Shown: piece by piece, positions 1 to 46,366 of the stretch
How the letters are laid out: the number at the start of each line of letters is the position of its first letter
Numbering within the stretch: position 1 is the first letter of the stretch
The notes under the pieces: model-generated
The model's database searches: none
Seen by the model: the letters and a program-made list of their open reading frames with translations, nothing else
Told to the model about the DNA's origin: nothing
From: a virus
Strand: one strand, 5' to 3'
Virus record (IMG/VR): IMGVR_UViG_3300030451_002952
Location: 12,430-58,795 of that record
Length of the DNA stretch: 46,366 nt
Position numbers and translations under genes: made by a program

Positions 1-3000
1 CATTATGATATATTTGTAGGTCATTAGATGCTCCTGCTAAAAACTTACCTGTATCACTACCTACTCTAATATTACCACCAGTAGAAACTATAGTGCCAGA
101 TGTATCAAGCGTTCCTGTTATAACAGCTCCACCTGCTGTTGTCTCAAATTTTTTGGAATTATCGTAGTAGAGGTCAACGCTTCCATTTGTGTCAAATAAT
201 GCCTTTGTTTCTGTACCGTCACCAGACTTTATTATAACAGCACCATCTGCCCACATTTCTAAATTTCCTGTTCCAGCGTCTTTTATAAATGAAGTGCTAC
301 CATCATGAAATATTTGAAGGTCTTGACTAGCACCAAATCTTGCTTTTTGATTATCTCCTAAATCTAAATGGCTTCCTAATATAGCAGCACCAGAACCAGT
401 ATTTGTAGTGATAGAGCCTGTTATTGTTGCTCCTGCATTTGTCGTTTCTATTTTTTTGCTTCCATTATGGTAAAGTTCTACAGCTCCTCCGTTTATGAAT
501 TTTGCCATTTCTGTAGAATCATCATTGTCTCTTATTACAACATCATCTTCTGCTAGTATCTTAATGTCATCACCGTCAGACCTTAAAATTAAATCTCCTG
601 TGTTATTGTCAATAATAGAATTACTACCATCATGATATATTTTAAGGTCAGCACCATCTCCAAAAACAGCTTCTACATTATCAGAAAATTTAGCTTTCCT
701 GCTAAATAGCACATTAGTTGCATCACCATCAAGTTTAAAATATTCTGTTCTTCCTCCACTTCCATTGTCAGATTGGAATACTATATCTGCATCATCTGCA
801 TCGTTTCTTATATATAGATTACCTGTAATGTTTGTTATTACAGAATTTGTTCCGTCATGTATTAATTGTAAATCATTACCTGTGCCTATATTTAATGTTT
901 TACTATCTAATAAACTTACATTACCTGCAAAGTTTGTATCTAAAGCTGAAGTAAAAGTTGCTATAGTATTGTTAGCACTGTTTTTAATTCTAACTGAACC
1001 ACCGCTAACACCTGCAATGAAATTAGACGCAGTTATGTCTCCTCCTGATACTGTTATATCGCCTGTTGTCGTAATATTTCCTGTTACATTTAGTGGTTTA
1101 TTGAAGTTCCAACTTGTGTCAGCGTGAGTGTACGTTAATGTTGCACCTGCTCCACCTATCGTAATACCAGCTCCATTTGCTGCTGCTGAATCTGCTGCAT
1201 CAGTTGCAATACTAAAGTTTAAGTCATCTATTGCTACAGTAGTAGAGTTTATTGTTGTCGTAGTACCATCTACCTGTAAATTACCAGCTATAACAACTGT
1301 TCCTGTATTGTCTCCATGAGTTGCAGGGTCTATAGTAAAACTAGCTGGTCCTCTTAAATATCCTGATGTTGTTATGTTACCACTAGATATAGTACCTACT
1401 GTTATGTTAGGAGTTCCTGACAATCCCGTAGCGTTACCAGTTACGTTTCCTGTTAGTGGACCAGAGAATGCTGTAGCTGTTGCAGTACCTGTTATACTTA
1501 CTCCTGTGTTTGTTGTTTCAAATTTTGTTGACTCGTTAAATCTTAATTGTACTTTACCGTCTTGTTCGGCATATATCATTGTTTCAGAAGCATTAGCATT
1601 TAATACTCTAAAAACACTTGCTGAAAGTCTTAGTTCCCCTGTACCTGCATCTTTAATATAACTATGAGAACCATCGTGAAATATTTGCAAGTCTCCATCA
1701 GTAGCATTACCTATTCTCAAATAAATATTATCACCAGCTACAATATCTTTAGTAAATACATTTTGTCCAACGCCACCATCTATAGTAAAATACGTAGCAA
1801 CTCCACCACTACCATCATCTGATTTGAATTTTATATCTCCATCGTCTTGTCTATTTTGAAATTCTAAATCACCTGTTTCGTTTTGTATGACTGAATCAGT
1901 ACCATCATGATATATTTTAAGGTCTGCTCCTGCACCAAATTGTGCTTCTATGCTATCATCCCATCTTGCGTGTACAGGAAATCTATTTAAAACAGTGCTA
2001 CCATCTAAATAGAAATATGTTGCAACACCACCACTACCATCGTCACTTCTTAATAAAATATCTTTATCGTCTGATTGATTTTGTATTTGTAAAGTTCCTG
2101 TAACATTTTGTATGTATGAATCAGTTCCATTATGATATATTTTTAAATCTGAACCTGTACCAAATCTAGCTTGCTTATTATCTAAATGCCTAGTGTGTTC
2201 TTGGAATTTTATAATGTTTTCGTTACCATTTATCACTACATAATCTGTAACACCTCCACTTCCATCATCTGTCTGAAAATGTATATTCTTATCGTCTGAA
2301 AAATTTCTTATGTATAGATTACCAGTATTATTATCTATAAAACTATGTGTAGTTCCATGATAAATTTCTAAATCTTGTGATGCTCCAAACTGTAATCTAT
2401 CATCTGTTCCACTACCACTATCTCCAAATTGTATAAGGTTTCCATTTGTGTCTAGCGTACCGCCTAGTTGCGGGGTTGTATCTTCAACCACGTTATTTAT
2501 AGATACAGCTTGAGCTCGTGCATCTGTATAATAAAGATTACTACTTCCCTCTCCAATATCATCAGTATCTAATGTTATAGAACCTCCTAATGATACTGCT
2601 GTACCATTTATTGTTATAGAAGAATTAGCTAATGATGAGTTAGGTACATTTGATATTGTAAAATCAATCTCGTTGTTAGTGTCATCGTATGCAACAGATA
2701 TACCTCCTGTTTCATCTCCTCCTAACATACCCCCTATAATGTCTTGTACTTGTTCGTTAGTAAGCTGCGTTGCTGCTATTGTAAGAGTATTTGCAGCATC
2801 ATCGTAAGTCAAACTAACATTAGAACCTGCTTGTAGTAAAGCATTTACCCTGTCATCTACTCTTTCATTAGTAAAGTATAAGTTTGAACCTTCGCCTATA
2901 TCACCAGTATCTAAAGTACCACTACCACCTAATGATATTGCAGTTCCGTTTACTGTTATAGAAGAGTTAGTTAAACTACTATTAGGTATACTAGATAAAG

Positions 3001-4996
3001 CAAAGTCTATTTCATTATTGGTATCATCATATGTAACGCTTATTCCACCAGTCTCATCACCACCAAGCATTCCTCCAATAACATCTTGTACTTGCTCATT
3101 TGTTAGTTGTGTAGAAGATATTGTTAGGGTATTGGCTGCATCATCATAAGATAACGATACATTACTACCTGCTTGCAATAAAGCGTTTACTCTATCGTCT
3201 ACTCTTTCGTTAGTAAAATATAAATTACTACTACCTTCTGTTATTTCATCTGTATTGTCTTTTGTTGCTACAGCTAGATTTATTCTATCATCTATAGCAG
3301 CAGAAGTCATTAAACTTGTATCGTTGTCTGCAAAAGATTCAGAAGCTGTTTGTATAGATGATATAGCTACACTATCTAATGTGAAACTATTAGGAATGGT
3401 TATAGTGCTACCTATACCAAATAGAAAAGTATCACTATTTTGAAAAGTAAATCCTTCATCATTTGTGTTTCTTAATATAAATACACCGCTTACATCCTTT
3501 ATTATATGACCTCCTGCATTAACACTTAATTGTCCTGTGGCTGTTAAATTACCAGATATTGTACCACTTAAAGTAGGTGATGATAATGTTTTATTAGTAA
3601 GTGTTTGAGAACCAGTTAATGTAGCTACTGTACTATCTATAGCTACTGATATGTTGTTATCTGATATTGTCGTAGTCAATCCCGTACCACCAGCTATTGT
3701 AAGTGTATCTGTTCCTATAGTTACATTGTCATTACTACCACTATCTGCTGCAAGCGTAAGAACTGTAGATATTGCAGCTGTTTGAACATTAGTTATTAGT
3801 CCTTTACCATTTACTGTAATAACTGGTATCGCTGTAGTAGAACCAAAAGCACCTGTCGTGCTATTTACTGTAGCTAATGTAGAGTTTAGTGTTGCGTTTG
3901 CTAGGTTAGTTACAGTTACAGTTCCTGTAGTGTCTCCAGTTTGTGTTATAGTAAAATCAGCTACATCAAAATTAATCTTTCCAGTTGTATCATTATAAGT
4001 AACATCTATACCACTTTCTGTATTAGATGATACCATTCCACCAATAATATCTTGAGTAGATTCTGTATCTGTTGTTGTAAATTGATTTATACTTCCAGAT
4101 TGAAACGTATGAGACGCATTAGGTTCTACAATATCTAATAACTCTCGTAATGATGCTTCAGACCCACTTGTCAAAGAAGCATTAGTTCTATCTATAATAT
4201 GAGAGTATAAACCAATAACCAAATCATATTGTTCTGATAATCTAGCAAAAACAGCAGGATTAGAATTTTTATATGTATCAATATCGTCTTTGTATTGATT
4301 TATTTTAGTAAGTAATTCGTTTTGTGATGGAGCTCTTTTTACTTCAATAGTTTCAGAATATGTTTTTATATACTGTACAGATAAATAGGTGTCTGCGGTA
4401 TGTGCATAAGTAATATCTAAAGATAAAGAAGGAGTATAATTACCTTCATAGTAATTACCGCTATTAACCATATCAATTTCTAGACTTCCAAAATTAGATG
4501 TTCCTGTATTTGATATGGCTGATGCACTAGAAACAGCTGAACTTGATGGAAAACTAGAAGATAATGTTCTTGTTGTTATTGTTTCAGTAAAGTTTCCTAC
4601 GTCATATCCTGATGTGTTGTCTTTAAATTTGACAAGGGGTGTTAATACATCAGAAGTATTTGATATGTCTGGTACTGGTTCTTTCCACACAAAGTTAAAT
4701 GACTTAGTTGCTGTGTGGTCATTATTTGAAGAATCTTTTGCGTTTATAACAATAGTATATGTTCCTGTAAGAACTTTATTGTTAACATCAAATTTAATGT
4801 CTTTGTTTGTTGTTCCTCCAGCAGAAGATATGTCTGGACTATTGAAGTCTGTATTTTCAACTACAATCCCGTTAGGATATGTAATTTTAAAGTTTGCTTT
4901 ACTAAAAGTAAAACCTGATGATGTATCAGTTAATTGTATCTGATATGTTCCTGATGTTCTATTTACTAAAAACTTTACGGTAAAATTTGCAGCCAT
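1..4996 (-). CDS. Long repetitive tail fibre protein, 3' end outside window
   Basis: At least 1665 codons stay in one frame from an ATG at 4996 to the left edge, where no stop has been reached. The first ~160 residues look like beta-sandwich (Ig-like) sequence. Next comes a helical stretch (around residues 210-280), then Ser/Thr/Asn/Gly-rich repeats. A unit containing NLYFTNERVDDRVNALLQAG occurs twice (near 3230 and 2890) and a variant NLYYTDARAQ near 2540. A shorter motif like LxIYHDGSxSxI recurs about every 220-350 bases (near 2365, 2140, 1915, 1680, 870, 645, 315 and 15). Such repeats are typical of trimeric fibres of marine phages, which bind the host surface. The gene lies downstream of the capsid genes in the late minus-strand operon. 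The missing C-terminus would carry the receptor tip or chaperone domain. Fibre identity is inferred from repeat type and context. Confidence 0.85.
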   Translation of the reverse strand, partial: MAANFTVKFLVNRTSGTYQIQLTDTSSGFTFSKANFKITYPNGIVVENTDFNSPDISSAGGTTNKDIKFDVNNKVLTGTYTIVINAKDSSNNDHTATKSFNFVWKEPVPDISNTSDVLTPLVKFKDNTSGYDVGNFTETITTRTLSSSFPSSSAVSSASAISNTGTSNFGSLEIDMVNSGNYYEGNYTPSLSLDITYAHTADTYLSVQYIKTYSETIEVKRAPSQNELLTKINQYKDDIDTYKNSNPAVFARLSEQYDLVIGLYSHIIDRTNASLTSGSEASLRELLDIVEPNASHTFQSGSINQFTTTDTESTQDIIGGMVSSNTESGIDVTYNDTTGKINFDVADFTITQTGDTTGTVTVTNLANATLNSTLATVNSTTGAFGSTTAIPVITVNGKGLITNVQTAAISTVLTLAADSGSNDNVTIGTDTLTIAGGTGLTTTISDNNISVAIDSTVATLTGSQTLTNKTLSSPTLSGTISGNLTATGQLSVNAGGHIIKDVSGVFILRNTNDEGFTFQNSDTFLFGIGSTITIPNSFTLDSVAISSIQTASESFADNDTSLMTSAAIDDRINLAVATKDNTDEITEGSSNLYFTNERVDDRVNALLQAGSNVSLSYDDAANTLTISSTQLTNEQVQDVIGGMLGGDETGGISVTYDDTNNEIDFALSSIPNSSLTNSSITVNGTAISLGGSGTLDTGDIGEGSNLYFTNERVDDRVNALLQAGSNVSLTYDDAANTLTIAATQLTNEQVQDIIGGMLGGDETGGISVAYDDTNNEIDFTISNVPNSSLANSSITINGTAVSLGGSITLDTDDIGEGSSNLYYTDARAQAVSINNVVEDTTPQLGGTLDTNGNLIQFGDSGSGTDDRLQFGASQDLEIYHGTTHSFIDNNTGNLYIRNFSDDKNIHFQTDDGSGGVTDYVVINGNENIIKFQEHTRHLDNKQARFGTGSDLKIYHNGTDSYIQNVTGTLQIQNQSDDKDILLRSDDGSGGVATYFYLDGSTVLNRFPVHARWDDSIEAQFGAGADLKIYHDGTDSVIQNETGDLEFQNRQDDGDIKFKSDDGSGGVATYFTIDGGVGQNVFTKDIVAGDNIYLRIGNATDGDLQIFHDGSHSYIKDAGTGELRLSASVFRVLNANASETMIYAEQDGKVQLRFNESTKFETTNTGVSITGTATATAFSGPLTGNVTGNATGLSGTPNITVGTISSGNITTSGYLRGPASFTIDPATHGDNTGTVVIAGNLQVDGTTTTINSTTVAIDDLNFSIATDAADSAAANGAGITIGGAGATLTYTHADTSWNFNKPLNVTGNITTTGDITVSGGDITASNFIAGVSGGSVRIKNSANNTIATFTSALDTNFAGNVSLLDSKTLNIGTGNDLQLIHDGTNSVITNITGNLYIRNDADDADIVFQSDNGSGGRTEYFKLDGDATNVLFSRKAKFSDNVEAVFGDGADLKIYHDGSNSIIDNNTGDLILRSDGDDIKILAEDDVVIRDNDDSTEMAKFINGGAVELYHNGSKKIETTNAGATITGSITTNTGSGAAILGSHLDLGDNQKARFGASQDLQIFHDGSTSFIKDAGTGNLEMWADGAVIIKSGDGTETKALFDTNGSVDLYYDNSKKFETTAGGAVITGTLDTSGTIVSTGGNIRVGSDTGKFLAGASNDLQIYHN
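2520..3240 (-). repeat. Tandem coding repeat inside the tail fibre gene
   Basis: Two near-identical units of about 340 bases lie head to tail. Each encodes NLYFTNERVDDR, then LQAGSNVSL, YDDAANTLTI, QLTNEQVQD, IGGMLGGDETGG and YDDTNNEIDF. A third, diverged start (NLYYTDARAQ) follows near 2540. The two units differ mostly at third codon positions, which suggests an old duplication kept under protein-level selection. Confidence 0.8.
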
Positions 4997-5002
4997 ATTA
5001 TC

Positions 5003-5048
5003 GTGGTTTAAAGGGGTATAACATTAAACATTACAACCCCCAAACCAC
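5003..5048 (-). promoter_or_regulatory. Hairpin just upstream of the tail fibre start
   Basis: An outer arm GTGGTTT (5003-5009) pairs perfectly with AAACCAC (5042-5048). An inner arm GGGGT (5013-5017) pairs with ACCCC (5036-5040). In the minus-strand transcript the structure ends about six bases before the fibre ATG at 4996. It could terminate or process the upstream message, or cover the fibre ribosome-binding region. There is no clean U-run, so simple Rho-independent termination is less likely. Confidence 0.45.
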
Positions 5049-5062
5049 TCCAAACAACCAAA

Positions 5063-5899
5063 CTATGGGTTGTCTCTTTTAGCCAATACTCTTGACTCAA
5101 TAGCTTCGAGCTCTTCTTGATTTTCTGTTTGAAGGTATTCTGCAATTTCATAAAACGGTTTTACTCCTATTTTCTTTTTGTATGTGAAAATATCTTTCTT
5201 AGATTCACTCCATACAAATTTAGCACTCTTCTGATTGTGAGAGATGATTCTTAGGTCAACAGCCTCTCGCACAAGAGACTCCGTTCTATTTGTTTGCTGT
5301 AATGTAATGTTAAGAAAATCTTCTGGATTAAATTCCGCAAATTCTTCAACATCATTTCTTAATTCATCCTCTGATTTATTTAACTTCATTCCTAGACTAG
5401 AAGCAACAAACTTTACATCATCTTCGCTAAGGTTATTAGCTTTTTGCATAGCTTCTAAAATCATTTTTCTTTCCTGTCTTTCTAAAATTGCATCTGCCTT
5501 AGTATCTGCTTTACTAAAAAATCCTGCTTTAGATGTAACTCTATTTTTATTGGACATATTCCCGTTAGACAATTCTAAGTATTGATACATTTTTTGATGC
5601 GTAGGATTATTACCATTTAATACTATACATCCTCCTCCAGCTCTAGTAAAGTTTATTTCTCCAAATATAGCTTCTCCATCAGCTCTTACGTTTGTTATAT
5701 ATGCTATTTGCACATAATCATCAGCGATGGGGTCATAGATTTCATCTGTAGAAGGTACATTTCTGTAAGCTGGTATTAAAAATTTCCCATCGTTATCTGG
5801 GTCTGGCTGAATATCAGTCAATTTATACATGACCGTTGAGCCTCTTGGTATTTTTTTTATTAACTCTTTAGAGTAATTATTATAAAGTTCTGCTTTCAT
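5063..5899 (-). CDS. Unrecognised 278-aa protein after the capsid gene, probably virion-associated
   Basis: I do not recognise a family. The N-terminal half (about residues 20-115) looks beta-rich. The second half is helical and charged, with a KADAILERQERKMILEAMQK stretch and a run of acidic residues near 175-195. It lies between the major capsid and tail fibre genes, behind a terminator-like hairpin, so its expression may be lower than that of the capsid protein. The ATG at 5899 follows an A/T-rich leader with no Shine-Dalgarno sequence, as is usual in Bacteroidota. A structural or head-completion role is inferred from position only. Confidence 0.6.
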   Translation of the reverse strand: MKAELYNNYSKELIKKIPRGSTVMYKLTDIQPDPDNDGKFLIPAYRNVPSTDEIYDPIADDYVQIAYITNVRADGEAIFGEINFTRAGGGCIVLNGNNPTHQKMYQYLELSNGNMSNKNRVTSKAGFFSKADTKADAILERQERKMILEAMQKANNLSEDDVKFVASSLGMKLNKSEDELRNDVEEFAEFNPEDFLNITLQQTNRTESLVREAVDLRIISHNQKSAKFVWSESKKDIFTYKKKIGVKPFYEIAEYLQTENQEELEAIESRVLAKRDNP

Positions 5900-5922
5900 A
5901 ATTTTTGATTGTTTGTTTTTTT

Positions 5923-5952
5923 AAAAAAAAGGGGAGAGAAACCCCTCCCCTT
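5923..5952 (-). terminator. Terminator-like hairpin between capsid and downstream genes
   Basis: AAGGGGAG (5929-5936) pairs perfectly with CTCCCCTT (5945-5952) around an 8-base loop. Read on the minus strand, the stem is followed by a U-run (A's at 5923-5930 on the plus strand). It begins 12 bases after the capsid stop codon. Confidence 0.75.
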
Positions 5953-5964
5953 AAATATTATATA

Positions 5965-7275
5965 TTAACCATTAACATATAACCATCCAAAGTGGTCAAC
6001 TCCTACTACGTCTAGTCCTTCTATTGAAGTATAGACAATATCAAGAGTATCAGTATCACTTGTAGGTGTTGGAGCAAGACCACCCAACAATTTCTCTCTA
6101 TATCGAGTTGTTGAACCATCATGTAGTTCCATATATCTTGTAGAAATTCTATCTACAACTCCACCTCCATGCTCTACTTTAACACCATTACTTGGAATTA
6201 AATATGCATAGCTATCAAATTTAAATGCATCAACTGGGTTTACTACATTTCCATTGTCAAGAGCTTGTAGTCTCTTTTTGTGGAAAGTTCTTCCAAAAAT
6301 TCTGAAAGACTCAAAACCTAGTTTTACAGCTTGCTCTTCACTTCCGTTAAAAGCGCCATACTGCACACCACCTGACTTAAACATATCTGCTGTTGCAATA
6401 CCTAAGTCAATAGCGTTATCTGCCTCACCACCAGCTAAAATAATATACTCTGCACCAGCTCTAGCTTTATCTAGTTTTCTGGATAGATTATTTAAATCAG
6501 TTGATAATGCTACAGTTCCACCAGTTGCTACAGTTTGCTGTACACCACCACCTTTGATATACTCATGTAAACCTTTGGTCATGTTGACTGTGTTGCCAGA
6601 TGCATCAGTAGTTGAACCACCAATACCATATAACATACCATACTGTACATCCATTCTATGTTTCAAAAATGCATCATGCTGTTGTTTTAGGAAATAGTAA
6701 GGCTTTCCTTTGTATTCAACTTCAATTTTAGAACCAGCAGCTAAATCTGTGATGCTAGTTTTAGTTTTGAAAATTTGAACATTGTTAGAAACAGCTGTTA
6801 AGTCTGACTTTCTCATCAGATTTGAGCCTGTTCCTTCACCATATGCATTACTAAAAAATACAACAGTATCACCAGTTTCTATATCACCTTCTGCGATAGT
6901 TTCTAGTGCTTTTACGTTAATAACATTGTTTGCATCATTAGTTATTGCTGTAACTAAAGCTCTTTTACCGTCTTTAGTCATCATAATCTCACCTACAATA
7001 GGTTGGATTGCACTTTGTACTAAGTCAATAGAAAACACATCTCCAGCGTTTCCACCAGCTGGGTCGTTTTGTACTTCTGCTGACGCATACAAATCACTGT
7101 TTACAAAATGCCTATATGTTACCTGTGATGTTGGGTTTGACCTTCCCATCACATCCATTAAGTCTAAAAAAGACTCGTTGTCTTCAACATCAAGCACTTG
7201 CTTTAAAATATCTCTCTGGTCTAAAAAAGTTGTACTAGAGAGATAACTTCTATTAATTATTCCTGCTTCTGCCAT
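5965..7275 (-). CDS. Major capsid protein
   Basis: A 436-aa protein directly downstream of portal and scaffold genes, the standard place and size for an HK97-fold major capsid protein. The N-terminus (about residues 1-60) carries a helical segment with TTFLDQRDILKQVLDVEDNE. The rest mixes beta-rich segments with glycine-rich turns (for example IGGSTTDASGN and GGTVALSTDLNNLSRKLDKA) and a C-terminal beta region. There is no catalytic motif. A terminator directly after the stop fits a highly expressed product. The ATG at 7275 has an AT-rich leader. Identity rests mainly on position and general character, since the fold cannot be proven from sequence alone. Confidence 0.8.
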   Translation of the reverse strand: MAEAGIINRSYLSSTTFLDQRDILKQVLDVEDNESFLDLMDVMGRSNPTSQVTYRHFVNSDLYASAEVQNDPAGGNAGDVFSIDLVQSAIQPIVGEIMMTKDGKRALVTAITNDANNVINVKALETIAEGDIETGDTVVFFSNAYGEGTGSNLMRKSDLTAVSNNVQIFKTKTSITDLAAGSKIEVEYKGKPYYFLKQQHDAFLKHRMDVQYGMLYGIGGSTTDASGNTVNMTKGLHEYIKGGGVQQTVATGGTVALSTDLNNLSRKLDKARAGAEYIILAGGEADNAIDLGIATADMFKSGGVQYGAFNGSEEQAVKLGFESFRIFGRTFHKKRLQALDNGNVVNPVDAFKFDSYAYLIPSNGVKVEHGGGVVDRISTRYMELHDGSTTRYREKLLGGLAPTPTSDTDTLDIVYTSIEGLDVVGVDHFGWLYVNG

Positions 7276-7304
7276 AATAAATAAAATTTATGCTAGTTTC
7301 AATA

Positions 7305-8417
7305 CTAGCGTTGTACTTTGTTTTTAAGTGCGTAAGTCAAAAAGCCTTCTGGGTCATCGTAAGGGGTATCACCTCCTACTTCTGGCTTTACGTCTTTTTT
7401 ACTTACAAGAGGCTCTGGATTCTTAATTTCATTTTCAATCAATTTTTTCCCCAGAGATTTTCCATACTTCACTAATTCATCTACAAAAGCATCAGGATTC
7501 TCAACAAATGCTACAGTTTTTGACCACAATTCCCAATCGACTTCTTTTTTGTCGTTTATGAATCTTGACCAAAACGTATTATTGTCTATGGCATAATCAA
7601 CAAGTTTGCTCGTATCTTTAATTTGAAAATTTAAAGGGTCTTCATCCCTTACCTTCAAATTAACTGTACTACTGTCAATAACCTCCTTGAGATTATTTCT
7701 AATAGCTGCAATCTGCTGATTTAAAGCCGCCTGCTGCTCTTCTTTACTTGGTGGCTTTGGTAAGTTTTGAGGAACGAATTCCTGTTGCTCTTTGATAAAT
7801 GTTTGTCTAAGTCTTCCTGCATCTCGCTTTAGTAACTCTTGACCGAGTTCGACTTCGTCTTCCTCGTATTCTTTATCATCAAGTTTGTACTTACTAAGTA
7901 CCTCGTAATTAAATAGCCTCTCTTTTGCTTTTACACTTAATTCTGGATTCTCTCTCTCGAATTTTAGCCTCAAAAGCTCAAGGTCGCCAATCTTGTCATA
8001 GTCGAACTGATATGCTTCCAAAAATGGTCGCAAATCTTTGTTCTCCCTGTAATACTTGACTGCATTTTTAATGTAGTCATCTTGTAAAGACCTTGCTAGG
8101 TCTATAGTTTCTTCATCAATCCCGTAGTCAGAAAGTGTTGGTTCAGACCTTTCTACAGGTTTTTCTTCAACTACTTCTTCCTTTACTTCTACCTCTTCTT
8201 CTTTACTCTCCTCTTGACTTTCTTCTTCACTTTGTTCGGTAGACTCTTCAGAGACTTCTTCGTTTTCTTCCGAAACTTCTCCGCTAGCTTCGGGTTCGTC
8301 TTGTACAGATACCTCATCTGTGCTTTGCTCTTCAACGGCATCTTCTACTTTTTCTGTTTCTACAATAGGTTTACCATCTATGGTAAAATCCTCTAATTTT
8401 GCTTCTTCTTTTTCCAT
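7305..8417 (-). CDS. Acidic scaffolding protein
   Basis: A 370-aa protein with a very acidic, low-complexity N-terminal third (about residues 1-95, runs of Glu with Ser/Val). A predicted helical, charged body follows, with Gln/Glu-rich segments around 200-240 and a basic end (LKNKVQR). Scaffolding proteins of tailed phages are typically acidic, helical and encoded between portal and capsid genes, as here. They guide procapsid assembly and then leave or are degraded. No protease motif is seen in it or next to it. It sits 29 bases after the portal gene and the same distance before the capsid gene. Confidence 0.75.
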   Translation of the reverse strand: MEKEEAKLEDFTIDGKPIVETEKVEDAVEEQSTDEVSVQDEPEASGEVSEENEEVSEESTEQSEEESQEESKEEEVEVKEEVVEEKPVERSEPTLSDYGIDEETIDLARSLQDDYIKNAVKYYRENKDLRPFLEAYQFDYDKIGDLELLRLKFERENPELSVKAKERLFNYEVLSKYKLDDKEYEEDEVELGQELLKRDAGRLRQTFIKEQQEFVPQNLPKPPSKEEQQAALNQQIAAIRNNLKEVIDSSTVNLKVRDEDPLNFQIKDTSKLVDYAIDNNTFWSRFINDKKEVDWELWSKTVAFVENPDAFVDELVKYGKSLGKKLIENEIKNPEPLVSKKDVKPEVGGDTPYDDPEGFLTYALKNKVQR

Positions 8418-8446
8418 AATTAAAATTTTGTTTGGATGTACAAATA

Positions 8447-10738
8447 TTATTCCTCAATAGTAGGTTCTTCGTCTGTAGCAGGTATAGGGGTCTCACCTTC
8501 GGTGATTTTAGTATCTGCTACATACTCTCTGCTTTCACCTTCTATTTTCCTTTGTTCTATTCTACCCGTGACTCTCAACTTCTCTAATTCCATCTCATAC
8601 TGATATTTTCTGTCAAGCATAGCTATATCAAATTCTTTTTCTTGTTTCATTAATTCTAACTTAGTTTGAGCTTGCAGTTGAATTGTTTGTTGCTTTGCTT
8701 GCTCTGCAACCTGAGAAGATTGTTGTTGAATCTGTGCATTCATTTGTTGATTTTGCATTGACTCTTTTTGCTGAGCTTCTCTGTTCTTTTCAATCTTATA
8801 AGCAAGTAATTCTTCAGCTTGCTTTAAATTATCTATATTTTCTATAGCTAATGAATCAGCTATAGTAATTTGATTAGATTGTAAGGCTTGTTCTAACCTT
8901 CTAGCTAACTTTTCTTTTTCAAATTCTGATGGTTTGTCTTGTAAGAAAATACCATACTCATGTAACGTTACATCAGGGCTTACCTTTAAAAACTCTAATG
9001 AGTTACTTCCTATAGCTTTAACATATCCTTCTAGGTTTCCACCCTTAGCTGCATCCTGTATTCTAAGTGATATATTATATGATAATCTTTCTGTTAAAGA
9101 CCTTTCTCCGTCTCCAATATAAGACAAAGCGTTATTAGTGCTTTCATTTGCTAAAGAAGCTACTCCTTTAAGTGTTCTTGGGTCAGGGGTACTTCCATCA
9201 GATATTTCATTGAACCCTAAAATATCTCTAAGTAATTGTATATTTCTATTTATAATATCAAAATATCTAGCAGCCTCATCTCCTAATCCGTTGTTAAGTT
9301 CAGTTATTGGTCTCATTCCTGCTGAATTTCCATCCTCATCAACAGCTCTAAATACTAGATTACCAGTCTGATTGTATAAATCAATAATATCAAGAGGTTT
9401 CATAGCTTTTCCTCCTTTACCTAGAGGAACATTTTCTAAAGCACCTATCTCAATCATAATACCTTTTGGTCTAGCTCGCAACATCACATTTTGTAGTTTG
9501 TACCAAGACAACTGTATTTGGTCTGCTATAGATTTCATTTGCTCTCCTAAAGAGTATGTTACCATTTGGTATATATCTGGTGCTACTAAATGATAGGATA
9601 ATGATGTATCAGATAATCTAGATTTTGCTCTCTTCATGTTAGTTTGTAGACCATAATCAAAGTAGACATCAGTATCTATTACCCACTTACATTGATAAAC
9701 CACCTTATAAGATGTTTTAGAATATTTCTTTTTTTCTGTATTTTTTTTAGGCTTATTAATTCTACCTACAACCTTGTTTCCTTTAGTGTTTATTCTTTCT
9801 TCTAAAACTATATCATTAACTGAGTAGAACTCTAGGTCTAAAACTTTTACTCGTAGCTTATCATTTTGTTTGTTGTAGCTATTTGTCTTTCTTCCAAGCG
9901 GATTTCTTTTATCTGTATGTTCTTTGAATATTTCTTCATACTGCATAGGTGTGATTTGTTCACCTGCCATTTCTTTTAGGTCTGATATAGTCATTTCTAC
10001 TATTTCGCCACAATATTGTATGTCTTTAAAGTTTTTATCAGAAGAATGAGATACTACTATATTTGATGGGTTTACTCTTCTAATCTTTATATTTCCTGCA
10101 CTATCAAAAAATTCTTTATAACCTCCTACTCCATAATCATGAATATCTTCTATGATTTGTTTTCTTAAATCTTCAAAAGAGTTCGTATTCATAATAAGTT
10201 TAATAGCTTGTTCCATTTCAGAAGCCATTTGATGTTTATAAGAATACATCATATGCATTTCTAATTCATCAATATCTTTAGGGTCTCTTTTACCGATTCC
10301 TATAGATTCTGTATTAATACCTTGTTTTTCAAACTCTTCTTTTAAGACTAAATTAGTCGCAGCTTTTTGATAAAACTTATCTTTTTCATCTAAAGCAACA
10401 GCATCTATTGCATCGGCTACAATATTATATGTTGATTTTTTTAATTTTCCTAACGCTATTCTTCTAAACTTAGGAATTATAGGAATTACATTCCAATCTA
10501 TGTTAAACCAACTTTCATCTCCACTTGCAGTTTTGTGTGGGTCTAACATTTTCTTATACTTAGTAATGGGTTGTTTACCAAGCATATATAATTTTATTTC
10601 GTGGTGTCTATCTTTTGCGTTGTAAAAACCATCAGGGTAACTATCTTGAAAGTCTTTCCAAGCAGATTTTACATATTTAGATATCCAGTCTAAGTTCTTT
10701 TTCTTTGTGTCAATTAAATGAGATGGAAATGTTGCCAT
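8447..10738 (-). CDS. Portal protein
   Basis: At 763 aa this has the size of podovirus-type portals, the dodecameric ring through which DNA enters and leaves the capsid. The N-terminal region has SAWKDFQDSY...KLYMLGKQPITKYKKML and a WFNIDWNVIPIIPKFRR segment. Long helical stretches follow in the middle. The last ~130 residues are a Gln-rich coiled coil ending in an acidic tail, like the barrel of long portals. It starts one base after the large terminase stop and precedes scaffold and capsid genes, the canonical head-gene order. Confidence 0.85.
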   Translation of the reverse strand: MATFPSHLIDTKKKNLDWISKYVKSAWKDFQDSYPDGFYNAKDRHHEIKLYMLGKQPITKYKKMLDPHKTASGDESWFNIDWNVIPIIPKFRRIALGKLKKSTYNIVADAIDAVALDEKDKFYQKAATNLVLKEEFEKQGINTESIGIGKRDPKDIDELEMHMMYSYKHQMASEMEQAIKLIMNTNSFEDLRKQIIEDIHDYGVGGYKEFFDSAGNIKIRRVNPSNIVVSHSSDKNFKDIQYCGEIVEMTISDLKEMAGEQITPMQYEEIFKEHTDKRNPLGRKTNSYNKQNDKLRVKVLDLEFYSVNDIVLEERINTKGNKVVGRINKPKKNTEKKKYSKTSYKVVYQCKWVIDTDVYFDYGLQTNMKRAKSRLSDTSLSYHLVAPDIYQMVTYSLGEQMKSIADQIQLSWYKLQNVMLRARPKGIMIEIGALENVPLGKGGKAMKPLDIIDLYNQTGNLVFRAVDEDGNSAGMRPITELNNGLGDEAARYFDIINRNIQLLRDILGFNEISDGSTPDPRTLKGVASLANESTNNALSYIGDGERSLTERLSYNISLRIQDAAKGGNLEGYVKAIGSNSLEFLKVSPDVTLHEYGIFLQDKPSEFEKEKLARRLEQALQSNQITIADSLAIENIDNLKQAEELLAYKIEKNREAQQKESMQNQQMNAQIQQQSSQVAEQAKQQTIQLQAQTKLELMKQEKEFDIAMLDRKYQYEMELEKLRVTGRIEQRKIEGESREYVADTKITEGETPIPATDEEPTIEE

Positions 10739-10739
10739 A

Positions 10740-12749
10740 TTATATTGGGAAAATTTCTTTTATGTCGTACAATTTGTTGTCATCTTGTTTTTTTACTTCA
10801 AATTTTTTCTTGCCTGCTCCAACCAATGTCCAACCCGCTGCCATACAAGCGTCAAACTTTGTAGTATTTTTAATGTCAAATTGTAGTAAATCCTGTAGCA
10901 AGTTTTTATAATGTATCTTTTCACAGTTTTCATATACATACAATTCAAGTTCTTCGACCATCTGCTGATGTGTTTTAGCATTAGCAGATATGCCATATTT
11001 TTTAGATTTAGGGAGTTTCATTAAAAATCTTTCATATCCCCGCATCTCAAAATATTTTATTATGCCTACTTTGTTATCTTCGGGTAGTATTTGACACCCA
11101 AAAAAATGACACATTTTTAACATATCTTCATAGTATATCTCAGCGGTTTGAGGTCTATGAATATATTCACAAACAAATGTCTCTGATAACTCAGAGTTAG
11201 CATCATATTTTGCGTAGACGTAACCAGCTCCATCAGAGCGTCTACTATCTACAGTATAATTGTGGTCAAAAGGGTCAGCTCCTGCAACAAACTTATTTAA
11301 GTTGCGTGGGTACTTCTTTGTACCTCTTTGCTCTACCGCATTCCATCCACTTTTTGGGTCAATACTTTTATGCAATAAAAAATTGCCCTTTTTATCCTCC
11401 ACAAATATCACACTAGAATCCCTCTTTCCTCCCATCCATAGGAATTGACCTCTCTGGAGGTAGTCTTTTTCGGGCAACCAACTAATAGATTCTAGCTGTT
11501 TATTGATTCTAATAGCATCAAATAGACAACTTTCGCCCTCATTCCAGAAGGCTTCTTCGATTGTGAAGGGGTTTTTTCTTATATATGAGGCTAACGCTCT
11601 AGAGTCATCTTGCAGGGATTCCCTTTCATTCAAATAGAATTGCTTTGCTTTCTCCTCATCTGGCTGTCCGTATTTATCATAGTACAATGTTTTGTATGCA
11701 GGAAGAAAATACCTATAAAGACCACTCTTAGTTCTGTTGTTTGCATTCTTTACTGTCTGGTCTGAAGAGTCCCATAGCTTTTTAAATTGTTCTCCACCAG
11801 CGTCTAACTCTTCAACTGTAGTAGTATATAATGCTTTACCTATTATAGCACCATCTAACTGTAAACAAAACTGTACAACTTGATGTCTTTCAAAAACGTC
11901 AACATCTTTTGTTTTACCAGCTTCATCAGCAACGTATCTATGTAGTTTAGTTCCATCATAAGAAAACTCCTCAGAAGATTTAAATGTGATACTACTTTCT
12001 AATTCTTTTCTTGGGTCGTACATATCTTGGTTTCTACCTCTTCTGTTAGGTTTAAAAAATCGCAACTCTGACTTGGGGGTAATCCCTTTCTCTGTGTCGT
12101 ATACAGGAATAAAAAAATCAGGTAACTGTTTAAAAGGCATAATGACACCTTTTGCAAACACATTATTCTTTGCATCTTCTAATGTCTTAGATTGTATTCC
12201 TCCAAGTGCATTTTTTGTTCTGGCTATGTAATCATAAAGAAAAGCGCCTGCCCTGACGGTTTTTCCTTGTCTACGTTTCGTGCATTCTATCATACCTAAA
12301 CAGTCTGGGTCTTGAATACAATATTCTAAAAAGTAAAAAAACTCCATGTCGGGTATTCTGAAATCGGGGTATCCTGTGTCGAGCCTCCAGTGTGTTAAAT
12401 AAAAATAGTGTAAGCCTGTCAAGTATGTAGGTTTACCATTGTTCATAAACCAAAATCCATTAGACCTTCTGTCCCACTCCTGTATTCTAAAGTTTTGTAA
12501 CTCTAAATCAAAGTGTGTAGAATCTTTGGCTTGTGATAGTTTTTCTTTTTTAGACTTATCTAAAAAGTCTATTGGCGGTGTAGGTCTTTCCCAATACTGT
12601 TCTTTTTTCTGGGTGCTTCTTTGAAATACCCCTCGCTCATCAAATGTGGATGTGTGAACGTTATATACCATTCCTTCAGGTGGCACGTTACACTTGACGT
12701 TATTGATTTCGTATACCTCACTCTTTTTGTGTTTCTGGAACATAAGCAA
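10740..12749 (-). CDS. terL: Terminase large subunit (packaging ATPase and nuclease)
   Basis: A 669-aa DNA-packaging motor. A Walker A-like loop TKRRQGKT is at about residues 157-164. A Walker B-like strand RYVADEAGK is at 271-279, with the D-E pair at 275-276. A TTTVEE coupling-type motif is at about 310-314. The C-terminal half looks like an RNase H-type nuclease: FVAGADPFDH near 487-496 (first acidic residue D492), a later ILPEDN, and KFDACMAAG near the end. It overlaps the upstream gene by 32 bases and is followed at once by the portal gene. An alternative start at the internal ATG (residue 3) would change little. Confidence 0.9.
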   Translation of the reverse strand: MLMFQKHKKSEVYEINNVKCNVPPEGMVYNVHTSTFDERGVFQRSTQKKEQYWERPTPPIDFLDKSKKEKLSQAKDSTHFDLELQNFRIQEWDRRSNGFWFMNNGKPTYLTGLHYFYLTHWRLDTGYPDFRIPDMEFFYFLEYCIQDPDCLGMIECTKRRQGKTVRAGAFLYDYIARTKNALGGIQSKTLEDAKNNVFAKGVIMPFKQLPDFFIPVYDTEKGITPKSELRFFKPNRRGRNQDMYDPRKELESSITFKSSEEFSYDGTKLHRYVADEAGKTKDVDVFERHQVVQFCLQLDGAIIGKALYTTTVEELDAGGEQFKKLWDSSDQTVKNANNRTKSGLYRYFLPAYKTLYYDKYGQPDEEKAKQFYLNERESLQDDSRALASYIRKNPFTIEEAFWNEGESCLFDAIRINKQLESISWLPEKDYLQRGQFLWMGGKRDSSVIFVEDKKGNFLLHKSIDPKSGWNAVEQRGTKKYPRNLNKFVAGADPFDHNYTVDSRRSDGAGYVYAKYDANSELSETFVCEYIHRPQTAEIYYEDMLKMCHFFGCQILPEDNKVGIIKYFEMRGYERFLMKLPKSKKYGISANAKTHQQMVEELELYVYENCEKIHYKNLLQDLLQFDIKNTTKFDACMAAGWTLVGAGKKKFEVKKQDDNKLYDIKEIFPI

Positions 12750-13335
12750 CCATCTCAGGGCTTGTCGGAGTTGATTGTATAGATTGTATCAACTTTTTAT
12801 CTTGCCCATATATTTTTTCTTCGTAGGACTCTATCCTTTTAATAATAGCATCGCATTCATTCATGAGCTTGCTCTTGATATCTAGCGCCTGTAATTTTTC
12901 TTTGTCTTGTTTAAAATTTGTAATAGGCTTTAATAGCTCTTGATGATATTGCCATAAAACCTCTTCATTAGATTGCAATATAGCCCATGACTTGTTGTTT
13001 TGATACTTCAGAAAGCTAGTGACCATCTGAGAAATGTCTCTATCATCAAAATTAAATATCCTTTCTAAACGCACACTATCTTTATCTAAATCATATCCAG
13101 CCAATCCTGCACTCTCTTTTTTACGCTCATCTACATCGGCAAACAACTGACGCATCGGAGACTTAATATCATACATATAAATGATATACTTAATCATCTT
13201 CTCTAGGTCTACCCTTCTATGTTTATGTAATCCACCAAACATACTTTTAAAAAGGGGCTTATTGTTTTCTAAGACATCTTCTTCGTTATGTATTGGTACA
13301 CATAAGTTTTTAAAATCACTATCGTTGAATACCAT
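12718..13335 (-). CDS. Helical 205-aa protein, possible terminase small subunit
   Basis: No family is recognised with certainty. The protein is mostly charged helix. It has MFGGLHKHRRVDLEKMIKYI near residues 32-52, a DLDKDSVRLERIF segment near 82-95 and a coiled-coil-like C-terminal half (about 135-190) ending in a Pro/Thr-rich tail. It overlaps the large terminase start by 32 bases, which is where the small, DNA-recognising terminase subunit is usually encoded. No clear helix-turn-helix is visible, so the small-subunit role is an inference from context. Confidence 0.5.
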   Translation of the reverse strand: MVFNDSDFKNLCVPIHNEEDVLENNKPLFKSMFGGLHKHRRVDLEKMIKYIIYMYDIKSPMRQLFADVDERKKESAGLAGYDLDKDSVRLERIFNFDDRDISQMVTSFLKYQNNKSWAILQSNEEVLWQYHQELLKPITNFKQDKEKLQALDIKSKLMNECDAIIKRIESYEEKIYGQDKKLIQSIQSTPTSPEMVAYVPETQKE

Positions 13336-13477
13336 TCTTATCTAAAAAGTTTTTAACCTCGCTGTATAAATTACCATATAACTCAGCTACATCCTCCGTA
13401 TATGACCATTCACAATACTTCTTCATTTCGTATTCTAAATCTATTAATCGTTCTCTGGAGGCTTCTGGTATGTTCAT
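13319..13477 (-). CDS. Small 52-aa protein of unknown function
   Basis: Starts ATG at 13477, overlapping the dNMP kinase stop, and ends TAG at 13319, overlapping the next gene start by 17 bases. The product is charged and probably helical (begins MNIPEASRERLIDLEYEMKK) with two aromatic-rich turns. Tight overlaps on both sides support it as a real, translationally coupled gene. I cannot assign a function. Confidence 0.65.
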   Translation of the reverse strand: MNIPEASRERLIDLEYEMKKYCEWSYTEDVAELYGNLYSEVKNFLDKNGIQR

Positions 13478-14025
13478 AATTTATATTTATTTATTGTTTT
13501 TTCTATTTGTTTAAGTAATTCGTCTATAGTCGAGTTATTCTCAATAACTATATCAAAGTCTTCATATCCATCCATCTCTGTTTCTGAAACGTGAGTGTTC
13601 TCTTCTAGCATGATACTATCAGCGTGTTCGTTTACTACTTTTATTAATAATCCCTTCTTTTTTTTAATAGCTTCCGCTTCGTTCAAAAAACGAACATCAG
13701 GAACTATTATGTCTGCATAATCTAAATCAACAAACAAAGCATTTATCCAAAAGTCCTCTCCTAAATTATTTCTTATAGCATCAGTGCCAAACTTCTGTAG
13801 CATATGTCTGTATGTTTTCATATCACCATACTGAAACTCTTTTGGCAGGTAGTCATTTTTTCTCTCGTCAATAGTATCGTAATCAACACCCGTTGCTATA
13901 CTGACCATAGCCTTTATCTTATCAGCGAAAGAACATATCTTGTAGTTTCCGTTTGACATCAACTGTATCATCTCAGCTACAGTAGATTTACCAGAACGCA
14001 TTTTACCAGATATGCCTATTATCAT
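13474..14025 (-). CDS. Deoxynucleoside monophosphate kinase
   Basis: A 183-aa P-loop kinase with GKMRSGKST at residues 7-15. A substrate-binding region follows, with QKFGTDAIRNNLGEDFWINA near 88-107, and DVRFLNEAEAI near 124-134 (Walker B/base region). This pattern matches phage dNMP kinases of the T4 gene 1 type, which phosphorylate dNMPs to dNDPs for DNA synthesis. It overlaps its upstream neighbour by four bases (ATGA). Phage dNMP kinases normally sit with replication genes, so its place at the head of the late minus-strand operon is slightly unusual. Confidence 0.85.
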   Translation of the reverse strand: MIIGISGKMRSGKSTVAEMIQLMSNGNYKICSFADKIKAMVSIATGVDYDTIDERKNDYLPKEFQYGDMKTYRHMLQKFGTDAIRNNLGEDFWINALFVDLDYADIIVPDVRFLNEAEAIKKKKGLLIKVVNEHADSIMLEENTHVSETEMDGYEDFDIVIENNSTIDELLKQIEKTINKYKL

Positions 14026-14414
14026 TCTACCACAGTTTTAATCTTGTTAATAGTATGAGGAGGATAGAATATAGATTCTTTTTCGTCATTTTTTAAAAAC
14101 CCCTTGTACGTCATCTCAGTAACCTTCATATTAAACTCATGCTCTGTTACTTTCATATTCAACTTATGAGACTGTAAATCATTTGTATATATTGTTATCA
14201 TAAACTTCTTTATAGGCTCTTCAAACAAGCCAACATCATTAAACAAATCAATGTTTGGAACATCTTTAATATGTAGTATCATGTCTTTAGATTTAGTCCT
14301 CTCTACCTTATAGCCCATATCGTATAGCCTATTTAAGTCTTCTCTGTTATCATCCTCTTCGTCAAAGAATGCTTTTACCTCAATATCATCTTTCACACAA
14401 GAAACATATTTCAT
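14022..14414 (-). CDS. Unknown 130-aa protein
   Basis: I chose the ATG at 14414 because it overlaps the upstream stop as ATGA. An ATG 33 bases earlier would give 141 aa. The N-terminus is acidic (FFDEEDDNRED), followed by a beta-rich body. A short internal duplication, LNMKVTEHEF then NMKVTEMTY, lies near residues 85-105. There is no catalytic motif or membrane segment. It is coupled on both sides, to the co-chaperonin-like gene and the dNMP kinase gene. Function unknown. Confidence 0.6.
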   Translation of the reverse strand: MKYVSCVKDDIEVKAFFDEEDDNREDLNRLYDMGYKVERTKSKDMILHIKDVPNIDLFNDVGLFEEPIKKFMITIYTNDLQSHKLNMKVTEHEFNMKVTEMTYKGFLKNDEKESIFYPPHTINKIKTVVE

Positions 14415-15001
14415 ATCTTTCCTAATAAATCTTTTTTCCTTACACAATAATATTCTTTGCCCTCAATCTCGTTTTTAAACTCAAAATCAGGCTGGATATA
14501 TACCACATCCTTATTAGACAACCCCATATCATTATCTGATATATAAGCTATCTGCGCCTTATCAGCCATTACTTTCTTATTAATACCCACTACTAAGTCT
14601 CCCTTCATTCTTACATCAACATTCTTACCACCCACATTAACCGTCTTTCTCTCCTCTACCAATGGATTTACAAGCACCCACTCACATAAAGGAATAATAT
14701 CCCCATTCCTAACCGTGCAGAATATCCTCTCTACATCAACAGAATAATAATCCCCATATAAATGCGAATCATCCACCACGTTGTAATGAAAATAAACCGT
14801 GTCCCCTTCCTTAATAACACCATACCTCTCATCGGTTAAATGTCTAGGCATTGAATATACCTCACCATATATCCTAGCATAATGAGTAGGATTAAACATC
14901 ACGTCTACCTCCAACTTCAACTTACCATACTCCACCTCATTATTATAAGGCTTATCTATCTTAACTATTACAGAATCTCTAAGTGCTTTTAATTTCTCCA
15001 C
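14411..15001 (-). CDS. GroES-like co-chaperonin, apparently with two GroES-type halves
   Basis: I take GTG at 15001 as start (196 aa), giving MEKLKALRDSVIVKID, a GroES-like first strand. An earlier GTG at 15046 would overlap the upstream gene more. The first half has GEVYSMP, then IKEGDTVYFHYNV and a VERIFCTVRNGD end. The second half again has a WVLVNP strand, DLVVGINKK, a KDVVYIQPDFEF strand and EGKEYYCVRKKDLLGKI, closely like the GroES C-terminal strand pair. Phage co-chaperonins such as T4 gp31 replace host GroES to fold capsid protein, which would fit a gene in the head operon. The duplication and the family call rest on motif reading, not on an alignment. Confidence 0.55.
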   Translation of the reverse strand: MEKLKALRDSVIVKIDKPYNNEVEYGKLKLEVDVMFNPTHYARIYGEVYSMPRHLTDERYGVIKEGDTVYFHYNVVDDSHLYGDYYSVDVERIFCTVRNGDIIPLCEWVLVNPLVEERKTVNVGGKNVDVRMKGDLVVGINKKVMADKAQIAYISDNDMGLSNKDVVYIQPDFEFKNEIEGKEYYCVRKKDLLGKI

Positions 15002-15131
15002 GACAAAATCCACAAACCCTTTTATGCAATACTGTCCGCTCACCACACGACCTGCAAACCTTACAGCCTAAAAAGTATATTACAAAAAACCTCATAAGAG
15101 GATTAATAATTGGTTTTATGAACTCACTCAT
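14979..15131 (-). CDS. 50-aa zinc-ribbon-like microprotein
   Basis: Starts ATG at 15131, overlapping the upstream stop by eight bases, and ends TAG at 14979 inside the next gene. It has a short hydrophobic stretch (LMRFFVIYFLG) followed by two Cys pairs, CKVC and CGFC, with an extra Cys (CRSC) between. That looks like a small zinc-binding knuckle, possibly attached to a membrane-associated helix. The tight overlaps support translation. Function unknown. Confidence 0.55.
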   Translation of the reverse strand: MSEFIKPIINPLMRFFVIYFLGCKVCRSCGERTVLHKRVCGFCRGEIKST

Positions 15132-15408
15132 AACTTAATCTTTTAAATGTTACTTCGTCTATCTCTTTAATTTCTTTTAATAATAGACTTTGTCTATTTC
15201 TTACCTTATCTCTTTCCTTATCCGTTGAATCAATCCCCAGCGTACTCTCTAATGCAGCCATCTCGTGTAATCTCTTATCTATTATATCTTTCACTTGCTT
15301 ATTTGTAAAGTATTTCCCATAATTATCCCTGATGTCTTTTTGCGATTCTTTGAACTCTTTACCGCACTTGTCACACTTTTTAACATTTCCGTAGCTATTT
15401 ATCATCAT
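15124..15408 (-). CDS. 94-aa protein with an N-terminal Cys pair; first gene of the leftward operon
   Basis: Begins with a CDKCGKEF half-zinc-finger near residue 12, followed by a charged helical coiled-coil-like region. Two adjacent ATG codons (15408 and 15405) could serve as start. It is the first gene after the divergent control region. I do not recognise a family. Confidence 0.65.
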   Translation of the reverse strand: MMINSYGNVKKCDKCGKEFKESQKDIRDNYGKYFTNKQVKDIIDKRLHEMAALESTLGIDSTDKERDKVRNRQSLLLKEIKEIDEVTFKRLSYE

Positions 15409-15435
15409 AACTTATTGGTTTTGTAATGTTTATAA

Positions 15436-15464
15436 CAAAGTAGAGGATATTTATATATTTCAAA
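15436..15464 (-). promoter_or_regulatory. Candidate leftward (late) promoter
   Basis: Read on the minus strand, TTTG (15464-15461) is followed after 18 bases by TACTTTG (15442-15436). This resembles the Bacteroidota -33 TTTG / -7 TAnnTTTG pattern, with one base missing in the -7 box. It lies 28 bases before the first leftward ATG at 15408. Confidence 0.4.
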
Positions 15465-15983
15465 AAACATCCCCTACAATATATTTAAACCAAACTACAA
15501 GAGTATGTAACCCTTTATTTGCTAAATATAAGAATTATATCTGAATTATTTATAATAATTGGAAATAATTTATTTCTATTTTAAATATTTACTGGGTTAA
15601 TGCGTGATTGGGGTTATGTAGTATAGCAAGCGGGTACGGTATGCAAAAGACAAACGACAAACGTAAAACGGGGGGGCTTTATGTTCTGTAATATGTTTTT
15701 GAAAGTCTAAATAATAGTTTTTAATATGCTTTTTTATATTCTATTTTAATTTATTGCGGTCTGTTTGTATTTTAAACCATAATATTAAAGTCCTGTAAAT
15801 ACTTTTTACTATATAAAAGAAAGATTTTATTTTGTCGGTCAAGTTTTAAAACAAAAACAAAAACTTTTTTTTAATTTTCTGTCTGTTTATGAAGAAAAAT
15901 CAAGCGAAACCATAATTTCTTAAAAAATTTTTTTTCTCTCAAAAACTGCATTTAAATATATTTTAGCTGAGATTTTGCGGAAA

Positions 15984-15999
15984 TGGTCGGCGACGACTA
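15984..15999. promoter_or_regulatory. Operator-like inverted repeat TGGTCG-N4-CGACTA
   Basis: A near-perfect palindrome, TGGTCG GCGA CGACTA, sits 20 bases upstream of the -33 box of the rightward promoter. Closely related palindromes occur at 19203-19218 and 19229-19245, upstream of a promoter with the same geometry. This suggests a shared DNA-binding regulator. Confidence 0.6.
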
Positions 16000-16019
16000 A
16001 AAAAATATTTATCTAATTA

Positions 16020-16051
16020 TTTGTAATTATTGCGAATAGCTTTTAAATATG
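16020..16051 (+). promoter_or_regulatory. Rightward early promoter
   Basis: TTTG (16020-16023), a 20-base spacer and TAAATATG (16044-16051, seven of eight positions of TAnnTTTG) match the Bacteroidota promoter pattern. The spacer shares AATT, TT and AATAG blocks at the same positions as the promoter at 19284-19315. The first gene starts 31 bases downstream. Confidence 0.6.
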
Positions 16052-16082
16052 TATAAATAATTATTAACAAAACGCAAAAACA

Positions 16083-16556
16083 ATGAATTATAAAACGACA
16101 ATAAACTACGGCGGAACGAAAAAAGGTCACAGCCAAATTAAATTAGAATTAAAAGAAACCGATAAAGGGTTTGTTTTTAGTGCAAGCGGGTTATACGATT
16201 ATCAGTATAATAGACATATGAGAATGTGGGATTATTGGCAGGGTGGACAATGTTTGGATAGTATTGCAAAAGAATATCCGACTGATAGAGAATTAGCGGA
16301 AATTGTGAGATTATGGAAGCTATATCATTTAAATGATATGAACGCGGGGACACCGTTACAAAGTTCATATTTAAAAACATTAGGAAAATATCAAGGTTTT
16401 GAGTGGGCATGTGAGGAATTGGAAAAGGTTGGTTTATATAATGATAACGGATATAAATACGGGTCGAAATGGTTATTCAATAAAATTCCTCAAACAGAAT
16501 TAAACAAAATTATTCATATTATAGAGCGAAATAATAGCAAAGCTGACGAGGTTTGA
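16083..16556 (+). CDS. Unknown 157-aa early protein
   Basis: First gene of the rightward operon, so likely expressed early. It is mixed alpha/beta and rich in aromatic residues. Distinctive segments are GGQCLDSIAKEYPTDRELAEI near residues 57-77, WKLYHLNDMNAGTPLQ near 82-97 and YKYGSKWLFNKIP near 128-140. I have the impression of a recurrent phage/plasmid family with these motifs but cannot name a function. There is no signal peptide or membrane segment. The start follows an A-rich leader (CAAAAACAATG) shared with other early genes. Confidence 0.75.
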   Translation: MNYKTTINYGGTKKGHSQIKLELKETDKGFVFSASGLYDYQYNRHMRMWDYWQGGQCLDSIAKEYPTDRELAEIVRLWKLYHLNDMNAGTPLQSSYLKTLGKYQGFEWACEELEKVGLYNDNGYKYGSKWLFNKIPQTELNKIIHIIERNNSKADEV

Positions 16557-16565
16557 ATAACCGAA

Positions 16566-16589
16566 ACTAACCAATTTATATTGGTTAGT
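16566..16589 (+). terminator. Intergenic hairpin after the first early gene
   Basis: ACTAACCAAT (16566-16575) pairs perfectly with ATTGGTTAGT (16580-16589) around loop TTAT. No U-run follows. A second small palindrome (TTGCAATATTGCAA) and the AAACAC..ACAATG leader come next. It may be a processing or attenuation site rather than a full terminator. Confidence 0.5.
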
Positions 16590-16623
16590 CCTTTGCAATA
16601 TTGCAAGATTAAACACAAAAACA

Positions 16624-17292
16624 ATGAACGGAAATTTTAAAACGTTTTTTTCAGCAGGCGGAGTAGATTGCGAAGCCGTTGAAAATGGAGCAAATGTTAT
16701 TGCCTCAGCAAACCGAAATAAGTTTGAAAGCTCGATTGCTATAGCAAAAGAGATAAAAAAGGGCGTTGACTTTGTTATGTCCGATGAGGGGCAAACCGCC
16801 TACAGAGATTTAGGCTTAGCCGTACCGATGAATATAACAGGAACGGAAACACAGAAACGAACAAAAGCAAAAAGATTTGTTCGTGAGCATTTTGATTTAA
16901 GATTTAAAACGTCTTATTTCAATAGGTTACATAAACTTGGCAAAAGGATAACGGAAGACCCGCAAATCTTGAGTAATTACAGGCGAGCAAGAACAAGACA
17001 AAGAAGACAGGGTTTTGATGTTAGCTTATCGGTTGACGATTTCAATAAATTTGTAAATAGTAACAATGAGGAAACGACAAGACCCGATAAAATAGGGCGT
17101 TTAATGATGACTATTAACAACGAAAAGCACTATTTCACTATCGAAAGCGAAAGCGGAAATATTACAATTAAAAAAGGTAGGGAAATGGTTGACGGGTCTA
17201 ACGTTGAGATTTTAAACAATGCTATTGACTTGTTTAAGGCTCATGTGGATGCGGTTACGGAAACGGAAATTCTAGAAGCTATAAACAATTAA
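16624..17292 (+). CDS. Unknown 222-aa early protein
   Basis: No family recognised. The middle is basic and probably helical (ETQKRTKAKRFVREHFDLRF near residues 80-99, NYRRARTRQRRQGFD near 119-133), which could bind nucleic acid. The C-terminal third contains a beta hairpin (KHYFTIESESGNITIKKGRE) and an acidic helix. It is followed after two bases by the amidoligase-like gene, so the two are probably co-expressed and may act together. Codons ending in G or C and CG dinucleotides appear more frequent than in the structural genes. Confidence 0.7.
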   Translation: MNGNFKTFFSAGGVDCEAVENGANVIASANRNKFESSIAIAKEIKKGVDFVMSDEGQTAYRDLGLAVPMNITGTETQKRTKAKRFVREHFDLRFKTSYFNRLHKLGKRITEDPQILSNYRRARTRQRRQGFDVSLSVDDFNKFVNSNNEETTRPDKIGRLMMTINNEKHYFTIESESGNITIKKGREMVDGSNVEILNNAIDLFKAHVDAVTETEILEAINN

Positions 17293-17294
17293 TT

Positions 17295-18173
17295 ATGTAC
17301 GTATACAGAAAAGGAAGAAGAATGGACACAATAACGGGAGAAAGTCGCAAAGACGTTATTAATCGTTATAATTCATCTTTAAGGTTTAGATACTTTCATG
17401 AAAATCTTACAAAAGACGACATGAAATACGCAACAAAAACAGAACGCAGTAATTTATTCATGCCTATAGATAATATAAATTTTAAGTCAAAATTTACTAT
17501 AGGTTTTGAGATAGAAAAGACAGCGTTTTTCAGAGGGGCGGTCAAAGAGTACCCACTATTTAAAGCACTAGAAAGAGATGGAAGTTGTGGAGTTGAGGCG
17601 GTCACTAATGTATTACCTCTAGTTTCTAAATGTATTGCAAGGGACAAAGTTTTCGGAATGTTTCATGAGGCAAATGAAATTATTGATGATAGATTTAGTC
17701 CTAGCGATTACAGATGCGGGGGACATATTACGGTATCAGTTGCTAACATGGAGTCTTTCGAGATAGTCCAAAAATTAAAAGCAAGTATCGGAATATTATA
17801 TGCTCTTTACAGGCACAGGCTAACGAATACATATTGCAACAACAATAAATTTATTAGGCGTTCCGATAACATGAAATACAGTCCCGTATATGTGAAACCA
17901 AATGGACGTATTGAGTTCAGACTTTTCAGCAGAATTCAGAACGTTCAGCAAATGATTTTACGATACAAGTTACTATATGTTATTTTAGACAGTTGCATAA
18001 ATAAGAACAACAGATTTGCAACAGTATTGCGAAAAGTAAAACCGATTATTACAGAAATGTATAACGGGGATGCGGACAAAGTAAACGAGATAATTGATTT
18101 ATCTAAACATTTTGCGAAAGCCTTAAGTATGGATGGACAGCGTGTGCATTCCTCTATACAAAGGTTTATATAA
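17295..18173 (+). CDS. Amidoligase-family protein (COOH-NH2 ligase)
   Basis: A 292-aa protein with the motif order of the phage/bacterial amidoligase (glutamine synthetase-like) family. GFEIE is at residues 70-74 (metal/ATP-binding acids), ERDGSCGVEAVT at 93-104, CGGHITVS at 141-148 (in place of the usual GxHxH) and RIEFRLF at 205-211. Such enzymes join a carboxylate to an amine using ATP, making amide or peptide bonds on proteins, cell-wall or small molecules. A gene 1.2 kb downstream fuses a glutamine amidotransferase to a gamma-glutamylcyclotransferase, partners known from amidoligase neighbourhoods, which supports the call. The substrate cannot be told. The second histidine of the family motif is replaced by threonine. 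Confidence 0.65.
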   Translation: MYVYRKGRRMDTITGESRKDVINRYNSSLRFRYFHENLTKDDMKYATKTERSNLFMPIDNINFKSKFTIGFEIEKTAFFRGAVKEYPLFKALERDGSCGVEAVTNVLPLVSKCIARDKVFGMFHEANEIIDDRFSPSDYRCGGHITVSVANMESFEIVQKLKASIGILYALYRHRLTNTYCNNNKFIRRSDNMKYSPVYVKPNGRIEFRLFSRIQNVQQMILRYKLLYVILDSCINKNNRFATVLRKVKPIITEMYNGDADKVNEIIDLSKHFAKALSMDGQRVHSSIQRFI

Positions 18174-18177
18174 CACT

Positions 18178-18205
18178 ATAGGGGATTTTTTAACCAATCC
18201 CCTAT
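18178..18205 (+). terminator. Terminator-like hairpin after the amidoligase gene
   Basis: ATAGGGGATT (18178-18187) pairs perfectly with AATCCCCTAT (18196-18205). It begins four bases after the amidoligase stop and is followed by only a short T-run before TTTAAACACA. A closely similar hairpin ends the GATase/GGCT gene at 20359-20380. Confidence 0.6.
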
Positions 18206-18221
18206 TTAAACACAATAGACA

Positions 18222-18305
18222 ATGAAAAAAGCAATAATTGATTTTACATTTTTATTATTAGTTGGGTTTGTTTTTTGGGCGATGCACTTGCTCTTCCTAG
18301 CCTAA
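18222..18305 (+). CDS. 27-aa single-membrane-span microprotein
   Basis: ATG at 18222 to TAA at 18303-18305, preceded by the TTTAAACACA leader seen before other early genes. The product starts MKKAIIDFTFLLLVGFVFWA and is almost wholly hydrophobic after a short basic start. That fits a single transmembrane helix or an uncleaved signal anchor. Function unknown. The leader and position between two structured elements support translation, but the size leaves doubt. Confidence 0.45.
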   Translation: MKKAIIDFTFLLLVGFVFWAMHLLFLA

Positions 18306-18311
18306 CTTAAA

Positions 18312-18357
18312 AAGATACGATGGTCTTTATGGGGGTTCGATTCCCCCAGTATCTTCA
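18312..18357 (+). ncRNA. tRNA-like minihelix (T-arm plus acceptor stem), possible attP core or tRNA relic
   Basis: AAGATAC (18312-18318) pairs with GTATCTT (18349-18355) and encloses a perfect T-arm, GGGGG TTCGATT CCCCC (18331-18347). The arm carries the invariant GGTTCGAxTCC signature. Only 12 bases lie between the acceptor 5' strand and the T-arm, so the D and anticodon arms are absent. It may be a tRNA pseudogene, a copy of a host tRNA 3' end serving as attachment site, or a tRNA-mimic RNA. It is 3.4 kb from the integrase gene, far for a typical attP. Confidence 0.55.
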
Positions 18358-18390
18358 ATGCAATTTTGCAGATTTTTTAAACACTAAACA

Positions 18391-18732
18391 ATGATTAATA
18401 TTAATTTAATTGATAGACTACCAAAGAGAAAAAATTCTAGGGTTAGTTATTCAACAATTTATTATAATGATAACAATTTGTTCGGCTTAAATACTAGCGT
18501 TGGAATTGGTTTCATTAAATATTTGAAAACAAAAAAGACCATACAAAAAATTGGTAATGGTCAAGCTAAATGGTATCATGCGGGTAGTAATACCTTAACG
18601 AAAGCCATAACACAAATACGGAAATGGTACAGACTTAAAGTAAAGTCTAAATCATGGAAGAAAGCGAGAGTTAAAACTTATAACACCTCAAACATTGAGG
18701 AAATTATTTTAAATTTAAAAGCGGTATTATGA
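18391..18732 (+). CDS. Unknown basic 113-aa protein
   Basis: A basic protein (many Lys/Arg) with a beta-rich first half and a helical second half (ITQIRKWYRLKVKSKSWKKA near residues 74-93, then NIEEIILNLKAVL). It starts after the TTTAAACACTAAACAATG leader and overlaps the next gene by four bases. It could bind nucleic acid, judging only from charge. No family recognised. Confidence 0.65.
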   Translation: MININLIDRLPKRKNSRVSYSTIYYNDNNLFGLNTSVGIGFIKYLKTKKTIQKIGNGQAKWYHAGSNTLTKAITQIRKWYRLKVKSKSWKKARVKTYNTSNIEEIILNLKAVL

Positions 18733-18974
18733 AAAAGCAAAAACTACCAAAATGGTATAATGGACATATATATAAAAACGGGGCAGAAGTTAAAAATAAT
18801 TTTTCGGGAGAAAAATATTATTTAAATAATGTCGAGTTAACTATGTATGATTATATAAAAGGGTCGGAGTATCTAATGAGTACATTTACAGATAAAGAGT
18901 ACGACCAATTTTATGAGGGTTTAGATTGGTTTAAGAAAAACAACGCAAAAGCGTATATGGTTTTATTAGACTAA
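18729..18974 (+). CDS. Unknown 81-aa protein
   Basis: Overlaps the preceding stop by four bases, so is probably translated by coupling. The N-terminus is basic (MKKQKLPKWYNGHIYKNGAE). The rest has many Tyr/Asp residues with LTMYDYIKGSEYLM and a YEGLDWFKKNNAKAYMVLLD end. A strong terminator lies 23 bases after its stop. Function unknown. Confidence 0.65.
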   Translation: MKKQKLPKWYNGHIYKNGAEVKNNFSGEKYYLNNVELTMYDYIKGSEYLMSTFTDKEYDQFYEGLDWFKKNNAKAYMVLLD

Positions 18975-18997
18975 CAGCAACACAAACCAGAAAAATT

Positions 18998-19028
18998 AAG
19001 AGCAGTCTTTTGATTGCTCTTTTTTTTT
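18998..19028 (+). terminator. Rho-independent terminator
   Basis: AAGAGCAGTC (18998-19007) pairs with GATTGCTCTT (19012-19021) through one G-T wobble around loop TTTT, followed by nine T's (19020-19028). It ends the transcription unit 16083-18974. Confidence 0.85.
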
Positions 19029-19035
19029 ACTCTTT

Positions 19036-19160
19036 ATGCGTATTGCAACTAGTGGTAACGTAGGAATTGGCACGAGACTTACAAAATGTCTATTTAAAGA
19101 GCGTCAGGGCATATTGCGGTAATGTAGGTGTCGGCACTACCTGACCTTCTAACTATTCTA
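19036..19160 (+). pseudogene. Degenerate tail-fibre-like motifs in intergenic DNA
   Basis: A 28-codon frame at 19036-19122 begins MRIATSGNVGIGTR. About 55 bases after the first motif a second copy reads CGNVGVGTT-stop-PS in another frame (near 19115-19150). SGNVGIGTTSPS is a recurrent motif of phage tail fibres and their C-terminal repeats. Both copies are broken by frame change or a stop and have no continuing fibre frame. They look like scars of fibre-gene recombination. A real microprotein cannot be excluded. Confidence 0.4.
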
Positions 19161-19202
19161 AATGCAAAAACGAAAGCAAAAAATTTTTTTTTGAAACAAA
19201 AA

Positions 19203-19245
19203 TGGTCGTTGCCGACCAATTCTATTTATAGTCGTTAGGCGACCA
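19203..19245. promoter_or_regulatory. Two operator-like palindromes
   Basis: TGGTCG TTGC CGACCA (19203-19218) is a perfect 6-bp inverted repeat. TAGTCG TTAGG CGACCA (19229-19245) is a near-perfect copy with a 5-base gap. Centre-to-centre spacing is about 26 bases. They lie upstream of the promoter at 19284-19315, as the single copy at 15984-15999 does for the promoter at 16020. Confidence 0.65.
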
Positions 19246-19283
19246 TGAAAGTTTGTGATTTGATTAAGTTTTTCTTGACATTG

Positions 19284-19315
19284 TTTGGAATTGTTTCTAA
19301 TAGTTGCTAATATTG
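19284..19315 (+). promoter_or_regulatory. Promoter of the GATase/GGCT unit
   Basis: TTTG (19284-19287), a 20-base spacer and TAATATTG (19308-19315) fit the Bacteroidota pattern. About 23 of 32 bases match the promoter at 16020-16051, including the AATT and AATAG blocks at the same places. The start codon is 30 bases downstream. Confidence 0.6.
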
Positions 19316-19345
19316 TCAAATTGAAAACACTTAAAACAAATACAT

Positions 19346-20386
19346 ATGTGCGTTATTATTATCAAAAACAACAACAACAAGATTCCTAACAAGACTTTAC
19401 AAAAATCATCAGTAGTTAATCCTCATGGTTTGGGTATCGTTTGGTTAGACACTTACAAGATAGAATATACAGATAGTAAAAATTATTCTAGGCTTGATAC
19501 CAACAGACCTTTCATTGCACACTTTAGATATGCAACAGTAGGTAAGGTTGGTTTATCTAACACCCATCCTTTTAGATGTGGTAAGTCTCACGAGTATCTT
19601 ATGATGAATGGTACTATTCGTACTCTAGGTAATGACAGAGAGTGCGATACAAAAGTCTTAGCTAACAAGATATCTAAGAAAGACCGTAACGAGTGGAAGA
19701 ATGTATTATCTCAATACTCTTGCCGATTCGTCAGCGTTAATACAAAGCGTAAACAATATCAGATATACAACAAAGATTTATTTACTAAGGTTGATGGTGT
19801 ATGGTATTCTAAAACAAACGTATTACCAAGCGTTTACGTTGGTGTATACGGTACTCTCAAGCGTGGACATGGTAATCACAGGTTACTTATGTCTAGCACG
19901 TTTATTGGTAAGGGTAAAACAAATGACAGGTATCCATTAACAATAAGTAGCTTGCCTTATCTACACAAACAAGAAAACGTTGGTCACAATGTGGAAGTAG
20001 AAGTTTACAAAGTTGACCATCCTACATTAGAACAGCTAGACAGGTTAGAGGGGCATCCTCATTTTTACAAGCGTGAGGTTATAGAAATTAGAATGAATAG
20101 CGGTAGACTATTGAGTGCGTGGGTTTACTTTGTGCAAAACAGAAGTCACAATAACGAAAGACTACACAAGCGATACGGCGGACATGAAGACACTTATAAT
20201 ATATCTACAGTATCAGACCATCGTAAATGGTGTGAATACTTACAAGACGATGTCTATTGTCCTAATTGTGATGGTGTTCTTACCTACAATAACAATGGAG
20301 TTTATCATTGTGACGGTTGTATGGATACTATTGCAGACACTTACTATGAAGAAGATATTAGGGGCTTTAACAATCCCCTATTTTAA
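19346..20386 (+). CDS. Fused class-II glutamine amidotransferase and gamma-glutamylcyclotransferase with zinc ribbon
   Basis: A 346-aa protein with three parts. Residues 1-160 are an Ntn-type class-II glutamine amidotransferase: Cys2 directly after Met (nucleophile), RYATVG at 61-66, NTHPF at 72-76, MNGTI at 87-91. This type frees ammonia from glutamine. Residues 163-262 are a GGCT/AIG2-like domain: VYGTLKRGHGNHRLL at 167-181 and LDRLEGHPHFYKR at 231-243, with Glu235 the likely catalytic residue. GGCT enzymes cyclise gamma-glutamyl groups, releasing 5-oxoproline. The C-terminus has Cys pairs CPNC (305-308) and CDGC (322-325). The gene has its own promoter and operators. With the amidoligase at 17295 it suggests a make-and-remove system for amide or gamma-glutamyl links. 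The substrate is unknown. Confidence 0.75.
   Translation: MCVIIIKNNNNKIPNKTLQKSSVVNPHGLGIVWLDTYKIEYTDSKNYSRLDTNRPFIAHFRYATVGKVGLSNTHPFRCGKSHEYLMMNGTIRTLGNDRECDTKVLANKISKKDRNEWKNVLSQYSCRFVSVNTKRKQYQIYNKDLFTKVDGVWYSKTNVLPSVYVGVYGTLKRGHGNHRLLMSSTFIGKGKTNDRYPLTISSLPYLHKQENVGHNVEVEVYKVDHPTLEQLDRLEGHPHFYKREVIEIRMNSGRLLSAWVYFVQNRSHNNERLHKRYGGHEDTYNISTVSDHRKWCEYLQDDVYCPNCDGVLTYNNNGVYHCDGCMDTIADTYYEEDIRGFNNPLF
20359..20380 (+). terminator. Terminator-like hairpin at the end of the GATase/GGCT gene
   Basis: TAGGGG (20359-20364) pairs with CCCCTA (20375-20380) and is followed by TTTTAATTTTAATTT. It overlaps the last codons of the gene. The loop and flanks resemble the hairpin at 18178-18205. Confidence 0.5.
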
Positions 20387-20408
20387 TTTTAATTTAAACA
20401 CTAAAACT

Positions 20409-20564
20409 ATGAAAACTAAAATGACAGAAAGGCAATTAATAGATACATACATTTTACCTTATGAAGATGATGAACAAAAGGTCTTATTTTATGAGGGTAG
20501 TATGTATTATTCAGAAGAATATATTGAAGAAGTAGCTGAATGGAATAATATTAAATTAATCTAA
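20409..20564 (+). CDS. Unknown acidic 51-aa protein
   Basis: ATG at 20409 follows the TTTAAACACTAAAACT leader shared with the next gene. The product is acidic and rich in Tyr/Glu (YEDDEQK, then YYSEEYIEEVAEWNN). No family recognised. A longer frame reading through this stretch from 20115 overlaps the GATase/GGCT gene and is a shadow. Confidence 0.6.
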   Translation: MKTKMTERQLIDTYILPYEDDEQKVLFYEGSMYYSEEYIEEVAEWNNIKLI

Positions 20565-20575
20565 ACACTAAAACT

Positions 20576-20809
20576 ATGCAGAAAACAATTACGTTTCCGA
20601 GTGAACAAAAATGTAGCACAAAGAAACAATTTAGTAAATACCTAAACTTTTATAGAGATGAAAGTTTTGATGTAACGGACACACCGAGATTACCTTATAA
20701 AAAAGAAAAATCGGTTTCGATTAGTGGAGACGTACAAGCCTTTATTAATCTATTACAAATGGATGATGTTCAAAAAGCTAAAATAGTAAAGGAGATAAGT
20801 AATGAGTAA
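20576..20809 (+). CDS. Unknown 77-aa protein
   Basis: Starts after an identical CTAAACACTAAAACT leader, 11 bases after the previous stop. It is basic at the N-terminus (TKKQFSKYLNFYRD), with a short C-terminal helix (VQAFINLLQMDDVQKAKIV). It overlaps the next gene by eight bases. Function unknown. Confidence 0.65.
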   Translation: MQKTITFPSEQKCSTKKQFSKYLNFYRDESFDVTDTPRLPYKKEKSVSISGDVQAFINLLQMDDVQKAKIVKEISNE

Positions 20810-21131
20810 TCCACTAAAAGAATTAGATATATCTATTGCTTGTCTTTTAGACGAACCAACAGAAGTTACTGTTGAAGATTTACAACACATACAAAAACAA
20901 GTAGACTTGCTTGTAATTGAGGAAGAAAAGAAAAAAAATCAAATAGATATTACTTGGTGTGTGGACGATATAAGATACTTGGGATATGAATGTACTGACG
21001 AGAAAGGTATGGAAGTATTAGATGAGGTGTTAAGAAGACACGATGCAGAATTAGGAATTTGTTGGGACACATTAGATTGGTATTGTAAAGAACATGGTCT
21101 TAAAAGAAAGGAGGTTGGTCATGACAGTTAA
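20802..21131 (+). CDS. Unknown acidic 109-aa protein
   Basis: A helical, acidic protein with a coiled-coil-like central part (LQHIQKQVDLLVIEEEKKKN) and a C-terminal half rich in Trp/Cys (ITWCVDDIRYLGYEC, ICWDTLDWYCKEHG). It overlaps both neighbours (8 and 11 bases), so is part of a coupled operon of small early proteins. Such small acidic early proteins often act on host targets, but nothing here shows which. Confidence 0.65.
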   Translation: MSNPLKELDISIACLLDEPTEVTVEDLQHIQKQVDLLVIEEEKKKNQIDITWCVDDIRYLGYECTDEKGMEVLDEVLRRHDAELGICWDTLDWYCKEHGLKRKEVGHDS

Positions 21132-21321
21132 AGAATTAAAAAACAAATACAAAGACTACGTTCTATTAGATGAAGTTGTAGAGTTTTCTATTGAAGAAGA
21201 TGACAACAAATACTTGTGGGAGGGATATTGTGATGAAATAGATGTAGATTGTAAAGAAGCTGATGAAATAGTGTTGTTGGTTGTGGGCTTTAAAAGTAAT
21301 AAGTTGAAACTAAACGATTAA
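21121..21321 (+). CDS. Unknown acidic 66-aa protein
   Basis: I place the start at ATG 21121 because an AAAGGAGG Shine-Dalgarno-like sequence lies 6-13 bases upstream. An upstream frame start at 21094 would overlap more. The product is strongly acidic (VEFSIEEDDNKYLWEGYCDEIDVDCKEADE) with a beta-rich end. The Shine-Dalgarno sequence is unusual in this window. Function unknown. Confidence 0.6.
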   Translation: MTVKELKNKYKDYVLLDEVVEFSIEEDDNKYLWEGYCDEIDVDCKEADEIVLLVVGFKSNKLKLND

Positions 21322-21323
21322 TT

Positions 21324-21527
21324 ATGAAATACACACAAATAAATGATGTAGATAAATATGGCTCTAATATTCTTAGACAATTTAAAATTAATTACAGAAC
21401 TAGGATGTCACAACATGAGTATCATCCCGTTCTTTGTAAACATTCTATTAAGGTAATGAAAAAAGAACTTAAAGATTGTTTGGACTTTTTAGAAGTAGAA
21501 AAAAAATCAAAATTGTTTGTTGAATAG
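21324..21527 (+). CDS. Unknown 67-aa protein
   Basis: Starts two bases after the previous stop. A basic, helical protein with a YRTRMSQHEYHPVLCKHSIK segment and a Lys-rich C-terminal helix. It is the last gene of its unit, 22 bases before a strong terminator. No family recognised. Confidence 0.6.
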   Translation: MKYTQINDVDKYGSNILRQFKINYRTRMSQHEYHPVLCKHSIKVMKKELKDCLDFLEVEKKSKLFVE

Positions 21528-21549
21528 CAAACATTGTTTTATGTGTTTC

Positions 21550-21577
21550 GGGGGGACTTTTGTCCCCCCTTTTTTTT
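21550..21577 (+). terminator. Strong Rho-independent terminator
   Basis: GGGGGGAC (21550-21557), loop TTTT, then GTCCCCCC (21562-21569) and eight T's. It is a perfect GC-rich stem that separates the early small-gene unit from the integrase gene. Confidence 0.95.
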
Positions 21578-21618
21578 AATGACCATACGACATTATTAAA
21601 AACAATTAGATATAATTG

Positions 21619-21649
21619 TTTGTTATTGTAATTATTTATAAGTAAATTG
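21619..21649 (+). promoter_or_regulatory. Candidate integrase promoter
   Basis: TTTG (21619-21622), a 20-base spacer and TAAATTG (21643-21649) resemble the two promoters upstream in geometry, though the -7 box is one base short. No TGGTCG palindrome is nearby, so control may differ. A weak stem (GAGTGAAG with CTTTGCTC, about 21697-21716) lies between it and the start codon. Confidence 0.4.
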
Positions 21650-21732
21650 TTAATGTATTTACATACATATTATTTATTTTAAACAAGCAATTTTGGGAGT
21701 GAAGTTTTCTTTGCTCTCATTTTTGTTTACAT

Positions 21733-22875
21733 ATGAAAAACACACTTAGCAACCTTTCGTTAAAAAACAAATACACTTTAAGTGATGCTATACAAAACTT
21801 TGTTACACAGAAATATCACGTAACAAAAGGAACACAAAGAGCAGACATTACAATAAAGTCTTATAAAACAATATCTAACATACTTTTAAAAACAATTCAA
21901 AAACATAAAGTAGATTATGATTTGCTAGAACTAAATCTAAATAAATATTTAGACGACCCAATAAAATCAAATCAAATCAAAAATAAATACAGAAATATAT
22001 CTGAGGTAATAAAAAGCGAATCACAACACTTATCACACAACACTTTACAAAAAAGATTGAACATCTTAAAATACAGTTTATACTCAGCTGAAAAAGATAT
22101 GACAATAAAAACTTATGTAGCACCATTTGATATGAAATCTAAATCAACAAAGCGTGAAGTAATGAGTGCGTCAGCTTTCAAGACTACAATCAAGAATGCG
22201 TTTTTAGTATTGCGTCAGCAGGAAGGTGAAAAAATAAGAAGGAAGCAATGTCCTGCTTCAGGAAAATTTATCAAATCACCTGAACAAATAAGTCAGGCAG
22301 GAGATGTAAAAATGATGAAGCGAGGAGCGTTTGCTTTTCTTTTAGTGGCATTTACTAGTGCTAGAATAAAAGATGTTATGTCTTGGAGGTTTAGTAAAAA
22401 TATTAGTATTAACAAACATCATTATATTCTTTCTTACAAACCCAACAAAACAAAACATACTGTTATTGATATACCCTTGCCACTACAACTAAACGGATAC
22501 ATAAATCATTTGATACGTAACAATGACCATCCGATGAAAGATTATTTTTTAGATAATCTATCTTATACACATTTGTTAAAGTGCTTTAGGTGTTTTATTA
22601 AATCAATCCGCGAACTAAATCAAAATGTTTCTGTACATAAAGACCTATCAAATGGGGAAGTGATAACTAAACAAAAAAAACTATATGAAATACTTACCTT
22701 TCATAATATACGTGCTACATTTATTACGCAAATGGTTGAGAAAGGCATAGACCTAGAAACTATTATGAACTTTAGTGGACACACTAACATACAAACACTT
22801 TCACAGAAGTATACAAACATAAGCGATGAACACAAAGGCAAAATGTATCAAAAATTTATGTCTGAAATCTTATAG
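21733..22875 (+). CDS. int: Tyrosine recombinase (integrase)
   Basis: A 380-aa tyrosine recombinase. The first ~130 residues form the SAM-like core-binding domain. The catalytic domain has R211 (TSARIKDVMSWRF), a lysine in the YKPNKTKHTVIDIPL hairpin (about 235-249), HNIR at 324-327, GH at 349-350 and the nucleophile Tyr360 (QTLSQKYTNIS). These match the R-K-HxxR-H-Y set needed to cut and rejoin DNA. It has its own promoter candidate between two terminator-like structures. It implies integration into a host chromosome, or resolution of genome multimers. No partner excisionase is adjacent, but a small HTH protein at 25162 could serve. Confidence 0.9.
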   Translation: MKNTLSNLSLKNKYTLSDAIQNFVTQKYHVTKGTQRADITIKSYKTISNILLKTIQKHKVDYDLLELNLNKYLDDPIKSNQIKNKYRNISEVIKSESQHLSHNTLQKRLNILKYSLYSAEKDMTIKTYVAPFDMKSKSTKREVMSASAFKTTIKNAFLVLRQQEGEKIRRKQCPASGKFIKSPEQISQAGDVKMMKRGAFAFLLVAFTSARIKDVMSWRFSKNISINKHHYILSYKPNKTKHTVIDIPLPLQLNGYINHLIRNNDHPMKDYFLDNLSYTHLLKCFRCFIKSIRELNQNVSVHKDLSNGEVITKQKKLYEILTFHNIRATFITQMVEKGIDLETIMNFSGHTNIQTLSQKYTNISDEHKGKMYQKFMSEIL

Positions 22876-22944
22876 CTTATTTTAAATAATTAATTTCTAA
22901 TGCAATAAATTTGTTTTTATTATAATAAATGTTTTTATTTGAGC

Positions 22945-23223
22945 ATGGATAAAGAAGTGATGGATTTTTTAAATAAAACAATACATAACGCCTTTATTCA
23001 ACACAGTAAAAAAACAAACCACAAAAGAGAAAACCTTGAATCTTTATTACTGCTGAAACAACTTTTATCTTGTATCAGCAACTACAAAGATTTTTGTAAC
23101 ATAACAATAATGCAAAACAATATTAATGTCTCTTTTATTGATAAAGAACATCAAGTTATTAACACAACGTTCAATATTAATAAAGAAGATATTAGTAAAA
23201 ATGCAGATAAATCAAACAATTAG
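22945..23223 (+). CDS. Unknown 92-aa protein
   Basis: I choose ATG 22945 over a TTG six bases upstream. A helical N-terminal part (MDFLNKTIHNAFIQHSKK) is followed by a Leu-rich helix and a beta-rich end. It overlaps the next gene by 23 bases. No known family. As first gene of the recombination cluster it may be an accessory recombination factor, which is a guess from position. Confidence 0.55.
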   Translation: MDKEVMDFLNKTIHNAFIQHSKKTNHKRENLESLLLLKQLLSCISNYKDFCNITIMQNNINVSFIDKEHQVINTTFNINKEDISKNADKSNN

Positions 23224-23476
23224 AATTCATAATTGGAATATCAATCTTGAGTTTGATATTGTGACTGATAAAAATGTTATGTGTAAGTTTTCAGATATTA
23301 AAAAATATATATCTGATAAACGACCAGACTTGATAAAGAAATACTTAATCAAGTCAAAGCTAAAGAAGAATGTAGATATAGAAAGAATTATAGCTTGGGA
23401 TTCTTTAGTGACAGAATTAATTGAATGCAACTTATTAAAACATATTATAAATGAAATTCGAGACAGTAAATATTAA
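23201..23476 (+). CDS. Unknown 91-aa protein
   Basis: I choose ATG 23201, which overlaps the upstream gene by 23 bases. The longer frame starting at 23126 would overlap by almost 100. A beta-rich N-terminus (INQTIRIHNWNINLEFDIVT) leads into Lys-rich helices. It overlaps the annealing-protein gene by 26 bases. Function unknown. Confidence 0.55.
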   Translation: MQINQTIRIHNWNINLEFDIVTDKNVMCKFSDIKKYISDKRPDLIKKYLIKSKLKKNVDIERIIAWDSLVTELIECNLLKHIINEIRDSKY

Positions 23477-23858
23477 AGGAACGCCATACGTGATGGCAAA
23501 AGAAAGAATTAAGTATTTCAGAACCACTCCTATTTTTAAAGGTTGGTCTTTGAAAACAGAAATGATTTATCATACAGATGAAAAAGTGATATTTAAAACA
23601 GAGGCTTACGACACTAAAGGAACTTTAAGAGCAACGGGTCATGCCTTTGAATTGAAAGGCTCATCTTTTATAAACAAGACGAGCTATATAGAAAATTGTG
23701 AGACATCTTCAGTATCAAGATGTTTAGCTTTATTAAACATAGGTATTGATGAAAGCGTTGCATCTTACGAAGAAGTAGCGAATGCAAAACTAAATCAGAA
23801 TGGTCAAACGAAACAAACGAACCCACTCCAAACAATCTCTCAAAACACTGTATCTTGA
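23451..23858 (+). CDS. Putative single-strand annealing-type recombination protein
   Basis: A 135-aa member of a recurrent phage family with the pattern ERIKYFRTxxxFxGWSLxTE (residues 18-37), then ATGHAFELKGSSFINKTSYIENCETSSVSRCLALLNIGID (about 61-100). I associate this pattern with ERF/Rad52-like annealing proteins that coat single-stranded DNA and pair homologous strands. The neighbours (YqaJ-type exonuclease, HNH nuclease, SSB, RusA-like resolvase) form a Red-type recombination set, which supports the role. The exact superfamily is not certain. The C-terminus is Gln/Asn/Thr-rich and overlaps the HNH gene by 59 bases. Confidence 0.55.
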   Translation: MKFETVNIKGTPYVMAKERIKYFRTTPIFKGWSLKTEMIYHTDEKVIFKTEAYDTKGTLRATGHAFELKGSSFINKTSYIENCETSSVSRCLALLNIGIDESVASYEEVANAKLNQNGQTKQTNPLQTISQNTVS

Positions 23859-24108
23859 AATTTGGAATGAAAGACAACATAATTGTACGGTTTGTAAAAA
23901 GTATCTTTGGAATGAGCCAAAAGCACAGTTCTTCGCACACATACTATCCAAAGGAGCGTATCCAAGCTACAAATTCAAGAAAGAAAACATCACTATTCTT
24001 TGTTACGATTGCCATTATCGTTTTGACTTTGGGAGCAGTAAGGATGACAAAAGATTTAAATGGTTACACAAAGAAAAAGAGAGGCTCAAAAGAAAATATT
24101 ACGAATGA
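23800..24108 (+). CDS. HNH endonuclease-like protein
   Basis: A 102-aa protein with a compact HNH/treble-clef site: C29-x2-C32, the catalytic-type H47 in FFAHILSKG, N63, then C68-YD-C71-H72 followed by RFDFG. The N-terminus is basic. HNH enzymes of this size cut or nick DNA using a metal ion, and NinG-like relatives act in phage recombination. It overlaps the annealing gene by 59 bases and the exonuclease start by four (ATGA), showing tight coupling in a recombination operon. A role at packaging is less likely, as it is far from terminase genes. Confidence 0.75.
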   Translation: MVKRNKRTHSKQSLKTLYLEIWNERQHNCTVCKKYLWNEPKAQFFAHILSKGAYPSYKFKKENITILCYDCHYRFDFGSSKDDKRFKWLHKEKERLKRKYYE

Positions 24109-25160
24109 AGAAGTACGAGATTGATAATTATACACTTTACCCTTACTCACATTTGTCTTATGAGGAATGGTTGGAGATAAGGAGTAGTTTTGGTTTAGCG
24201 TTAGGGGGTAGTGATATTAGCGTAGTAATGGGGGTTAATAAATATTCTACCCTAGCTGAACTCTTTGACCAAAAACTTGGATTATCCAATCCCCCAAACT
24301 TACAGGGAAACAAATCTGTTTTTTGGGGCAACGCATTAGAAGATGTTGTTCTTGAAAAATCACAATACCTTGATATAGACCATAAAGATTCTTATTTAGA
24401 TAATTCAGCACACGAAAGAAAGATGCGAAATCATGTCCCTTTTAATTATACTATACAAAATGACAACTTACATTGGTTGTTTGCAAACGTAGACGGTTTA
24501 TGGGTTGATGACAATGAAAAAACAATAGAGTCTAATTTAAAAAAAGGTAAACTACCTAACCCTAAAGCAATTATAGAAATCAAAACCATGAATAGAAATG
24601 TGTTTGATATGTGGGAAAACGGTATGCCAATAGGATACCTGTATCAGGTTCTTAGTTACCTGACACAGTATACCTTTATGAATGAAGAGATAGAAGGATA
24701 CATTTTTTCTTTGGTAGCAGGTATAGAATTACATGGTTACAGAATTAGATATGACGATGAAGTCATAAATGAAATGTTAGAGCGTTCAAGAGAGTTTTAT
24801 GAGCTGTTGCTTATGGGTCAAGACATAATACAAAACTCTTCAAATCCAGAACAAATGGAGCTTGGGTTACACGACATCAGACCAGAAGCTGATGGCTCAC
24901 TAAGATATCAAGAATATATGAACAAAAAATATTTAGAGAGATTAGACATCTCCAATATAGCAGAGGGAGACGATGCTATACAAGAAATTGCTGAAAAGTA
25001 TGCAGAGCAAAATGCTTTCATAAAAGAAGCAAATAAACACAAACGACTATATGGGAATCAAATTAGAGAAACTCTAGCTAAGATGAACGTAGGTCAAATT
25101 AATCTTCCGAAAGGGGGATATGTTAAATACAATAACAAATTAATTATAAAAGTTAAATAA
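24105..25160 (+). CDS. YqaJ-type (lambda exonuclease-like) recombination exonuclease
   Basis: A 351-aa protein from ATG 24105, which overlaps the HNH stop as ATGA. YqaJ/lambda-exo motifs are in order: GGSDIS (34-39), WGNALED with E79, FANVDG with D130, IIEIKT with E158 and K160, and YQVLSYL with Q181 and Y185. These residues bind two metal ions and degrade one strand from a double-strand end, leaving a tail for the annealing protein. The C-terminal third is helical and acidic, and may contact a partner. Together with 23451 it forms a Red-like pair. Confidence 0.85.
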   Translation: MKKYEIDNYTLYPYSHLSYEEWLEIRSSFGLALGGSDISVVMGVNKYSTLAELFDQKLGLSNPPNLQGNKSVFWGNALEDVVLEKSQYLDIDHKDSYLDNSAHERKMRNHVPFNYTIQNDNLHWLFANVDGLWVDDNEKTIESNLKKGKLPNPKAIIEIKTMNRNVFDMWENGMPIGYLYQVLSYLTQYTFMNEEIEGYIFSLVAGIELHGYRIRYDDEVINEMLERSREFYELLLMGQDIIQNSSNPEQMELGLHDIRPEADGSLRYQEYMNKKYLERLDISNIAEGDDAIQEIAEKYAEQNAFIKEANKHKRLYGNQIRETLAKMNVGQINLPKGGYVKYNNKLIIKVK

Positions 25161-25161
25161 C

Positions 25162-25332
25162 ATGGAAAAATTAATTTACAAACATGATGAACTTTGTGAA
25201 TCTTTAGGACTTTCTAAATACCAACTTGGTCAATATAGAAAAGACGGTAAGATTCAAGCCATTGAAAATAGACGACCACTTATGTTTAAAAAAGATGAAG
25301 TTGAACGCTTTATAAGAGAAGAATTGTCGTGA
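25162..25332 (+). CDS. Small helix-turn-helix DNA-binding protein (MerR/excisionase-like)
   Basis: A 56-aa protein starting one base after the exonuclease stop. KHDELCESLGLSKYQLGQYR (residues 7-26) looks like a winged helix-turn-helix of the MerR/AlpA/excisionase type. RRPLMFKKDEVERFIREEL gives the wing and last helix. Such proteins act as excisionases or small regulators. With no other clear regulator in the window it is a candidate for binding the TGGTCG palindromes or the attachment site. It overlaps the next gene (GTG start) by four bases. Confidence 0.65.
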   Translation: MEKLIYKHDELCESLGLSKYQLGQYRKDGKIQAIENRRPLMFKKDEVERFIREELS

Positions 25333-25724
25333 AAATTTTAGATGAACTATACGAAGATAAAAATAAATTTACTCCTAGCTTAAATCTAAGAGATTTTGGT
25401 AAGGAGGAAGTAGAGACGTGGAATTCTATTGTCAATGCAATACGATTTAATTTTGTATTGAAACCAACAGTAGATGATAAGTTTTTAGCAAAAAAATCAA
25501 TAGAAGGAATTAAAACCCTTCCTCATTTGGTGATTATGTTTTTGTGTAAAACTCATGATGTTTCAGATAGATTGATGATTATTAACATGAATCTTACTGA
25601 AAAAAAATACAACGAATTTGAAAAAAGATTACAGTCTGGTATTCATAAAAATGAACCAAACCTATTAAGAAAAATACGATTATGTCAAAGATATCTGATA
25701 GAAGCAAAAAGAAAACGCAGATAA
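25329..25724 (+). CDS. Unknown 131-aa protein
   Basis: Starts at GTG 25329, overlapping the HTH gene stop. Mostly helical and charged, with TLPHLVIMFLCKTHDVSDRL near residues 62-81 and a very basic C-terminus (LCQRYLIEAKRKRR). It overlaps the next gene by 43 bases. It could be a replication accessory protein, given its place between recombination genes and ssb. That is only context. Confidence 0.6.
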   Translation: MKILDELYEDKNKFTPSLNLRDFGKEEVETWNSIVNAIRFNFVLKPTVDDKFLAKKSIEGIKTLPHLVIMFLCKTHDVSDRLMIINMNLTEKKYNEFEKRLQSGIHKNEPNLLRKIRLCQRYLIEAKRKRR

Positions 25725-26041
25725 AGAGCCACGAAAGAGGAGCAAGAGTAAAATTTGTAGATGATATTGTGGTAATTAAGAATAGAAAAACTGTAAAGTT
25801 TGTTGTAGATATATTTGAGAAGGATTTCAACTATATACCATATATGTTAGAAATGTATTGTTACGAAAGTGAAGTCATAAATGACGCTGTTACTATGAAA
25901 AAGAATGACTACATAATTGTGAGGTACAAAACTAAATCAAAAAAAAATAAAAAGACGGGACTGTTTTACACAACAAATACTTGTGTCAAAATTACACCCG
26001 CAACAGAAGAAATAATTTTAAATTTTAATAAACACTTATGA
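25682..26041 (+). CDS. Basic 119-aa protein, possible OB-fold
   Basis: A Lys-rich N-terminus (SDRSKKKTQIKSHERGAR) is followed by alternating beta strands: VVIKNRKTVKFVVDIFEKDF, then YIIVRYKTKSKKNKKTGLFYTT and TCVKITPATEEI. The strand pattern recalls small OB-fold proteins found beside ssb in Bacteroidota phages, but I cannot confirm it. It overlaps the SSB gene by four bases, so the two are probably made together. A single-strand-binding accessory role is inferred. Confidence 0.5.
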   Translation: MSKISDRSKKKTQIKSHERGARVKFVDDIVVIKNRKTVKFVVDIFEKDFNYIPYMLEMYCYESEVINDAVTMKKNDYIIVRYKTKSKKNKKTGLFYTTNTCVKITPATEEIILNFNKHL

Positions 26042-26385
26042 ATTATAATAACAACGCAGGAAATCAAACTCAAGGAGTAGATTTCAAGAATATGATTAAC
26101 CATTACGTAGGAAATGGACAACAGAAAAACCCTAACTATGATATCGTAGGATTTAGACTTTATCTAGATAATGTCAATCAAGACGTTAGGCAAGATGAAA
26201 AAGGTAGAAACTACGTTGATTTAAATGTGGGTAGAAAAAAAGCAGTAGACCAATTTGGGTGGACACACAGTGTGTGGGTCAAAAGAATGGGTCAAGCTCA
26301 ACAGCAACAACCAATACAACAACAACAACCAACGCAATCACAAGGTGGCACTCAGCAATACAATAATGAGAACGTTCCGTTTTGA
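26038..26385 (+). CDS. ssb: Single-stranded DNA-binding protein
   Basis: A 115-aa protein with a short beta-rich core (about residues 35-88, including DIVGFRLYLDN, YVDLNVGRKK and WTHSVWVKRMG). A Gln-rich flexible linker (91-108) follows, and an SSB-like tip NENVPF that resembles the DDIPF partner-binding end of bacterial SSBs. The core is shorter than in E. coli SSB. It follows the OB-like gene and precedes the repeat cluster and primase-helicase, consistent with coating unwound DNA at the fork. Confidence 0.65.
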   Translation: MNYNNNAGNQTQGVDFKNMINHYVGNGQQKNPNYDIVGFRLYLDNVNQDVRQDEKGRNYVDLNVGRKKAVDQFGWTHSVWVKRMGQAQQQQPIQQQQPTQSQGGTQQYNNENVPF

Positions 26386-26388
26386 TGC

Positions 26389-26471
26389 AATACTTACAGT
26401 ATTATATATATTCTATACTTTATAAGTATAGAATATATAATACTTAAAGTATAAAGTAATACTTATAGTAT
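26389..26471. repeat. Palindrome and long hairpin cluster between ssb and primase-helicase
   Basis: Three copies of the palindrome AATACTTANAGTAT lie at 26389-26402, 26439-26452 and 26458-26471, with a related ATACTT-TAT-AAGTAT at 26415-26429. Positions 26398-26420 and 26424-26444 form arms of a long AT-only hairpin with a two-base bulge. It may be a replication origin with iterons, an operator array or a transcript-stability element. There is no T-run of terminator type. Confidence 0.75.
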
Positions 26472-26499
26472 AATTAAAAAATAAATAAAAAAATTAAAT

Positions 26500-28149
26500 A
26501 TGCAACTAAATTGGGAAGAGATTTCAAAACAGTTACCAACCACTCCAAAACAACAAGTCAAACTAAGGTGTCCCGTATGCGATGGTATACGTAGTGACAA
26601 AAAAGATAGGTCTCTTTCTGTTAATGTTAAAGATAAAGTATGGAATTGTTTTTACTGTGGGGAAAACGGATACGATACTAACGATGTAAAAAAAAAAGAT
26701 ATTCCAACATTTGTTATGATTAAATCTCACGCAGACAACTTATCAAAAGAAACATTGAAATGGTTTAAGGACAGAGGCATTTCTTCTGATACAATAAACC
26801 AGTTTAAGATACAAGAAAAAAATAATGAAATACATTTCAATTATTATGAAGATGATATTTTAGTTAATATCAAATACAGAAGCACTAAAGAAAAAAAGTT
26901 TAGACTTTATCCTAACGCAAAACTTATAGCTTACAATATAGATTCTGTTAATGAAGAAACAGAAACATTAGTGATTACAGAAGGAGAGATTGATGCACTT
27001 ACCGTTTATGAAGCAGACAGTTCTCTTGCAGTCATCTCTGTGCCTAATGGTGCTAACGGTCTTGATTGGGTTGATGCATCTTATGATAAAATCAAGAATG
27101 TAGATAGATATATTCTTGCTTTAGATGGAGACTCTAAAGGTCAAGAGTATCAAAAAGAACTATCAAGAAGACTTGGTAGACATAAATGCTCTTATTTAAG
27201 CTATCCTAAAGGCACGAAAGATATAAATGAGGTAATGGTATCACACGGTATAGATAGTGTCTTAGAATGCATCTCCAATCCCGTAGACTATCCTATCGTT
27301 GGTATCTATGAGAAGTCAGACTGGAAAAATAATCTCTGGGATATTTTTGTAAACGGGTATGACAAGGGAGATACTGTGGGTCTTGGACACTTTGATAACC
27401 TTTTATCTTTTTCTACAGGACAGATGACAGTTATATCAGGAGTACCTAGTTCAGGAAAATCAGAATTTTTAGACCAGATTGTTTTAAATCTGGCAATGAA
27501 AAAAGATGTAAATAAAAAGGAATGGAAGTTTGGTGTGATATCTTTTGAGAATCCTGTTCACCTACACATATCAAAACTTGTCAAGAAATACCTTCACAAA
27601 CCTTTTGATAAGCAGTATATACACGAAGAGGAAATAGTTGACGCAGTAAACTTCATTGATTCTAAGTTTAAATTTTTCAATGTATCAGAAGCAGACATGA
27701 CAATAGAAGGTATTCTAGATACCTCGAAGGAATTAGTAGCAAGATATGGTATCACATCACTTGTGATAGACCCATACAACTACATAGAAAGTAAAATGGA
27801 AAAAGGACAAAGCGAAACTAATTACATATCTGATGTTCTTACGCAAGTATTAAACTTTGCTAAAGAATATTCAGTTCATGTATTCTTTGTTGCTCATCCA
27901 ACTAAAATACAAAAAGACGAAACAACAGGTAACTTCAAACTACCTTCTTTATATAGCATTAGCGGTTCTGCTAATTGGTATAATAAAACCGATAACGGTA
28001 TAATAGTTTGGAGAAACTTTCAGACAGACGAAATTGAAGTTCATGTGCAAAAGGTAAGGTTTGCTTGGAATGGAAAGGTAGGATTAGCTAGGTTTAAATA
28101 TAACAAAGAGACTGGCGAGTTTAAGGCTGACTACTTAAATCCATGCTAG
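26500..28149 (+). CDS. Primase-helicase (T7 gp4-like)
   Basis: A 549-aa fusion. A zinc finger (C24, C27, C50, C53) for template recognition is followed by a TOPRIM domain with EGEIDAL (161-167) and ALDGDSK (207-213). A linker leads to a DnaB/RecA-like helicase with Walker A GVPSSGKS (314-321), a Walker B strand LVIDPYNYI, and VFFVAHPTKIQ, the H-motif region. It unwinds the fork and primes lagging strands. No DNA polymerase is encoded in the window, so host polymerase III is the likely partner. It follows the palindrome cluster and overlaps the resolvase-like gene by seven bases. Confidence 0.9.
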   Translation: MQLNWEEISKQLPTTPKQQVKLRCPVCDGIRSDKKDRSLSVNVKDKVWNCFYCGENGYDTNDVKKKDIPTFVMIKSHADNLSKETLKWFKDRGISSDTINQFKIQEKNNEIHFNYYEDDILVNIKYRSTKEKKFRLYPNAKLIAYNIDSVNEETETLVITEGEIDALTVYEADSSLAVISVPNGANGLDWVDASYDKIKNVDRYILALDGDSKGQEYQKELSRRLGRHKCSYLSYPKGTKDINEVMVSHGIDSVLECISNPVDYPIVGIYEKSDWKNNLWDIFVNGYDKGDTVGLGHFDNLLSFSTGQMTVISGVPSSGKSEFLDQIVLNLAMKKDVNKKEWKFGVISFENPVHLHISKLVKKYLHKPFDKQYIHEEEIVDAVNFIDSKFKFFNVSEADMTIEGILDTSKELVARYGITSLVIDPYNYIESKMEKGQSETNYISDVLTQVLNFAKEYSVHVFFVAHPTKIQKDETTGNFKLPSLYSISGSANWYNKTDNGIIVWRNFQTDEIEVHVQKVRFAWNGKVGLARFKYNKETGEFKADYLNPC

Positions 28150-28493
28150 AGTATATAGTTTTAGAATGGGAAGGACATATATCATTAAATCAATGGTACT
28201 CCTCAAAACATTGGAGCTATAGAAAAAAGCAAAAAGACCATTGGCATGAGATTTTCAAAACCAAACTAAAAGATTACGATAAAACCCTTTTTGACAGATA
28301 CAAATTTAAATTGTATTATAACTCAAGATTAGACCCATCTAATACAATAACGATGGTCAAATTATTAGAGGATACAATGAAAAAAGAGGGTTGGATTATT
28401 GATGACTCTCCTAAATATTGTGCCGAAATAAGATTGAAGTTCGACTCAGAGCTACCAAAAAAATCTTATAGAGCAGTAATTGAAAAATTATAA
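28143..28493 (+). CDS. RusA-like Holliday junction resolvase
   Basis: A 116-aa protein matching the RusA pattern. ISLNQWYSSKHW (residues 13-24) resembles the N-x-x-Y/W start. Acidic residues D64 (SRLDPSN), D77 (KLLEDTMKKEG) and D87/D88 (WIIDDSP) would bind metal, and K73 is placed for catalysis. RusA dimers cut four-way junctions symmetrically, which clears recombination intermediates before packaging. The place after primase-helicase and near the Red-type genes fits. Confidence 0.75.
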   Translation: MLEYIVLEWEGHISLNQWYSSKHWSYRKKQKDHWHEIFKTKLKDYDKTLFDRYKFKLYYNSRLDPSNTITMVKLLEDTMKKEGWIIDDSPKYCAEIRLKFDSELPKKSYRAVIEKL

Positions 28494-28905
28494 TGTAGTT
28501 GGAAAGCAGGCTGAATACTTTGTAGTATCTAGTATGATTGGAGAAGGGTTTGAGGTTTTTAACTCAATGACCAATAACTCAAGGGTTGATTATGTTGCTT
28601 TAGACACAGAGACCAACAAACTTTATAAAATTCAAGTAAAGACAACTATTGAAATGAAAGATGGTTGCCTGCAATATACGATTAAAAAAAGCTCTAAGAA
28701 CTATTCATACATATATAAAAAAGGAGACTTTGATATTTATGCTTTTGTTTACCTTCCTACCAATGAAATAATGTATAAGTGGTTTGATGATGTATATTGT
28801 ACAAACTCAATACACTTCAGGGTAACTCTGCCTAAAAACAATCAGGTAAAAAACATAAACTTGTGGTGTCCAAATACATTAAAGGGTTTGACTAATGAAG
28901 TTTAA
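28480..28905 (+). CDS. PD-(D/E)XK nuclease-like protein
   Basis: 141 aa from a TTG start at 28480, which overlaps the resolvase gene. No nearer ATG keeps the conserved N-terminus. GKQAEYFVVSSMI (E12), RVDYVALD (D37) and KIQVKTT (Q52-K54) follow the D/E-x-K nuclease layout, with Gln in the usual acidic place, a variant seen in several PD-(D/E)XK families. The rest is beta-rich with many Tyr. It may process DNA junctions or attack host or rival phage DNA. Activity is not shown. Confidence 0.6.
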   Translation: MKNYNVVGKQAEYFVVSSMIGEGFEVFNSMTNNSRVDYVALDTETNKLYKIQVKTTIEMKDGCLQYTIKKSSKNYSYIYKKGDFDIYAFVYLPTNEIMYKWFDDVYCTNSIHFRVTLPKNNQVKNINLWCPNTLKGLTNEV

Positions 28906-29284
28906 TAGTGACTTTAAATATGATTTAATATTAGGGAATCAAGGAGAAAACATTATATCAGAACTTTTAAAAGATTCTACCATAGAAGTTAAGATGGATT
29001 TTTTAGCTCACAGAACTAATAATTTATTTATAGAATATCTAAGCAGGGAAAAACCAAGTGGTATATCAACCACGCAAGCAGAGTTTTGGTTTTATATAAT
29101 ACTTAAAAAAAATACACCTAGAGACCCAAAAAAAATTACAATTAAAAACGTTCAGGACATAAGATTTTTTAAAGTAAATAAATTAAAAAAAATATGTAGA
29201 GAATGGTTAAGTTATAACAAACCTATAAAAGGAGGAGATAACAACACATCGCTTGGCTGTTGCATACCATTAAGTTTATTATGA
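28895..29284 (+). CDS. Second PD-(D/E)XK-like protein
   Basis: 129 aa, overlapping the previous gene by 11 bases. D10 with GNQGENIISELL, then IEVKMDF (E31, K33) and LFIEYLSREKPSGISTTQAE give a nuclease-like acidic/lysine set. The KPSGI and AEFWFYI segments recall a recurrent phage family of unknown role. Two such proteins next to each other after the resolvase are unusual. I keep the functional call cautious. Confidence 0.6.
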   Translation: MKFNSDFKYDLILGNQGENIISELLKDSTIEVKMDFLAHRTNNLFIEYLSREKPSGISTTQAEFWFYIILKKNTPRDPKKITIKNVQDIRFFKVNKLKKICREWLSYNKPIKGGDNNTSLGCCIPLSLL

Positions 29285-29532
29285 GTTTTTTTTCACAAAA
29301 AATGTTAAAGAAAGATTTCAATGAAATCATGTCTCACGAAAACACAATCGCTTATGTTTATTTTAAAAAAAACACTTTAGAGCTTATAAATAAAACATCT
29401 GGAATTAATCACGTCTGGGTTGACGGAAGTGAGAAAATTATTATGTCTCATGAGACATCACTTAAATTTCAAAAATTTTACGAAGAGTATAGAAAAAAGA
29501 AACCAATACAGTCCTATTATACAAAAAAGTAA
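29281..29532 (+). CDS. Unknown 83-aa protein, last rightward gene
   Basis: Start ATG 29281 overlaps the previous stop as ATGA. A mixed protein with MSHENTIAYVYFKKNTLELI and a Lys-rich C-terminus (FYEEYRKKKPIQSYYTKK). It ends 55 bases before the strong terminator. No family recognised. Confidence 0.6.
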   Translation: MSFFSQKMLKKDFNEIMSHENTIAYVYFKKNTLELINKTSGINHVWVDGSEKIIMSHETSLKFQKFYEEYRKKKPIQSYYTKK

Positions 29533-29586
29533 TATATTTGCAACTGAAACTTTGTACATAAACTTGTTCATTGTTTTAGTGTTTGG

Positions 29587-29613
29587 ACAGTCTCTGCGGA
29601 GACTGTTTTTTTT
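29587..29613 (+). terminator. Terminator at the convergence of the two operons
   Basis: ACAGTCTC (29587-29594), loop TGCG, GAGACTGT (29599-29606), then eight T's up to 29613. It stops rightward transcription. The opposite strand lacks a matching U-run, so it does not obviously stop leftward transcription. Confidence 0.9.
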
Positions 29614-29848
29614 AGTATTCTCCTTCTGATTCTGACTTGCACATCATATAAACCATGCTAATGCATCCTAATGCTTGCTCCATTTTTTCTGCCATGAATG
29701 GTGAAACTTCTTTTTTGTTCTCCATGTATGGTGCAAGCATTTCCATCTTCTTAGATAGTTGATTGAAGTCATCAATAAATGCCTTAGCACTTGGTTGAGT
29801 CTTTTCCATTAACTCAACAAAGGCTTTCTTTTGATATTCTTTCATCAT
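29612..29848 (-). CDS. Unknown 78-aa helical protein
   Basis: Last gene of the leftward late operon. A charged helical protein (MEKTQPSAKAFIDDFNQLSK, then MAPYMENKKE-like and ALGCISMVYMMCKSESE). Two adjacent ATGs (29848 and 29845) are possible, and the upstream microprotein stop overlaps them. No membrane span or known motif. Confidence 0.6.
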   Translation of the reverse strand: MMKEYQKKAFVELMEKTQPSAKAFIDDFNQLSKKMEMLAPYMENKKEVSPFMAEKMEQALGCISMVYMMCKSESEGEY

Positions 29849-29928
29849 TTCTTTTTCTTTTTTTTATAAGTTTTTTTAGCTTTTTTTTTGCTACTACTTT
29901 TTTTTCCGTATGATTTTTTTCCGTACAT
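29845..29928 (-). CDS. 27-aa lysine-rich microprotein
   Basis: ATG at 29928 to TGA at 29845-29847, overlapping the next ATG. The sequence MYGKKSYGKKSSSKKKAKKT followed by mostly Lys makes it one of the most basic products in the window. Such peptides occur among late genes of marine phages and could bind DNA or RNA. Small size limits certainty. Confidence 0.5.
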   Translation of the reverse strand: MYGKKSYGKKSSSKKKAKKTYKKKKKK

Positions 29929-29937
29929 AACTATAAT

Positions 29938-30081
29938 TTAACTACCACAACTTAAACATTCTTCATCATCTATAGAGCACGATTCAGTGTTCTCTACAAA
30001 TGGGGTTCTGTTGTCTATATCTAATATAATACAATCACACGATTCTTTATTGTCTTCGCAGGTGCATGGTATGTTTTTCAT
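29938..30081 (-). CDS. 47-aa cysteine-rich acidic microprotein
   Basis: ATG at 30079-30081, overlapping the upstream stop, to TAA at 29938. Six Cys (CTC, CDC, C, CLSC) in an acidic chain suggest a metal-binding fold. No family recognised. Coupling with the upstream 43-aa gene supports translation. Confidence 0.5.
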   Translation of the reverse strand: MKNIPCTCEDNKESCDCIILDIDNRTPFVENTESCSIDDEECLSCGS

Positions 30082-30209
30082 CTTCCTTGTCCTTTATATT
30101 TTTTTACATAGTTTCTAGAGAGCTTGTGATTACTCGTATTGTTTTTTGAGTGAACACCCTTTCTTTTTATCTTCTTCTTTTTCTTATACTCAAATAGTAT
30201 CCTTCTCAC
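30078..30209 (-). CDS. 43-aa basic microprotein
   Basis: A GTG start at 30209 overlaps the upstream stop, and its own stop overlaps the next ATG. The chain is highly basic, with KKKKKIKRKGVHSKNNTSNH and a YVKKYKGQGR end. This composition recurs in small late proteins of marine Bacteroidota phages. It may bind nucleic acid. Function unknown. Confidence 0.5.
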   Translation of the reverse strand: MRRILFEYKKKKKIKRKGVHSKNNTSNHKLSRNYVKKYKGQGR

Positions 30210-30388
30210 TTTACCTCTATAGAATCAATAATCTTTTCGATTTTTTTAAATACTTTCATCTCTAATAATAACCTATCTGGTACGTTTGAATCATCTAAAG
30301 TTTGGACTACCGATAATAACTCAGAAATAAGATTTGTCTTATCTTCTATACTTAAATCTTCTTTTTCTTGTATTTCTTTTGTAATCAT
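30206..30388 (-). CDS. Unknown 60-aa acidic helical protein
   Basis: Overlaps both neighbours by four bases. A helical, acidic chain with ISELLSVVQTLDDSNVPDRL and a closing VFKKIEKIIDSIEVK helix. No membrane segment. It lies next to the holin-like genes, so a regulator of lysis is possible, but this is context only. Confidence 0.6.
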   Translation of the reverse strand: MITKEIQEKEDLSIEDKTNLISELLSVVQTLDDSNVPDRLLLEMKVFKKIEKIIDSIEVK

Positions 30389-30600
30389 TTTTTAACCTTT
30401 TCAAATGTGCTTATACCAAAACAACCCAGAGTAACCCAGACAAAAGAATTATATACTACTTCATTAATAATTAAATCTTTATCAGCTATCAGGCTTGTCA
30501 TTAAATCAGCTACAGCAAATAATACCATAACTATAAATGAAATAAATCCTACAACATTTTTTTCATTAATATCATTCTCGTCTTTAAATAATGTCCACAT
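30385..30600 (-). CDS. 71-aa two-span membrane protein, holin-like
   Basis: Two hydrophobic segments (about residues 16-37, FISFIVMVLFAVADLMTSLI, and 48-64, VVYNSFVWVTLGCFGISTF) with charged ends. Size and topology fit a small holin or a holin partner. It follows the larger holin-like gene by four bases in the lysis cluster. Confidence 0.6.
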   Translation of the reverse strand: MWTLFKDENDINEKNVVGFISFIVMVLFAVADLMTSLIADKDLIINEVVYNSFVWVTLGCFGISTFEKVKK

Positions 30601-30604
30601 AATA

Positions 30605-31012
30605 TTATTTATTAATTATTCTTTTTCCTTTTTCGTATGAGCGACCTCCAAAAAATGCTCCTACGGTAGTTATTAGAGTTAATTGTAATAAATCCACCCA
30701 TTTTTCTTCTACCTTAAACTTTATAGAGCCACTGTCTATAAATACAAGAAGAACTGTACTTACTATTAAAAATATTAACACCAAAGGTCTAACACTTCTT
30801 GTTAACCAGTTACCGTGTTCTAGGTCTGCCTTCCAACGTTCTGTAACGTTTTTTTGCATTTCAGCTTCTGCATTAATAAAGATAGTTTCCATCTCCTTTT
30901 GAAACTTTCTTTTCTCATCACCTGTTGTGATAAATTTATCTGCAACACCAGCAAGTTTCTCAACAACACCACCAGCAGCGTTGCCAAATATTTTACCTAA
31001 AATCTTACTCAC
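30605..31012 (-). CDS. Holin-like protein (GTA/3TM-holin type)
   Basis: 135 aa from a GTG start at 31012. A cytoplasmic amphipathic N-terminal half (about 1-65, GEKRKFQKEMETIFINAEAE-like) is followed by the hallmark TRSVRPLVLIFLIVSTVLLVF (about 70-91), a short loop and a second hydrophobic segment (LLQLTLITTVGAFFGG) with a SYEKGKR end. The RPLVLIF segment and C-terminal tail match the 3-TM holin family known from gene transfer agents and marine phages. It would open the inner membrane so that the M15 enzyme reaches the wall. Confidence 0.7.
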   Translation of the reverse strand: MSKILGKIFGNAAGGVVEKLAGVADKFITTGDEKRKFQKEMETIFINAEAEMQKNVTERWKADLEHGNWLTRSVRPLVLIFLIVSTVLLVFIDSGSIKFKVEEKWVDLLQLTLITTVGAFFGGRSYEKGKRIINK

Positions 31013-31116
31013 TTTTTCTTTTTTCTTTTTTTAAGAATCATAAAATCCATTTTATCTATTCTACCATTCTTATTAGCGTCAAGAAATCTTTGGTTTCCAA
31101 TTAGTTTCTTTTTCAT
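31009..31116 (-). CDS. 35-aa microprotein with an EF-hand-like loop
   Basis: ATG at 31116 to TGA at 31009-31011, overlapping the holin GTG start. Residues 13-24, DANKNGRIDKMD, fit the DxNxNGxIxxxD calcium-binding loop, followed by a very basic tail (LKKRKKKK). It resembles short virion or lysis-region peptides of marine phages. Calcium binding is inferred from the loop only. Confidence 0.55.
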   Translation of the reverse strand: MKKKLIGNQRFLDANKNGRIDKMDFMILKKRKKKK

Positions 31117-31117
31117 A

Positions 31118-31288
31118 TTATCTTTGTTTTACAACTATTTTATGTGACTCTAAAAATGTTTTACCTCTTTTAATCAAAGAAAGCATTTTATTTATTTCAG
31201 CTTTACTATGATGTTTTGCGTGTCTTTTCATAGCACCTTGCTGTCTTTTATTAAGTGAGTCTATATTAATACCTTTAACCTTAGCCAT
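31118..31288 (-). CDS. 56-aa basic helical protein
   Basis: I choose ATG 31288, which overlaps the M15 gene stop by eight bases. Longer starts would read deep into that gene. The chain MAKVKGINIDSLNKRQQGAM is followed by KRHAKHHSKAEINKMLSLIK and GKTFLESHKIVVKQR. It belongs by eye to a widespread marine-phage family of unknown role, with Lys/His-rich paired helices. Confidence 0.6.
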   Translation of the reverse strand: MAKVKGINIDSLNKRQQGAMKRHAKHHSKAEINKMLSLIKRGKTFLESHKIVVKQR

Positions 31289-31745
31289 AAACTTTATATC
31301 TTGTTTTGCCATTGTCTTTATAAGCCTGCAAAACTCTGTTTCTATTTTTTTCTTCTGAGTAACTAACATGAACCCAAGCTGGATTCATTGCATCACCAAA
31401 CTCATAGATAAGTTGGTCAAACTCTAAGTTCATCATTATATAATCAAATATATCTCTGTTACTTACCTTACTGTTTCTGTTGTCTTGGTCTATATCTAAG
31501 GCTTGTCCGTGACAATGCTGAGATGTTTTACTTCCTCCTATTGCTTTGTTAAGAGATTCACTTCTATATCCACTTGATATATATATAGGTACTCCAAAGT
31601 GTTCTCTTATTGGTTGGAATATCTTCTCTGCTATTAGCTTAAGGTTTTTTGTGTGTTCTTCTGTAGGGCTATTATCAATCCCCAGCCTAGAGGCTGTGTT
31701 TGATTTTATACACTCTTCTAATTTTAAATTTTCTGATAAACGCAT
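31281..31745 (-). CDS. M15-family peptidase endolysin
   Basis: A 154-aa zinc peptidase of the M15/D-Ala-D-Ala carboxypeptidase type. YISSGYRSESLNKAIGG (55-71) is the conserved entry. Zinc ligands are H77 (TSQH), D84 (QALDID) and H126 (WVHVSY), and E115 is placed for catalysis. Such enzymes cut peptidoglycan cross-links or stems and serve as phage endolysins. No signal peptide is present, so release would depend on the holin downstream. Confidence 0.85.
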   Translation of the reverse strand: MRLSENLKLEECIKSNTASRLGIDNSPTEEHTKNLKLIAEKIFQPIREHFGVPIYISSGYRSESLNKAIGGSKTSQHCHGQALDIDQDNRNSKVSNRDIFDYIMMNLEFDQLIYEFGDAMNPAWVHVSYSEEKNRNRVLQAYKDNGKTRYKVYG

Positions 31746-31798
31746 ATGTAAAATTACTTAGAGGTATGATGATTTATCTTTCGGAGAGGGTAAGAGTA

Positions 31799-34700
31799 TT
31801 ATTGTTCAAGTGGTTCTAATATACTTGTAGCTTCGTAAGACCTTAACTCTTCTATATCATCTTTAAACTCTTCTAAATCAACAATGTTTTTTTCTGCTAT
31901 ATCTAGTATATTAGGAACTCTCATAAGTTTAAAATCTGACAAAACTTCTAGTTTTTCTTTTTTATCAAGCTCCCCAAAATATTTTAAAAATAAAACACTT
32001 CTTGCAAATGCGTTGTCTTCATATTTAATTCTTAATCCTATTTCTATGTTGTCAGGATTTTTAATTTTTGTTGACTGATAGTTATATTTATAAAAATCAT
32101 ACGCCTGTCTTTTTTGTTTTTCAGTAAAATTCTGGCTATCAATTACTTGTCTAAATTTTTTTTCTGAATCATCTATATCAGGATTTTTCTGAATAAGTAT
32201 TTTTAATTTTTGTCTAAAGTCACCGTCTCTGTAATTAGCTTTTTCTATTATTTCATTTATATTTTCGTCACCATAATCTATAACTGGAACAGTTGATATA
32301 ATTTTTTGTGTTCCAAACAATGATTCAAAAGGATTTAAAACATTTTTATCAGCGTATTTAGATTTATAAGCAAATGATACATCAGAATCATCTACATTTC
32401 TTATCATATTATTAACGTGCTCTCCCATTATATACATAGTAGGTATTATAAAATTATTTCTATCTGACGTTATAACGCTTTCTATAAAATGTTTTGTTTT
32501 TGGAGCTGATATACCTGACACTTCTGCAAAAGTTTTATAAAAAGATGGAATATCACTTCTGTCAACTCCTCTTCTGCTAGGTGATACATTTGCGTCAGAT
32601 TGTGTTTCTATTGGTCTATCTCTAAAAAAGTCATAATTAGTGAATGTTTCAAGACCGCCTCTTAAAACTGGAGGTAAAGGTATTCCGCTTACTGGACTGA
32701 AACCTTTTAAAAAATCAGCTCCAAAATTTAAAAATTGACGATACCTAGAGGTTGTAGTTGCGCTTACTTCAAAAGTAGATGGTTCTGATTTACCACCATT
32801 TATATTATGAGCTAAACTTTCAGCTAACAGTATAGATGGTTGAGTTATAAAATTTGCTACCTGTGGAGCTAATCTTATCTTGGCATATTTTCTGACTTTA
32901 TGTTCTACGCCATTTTTTTCTATTGTTTCATAATCATCTAACAAAATAACTAAATTATTATTTTTTATATAGTCTGGTATTTTGTCCCAATCTTCTTGGT
33001 CTTCTTCATTATAATTTAAAAATTGACTTGCATAAACAGCAGTTAATCCTAAATTACCATATAATAATTTTTTACTAAAATTAAGTGGATTGTTTCTTAT
33101 ATAAGCTCCTGCTGTTCTAAGCGCTTGAAAACCTACATTTAAATATGGTATTGCTTGGTCAAACTTCTTAACAGTTGCAGCTCCCATATTAAATTCTAAT
33201 GCTTGTCTTGTTTTTTCTACAGCCCTTATATCAATCTCTTCTTGCGAAAGATTTGGATTATTTTTTTTGATGTTTATTCTAGCCTGCTCAAATCCAGCTA
33301 ACCTAACAGCCAACTCTGAAACCTCACCAGCAAAAGATAAACTTCTTTTTGCTTTATCAATTAGTGTATCCTTACCTGTTGGGGTTTCTAATTTTGAGTC
33401 TACACCTTTAGTTTGCCCAGCATACATTTGCATTAATCCCCCGTTTCTAGTATATGCTTCTAACAATTCATTAAATTCTTTGTTTTTAAATTTCATACCA
33501 GTTTTGTCAGATATAATATTTTTAGCCATTTTACCAGCTCTGTAAGTCAATCTAGCTCCAGCAACAAAAATGTTAGCGTCATCATGTATATCAGTAAAAA
33601 ATAATTGATTTGTAATATCCATAGGAACATTTACAGCAGCAAACGCTGGGTTGTATCCAGTAGCAAAAGCCCTCAACACATTAGAGCCTAAATATGTACC
33701 AGCAGCTCTTCCTATATCACTGTTTATTTGAATGTCGTCTGTGAATTCTGTTGCTAAATCTTTTTCTATTGCATATTTTACTACTTTACCATTTTCTTTG
33801 AAAGACATAGTAGTAAATCCTACGGGTGCTTCTTCATATTCTGTAACAAATTTTTCTCCTTTTTTCTTACGTTTTTTCTTTAATTCCTTAAACCAACTAA
33901 ATCCTTGTCCTGTTTCTTTAATTTTGTTTGTGGTTTCTTGATACAAAGATTTTGACATTTTATTAGCGTGCATTCGTTTTATGTGTGTAGTTTGAGCTAT
34001 AGCAAGCAAAGTTTCAAAGTCATAATTCAACGCTCCTTCACTACCCATCCTTATATTGTTTAGCTCACTTTTTTGAAAGTTAAATGAAGAGCTTAAAAAA
34101 TTAACATCATTATCTTCTAAAGTTTTTTCTAAAAACCTTCTTGGAGAATAAAAATCGTCTTTTAACTCATTATAAGTTTCTTCTGTTATAAGACCAGCAT
34201 CTTTTTTTTCTTCTAACATTTTATTAAAGACCCCACTATAATTGTCAGCTCTTGCGTCTAAGTCTTTATAAGTTTTTCTTCCTAAGTTTTTTCTAAGTTC
34301 TTTTAGTTTTTTTGTGGCACTTTCTAAATTGTAACCATCAGGATGTTTTATTCTTTCTAAATTTTTAGAATCTCTTTTAGAGTCTAACTGTATAATTCTT
34401 TTTAATGTAATAATATCATTTAAAGCTACAACACCGTTTTTTTTGATGTTATTAGGTAAGTTAAATATTTTTTGGTTAAGTTTATATGCTACATCTCCTC
34501 CATATGCCATCATACCAGCCATATTAGTCATGTATGCTCTTGTGTTTATAAAATTTTCACTTGTTAATATTCTTCTAATATTAGACTGTCTGTCAAATGC
34601 TGATTCTACAAGTCCTATAGCTTTTTTTACTCTATCTTTAAAACTTTCTAAGTATGTTTTAGGTTTACCTTCATTGTCTACAGGTGTGGTAAATGCAGAT

Positions 34701-36466
34701 TCGTAATTATCCAAAGATGATTCTATTGGTGTGTCTGTTGCAGATAATTCGCTTTTCTTTTTGTTTAATATTTCTTCTGCTCTTTTGTCATTTAAGACAT
34801 TGTAGTTTTTTAATTCTGATAAGGATGTTACACTCTTGAGTTTTTTTATAAAATCTGCTCTAGGAATATCTTGTCCATTTATTGTAAACATTTTATCTAA
34901 ATTCTTTTTAGAGAATTTATTTAAAGTATAATTCAATCCCCCACCTACACTACCTGTCAATACCACTACACCACCACCACCTACACCTTCATCAACTGCC
35001 GACTTAAAAACTTCACTAAAATCTATAGTCTTATCTTCTGTTGTAATTCTATCTATAGCAAATTGTCCTATTACATTTTGACCCCCGCCAGTAATAAACT
35101 CTGTAGCAAACCCTTTAAATCCGTTTTGTAAAGTGTTAAATACAAAACCTTTTTTTCCTATATTTTTTCCTGTTTTCTTTATTGTGTCTTTGGCTATATT
35201 TTTAATTACTTTGCTTGTTAAGTTTACAATTTTTCCAGCACCTAATAAATCCAAAGAAGCCATCATAGAAGATGCACCTAATATAGTTTCTGTATCGTCT
35301 TCTCCACTACCTATTAAAGATAACATTTCTTCTTGTGTATAATCGTCTCCAAATTTTTCTATAGCTTTTTCATTTAAAGCATCCATGTACAAACCACCAC
35401 CTTCTAATATTGCAGAGCCCATCATAGGCTGTACTACTGCATATACCATATTAGGTAAACTTTGACCTAATATTTTTTTAAACTGCTTAAATGATACGTC
35501 ATCAACAAAATGTGTTGATTCATCTAAGTTCCCTAAAAACTTACTTATACCTGTAGCTTCTGACATATTTATAACAGCTTCTTTTTTTAAGGCAGGTATG
35601 GCTTTGTTTATTTCTGCAATTCTTTGTTCTACTGTAATTGTTTCTCCCATGTCAAACTGTGACATAGTGTTTTTTTTCATTCTAGTAAAAACATCATTAG
35701 GGTCTTTTTTTAATAAATTTCTTTTTTCTCTGTTTAGGTCTTTTATTTGTTTTGAGTTTGATAATGCTCTATACGATTTTTTAGACATAGGCATACTATA
35801 TTTAAAAGCATCATACATAGCAGGAAAAAATCCCTCTCCCTGAAATAAGTTACCTGATAATCCAAATTTTGAAAAATCTCTTTGTACGTCAGTAAATCTT
35901 GTTAATTTAGCTTGTGTTTCGTCGTAATTTTGTACAGCATCTGTAAAAAGCCTTATACCTTCTTGATTATATTTACTTAATATCTGATTGTATCTTGTGT
36001 TATCTGCTAGGTTTTTCTTAGCAATAAAACTAAAATCATTATTTATTTCTTCTGAAACACGAAATAAATCATCTTCACTTTCTACATTTATGTTGCTTAA
36101 CGACTCATATTGATTTACAAAAACATCAGCTACAGACCTTGTGTTTTCTATGCTTAGATTATAAAGGTCTATAATCTCAGGGTCATTTTGTATCCTTTTA
36201 CTTATGTTGGATTTTATTTCATCAAATGTTTTATCTAAAAAAATATCTCTCGGACTTTTCTTAACTTTTTCTTCAACTTCTTCGATAAGCTCCGTAGAAC
36301 CTTCCAAAGAGGGTGATTCCGATGTAAGGTCTTTTTTTTTTAAGTCAACCTGACTTTTATACTGTGGATATTTTTTTATTATTAATTCAACTAAAGCATC
36401 ATCTCCAATATCATTGTATTGTGGATATTTAGTACGGATGTTTTTTAAAAAATTATCTCTATTCAT
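31799..36466 (-). CDS. 1555-aa internal virion (ejection) protein
   Basis: The largest gene. The N-terminus carries two KYPQY repeats (about residues 14-18 and 33-37) in a small helical domain. Long charged helices follow, with hydrophobic or glycine-rich segments near 330-520 (for example GGGGVVVLTGSVGGGLNY). Around 945-1140 the sequence (ATGYNPAFAAVNVPMDITNQ ... FNMGAATVKKFDQAIPYLN) resembles the LPD38-type domain of large polyvalent phage proteins. Large internal proteins of podoviruses are ejected with DNA and build a channel or act on the host envelope. No lysozyme motif is evident. It lies downstream of two other internal-type genes. Confidence 0.7.
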   Translation of the reverse strand: MNRDNFLKNIRTKYPQYNDIGDDALVELIIKKYPQYKSQVDLKKKDLTSESPSLEGSTELIEEVEEKVKKSPRDIFLDKTFDEIKSNISKRIQNDPEIIDLYNLSIENTRSVADVFVNQYESLSNINVESEDDLFRVSEEINNDFSFIAKKNLADNTRYNQILSKYNQEGIRLFTDAVQNYDETQAKLTRFTDVQRDFSKFGLSGNLFQGEGFFPAMYDAFKYSMPMSKKSYRALSNSKQIKDLNREKRNLLKKDPNDVFTRMKKNTMSQFDMGETITVEQRIAEINKAIPALKKEAVINMSEATGISKFLGNLDESTHFVDDVSFKQFKKILGQSLPNMVYAVVQPMMGSAILEGGGLYMDALNEKAIEKFGDDYTQEEMLSLIGSGEDDTETILGASSMMASLDLLGAGKIVNLTSKVIKNIAKDTIKKTGKNIGKKGFVFNTLQNGFKGFATEFITGGGQNVIGQFAIDRITTEDKTIDFSEVFKSAVDEGVGGGGVVVLTGSVGGGLNYTLNKFSKKNLDKMFTINGQDIPRADFIKKLKSVTSLSELKNYNVLNDKRAEEILNKKKSELSATDTPIESSLDNYESAFTTPVDNEGKPKTYLESFKDRVKKAIGLVESAFDRQSNIRRILTSENFINTRAYMTNMAGMMAYGGDVAYKLNQKIFNLPNNIKKNGVVALNDIITLKRIIQLDSKRDSKNLERIKHPDGYNLESATKKLKELRKNLGRKTYKDLDARADNYSGVFNKMLEEKKDAGLITEETYNELKDDFYSPRRFLEKTLEDNDVNFLSSSFNFQKSELNNIRMGSEGALNYDFETLLAIAQTTHIKRMHANKMSKSLYQETTNKIKETGQGFSWFKELKKKRKKKGEKFVTEYEEAPVGFTTMSFKENGKVVKYAIEKDLATEFTDDIQINSDIGRAAGTYLGSNVLRAFATGYNPAFAAVNVPMDITNQLFFTDIHDDANIFVAGARLTYRAGKMAKNIISDKTGMKFKNKEFNELLEAYTRNGGLMQMYAGQTKGVDSKLETPTGKDTLIDKAKRSLSFAGEVSELAVRLAGFEQARINIKKNNPNLSQEEIDIRAVEKTRQALEFNMGAATVKKFDQAIPYLNVGFQALRTAGAYIRNNPLNFSKKLLYGNLGLTAVYASQFLNYNEEDQEDWDKIPDYIKNNNLVILLDDYETIEKNGVEHKVRKYAKIRLAPQVANFITQPSILLAESLAHNINGGKSEPSTFEVSATTTSRYRQFLNFGADFLKGFSPVSGIPLPPVLRGGLETFTNYDFFRDRPIETQSDANVSPSRRGVDRSDIPSFYKTFAEVSGISAPKTKHFIESVITSDRNNFIIPTMYIMGEHVNNMIRNVDDSDVSFAYKSKYADKNVLNPFESLFGTQKIISTVPVIDYGDENINEIIEKANYRDGDFRQKLKILIQKNPDIDDSEKKFRQVIDSQNFTEKQKRQAYDFYKYNYQSTKIKNPDNIEIGLRIKYEDNAFARSVLFLKYFGELDKKEKLEVLSDFKLMRVPNILDIAEKNIVDLEEFKDDIEELRSYEATSILEPLEQ

Positions 36467-36473
36467 TTTTTTA

Positions 36474-37892
36474 TTATAAAATACCTAGTGGGTCATCATT
36501 TTTTCTTTCTTCATCAGTAAACAAGCTGTTATTTAAAAAGTAGTCTAAACCTGCTCTAGCAATACCTTCTTGTTCTTTTTCTAATTTCGTGGCAGAAATT
36601 TTTAAATCTTTGTAAATTGTTTCATTAAAAGGCAAAACTTCTAGCTCATCTAATCCACCTAATTTATTTAAAATTTCTACTTTTGTTTCTCTTTCTTGTG
36701 TAGTTAAGTCTTCATCATCTTTTGTCAAAATATCATCAAGGTCTGATTGTAAAATTAATTGTTGAAACTCACCAATATTCTCTGCGCCTGTATATGCATA
36801 CACTAATTTTTTACCTTCATTATTTTCCCTCAAACCTAATACCTTATATTTTTTTAAAACATCTTCTCCTTCTAAGGGCTCAACTGTTTGATATGATAGA
36901 GGTGTTGAAAAGTTGTATCCTTTTAAAGTAGGTATGTTATTGTTTAGCTCATCAAACTTGTATGTGTTAACATCTGTTTTTGCGTTAAAAACTACTTTAT
37001 CATCGCCATCTTTACCATCTCCAGTAACTGGCGATATATCTTCTTTAACAATGCTTTTAGGTTTGAAAAAATCTTGCACTAATAATTTTACATCTGCACG
37101 ATTTTCTTCTTTAAACTTCAATGGGTTTGTTTTTATTAAAATATCTGTGTATTCATCAATTTTATCATTATCAAATGTAAAATTACCTGTACCATCTACT
37201 CTTACTACGTCTAAATTATAATCTAATCTTTCTTCTGTTTTTACATTTTGCTTATTTATAATTTCTTTTTTAGAAAAAGTTTTAGAAGATGTTTCGTCAT
37301 TTTTGGTTAGTTCTGCTAAAGAATTATTCACTAACAGCTCTGGATTTTTAGCACCAAAAATAACTTCCAGAAACATATCTTCTGGAGCTCTGTTGCTTAG
37401 TAGTGTGTTTTTGTCATTAGCTAAATCAATAATCTCTTGATTTGTTTTGGTTTTATCTAATATAGTATCATCATTTCCTACAGCTTTCAAAGCATCTTGC
37501 ATTGCTTTATATGTAGGCTCGCTTCTGTTTATTATTTTAGAAAACTCATTAACTTTACCTTGAACAAAATTTCTTATCTGTGGGTCATATATATCAAATC
37601 CCCTTACTTTACCTTTCTTGTTTTTTTTAGCAAACAAATTAAAAACATCATTTTTAAGTTTCGCTATTTCATCAGCAGCGTACTCTTGATGAATCAAAGC
37701 AGATTCTTCCATCAAATTATCAATATTGTTAAGAGTGCTTTGAACTACCTCTCTTTCATATCTTCTTTTCGCTCTTATTTTTCTGCCAATGTTTGCTATA
37801 TCTGTAGCTCCCCTTCTTCCTATTATATCTATTTCTCTGCTTACAGAACCTGCTTGCGGTTGAAATGTTAAATTGTATCTTCTTCTTGCCAT
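36474..37892 (-). CDS. 472-aa internal virion-type protein
   Basis: A very basic N-terminus (MARRRYNLTFQPQAG, IGRKIRAKRRYEREV) is followed by long helices and a mixed C-terminal half with many acidic residues. No catalytic motif seen. It lies between the 377-aa and 1555-aa genes with gaps of three and seven bases, like the internal core protein sets of T7-like phages. Role in the ejected core is inferred. Confidence 0.6.
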   Translation of the reverse strand: MARRRYNLTFQPQAGSVSREIDIIGRRGATDIANIGRKIRAKRRYEREVVQSTLNNIDNLMEESALIHQEYAADEIAKLKNDVFNLFAKKNKKGKVRGFDIYDPQIRNFVQGKVNEFSKIINRSEPTYKAMQDALKAVGNDDTILDKTKTNQEIIDLANDKNTLLSNRAPEDMFLEVIFGAKNPELLVNNSLAELTKNDETSSKTFSKKEIINKQNVKTEERLDYNLDVVRVDGTGNFTFDNDKIDEYTDILIKTNPLKFKEENRADVKLLVQDFFKPKSIVKEDISPVTGDGKDGDDKVVFNAKTDVNTYKFDELNNNIPTLKGYNFSTPLSYQTVEPLEGEDVLKKYKVLGLRENNEGKKLVYAYTGAENIGEFQQLILQSDLDDILTKDDEDLTTQERETKVEILNKLGGLDELEVLPFNETIYKDLKISATKLEKEQEGIARAGLDYFLNNSLFTDEERKNDDPLGIL

Positions 37893-37895
37893 AAT

Positions 37896-39029
37896 TTATC
37901 CACTTAGAGCTCCTGATAAAGCACTTCCTATATTAGAAATAGTTGAAGCTCTTGATTTTGCTAAATCTAATTCTCCTTGATTTACTGCTTGTCTGTATCC
38001 TAATTCTGTATTAAGACCTCCAAGTCTTAAATCTACATTTTGTTGTGCTCCCGCTAAACCAAATTGCGCTAAACTTCTAGCTCTTCCCATTCCTGTTTCA
38101 AATCCTAACAGTTGATTTCTTACATCGGCAGCTTGTTCTCTTGCTAAGAAATCTGATTCTGCTCCTGCTTGTCTTCCTAATGTTGCTAAAACACCAGCAT
38201 CTCCTATTTGTGCTGCTCTAAATATATTACCAGAACCCATTAACTGTGTTCTTACTAAAGCATCATCTCCTCTTAATCTTTGAGCTGCTAAATTTTGTTC
38301 TGCTCTTGCTATATTTTGTTGTCTTTGTTGGTCTGCTCTTGCTAATATATTTTCTTCTGATGCTGCTTGTGCTTGTACATTTCTAGATATTGCTGCTAAA
38401 ACATCTGATGAACTTCCTCCAACTCTTCTAGCTCTAGCATTTGCATCTGCTATTCTTCTTCTTGAGGCATCTAACATTCTTTCTGTACCAATACCTCTAC
38501 CACCTTGTGCTCTTACTATAGCATCTTGACCACGACCTATAGCTCTATCTTGTAAAGCCTGAACACTTTGTCTATTTTCTTCTGCAATTCTTTCAGCTAA
38601 ACTAGATAATCCAGTTCGTTGACTTCTTGCTTCATCAACCAATCCCGAAAACATACCCCTTGCTGGGTCAAAATCAAGTTGTGCTAAATCATCAGCATTT
38701 AGAGCCTCAACCCCTCTTAGTTCACCTAAAACATTTCTATCTAATTCTCTATTAAATTTGCTTTCTATGTCTTTATTTCTGCCTCTCGCAAATCTTTGGT
38801 CTTCTTCTAAAGACTGATTATAATTTTTTAATCCTTGATTTAATTGTCTTCCAGCAAATAATGAAGCAACTCCTGATATTAAGCCACCTCCTATTGCTGA
38901 AATAGGATTTAGTCCAGCAAGACCACTTATACCTGCTGATTGTAACGCTTGTGATGACTCTTTTCCAAACGCTTGACTTGCTGCTGTACTTGCACCTTGA
39001 CCTCTACTAAATCTATCTGTTAAGCTCAT
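37896..39029 (-). CDS. 377-aa Ala/Arg/Gln-rich internal virion-type protein
   Basis: The chain is unusually rich in Ala, Arg, Gln and Gly compared with its AT-biased neighbours. A glycine-rich hydrophobic segment (residues 30-60, GISGLAGLNPISAIGGGLIS) is followed by long amphipathic helices (NRELDRNVLGELRGVEALNA, ERIAEENRQSVQALQDRAIG, DQQRQQNIARAEQNLAAQRL). This is typical of internal or ejection proteins that insert into membranes. No enzymatic motif. Confidence 0.6.
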   Translation of the reverse strand: MSLTDRFSRGQGASTAASQAFGKESSQALQSAGISGLAGLNPISAIGGGLISGVASLFAGRQLNQGLKNYNQSLEEDQRFARGRNKDIESKFNRELDRNVLGELRGVEALNADDLAQLDFDPARGMFSGLVDEARSQRTGLSSLAERIAEENRQSVQALQDRAIGRGQDAIVRAQGGRGIGTERMLDASRRRIADANARARRVGGSSSDVLAAISRNVQAQAASEENILARADQQRQQNIARAEQNLAAQRLRGDDALVRTQLMGSGNIFRAAQIGDAGVLATLGRQAGAESDFLAREQAADVRNQLLGFETGMGRARSLAQFGLAGAQQNVDLRLGGLNTELGYRQAVNQGELDLAKSRASTISNIGSALSGALSG

Positions 39030-39065
39030 ATGAATATTATTTTTACAAAGTTAAACACACATACG

Positions 39066-41603
39066 TTAAGATATGTGACCCGCAGACACATCGGTATCTA
39101 CTAAAATGTTATTTATTCTCATCTCTTGAGATGTATCTTTTAAATTTAGTAATAATTCATGTAATTGACCAACCATATACTCTCCTTCTATTAAACCACC
39201 TGTAGAGTTTTTATCTCTTAATACATGAGCAAACAAAACAGTGTCTTCATGTAAGAAATTACTTTCAACTATATCTGTAGATTGACCATTTTCATTAGTC
39301 AAATCTACATCTAACAAAGTAGCTTTTACATCATTATCTTGAGAGTAATCTGCTACTGTCATATTACTATATATTTTTATGTTTTTAGGTACTTCAGGAA
39401 GCTGAGTATTCATCACGTATTTTATTGATGCTGTTCTATTTGTGCCCAGTAATGAAAGATATGTTGTCTTTAAAGATTCATAAGCTGATGTACCTTTAAA
39501 TAAAATCATCTTATCAGCTCTATAGTTGCCTTCTACTGGGTCTAAATCATAAAATGACACCCATCTATTCCTTTTGTTAGAAAAGCCCACAGAGACTGTA
39601 TCTGAAGTAAATCTAATATGGTATATATCTAAGAATGGGTCAAAGAATCCTACAGCGTCTCCAGACTTATCTAAGAAGTGTGAAGACATTCCAATATCAG
39701 ATATTGGTAGCACTCCATTTACACCATATTTCAACACTTTCTTTTTGTTATTATCCCACCAGTAAACATTACCACCATAAGAAAATACAGACTTTTTATG
39801 AACACAACCAAATCCACCTTTTAAGTTTCTTACTGTACCAATAACTTTATCTGATACTGAAACTATTTGTGAACCTGTAGTATCGTTAAAGACTTGTTCT
39901 CCTATATATAAAGATGCTGTCTCCCTTTCACATATAGCAAGCATTACGCTTCCTTCATTTTGTAACTTACTTGTTCTGACTAAAGAAGTGATTTCTCCAT
40001 TTTCATATGGCACTTCTTCTTGTGAAAATGCATCAAAAGAAGATATTGGATTTATAGATGTGCCTTGTATGTATTTTCCAGAGTATCTTATTTTAGATTT
40101 ATTTCTATTGGTTTGTTTCCCATCATAAACTATTAAAGGTTTACCTGCGTTGGTACTCCAAACAGCTCCAGCTTTTGTTCCATCTATTTTTCTTATCAAA
40201 ACTTTATATGCTTGGTCTAAACTATCATCTGTTGGTAAAGCCTCTGCTGTTGCATTCACAGCAGTAGAGTTACTATAACCTTTTACTTCTATGTTTTGAA
40301 ACATCATATCTCCCTCTACTGTATTAGCACCTATATCAAAAGTTACTGTGTCATTATTGTTGGTAAAATCTGTAGCTACTGTTCTAAGAGTACCACACTC
40401 AAAAAATATTGTAGTATCTGTTTCTGCTTTTGGAGAATACACTTCAAAGAATAATCTATATACTTCTGTTTTGTTCGCACTATCCCAAGCATCTACTGTA
40501 AATCCATCTTTTGCAGAAAACTCTATATATAATAAGTTATCTGCTTGTCCTATTACTTTAAGGTTTCTGATAATTTTTGTGTTATTAGCCTCATTTGCTG
40601 TAGCTGTGGTATCAAAGTTTATATTTATCCTATCCCCTTCCTGATATGTGTAAGTATACCCAGAACGAATCATACCAGATAAATCAATAACAAAATATTT
40701 TACTTCACCTTTTTTAGAATCACTTAATGTTTTAATTCTTGTAGCTGCCGTATCATTTAATATCCAATAATAATTAGAGGCATATCCTTCTAAACTAAAA
40801 TCTTTACTTAGATTTTTAGTCATTACTATTTGATAGTATTTAGCCCATGTAGGAATAGAACCTAATGTGTCGTCTCTTTTTAAAGTAAAGTCTGGATATA
40901 TAGGATAGGTAAAGTTTCCTGTTTCAAAGTCTATAAAATCTTCAACCCCTCTAGTTCTAAAATATTCATCATAAAACGCATAGCCTATTTTATATAATGA
41001 TGAGTTTGCATACGGGTTATTACCAAAGTCAGTAACTCTTTCTGACACATCACTAGAATACCGTAAATAAGATATTGGATTTGCAGCGTTAGAACTATCT
41101 GTTAATGTTTGTGCAGTTGATGCAGCTGCATTATATGTAATTTTTAAACCATTACCTGTAGTATCAGCATCAAAAGAATCTTTATTATTACCTAAAAATA
41201 TTCTATTGTTAGACACTTCTATAGCTTTTGTTTCTAAAGGTACAGAATCAAATAATTTTGCACTTTCTGTACTATCCAATGCCTCAAACGACTCTCCAGT
41301 AAAACTAATACTTGTAGAAAAAGCGCTATCTAAATTTATAGTTGTAACTCTAAATAAAGTTCCTGTATTGTTTTTTCTTGCATATATCTCTAAATACTTA
41401 GCATATGTAGGATGTGTAATACCTGATATATTTAATATAAGTCTTGATATACCTGTTATGTGAGCGTTTGTTAAATCTAGAGATTCTCTAGCCTTTATCA
41501 TTTTAGAAAATGGCGATAAAGCTGATACTTCTCCAGAGTCATATACATATCTAGATGTAAACTGAAACCCAAAATCTTTAAATATATCTTTTATTATAGC
41601 CAT
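39066..41603 (-). CDS. 845-aa tail tube/nozzle-type protein, C-terminal part of a split protein
   Basis: A beta-rich protein starting at an ATG that overlaps the previous stop (TAATG). Its beginning, FGFQFTSRYVYDSGEVSALSPFSKMI (shown in part), looks like an internal segment of large podovirus tail proteins rather than a natural N-terminus. The upstream gene carries the matching N-terminal part (SGGLNKDADKYYFPKGDYLDAKNI region). Many short beta strands suggest a propeller or tube. It lies after the connector genes and before the internal proteins, where tail-tube (gp12-like) genes sit. Confidence 0.6.
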   Translation of the reverse strand: MAIIKDIFKDFGFQFTSRYVYDSGEVSALSPFSKMIKARESLDLTNAHITGISRLILNISGITHPTYAKYLEIYARKNNTGTLFRVTTINLDSAFSTSISFTGESFEALDSTESAKLFDSVPLETKAIEVSNNRIFLGNNKDSFDADTTGNGLKITYNAAASTAQTLTDSSNAANPISYLRYSSDVSERVTDFGNNPYANSSLYKIGYAFYDEYFRTRGVEDFIDFETGNFTYPIYPDFTLKRDDTLGSIPTWAKYYQIVMTKNLSKDFSLEGYASNYYWILNDTAATRIKTLSDSKKGEVKYFVIDLSGMIRSGYTYTYQEGDRININFDTTATANEANNTKIIRNLKVIGQADNLLYIEFSAKDGFTVDAWDSANKTEVYRLFFEVYSPKAETDTTIFFECGTLRTVATDFTNNNDTVTFDIGANTVEGDMMFQNIEVKGYSNSTAVNATAEALPTDDSLDQAYKVLIRKIDGTKAGAVWSTNAGKPLIVYDGKQTNRNKSKIRYSGKYIQGTSINPISSFDAFSQEEVPYENGEITSLVRTSKLQNEGSVMLAICERETASLYIGEQVFNDTTGSQIVSVSDKVIGTVRNLKGGFGCVHKKSVFSYGGNVYWWDNNKKKVLKYGVNGVLPISDIGMSSHFLDKSGDAVGFFDPFLDIYHIRFTSDTVSVGFSNKRNRWVSFYDLDPVEGNYRADKMILFKGTSAYESLKTTYLSLLGTNRTASIKYVMNTQLPEVPKNIKIYSNMTVADYSQDNDVKATLLDVDLTNENGQSTDIVESNFLHEDTVLFAHVLRDKNSTGGLIEGEYMVGQLHELLLNLKDTSQEMRINNILVDTDVSAGHIS

Positions 41604-43348
41604 TATGGTTGATTTGTTAATGTTACACTTATTGCAAAAGTTAAACTATCTCCTACCTGTGCAGCTCCCACTAAATCAAAGCTCCAGTTAAATGTTATAG
41701 TTGTATCATTAGCTGTTGTTGGGTTAGAGCTAACAGTCAAATTCTGTAAATCAGCACTATTTTCTGATGATGAAATACTTATCTCACTTGCGGTATTTCC
41801 TGTAAAATTACCTGTTGCGGTTGCAGTACCACTAACAGTACCTGTTTTTCCTACTCTAACTGTTCCTCCTGTGTTCACTGTAACTCCACTTAAATCATCG
41901 TCAGTTTCTGTTATAGTTACTGTTAATGATGGAATTGAAATATTTACATTAGCGGTATTTCCAAATGTATTTGAGCCAGATGGGTCTTTTGCTTTGTATG
42001 TAAATTGAGCTAAATTAACACCTCCAGCAGAAGTATAAGTAAATGCTCCTGTATTAGCGTTGTCTAGTGATAAAGAACCGTTAGAAGGATTTGTTACGAT
42101 TTCATATAAAACCGCATCACCTTCTGGGTCGGTTGCATTTAGTGTTCCAGAAACCGCATTACCACTTGTTATAGATAAGTTTACATTACTAGATACAGGA
42201 GGCTCATTTATGTTGCCAATATTAACAGTAATAGTTCCTGTTCCTACTCCTCCACCAACATCTGTTGCTGTTACTGTTAAATTATAAGAAGTTGTTGTCT
42301 CAAAGTCTGGTGAATTAGCAACAGTAATTTGCCCTGTAGAAGAATTTATAGCAAAATCATTATTTGTATTACCTCCAGTTATTGCATAAGTAAGTCCTGT
42401 GTTTGTTCCATCCGCAGAACCATTTACAGCGACTACACTATGTACGTTAGTTCCTACAGATACATTTTCATTTATTGATACAGTAGCTCCTGTTACTGTA
42501 GGATTTACATTTGTGACTGTAATGTTAAATGATTCTGTATAAGAAAGACCATCACCATCAACTACCTTGATATTTAAAATAAAACTCCTATCATCTGTGT
42601 TATTAAAATTAAAAGTTCCTACTGTTTTAAGTAAACAAGTTGCATCAGTATTATCAGAATCTACAAGAGTAAATCTAGAAGAAGCATCGTTATTACTTGC
42701 GTCTACAGCGTTCATTATTGTAAAATCTGCTGTGTCACTAGAAGTAGAATCTGTAACTGTTATAGTTCCAATAGTCGTTGCTGCTGCATCTCCTTCAGAA
42801 AAAGTAGAGCTAGATATAGATAAGTCAGATGGAGCATCTCCTGTACTTTCTATAGATACAGGTAAAACAAACGCAGGTGGTTTTTTTATAAGAGTTAAAT
42901 CTGTAATGTCTGTAATGGTCGCTGCCGACCTTTCTGTATACCAACTAAGAGGAACGCCTCCTTCTCTATAGTTCCAAACTAATACATCACCTATAATATT
43001 TATGTCTGGGTCAAAGTCTGTTGTTACTGCGTGAGTATATGTTAGTAGTAATGTAGCAGTGCTACCTGATATTTTATAAATCTTAGCTTTTGTAGTCCCC
43101 TTTACAAGTACGTATATATTATCATCATTATCTCTAATGCTAGCTTTTACTACGGGATTGGTCAATCCCGATGATAAATCTACATTTATAGTAGATACAG
43201 AGTTCATTGTTTTAGTAGAACCAGCTCCTCCTTCTTTTCCAGTTTCTACTACAATATTTTTAGCATCTAAGTAATCACCTTTTGGAAAGTAGTATTTGTC
43301 AGCATCTTTGTTTAAACCTCCGCTTGATATAAAATTATTTCTAGGCAT
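41603..43348 (-). CDS. 581-aa tail protein N-terminal part fused to cadherin/Ig-like repeats
   Basis: Residues 1-150 (SSGGLNKDADKYYFPKGDYL, then DNIYVLVKG and DVLVWNYREGGVPLSWY) look like the N-terminal part of a podovirus tail tube protein. From about 165 onward come tandem cadherin/Ig-like domains: one near 170-280, a clear cadherin-type domain near 285-390 (SINENVSVGTNVHSVVAVNG, GQITVANSPDFETTTSYNLT), one near 390-480 and a last beta domain. Such domains bind surface glycans or proteins. The stop overlaps the next start, so the two proteins are probably made by stop-restart translation and may work as one unit. Confidence 0.65.
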   Translation of the reverse strand: MPRNNFISSGGLNKDADKYYFPKGDYLDAKNIVVETGKEGGAGSTKTMNSVSTINVDLSSGLTNPVVKASIRDNDDNIYVLVKGTTKAKIYKISGSTATLLLTYTHAVTTDFDPDINIIGDVLVWNYREGGVPLSWYTERSAATITDITDLTLIKKPPAFVLPVSIESTGDAPSDLSISSSTFSEGDAAATTIGTITVTDSTSSDTADFTIMNAVDASNNDASSRFTLVDSDNTDATCLLKTVGTFNFNNTDDRSFILNIKVVDGDGLSYTESFNITVTNVNPTVTGATVSINENVSVGTNVHSVVAVNGSADGTNTGLTYAITGGNTNNDFAINSSTGQITVANSPDFETTTSYNLTVTATDVGGGVGTGTITVNIGNINEPPVSSNVNLSITSGNAVSGTLNATDPEGDAVLYEIVTNPSNGSLSLDNANTGAFTYTSAGGVNLAQFTYKAKDPSGSNTFGNTANVNISIPSLTVTITETDDDLSGVTVNTGGTVRVGKTGTVSGTATATGNFTGNTASEISISSSENSADLQNLTVSSNPTTANDTTITFNWSFDLVGAAQVGDSLTFAISVTLTNQP

Positions 43349-43354
43349 AGTACA

Positions 43355-44158
43355 TTAATTTTTAATTGAACCATGAATACCTTGTCTAAATGATGCTATA
43401 ATATCTGCATATGTCAACGCATTTAATCTTGATTTTAGTTTTCTTTTAGCATTTATAAAATCTTGTTTAGCTAAACCAACTTTATTAAAAGCTGAATTTG
43501 TGTGATAAAACTTTTGATATATAATGTATTTTTTAATAGTATCTTGTGCATAAGGATGAACTACATTAGCATTAGATACAGTTACACCATTCGTGATATA
43601 TACTAGAGTTACTTTTGTAACATCTACATTGTTATTAAATACTATTTCTCCTTGATGTATGTCTACATTATAAGATTGAGATTGTCCTGTTGACAAACCA
43701 TATTGTCTACCAACGTGCTCACCAAATTCATTTACAGCTCCATAATGAGAGGTATGTGCATATAAAAACTCTAAATCACTATCACCTAGAGTAGCATCTG
43801 GATGTGCTATTTTTGTTCCTTGAGCATCCACATTCTGTATTAAGTTTAGTTGTGGGTCTCTTCTTAAAGGTAAAAGATGTTCACCATATTTAGCCATAAC
43901 TTCTACTACATCTACACAATCAGAAGGTATTATAGCTCTTTTATATGAAGTTACATCAAGTTCTACAGACTTAACATTACTTGATGTAGCATCTGTAGAG
44001 TTTGCACCTACAGCTCCAGTAGAGCCTAAAGGTATATCATAGTTTATTTCTTCCAAACACTGTATGCCATAATGTAAAAACCTTACATAATAATGCATAG
44101 GATATTGCATATCCATCAATGTATTTCTAACTATATGGTCAAGCGTTATCGTTTTCAT
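43355..44158 (-). CDS. 267-aa head-tail connector (ring/adaptor) protein
   Basis: Begins with a helical region (LDHIVRNTLMDMQYPMHYYV) and a beta-rich centre with YKRAIIPSDCVDVVEVM and LLPLRRDPQLN. It ends with long helices (YAQDTIKKYIIYQKFYHTNS, FINAKRKLKSRLNALTYADI). The order resembles adaptor/ring proteins below the portal of podoviruses. Three similar-sized genes in a row (43355-45513) fit connector, ring and tail-tube A roles. It overlaps the upstream gene by 20 bases. Confidence 0.6.
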   Translation of the reverse strand: MKTITLDHIVRNTLMDMQYPMHYYVRFLHYGIQCLEEINYDIPLGSTGAVGANSTDATSSNVKSVELDVTSYKRAIIPSDCVDVVEVMAKYGEHLLPLRRDPQLNLIQNVDAQGTKIAHPDATLGDSDLEFLYAHTSHYGAVNEFGEHVGRQYGLSTGQSQSYNVDIHQGEIVFNNNVDVTKVTLVYITNGVTVSNANVVHPYAQDTIKKYIIYQKFYHTNSAFNKVGLAKQDFINAKRKLKSRLNALTYADIIASFRQGIHGSIKN

Positions 44159-44831
44159 GTTTAGCGTTTAATTCTACTTGGGATATTCTACCGTTACTAA
44201 TCTGTCTTAATACTTCTTCTATAACACTTGATTCTATCTCTGGACTTACAGGTAATAAATCTGAATCAGAAAGCTGTGATAAATCTGCAACTAAAAGTAA
44301 TACTGTTACTTGTGATACAGAACCGTTAGCTGATGTTGTAATATTTTTTGTAAAGTAAATTCTTTTTCCTTCTATATAATAACCTGTCTGTTGTTCTAAA
44401 TATGACGTATTGATTCCTGCGCTTTGTGTGCCACTATTATATCCAACCCCCATGACAGACCAGTCTTGAGAAGATATTGGGATATAAGGCGAATGTGGGT
44501 TTCCTGTAGGTGTTATATTCCACACTCCCATATCCATCGGTAAACTTAATGGAATAGCAGTAAGGTCAATGTATGCTCTATTGTTATTTGCATCTGCTGT
44601 GACTGATACTGGACTAAATGTAACAATATTACATCTAGGAATGTCAACATATCCATCGGTAAATCTTTCAAAAGTTTGTGCTTTTAATAATTTATTTAAC
44701 GCTTGCTCTATTAATAAATATATTTCTCTTGTATCAAATGACTCGTTTGTACCTTGCACATTATCTCTGTCTTTAAAACGTGCATAATTTCTTTGTATTT
44801 GTTCTGCTATTTTTTTTTTAGTTGTTGCCAT
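44139..44831 (-). CDS. 230-aa head-tail connector protein
   Basis: A helical N-terminus (KKKIAEQIQRNYARFKDRDN, EIYLLIEQALNKLLKAQTFE) leads to a beta-rich middle with GVWNITPTGNPHSPYIPIS. The end, LSDSDLLPVSPEIESSVIEEVLRQI (shown in part), is like the LP-(I/V)-SP-E segment of phage ring or tail-tube A proteins. It overlaps both neighbours (20 and 14 bases). No enzyme motif. Confidence 0.6.
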   Translation of the reverse strand: MATTKKKIAEQIQRNYARFKDRDNVQGTNESFDTREIYLLIEQALNKLLKAQTFERFTDGYVDIPRCNIVTFSPVSVTADANNNRAYIDLTAIPLSLPMDMGVWNITPTGNPHSPYIPISSQDWSVMGVGYNSGTQSAGINTSYLEQQTGYYIEGKRIYFTKNITTSANGSVSQVTVLLLVADLSQLSDSDLLPVSPEIESSVIEEVLRQISNGRISQVELNAKHENDNA

Positions 44832-45513
44832 CTCTTTGCTGATTAGTGTCTATAACTGATTCTAATTGAATTGTTTGGTTATCCTTAATAGGAAATCCTA
44901 AATATGTTAGTGCACGATTTGCTATGTCTGAAAAAGACCTCACGTCCCAATCTAAATTTGTGCTTCCTGAATTTGAATAGGTAATGTTTCCGTTAGATGT
45001 TGTAAAATTAAATACACCATCAGTGGGTTTCTTAAAGTATAATAAAACAAAATTATATGAGCCTGTACTAGGTCTTGGAGCTATTTCTATTTGTCCATCA
45101 TATATAGTAGCTATTGGTTTATATTCGTTTGTAGATGTATTTATAATAGGAGGAACGATGGTGGAATTCTTTCTATCAATAAAAGAATCCCACTTCATCA
45201 AATTTCCTTCATGTAAGTTATTACTTGAATCTTTGTAATAAAAAGTAATAGCCTCAATAAAATTAGCATCTATAGATGATAACGACTTAACACCATTATC
45301 ATTATTAGAAACACTAAAATTACTTTGTTTTAAAAATAAATGGTCATAATCAAACTTTTCAGTTTTTTTATAATTTTCAACTAAGGAGTCAAATAAATCA
45401 AACTGAGCTCTATTTATTGCTCTGTCTATATCACTTGGAGAAACAAATCCACCATAGTTTTTCTTAATTGTTCCTCTAATAAAATCATGTAAATCCTTAA
45501 TTGCTATCGCCAT
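44818..45513 (-). CDS. 231-aa head-tail connector protein
   Basis: First helices (IKDLHDFIRGTIKKNYGGFV, SDIDRAINRAQFDLFDSLVE) resemble adaptor proteins that dock under the portal. A beta-rich second half contains YDGQIEIAPRPSTGSYNFVL and a final NRALTYLGFPIKDNQTIQLE. It starts directly after the upstream stop. Role inferred from pattern and context. Confidence 0.55.
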   Translation of the reverse strand: MAIAIKDLHDFIRGTIKKNYGGFVSPSDIDRAINRAQFDLFDSLVENYKKTEKFDYDHLFLKQSNFSVSNNDNGVKSLSSIDANFIEAITFYYKDSSNNLHEGNLMKWDSFIDRKNSTIVPPIINTSTNEYKPIATIYDGQIEIAPRPSTGSYNFVLLYFKKPTDGVFNFTTSNGNITYSNSGSTNLDWDVRSFSDIANRALTYLGFPIKDNQTIQLESVIDTNQQRDGNN

Positions 45514-45897
45514 TTATTCTTCTATATACTCTTTAAATACATTCATAAAACTTGGAGGTAATTTTATGTCTCCAAATTCTTCTATACTTACTGGCTCAGA
45601 TAAAACTCTAATTGAATCTTCCTGAGTTAAAAACGCAGTAATGTCTTTATTAAACTTTTCTACGTTCTTTTTAGGAATCTCCACTTGTCCGTCTTTCTCA
45701 ACGCCATGCTTTTTAAAAATCTCTTGCCTTTGTTTCTCAATAGTTTCAGAAACTTTAGCAACTTCATCTCTAAACCTAGCCATTTTATAACCTAGTTTAG
45801 CACTAATTCCCTGCCCTTCGGCAGCTTTTTCAAATGACATCAAGGCTATACCTAGAGCCTGTATGTCTAAGACTTTCATCTTTTTTTCTTTTAACAT
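45514..45897 (-). CDS. 127-aa helical protein near the connector genes
   Basis: Mostly alpha helix with charged coiled-coil segments (YKMARFRDEVAKVSETIEKQ) and a LPPSFMNVFKEYIEE end. An internal ATG (residue 7, MKVLDIQ) may be the true start. It may be a head-completion or tail accessory protein. I do not recognise a family. Confidence 0.55.
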   Translation of the reverse strand: MLKEKKMKVLDIQALGIALMSFEKAAEGQGISAKLGYKMARFRDEVAKVSETIEKQRQEIFKKHGVEKDGQVEIPKKNVEKFNKDITAFLTQEDSIRVLSEPVSIEEFGDIKLPPSFMNVFKEYIEE

Positions 45898-45972
45898 AAT
45901 TTGATTGTTTAATTAATAATGTAAAATTATTTCTTATTGTATTATAAATTATCTCTGAGGGGTTAAGACCTA

Positions 45973-46366
45973 TTAATTGTTTTTACCTCTTGAACTACCA
46001 CCTCCTGACGTTACAGGATTGCTTGCTATTGGTGCATCTCCTCCTCCTGTTGTTTGACTACCAACTACTATAGGTGGATTATTATTTACATTAGGGTTGG
46101 GAGTTACATAACCAAAAGTACCATTTACATTACCATGATATCTCCATCTGCTATCATGATATCTATAATCATAGTGTCTATCGTAATGAGGTACATAATA
46201 CCTACTATCTTGCCATCTTACAAAGTCATATCCAACTACATGATACATTCTTTGTGGTTGTATGTCTTGAATTTTTATTTTTACTGTATCACCTGAGTTT
46301 GTAAGTGCTAGAACATGAGTTACTATTACTCTGTTTGAATCATATAATACACTAGCACAACTTGAA
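45973..46366 (-). CDS. Probable lipoprotein, 5' end outside window
   Basis: The frame is open from the right edge and ends at 45973 (130 codons visible). The first visible residues, SSCASVLYDSNRVIVTHVLA, look like a bacterial lipobox (S-S-C) and mature lipoprotein start, so the missing part may be an 18-20 residue signal peptide. A beta-rich segment is followed by a His/Tyr/Arg-rich stretch (YYVPHYDRHYDYRYHDSRW) and a Pro/Asn then Gly/Ser-rich end. An ATG at 46248 would lose the beta-rich segment. Phage lipoproteins often block superinfection, but that role here is inference. Confidence 0.55.
   Translation of the reverse strand, partial: SSCASVLYDSNRVIVTHVLALTNSGDTVKIKIQDIQPQRMYHVVGYDFVRWQDSRYYVPHYDRHYDYRYHDSRWRYHGNVNGTFGYVTPNPNVNNNPPIVVGSQTTGGGDAPIASNPVTSGGGSSRGKNN

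Follow-up and report, generated by a model that had tools for sequence, protein, structure and literature searches.

The window analysed here, 46,366 nucleotides of a 58.8-kb phage record, carries at one gene border a 46-nt stretch (18312-18357) that looks like a tRNA cut down to its acceptor stem and T-arm. Is this a folded RNA in its own right or a trace of some tRNA, and what would a phage do with it? The terminase of this phage shares about 33% identity with its counterparts in Flavobacterium elemo phages and in an uncultured podovirus, and Cellulophaga phages were also matched. The two ends of the record (window 46267-46366 and L020 1-100) overlap by 100 bases at 95% identity, as in a near-circular assembly of a mixed population.

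The minihelix of the window

We found that a 7-bp stem encloses the connector and the T-arm. The T-stem, which comprises 6 bp if the T-A pair at 48:66 is counted, forms a continuous stack with the 7-bp stem. The element starts 6 nt past the stop of ORF 18222-18305 and ends 35 nt before the ATG at 18391, between co-directional genes. These features and their neighbours are listed in Table 1.

Table 1. Coordinates of the minihelix and of neighbouring features in the window
Feature	Position	Strand	Details and basis
Putative type I hammerhead ribozyme, between genes 16083-16556 and 16624-17292	16537-16596	+	core CUGACGA..GAAA..UC
Upstream gene, amidoligase-like	17295-18173	+	34-41% identity to genes in L023 and L025-L029
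10-bp hairpin right behind the stop of the amidoligase-like gene	18178-18205	+	fold -13 kcal/mol; resembles the stop-codon hairpins of relatives, GTGTCTTYRAAGACAC
27-aa hydrophobic ORF just upstream of the minihelix	18222-18305	+	ORF reading
Acceptor-like stem, 5' strand AAGATAC	18312-18318	+	read directly; fold; R1 model match 18313-18358
Connector GATGGTCTTTA, 11 nt, GG at 18322-18323 equivalent to D-loop G18G19	18319-18329	+	GG offset count
T-arm, 6-bp stem and canonical T-loop	18330-18348	+	read directly; partial tmRNA/T-arm match; R1
T-stem, 5' strand TGGGGG	18330-18335	+	read directly
T-loop TTCGATT	18336-18342	+	read directly
T-stem, 3' strand CCCCCA	18343-18348	+	read directly
Acceptor-like stem, 3' strand GTATCTT, then C-A-A	18349-18355	+	read directly; fold
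Leader of the downstream gene, short, with weak hairpin TGCAATTTTGCA followed by TAAACACTAAACA ahead of the ATG	18356-18390	+
Downstream gene, 113 aa	18391-18732	+
Integrase gene	21733-22875		3.4 kb from the minihelix

In isolation the minihelix folds with -15.0 to -15.6 kcal/mol, at a z-score of only about -2, and an alternative fold competes with it in a 121-nt context. Folding energy alone is therefore weak evidence, and since it is only moderately unusual the case has to be decided by comparison. Our scanner found no perfect T-arm with a 7/7 acceptor in 60 shuffled windows. ARAGORN called no tRNA at this position, where the D and anticodon arms of the tRNA model (RF00005) are absent. No Rfam model matched at its threshold, and loose thresholds gave T-arm fragments or chance matches for the minihelices.

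For gene 17295-18173, phage C75C1 has a gene in the matching position near GGCT that is annotated as an amidoligase; a Pfam search of the window gene gave no match. The partner of this gene, at 19346-20386, is a fused gene for class II amidotransferase and GGCT, and the pair is kept in L023 and L025-L029 and, by annotation, in C75C1. The hairpin at 18178-18205 is a candidate 3'-end protector. The TAAACAC leader that follows the minihelix recurs behind this hairpin and behind the hammerhead.

Phages reached through the GGCT/amidotransferase gene carry similar minihelices at their gene borders, with the pairing present, as the original prediction had asked of relatives. A tie between the minihelix and the amidoligase/GGCT pair was seen in these first relatives and is not general, with mycobacteriophage copies lying among other genes. 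The orthologous locus was not recovered from close relatives: the neighbouring proteins gave no relatives, G002 is too divergent, and in the nearest relative, G001 (95% identical), the contig breaks across the region, with ends at 15612 and 19288. BLAST of whole loci against phages gave no match. The region between these two contig ends may be hypervariable or a genome end.

A covarying minihelix family between phage genes

We took the connector AATGGTT and the T-arm that the relatives share as a pattern and searched IMG/VR, which returned at least 120 matching stretches. Among the matches listed, 12 lie in ordinary tRNAs according to ARAGORN, and a strict re-count found a T-stem plus at least four contiguous acceptor pairs in 93 of 106 distinct matches. 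When 3' flanks were swapped between sequences, stems were found in 8%. A control pattern with the connector reversed gave 15 stretches, and none of the 10 scored had stems. The family uses two registers, either 6+6 bp or 6 bp followed by one A.N mismatch and 5-6 bp, and the length of the stack peaks at 12-13 layers.

The stems covary. Across 44 sequences, 97.0% of cells are paired compared with 55.1% after shuffling, with 219 double-change cells compared with 60 and a score of 1.02 compared with 0.18; these sequences were chosen for having acceptor pairs, which makes the unselected 93 of 106 the fairer figure. Ten of the 12 pairs change on both sides with pairing kept, and the other two are invariant. 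This bears out the argument of the original prediction that matched acceptor strands point to a folded RNA and not to a chance copy of a tRNA 3' end.

A covariance model (R1) was built from these family sequences with the window element left out, so that its training drew only on elements of other phages. In a search of 694 kb it recovered the window copy with E=8.4e-5 and 28.7 bits, a score well below those of the best family members. The window copy has a 7+6 bp stack and the T-loop TTCGATT where the family has about 12 layers and TTCRANN. Its GG lies within GATGG at offset 3, inside the family range of 2-4 nt behind the 5' acceptor strand. The minihelix in the window is real, an acceptor-like stem and T-arm without D or anticodon arm.

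Of 45 scanner hits, 44 have the GG at 2-4 nt behind the acceptor strand, and 43 of these lie outside the window. The scanner did not ask for the GG; the one hit that lacks it is an AT-rich chance hit. In tRNA the GG of the D-loop (G18, G19) docks on the T-loop, and the connector therefore looks like a D-arm reduced to this contact. Phage W01 holds a candidate intermediate with an acceptor, a D-arm-like CCCC-AAATGGTA-GGGG and a T-arm but no anticodon arm. The same phages also hold tRNA-like genes with missing or odd anticodon arms (L025 3113-3186; L029 13443 and 9879; L052 523 and 637), which are perhaps steps between tRNA and minihelix.

BLAST with consensus minihelices reached Mycobacterium phages Indlulamithi, Fowlmouth, Send513 and Conspiracy, Corynebacterium phage PSonyx, crAss-like phage cr131_1, a Pasteurella phage and others. 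Indlulamithi, Fowlmouth and Send513 each have 8-12 unannotated copies in the gaps between small genes, apart from two Fowlmouth copies that lie inside annotated CDS; the scanner found no copy in 1.49 Mb of shuffled sequence. Most of these mycobacteriophage copies start 5-18 nt past a stop codon, typically 8-9, and they end 35-58 nt before the next start, with about 40 nt typical. Their tails begin with a purine and C (R-C) in all 31 counted; the second C is not kept and the third base is mostly G. Among the matches listed from IMG/VR, 65% of copies are intergenic compared with 22% at random and the flanking genes are co-directional (44/52 and 49/52), while about a third of the copies overlap ORF calls, which are naive there. 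In PSonyx a minihelix (L180 20825-20864) stands directly before a gene for an RtcB-like RNA ligase. The Pasteurella phage (L181) has the same minihelix near both ends of its record, at 241-280 and 46216-46255, which is likely terminal redundancy.

We conclude that the family almost certainly exists across unrelated phages. It is absent from Rfam 15, a search of open-access text found no published description, and it is apparently undescribed. A model search of 61 Bacillota genomes gave no match while the same search recovered the phages, which suggests, short of proof, a restriction to phages. A BLAST search of E. coli genomes, which has low power, found no minihelix.

Hammerheads in the same slot

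The window holds a second candidate for processing at a gene border. The element at 16537-16596, which overlaps the end of gene 16083-16556, combines a CUGANGA / GAAA / UH core with three stems of 6, 4 and 10 bp and folds in this way (z -4.3). A strict scan found no such hammerhead in 2.78 Mb of shuffled window. Rfam hammerhead models did not match it at E<=10, and its stem lengths may lie outside those models; we therefore call it a putative hammerhead by its core and stems and not by Rfam membership. Cleavage is predicted after C16590.

Strict scans confirmed type I and type III hammerheads in the relatives G004-G007. A short, genome-specific hairpin is repeated many times in G004-G008, often directly after a stop codon, and is possibly a terminator or a 3'-end protector. 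At the loci L034-L048 it reads GTGTCTTYRAAGACAC or CTCTTTGAAGAG. Behind the stop-codon hairpin these genomes place a minihelix, a hammerhead, a fuller tRNA-like element or nothing. In close relatives, then, the same intergenic slot is occupied by a minihelix or a hammerhead, and no other observation argues as strongly for transcript cutting as this use of either element behind a common hairpin.

Proposed processing by RNase P and likenesses to known systems

RNase P cleaves model substrates that consist of acceptor stem, T-stem and T-loop, and its cut falls at the canonical site (PMC11143913). The enzyme uses the 12-bp distance from the T-loop to the 5' end as a ruler; its RNA forms pairs with the RCCA end, and its protein contacts the leader at positions -8 to -3 (PMC11143913; see also PMC4919913). 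The minihelices retain the T-loop and the ruler, and in mycobacteriophages also the first two bases of RCCA. Their leader is about the right length, and the parts needed for translation alone have been dropped. The window copy matches this architecture only approximately, with a 13-bp stack and a T-C tail (T-C-A-A if 12 layers are counted). Hammerheads that flank prophage genes have been proposed to cut phage transcripts into gene-length mRNAs (Perreault 2011, PMC3088659).

Beyond the original prediction, the minihelix belongs to a very large intergenic family that is interchangeable with hammerheads and is most simply read as a set of cutting sites for RNase P. We give a probability of roughly 0.7 to the reading that minihelices serve as natural, minimal substrates through which RNase P divides polycistronic phage mRNA into segments; cleavage in vivo and its benefit are the parts of this reading that we infer. 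A minimal tRNA mimic inside the mRNA, made of an acceptor/T-arm stack of about 12 layers, a T-loop and a single-stranded GG connector, would be recognised by host RNase P at the T-loop and elbow. The enzyme would measure the stack and cleave at the 5' end of the stack, close behind the upstream gene, dividing the polycistronic transcript in two: the upstream mRNA would keep a short tail and the downstream one would begin with a base-paired end. In the flavobacterial clade the hairpin that follows the stop codon would shield the 3' end created by the cut, and hammerheads would do the equivalent cutting at other gene borders, including one in the window.

Two other functions could be served by the same fold. 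Excised mini-tRNAs might act in trans as decoys that occupy RNase P, CCA-adding enzyme, EF-Tu or tRNA-cleaving defence nucleases, as a tRNA-like fold with an elbow GG and many copies per phage would allow. We consider this unlikely, given copies tied to gene borders at near-fixed spacing, slots shared with hammerheads and a CCA end that is not kept. The original prediction had likewise proposed a working tRNA mimic that recruits such proteins: the mimic itself holds up, and recruitment of CCA-adding enzyme or EF-Tu is disfavoured because the copies do not conserve an encoded CCA (in mycobacteriophages the most frequent end is R-C-G). Less probable again is an uncleaved element that acts in cis, either stabilising the 5' UTR of the downstream gene or insulating its translation. 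The regular distance of about 40 nt to the next start and the gaps that hold hairpins alone would suit it, but any hairpin would do for this task, and the conserved T-loop, the GG and the 12-layer ruler are left unexplained.

The two tRNA-derived origins first suggested for the locus fare worse. A decayed tRNA gene is very improbable: fuller tRNA-like copies in relatives (L025 3113-3186, L029 13443 and 9879) make shrinkage a plausible origin, but decay would break pairs, whereas 10 of 12 vary on both sides with pairing kept. We reject decay because the stems covary across unrelated phages. An attP core that derives from the 3' end of a host tRNA has the perfect T-arm and the presence of an integrase gene in its favour; we give it next to no weight. 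The integrase lies 3.4 kb away. The 24-nt 3' part has no match in IMG/VR or in 84,980 bacterial and archaeal species genomes, and in the same species no tRNA carries even the 18-nt core. This core matches one bacterial contig, in a stretch without a tRNA, and one phage contig, where it is intergenic and lacks a T-stem; both matches are taken as chance. An attP core would leave the 5' acceptor strand as a coincidence, and relatives keep the pairing with other sequences. No tRNA sharing the segment was found, and an origin as attP or host tRNA was dropped.

Returning to cleavage by RNase P, it is likely that a so far unrecognised mini-tRNA of about 40-45 nt, present in up to a dozen copies per genome, is common to tailed phages of many bacterial phyla and serves as a sequence-independent mRNA splitter that uses host RNase P and can be exchanged for hammerheads, a bacterial counterpart of mitochondrial tRNA punctuation. 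If so, phages would frequently carry natural versions of the minimal acceptor/T-arm substrate on which RNase P has long been studied, and the roughly 90-nt gaps that regularly separate small mycobacteriophage genes would have an explanation. It would also provide a rule for phage transcript processing that is directly testable in Mycobacterium smegmatis, and it would mean that phages swap a cutting site for a host enzyme for a self-cleaving ribozyme at the same type of border.

The RNA family appears new, while the principle of tRNA-like punctuation is already known from organelles. In mitochondria, the enzymes that process tRNAs cut transcripts at places marked by tRNA structures that stand between genes. 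Those structures are decoding tRNAs, whereas the minihelices cannot decode and their hosts are bacterial. The AT1-type synthetic substrates of RNase P (acceptor stem, T-stem and T-loop of tRNA-Phe; PMC11143913) have the same parts, the 12-bp distance and the downstream R-C contacts; they are designed, while the phage minihelices are natural, multi-copy and intergenic, add a GG connector and do not conserve CCA. RNase P also acts on other RNAs, among them polycistronic mRNAs and the C4 RNA of P1/P7 (cited in PMC11143913), which are single cases with ad hoc structures and not a repeated, dedicated family. The gene-border hammerheads of prophages (PMC3088659) share the place and the proposed transcript-segmenting job, and both kinds occur in the window and its relatives; the minihelix, which lacks a catalytic core, would depend on an enzyme of the host. 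Theta ribozymes near phage tRNAs (PMC10879173, whose text gave no hit for minihelices or hammerheads in a term search) are likewise phage RNA elements that process tRNA-related transcripts, but they are HDV-like catalytic RNAs that cut tRNA 3' trailers. Finally, mascRNA/menRNA (RF01684) is a tRNA-like element within a long RNA that is processed by tRNA enzymes and, like the minihelix, keeps T-arm and acceptor; it is eukaryotic and has other connector arms, and the minihelix scores 14.6 bits against its cut-off of 42.5.
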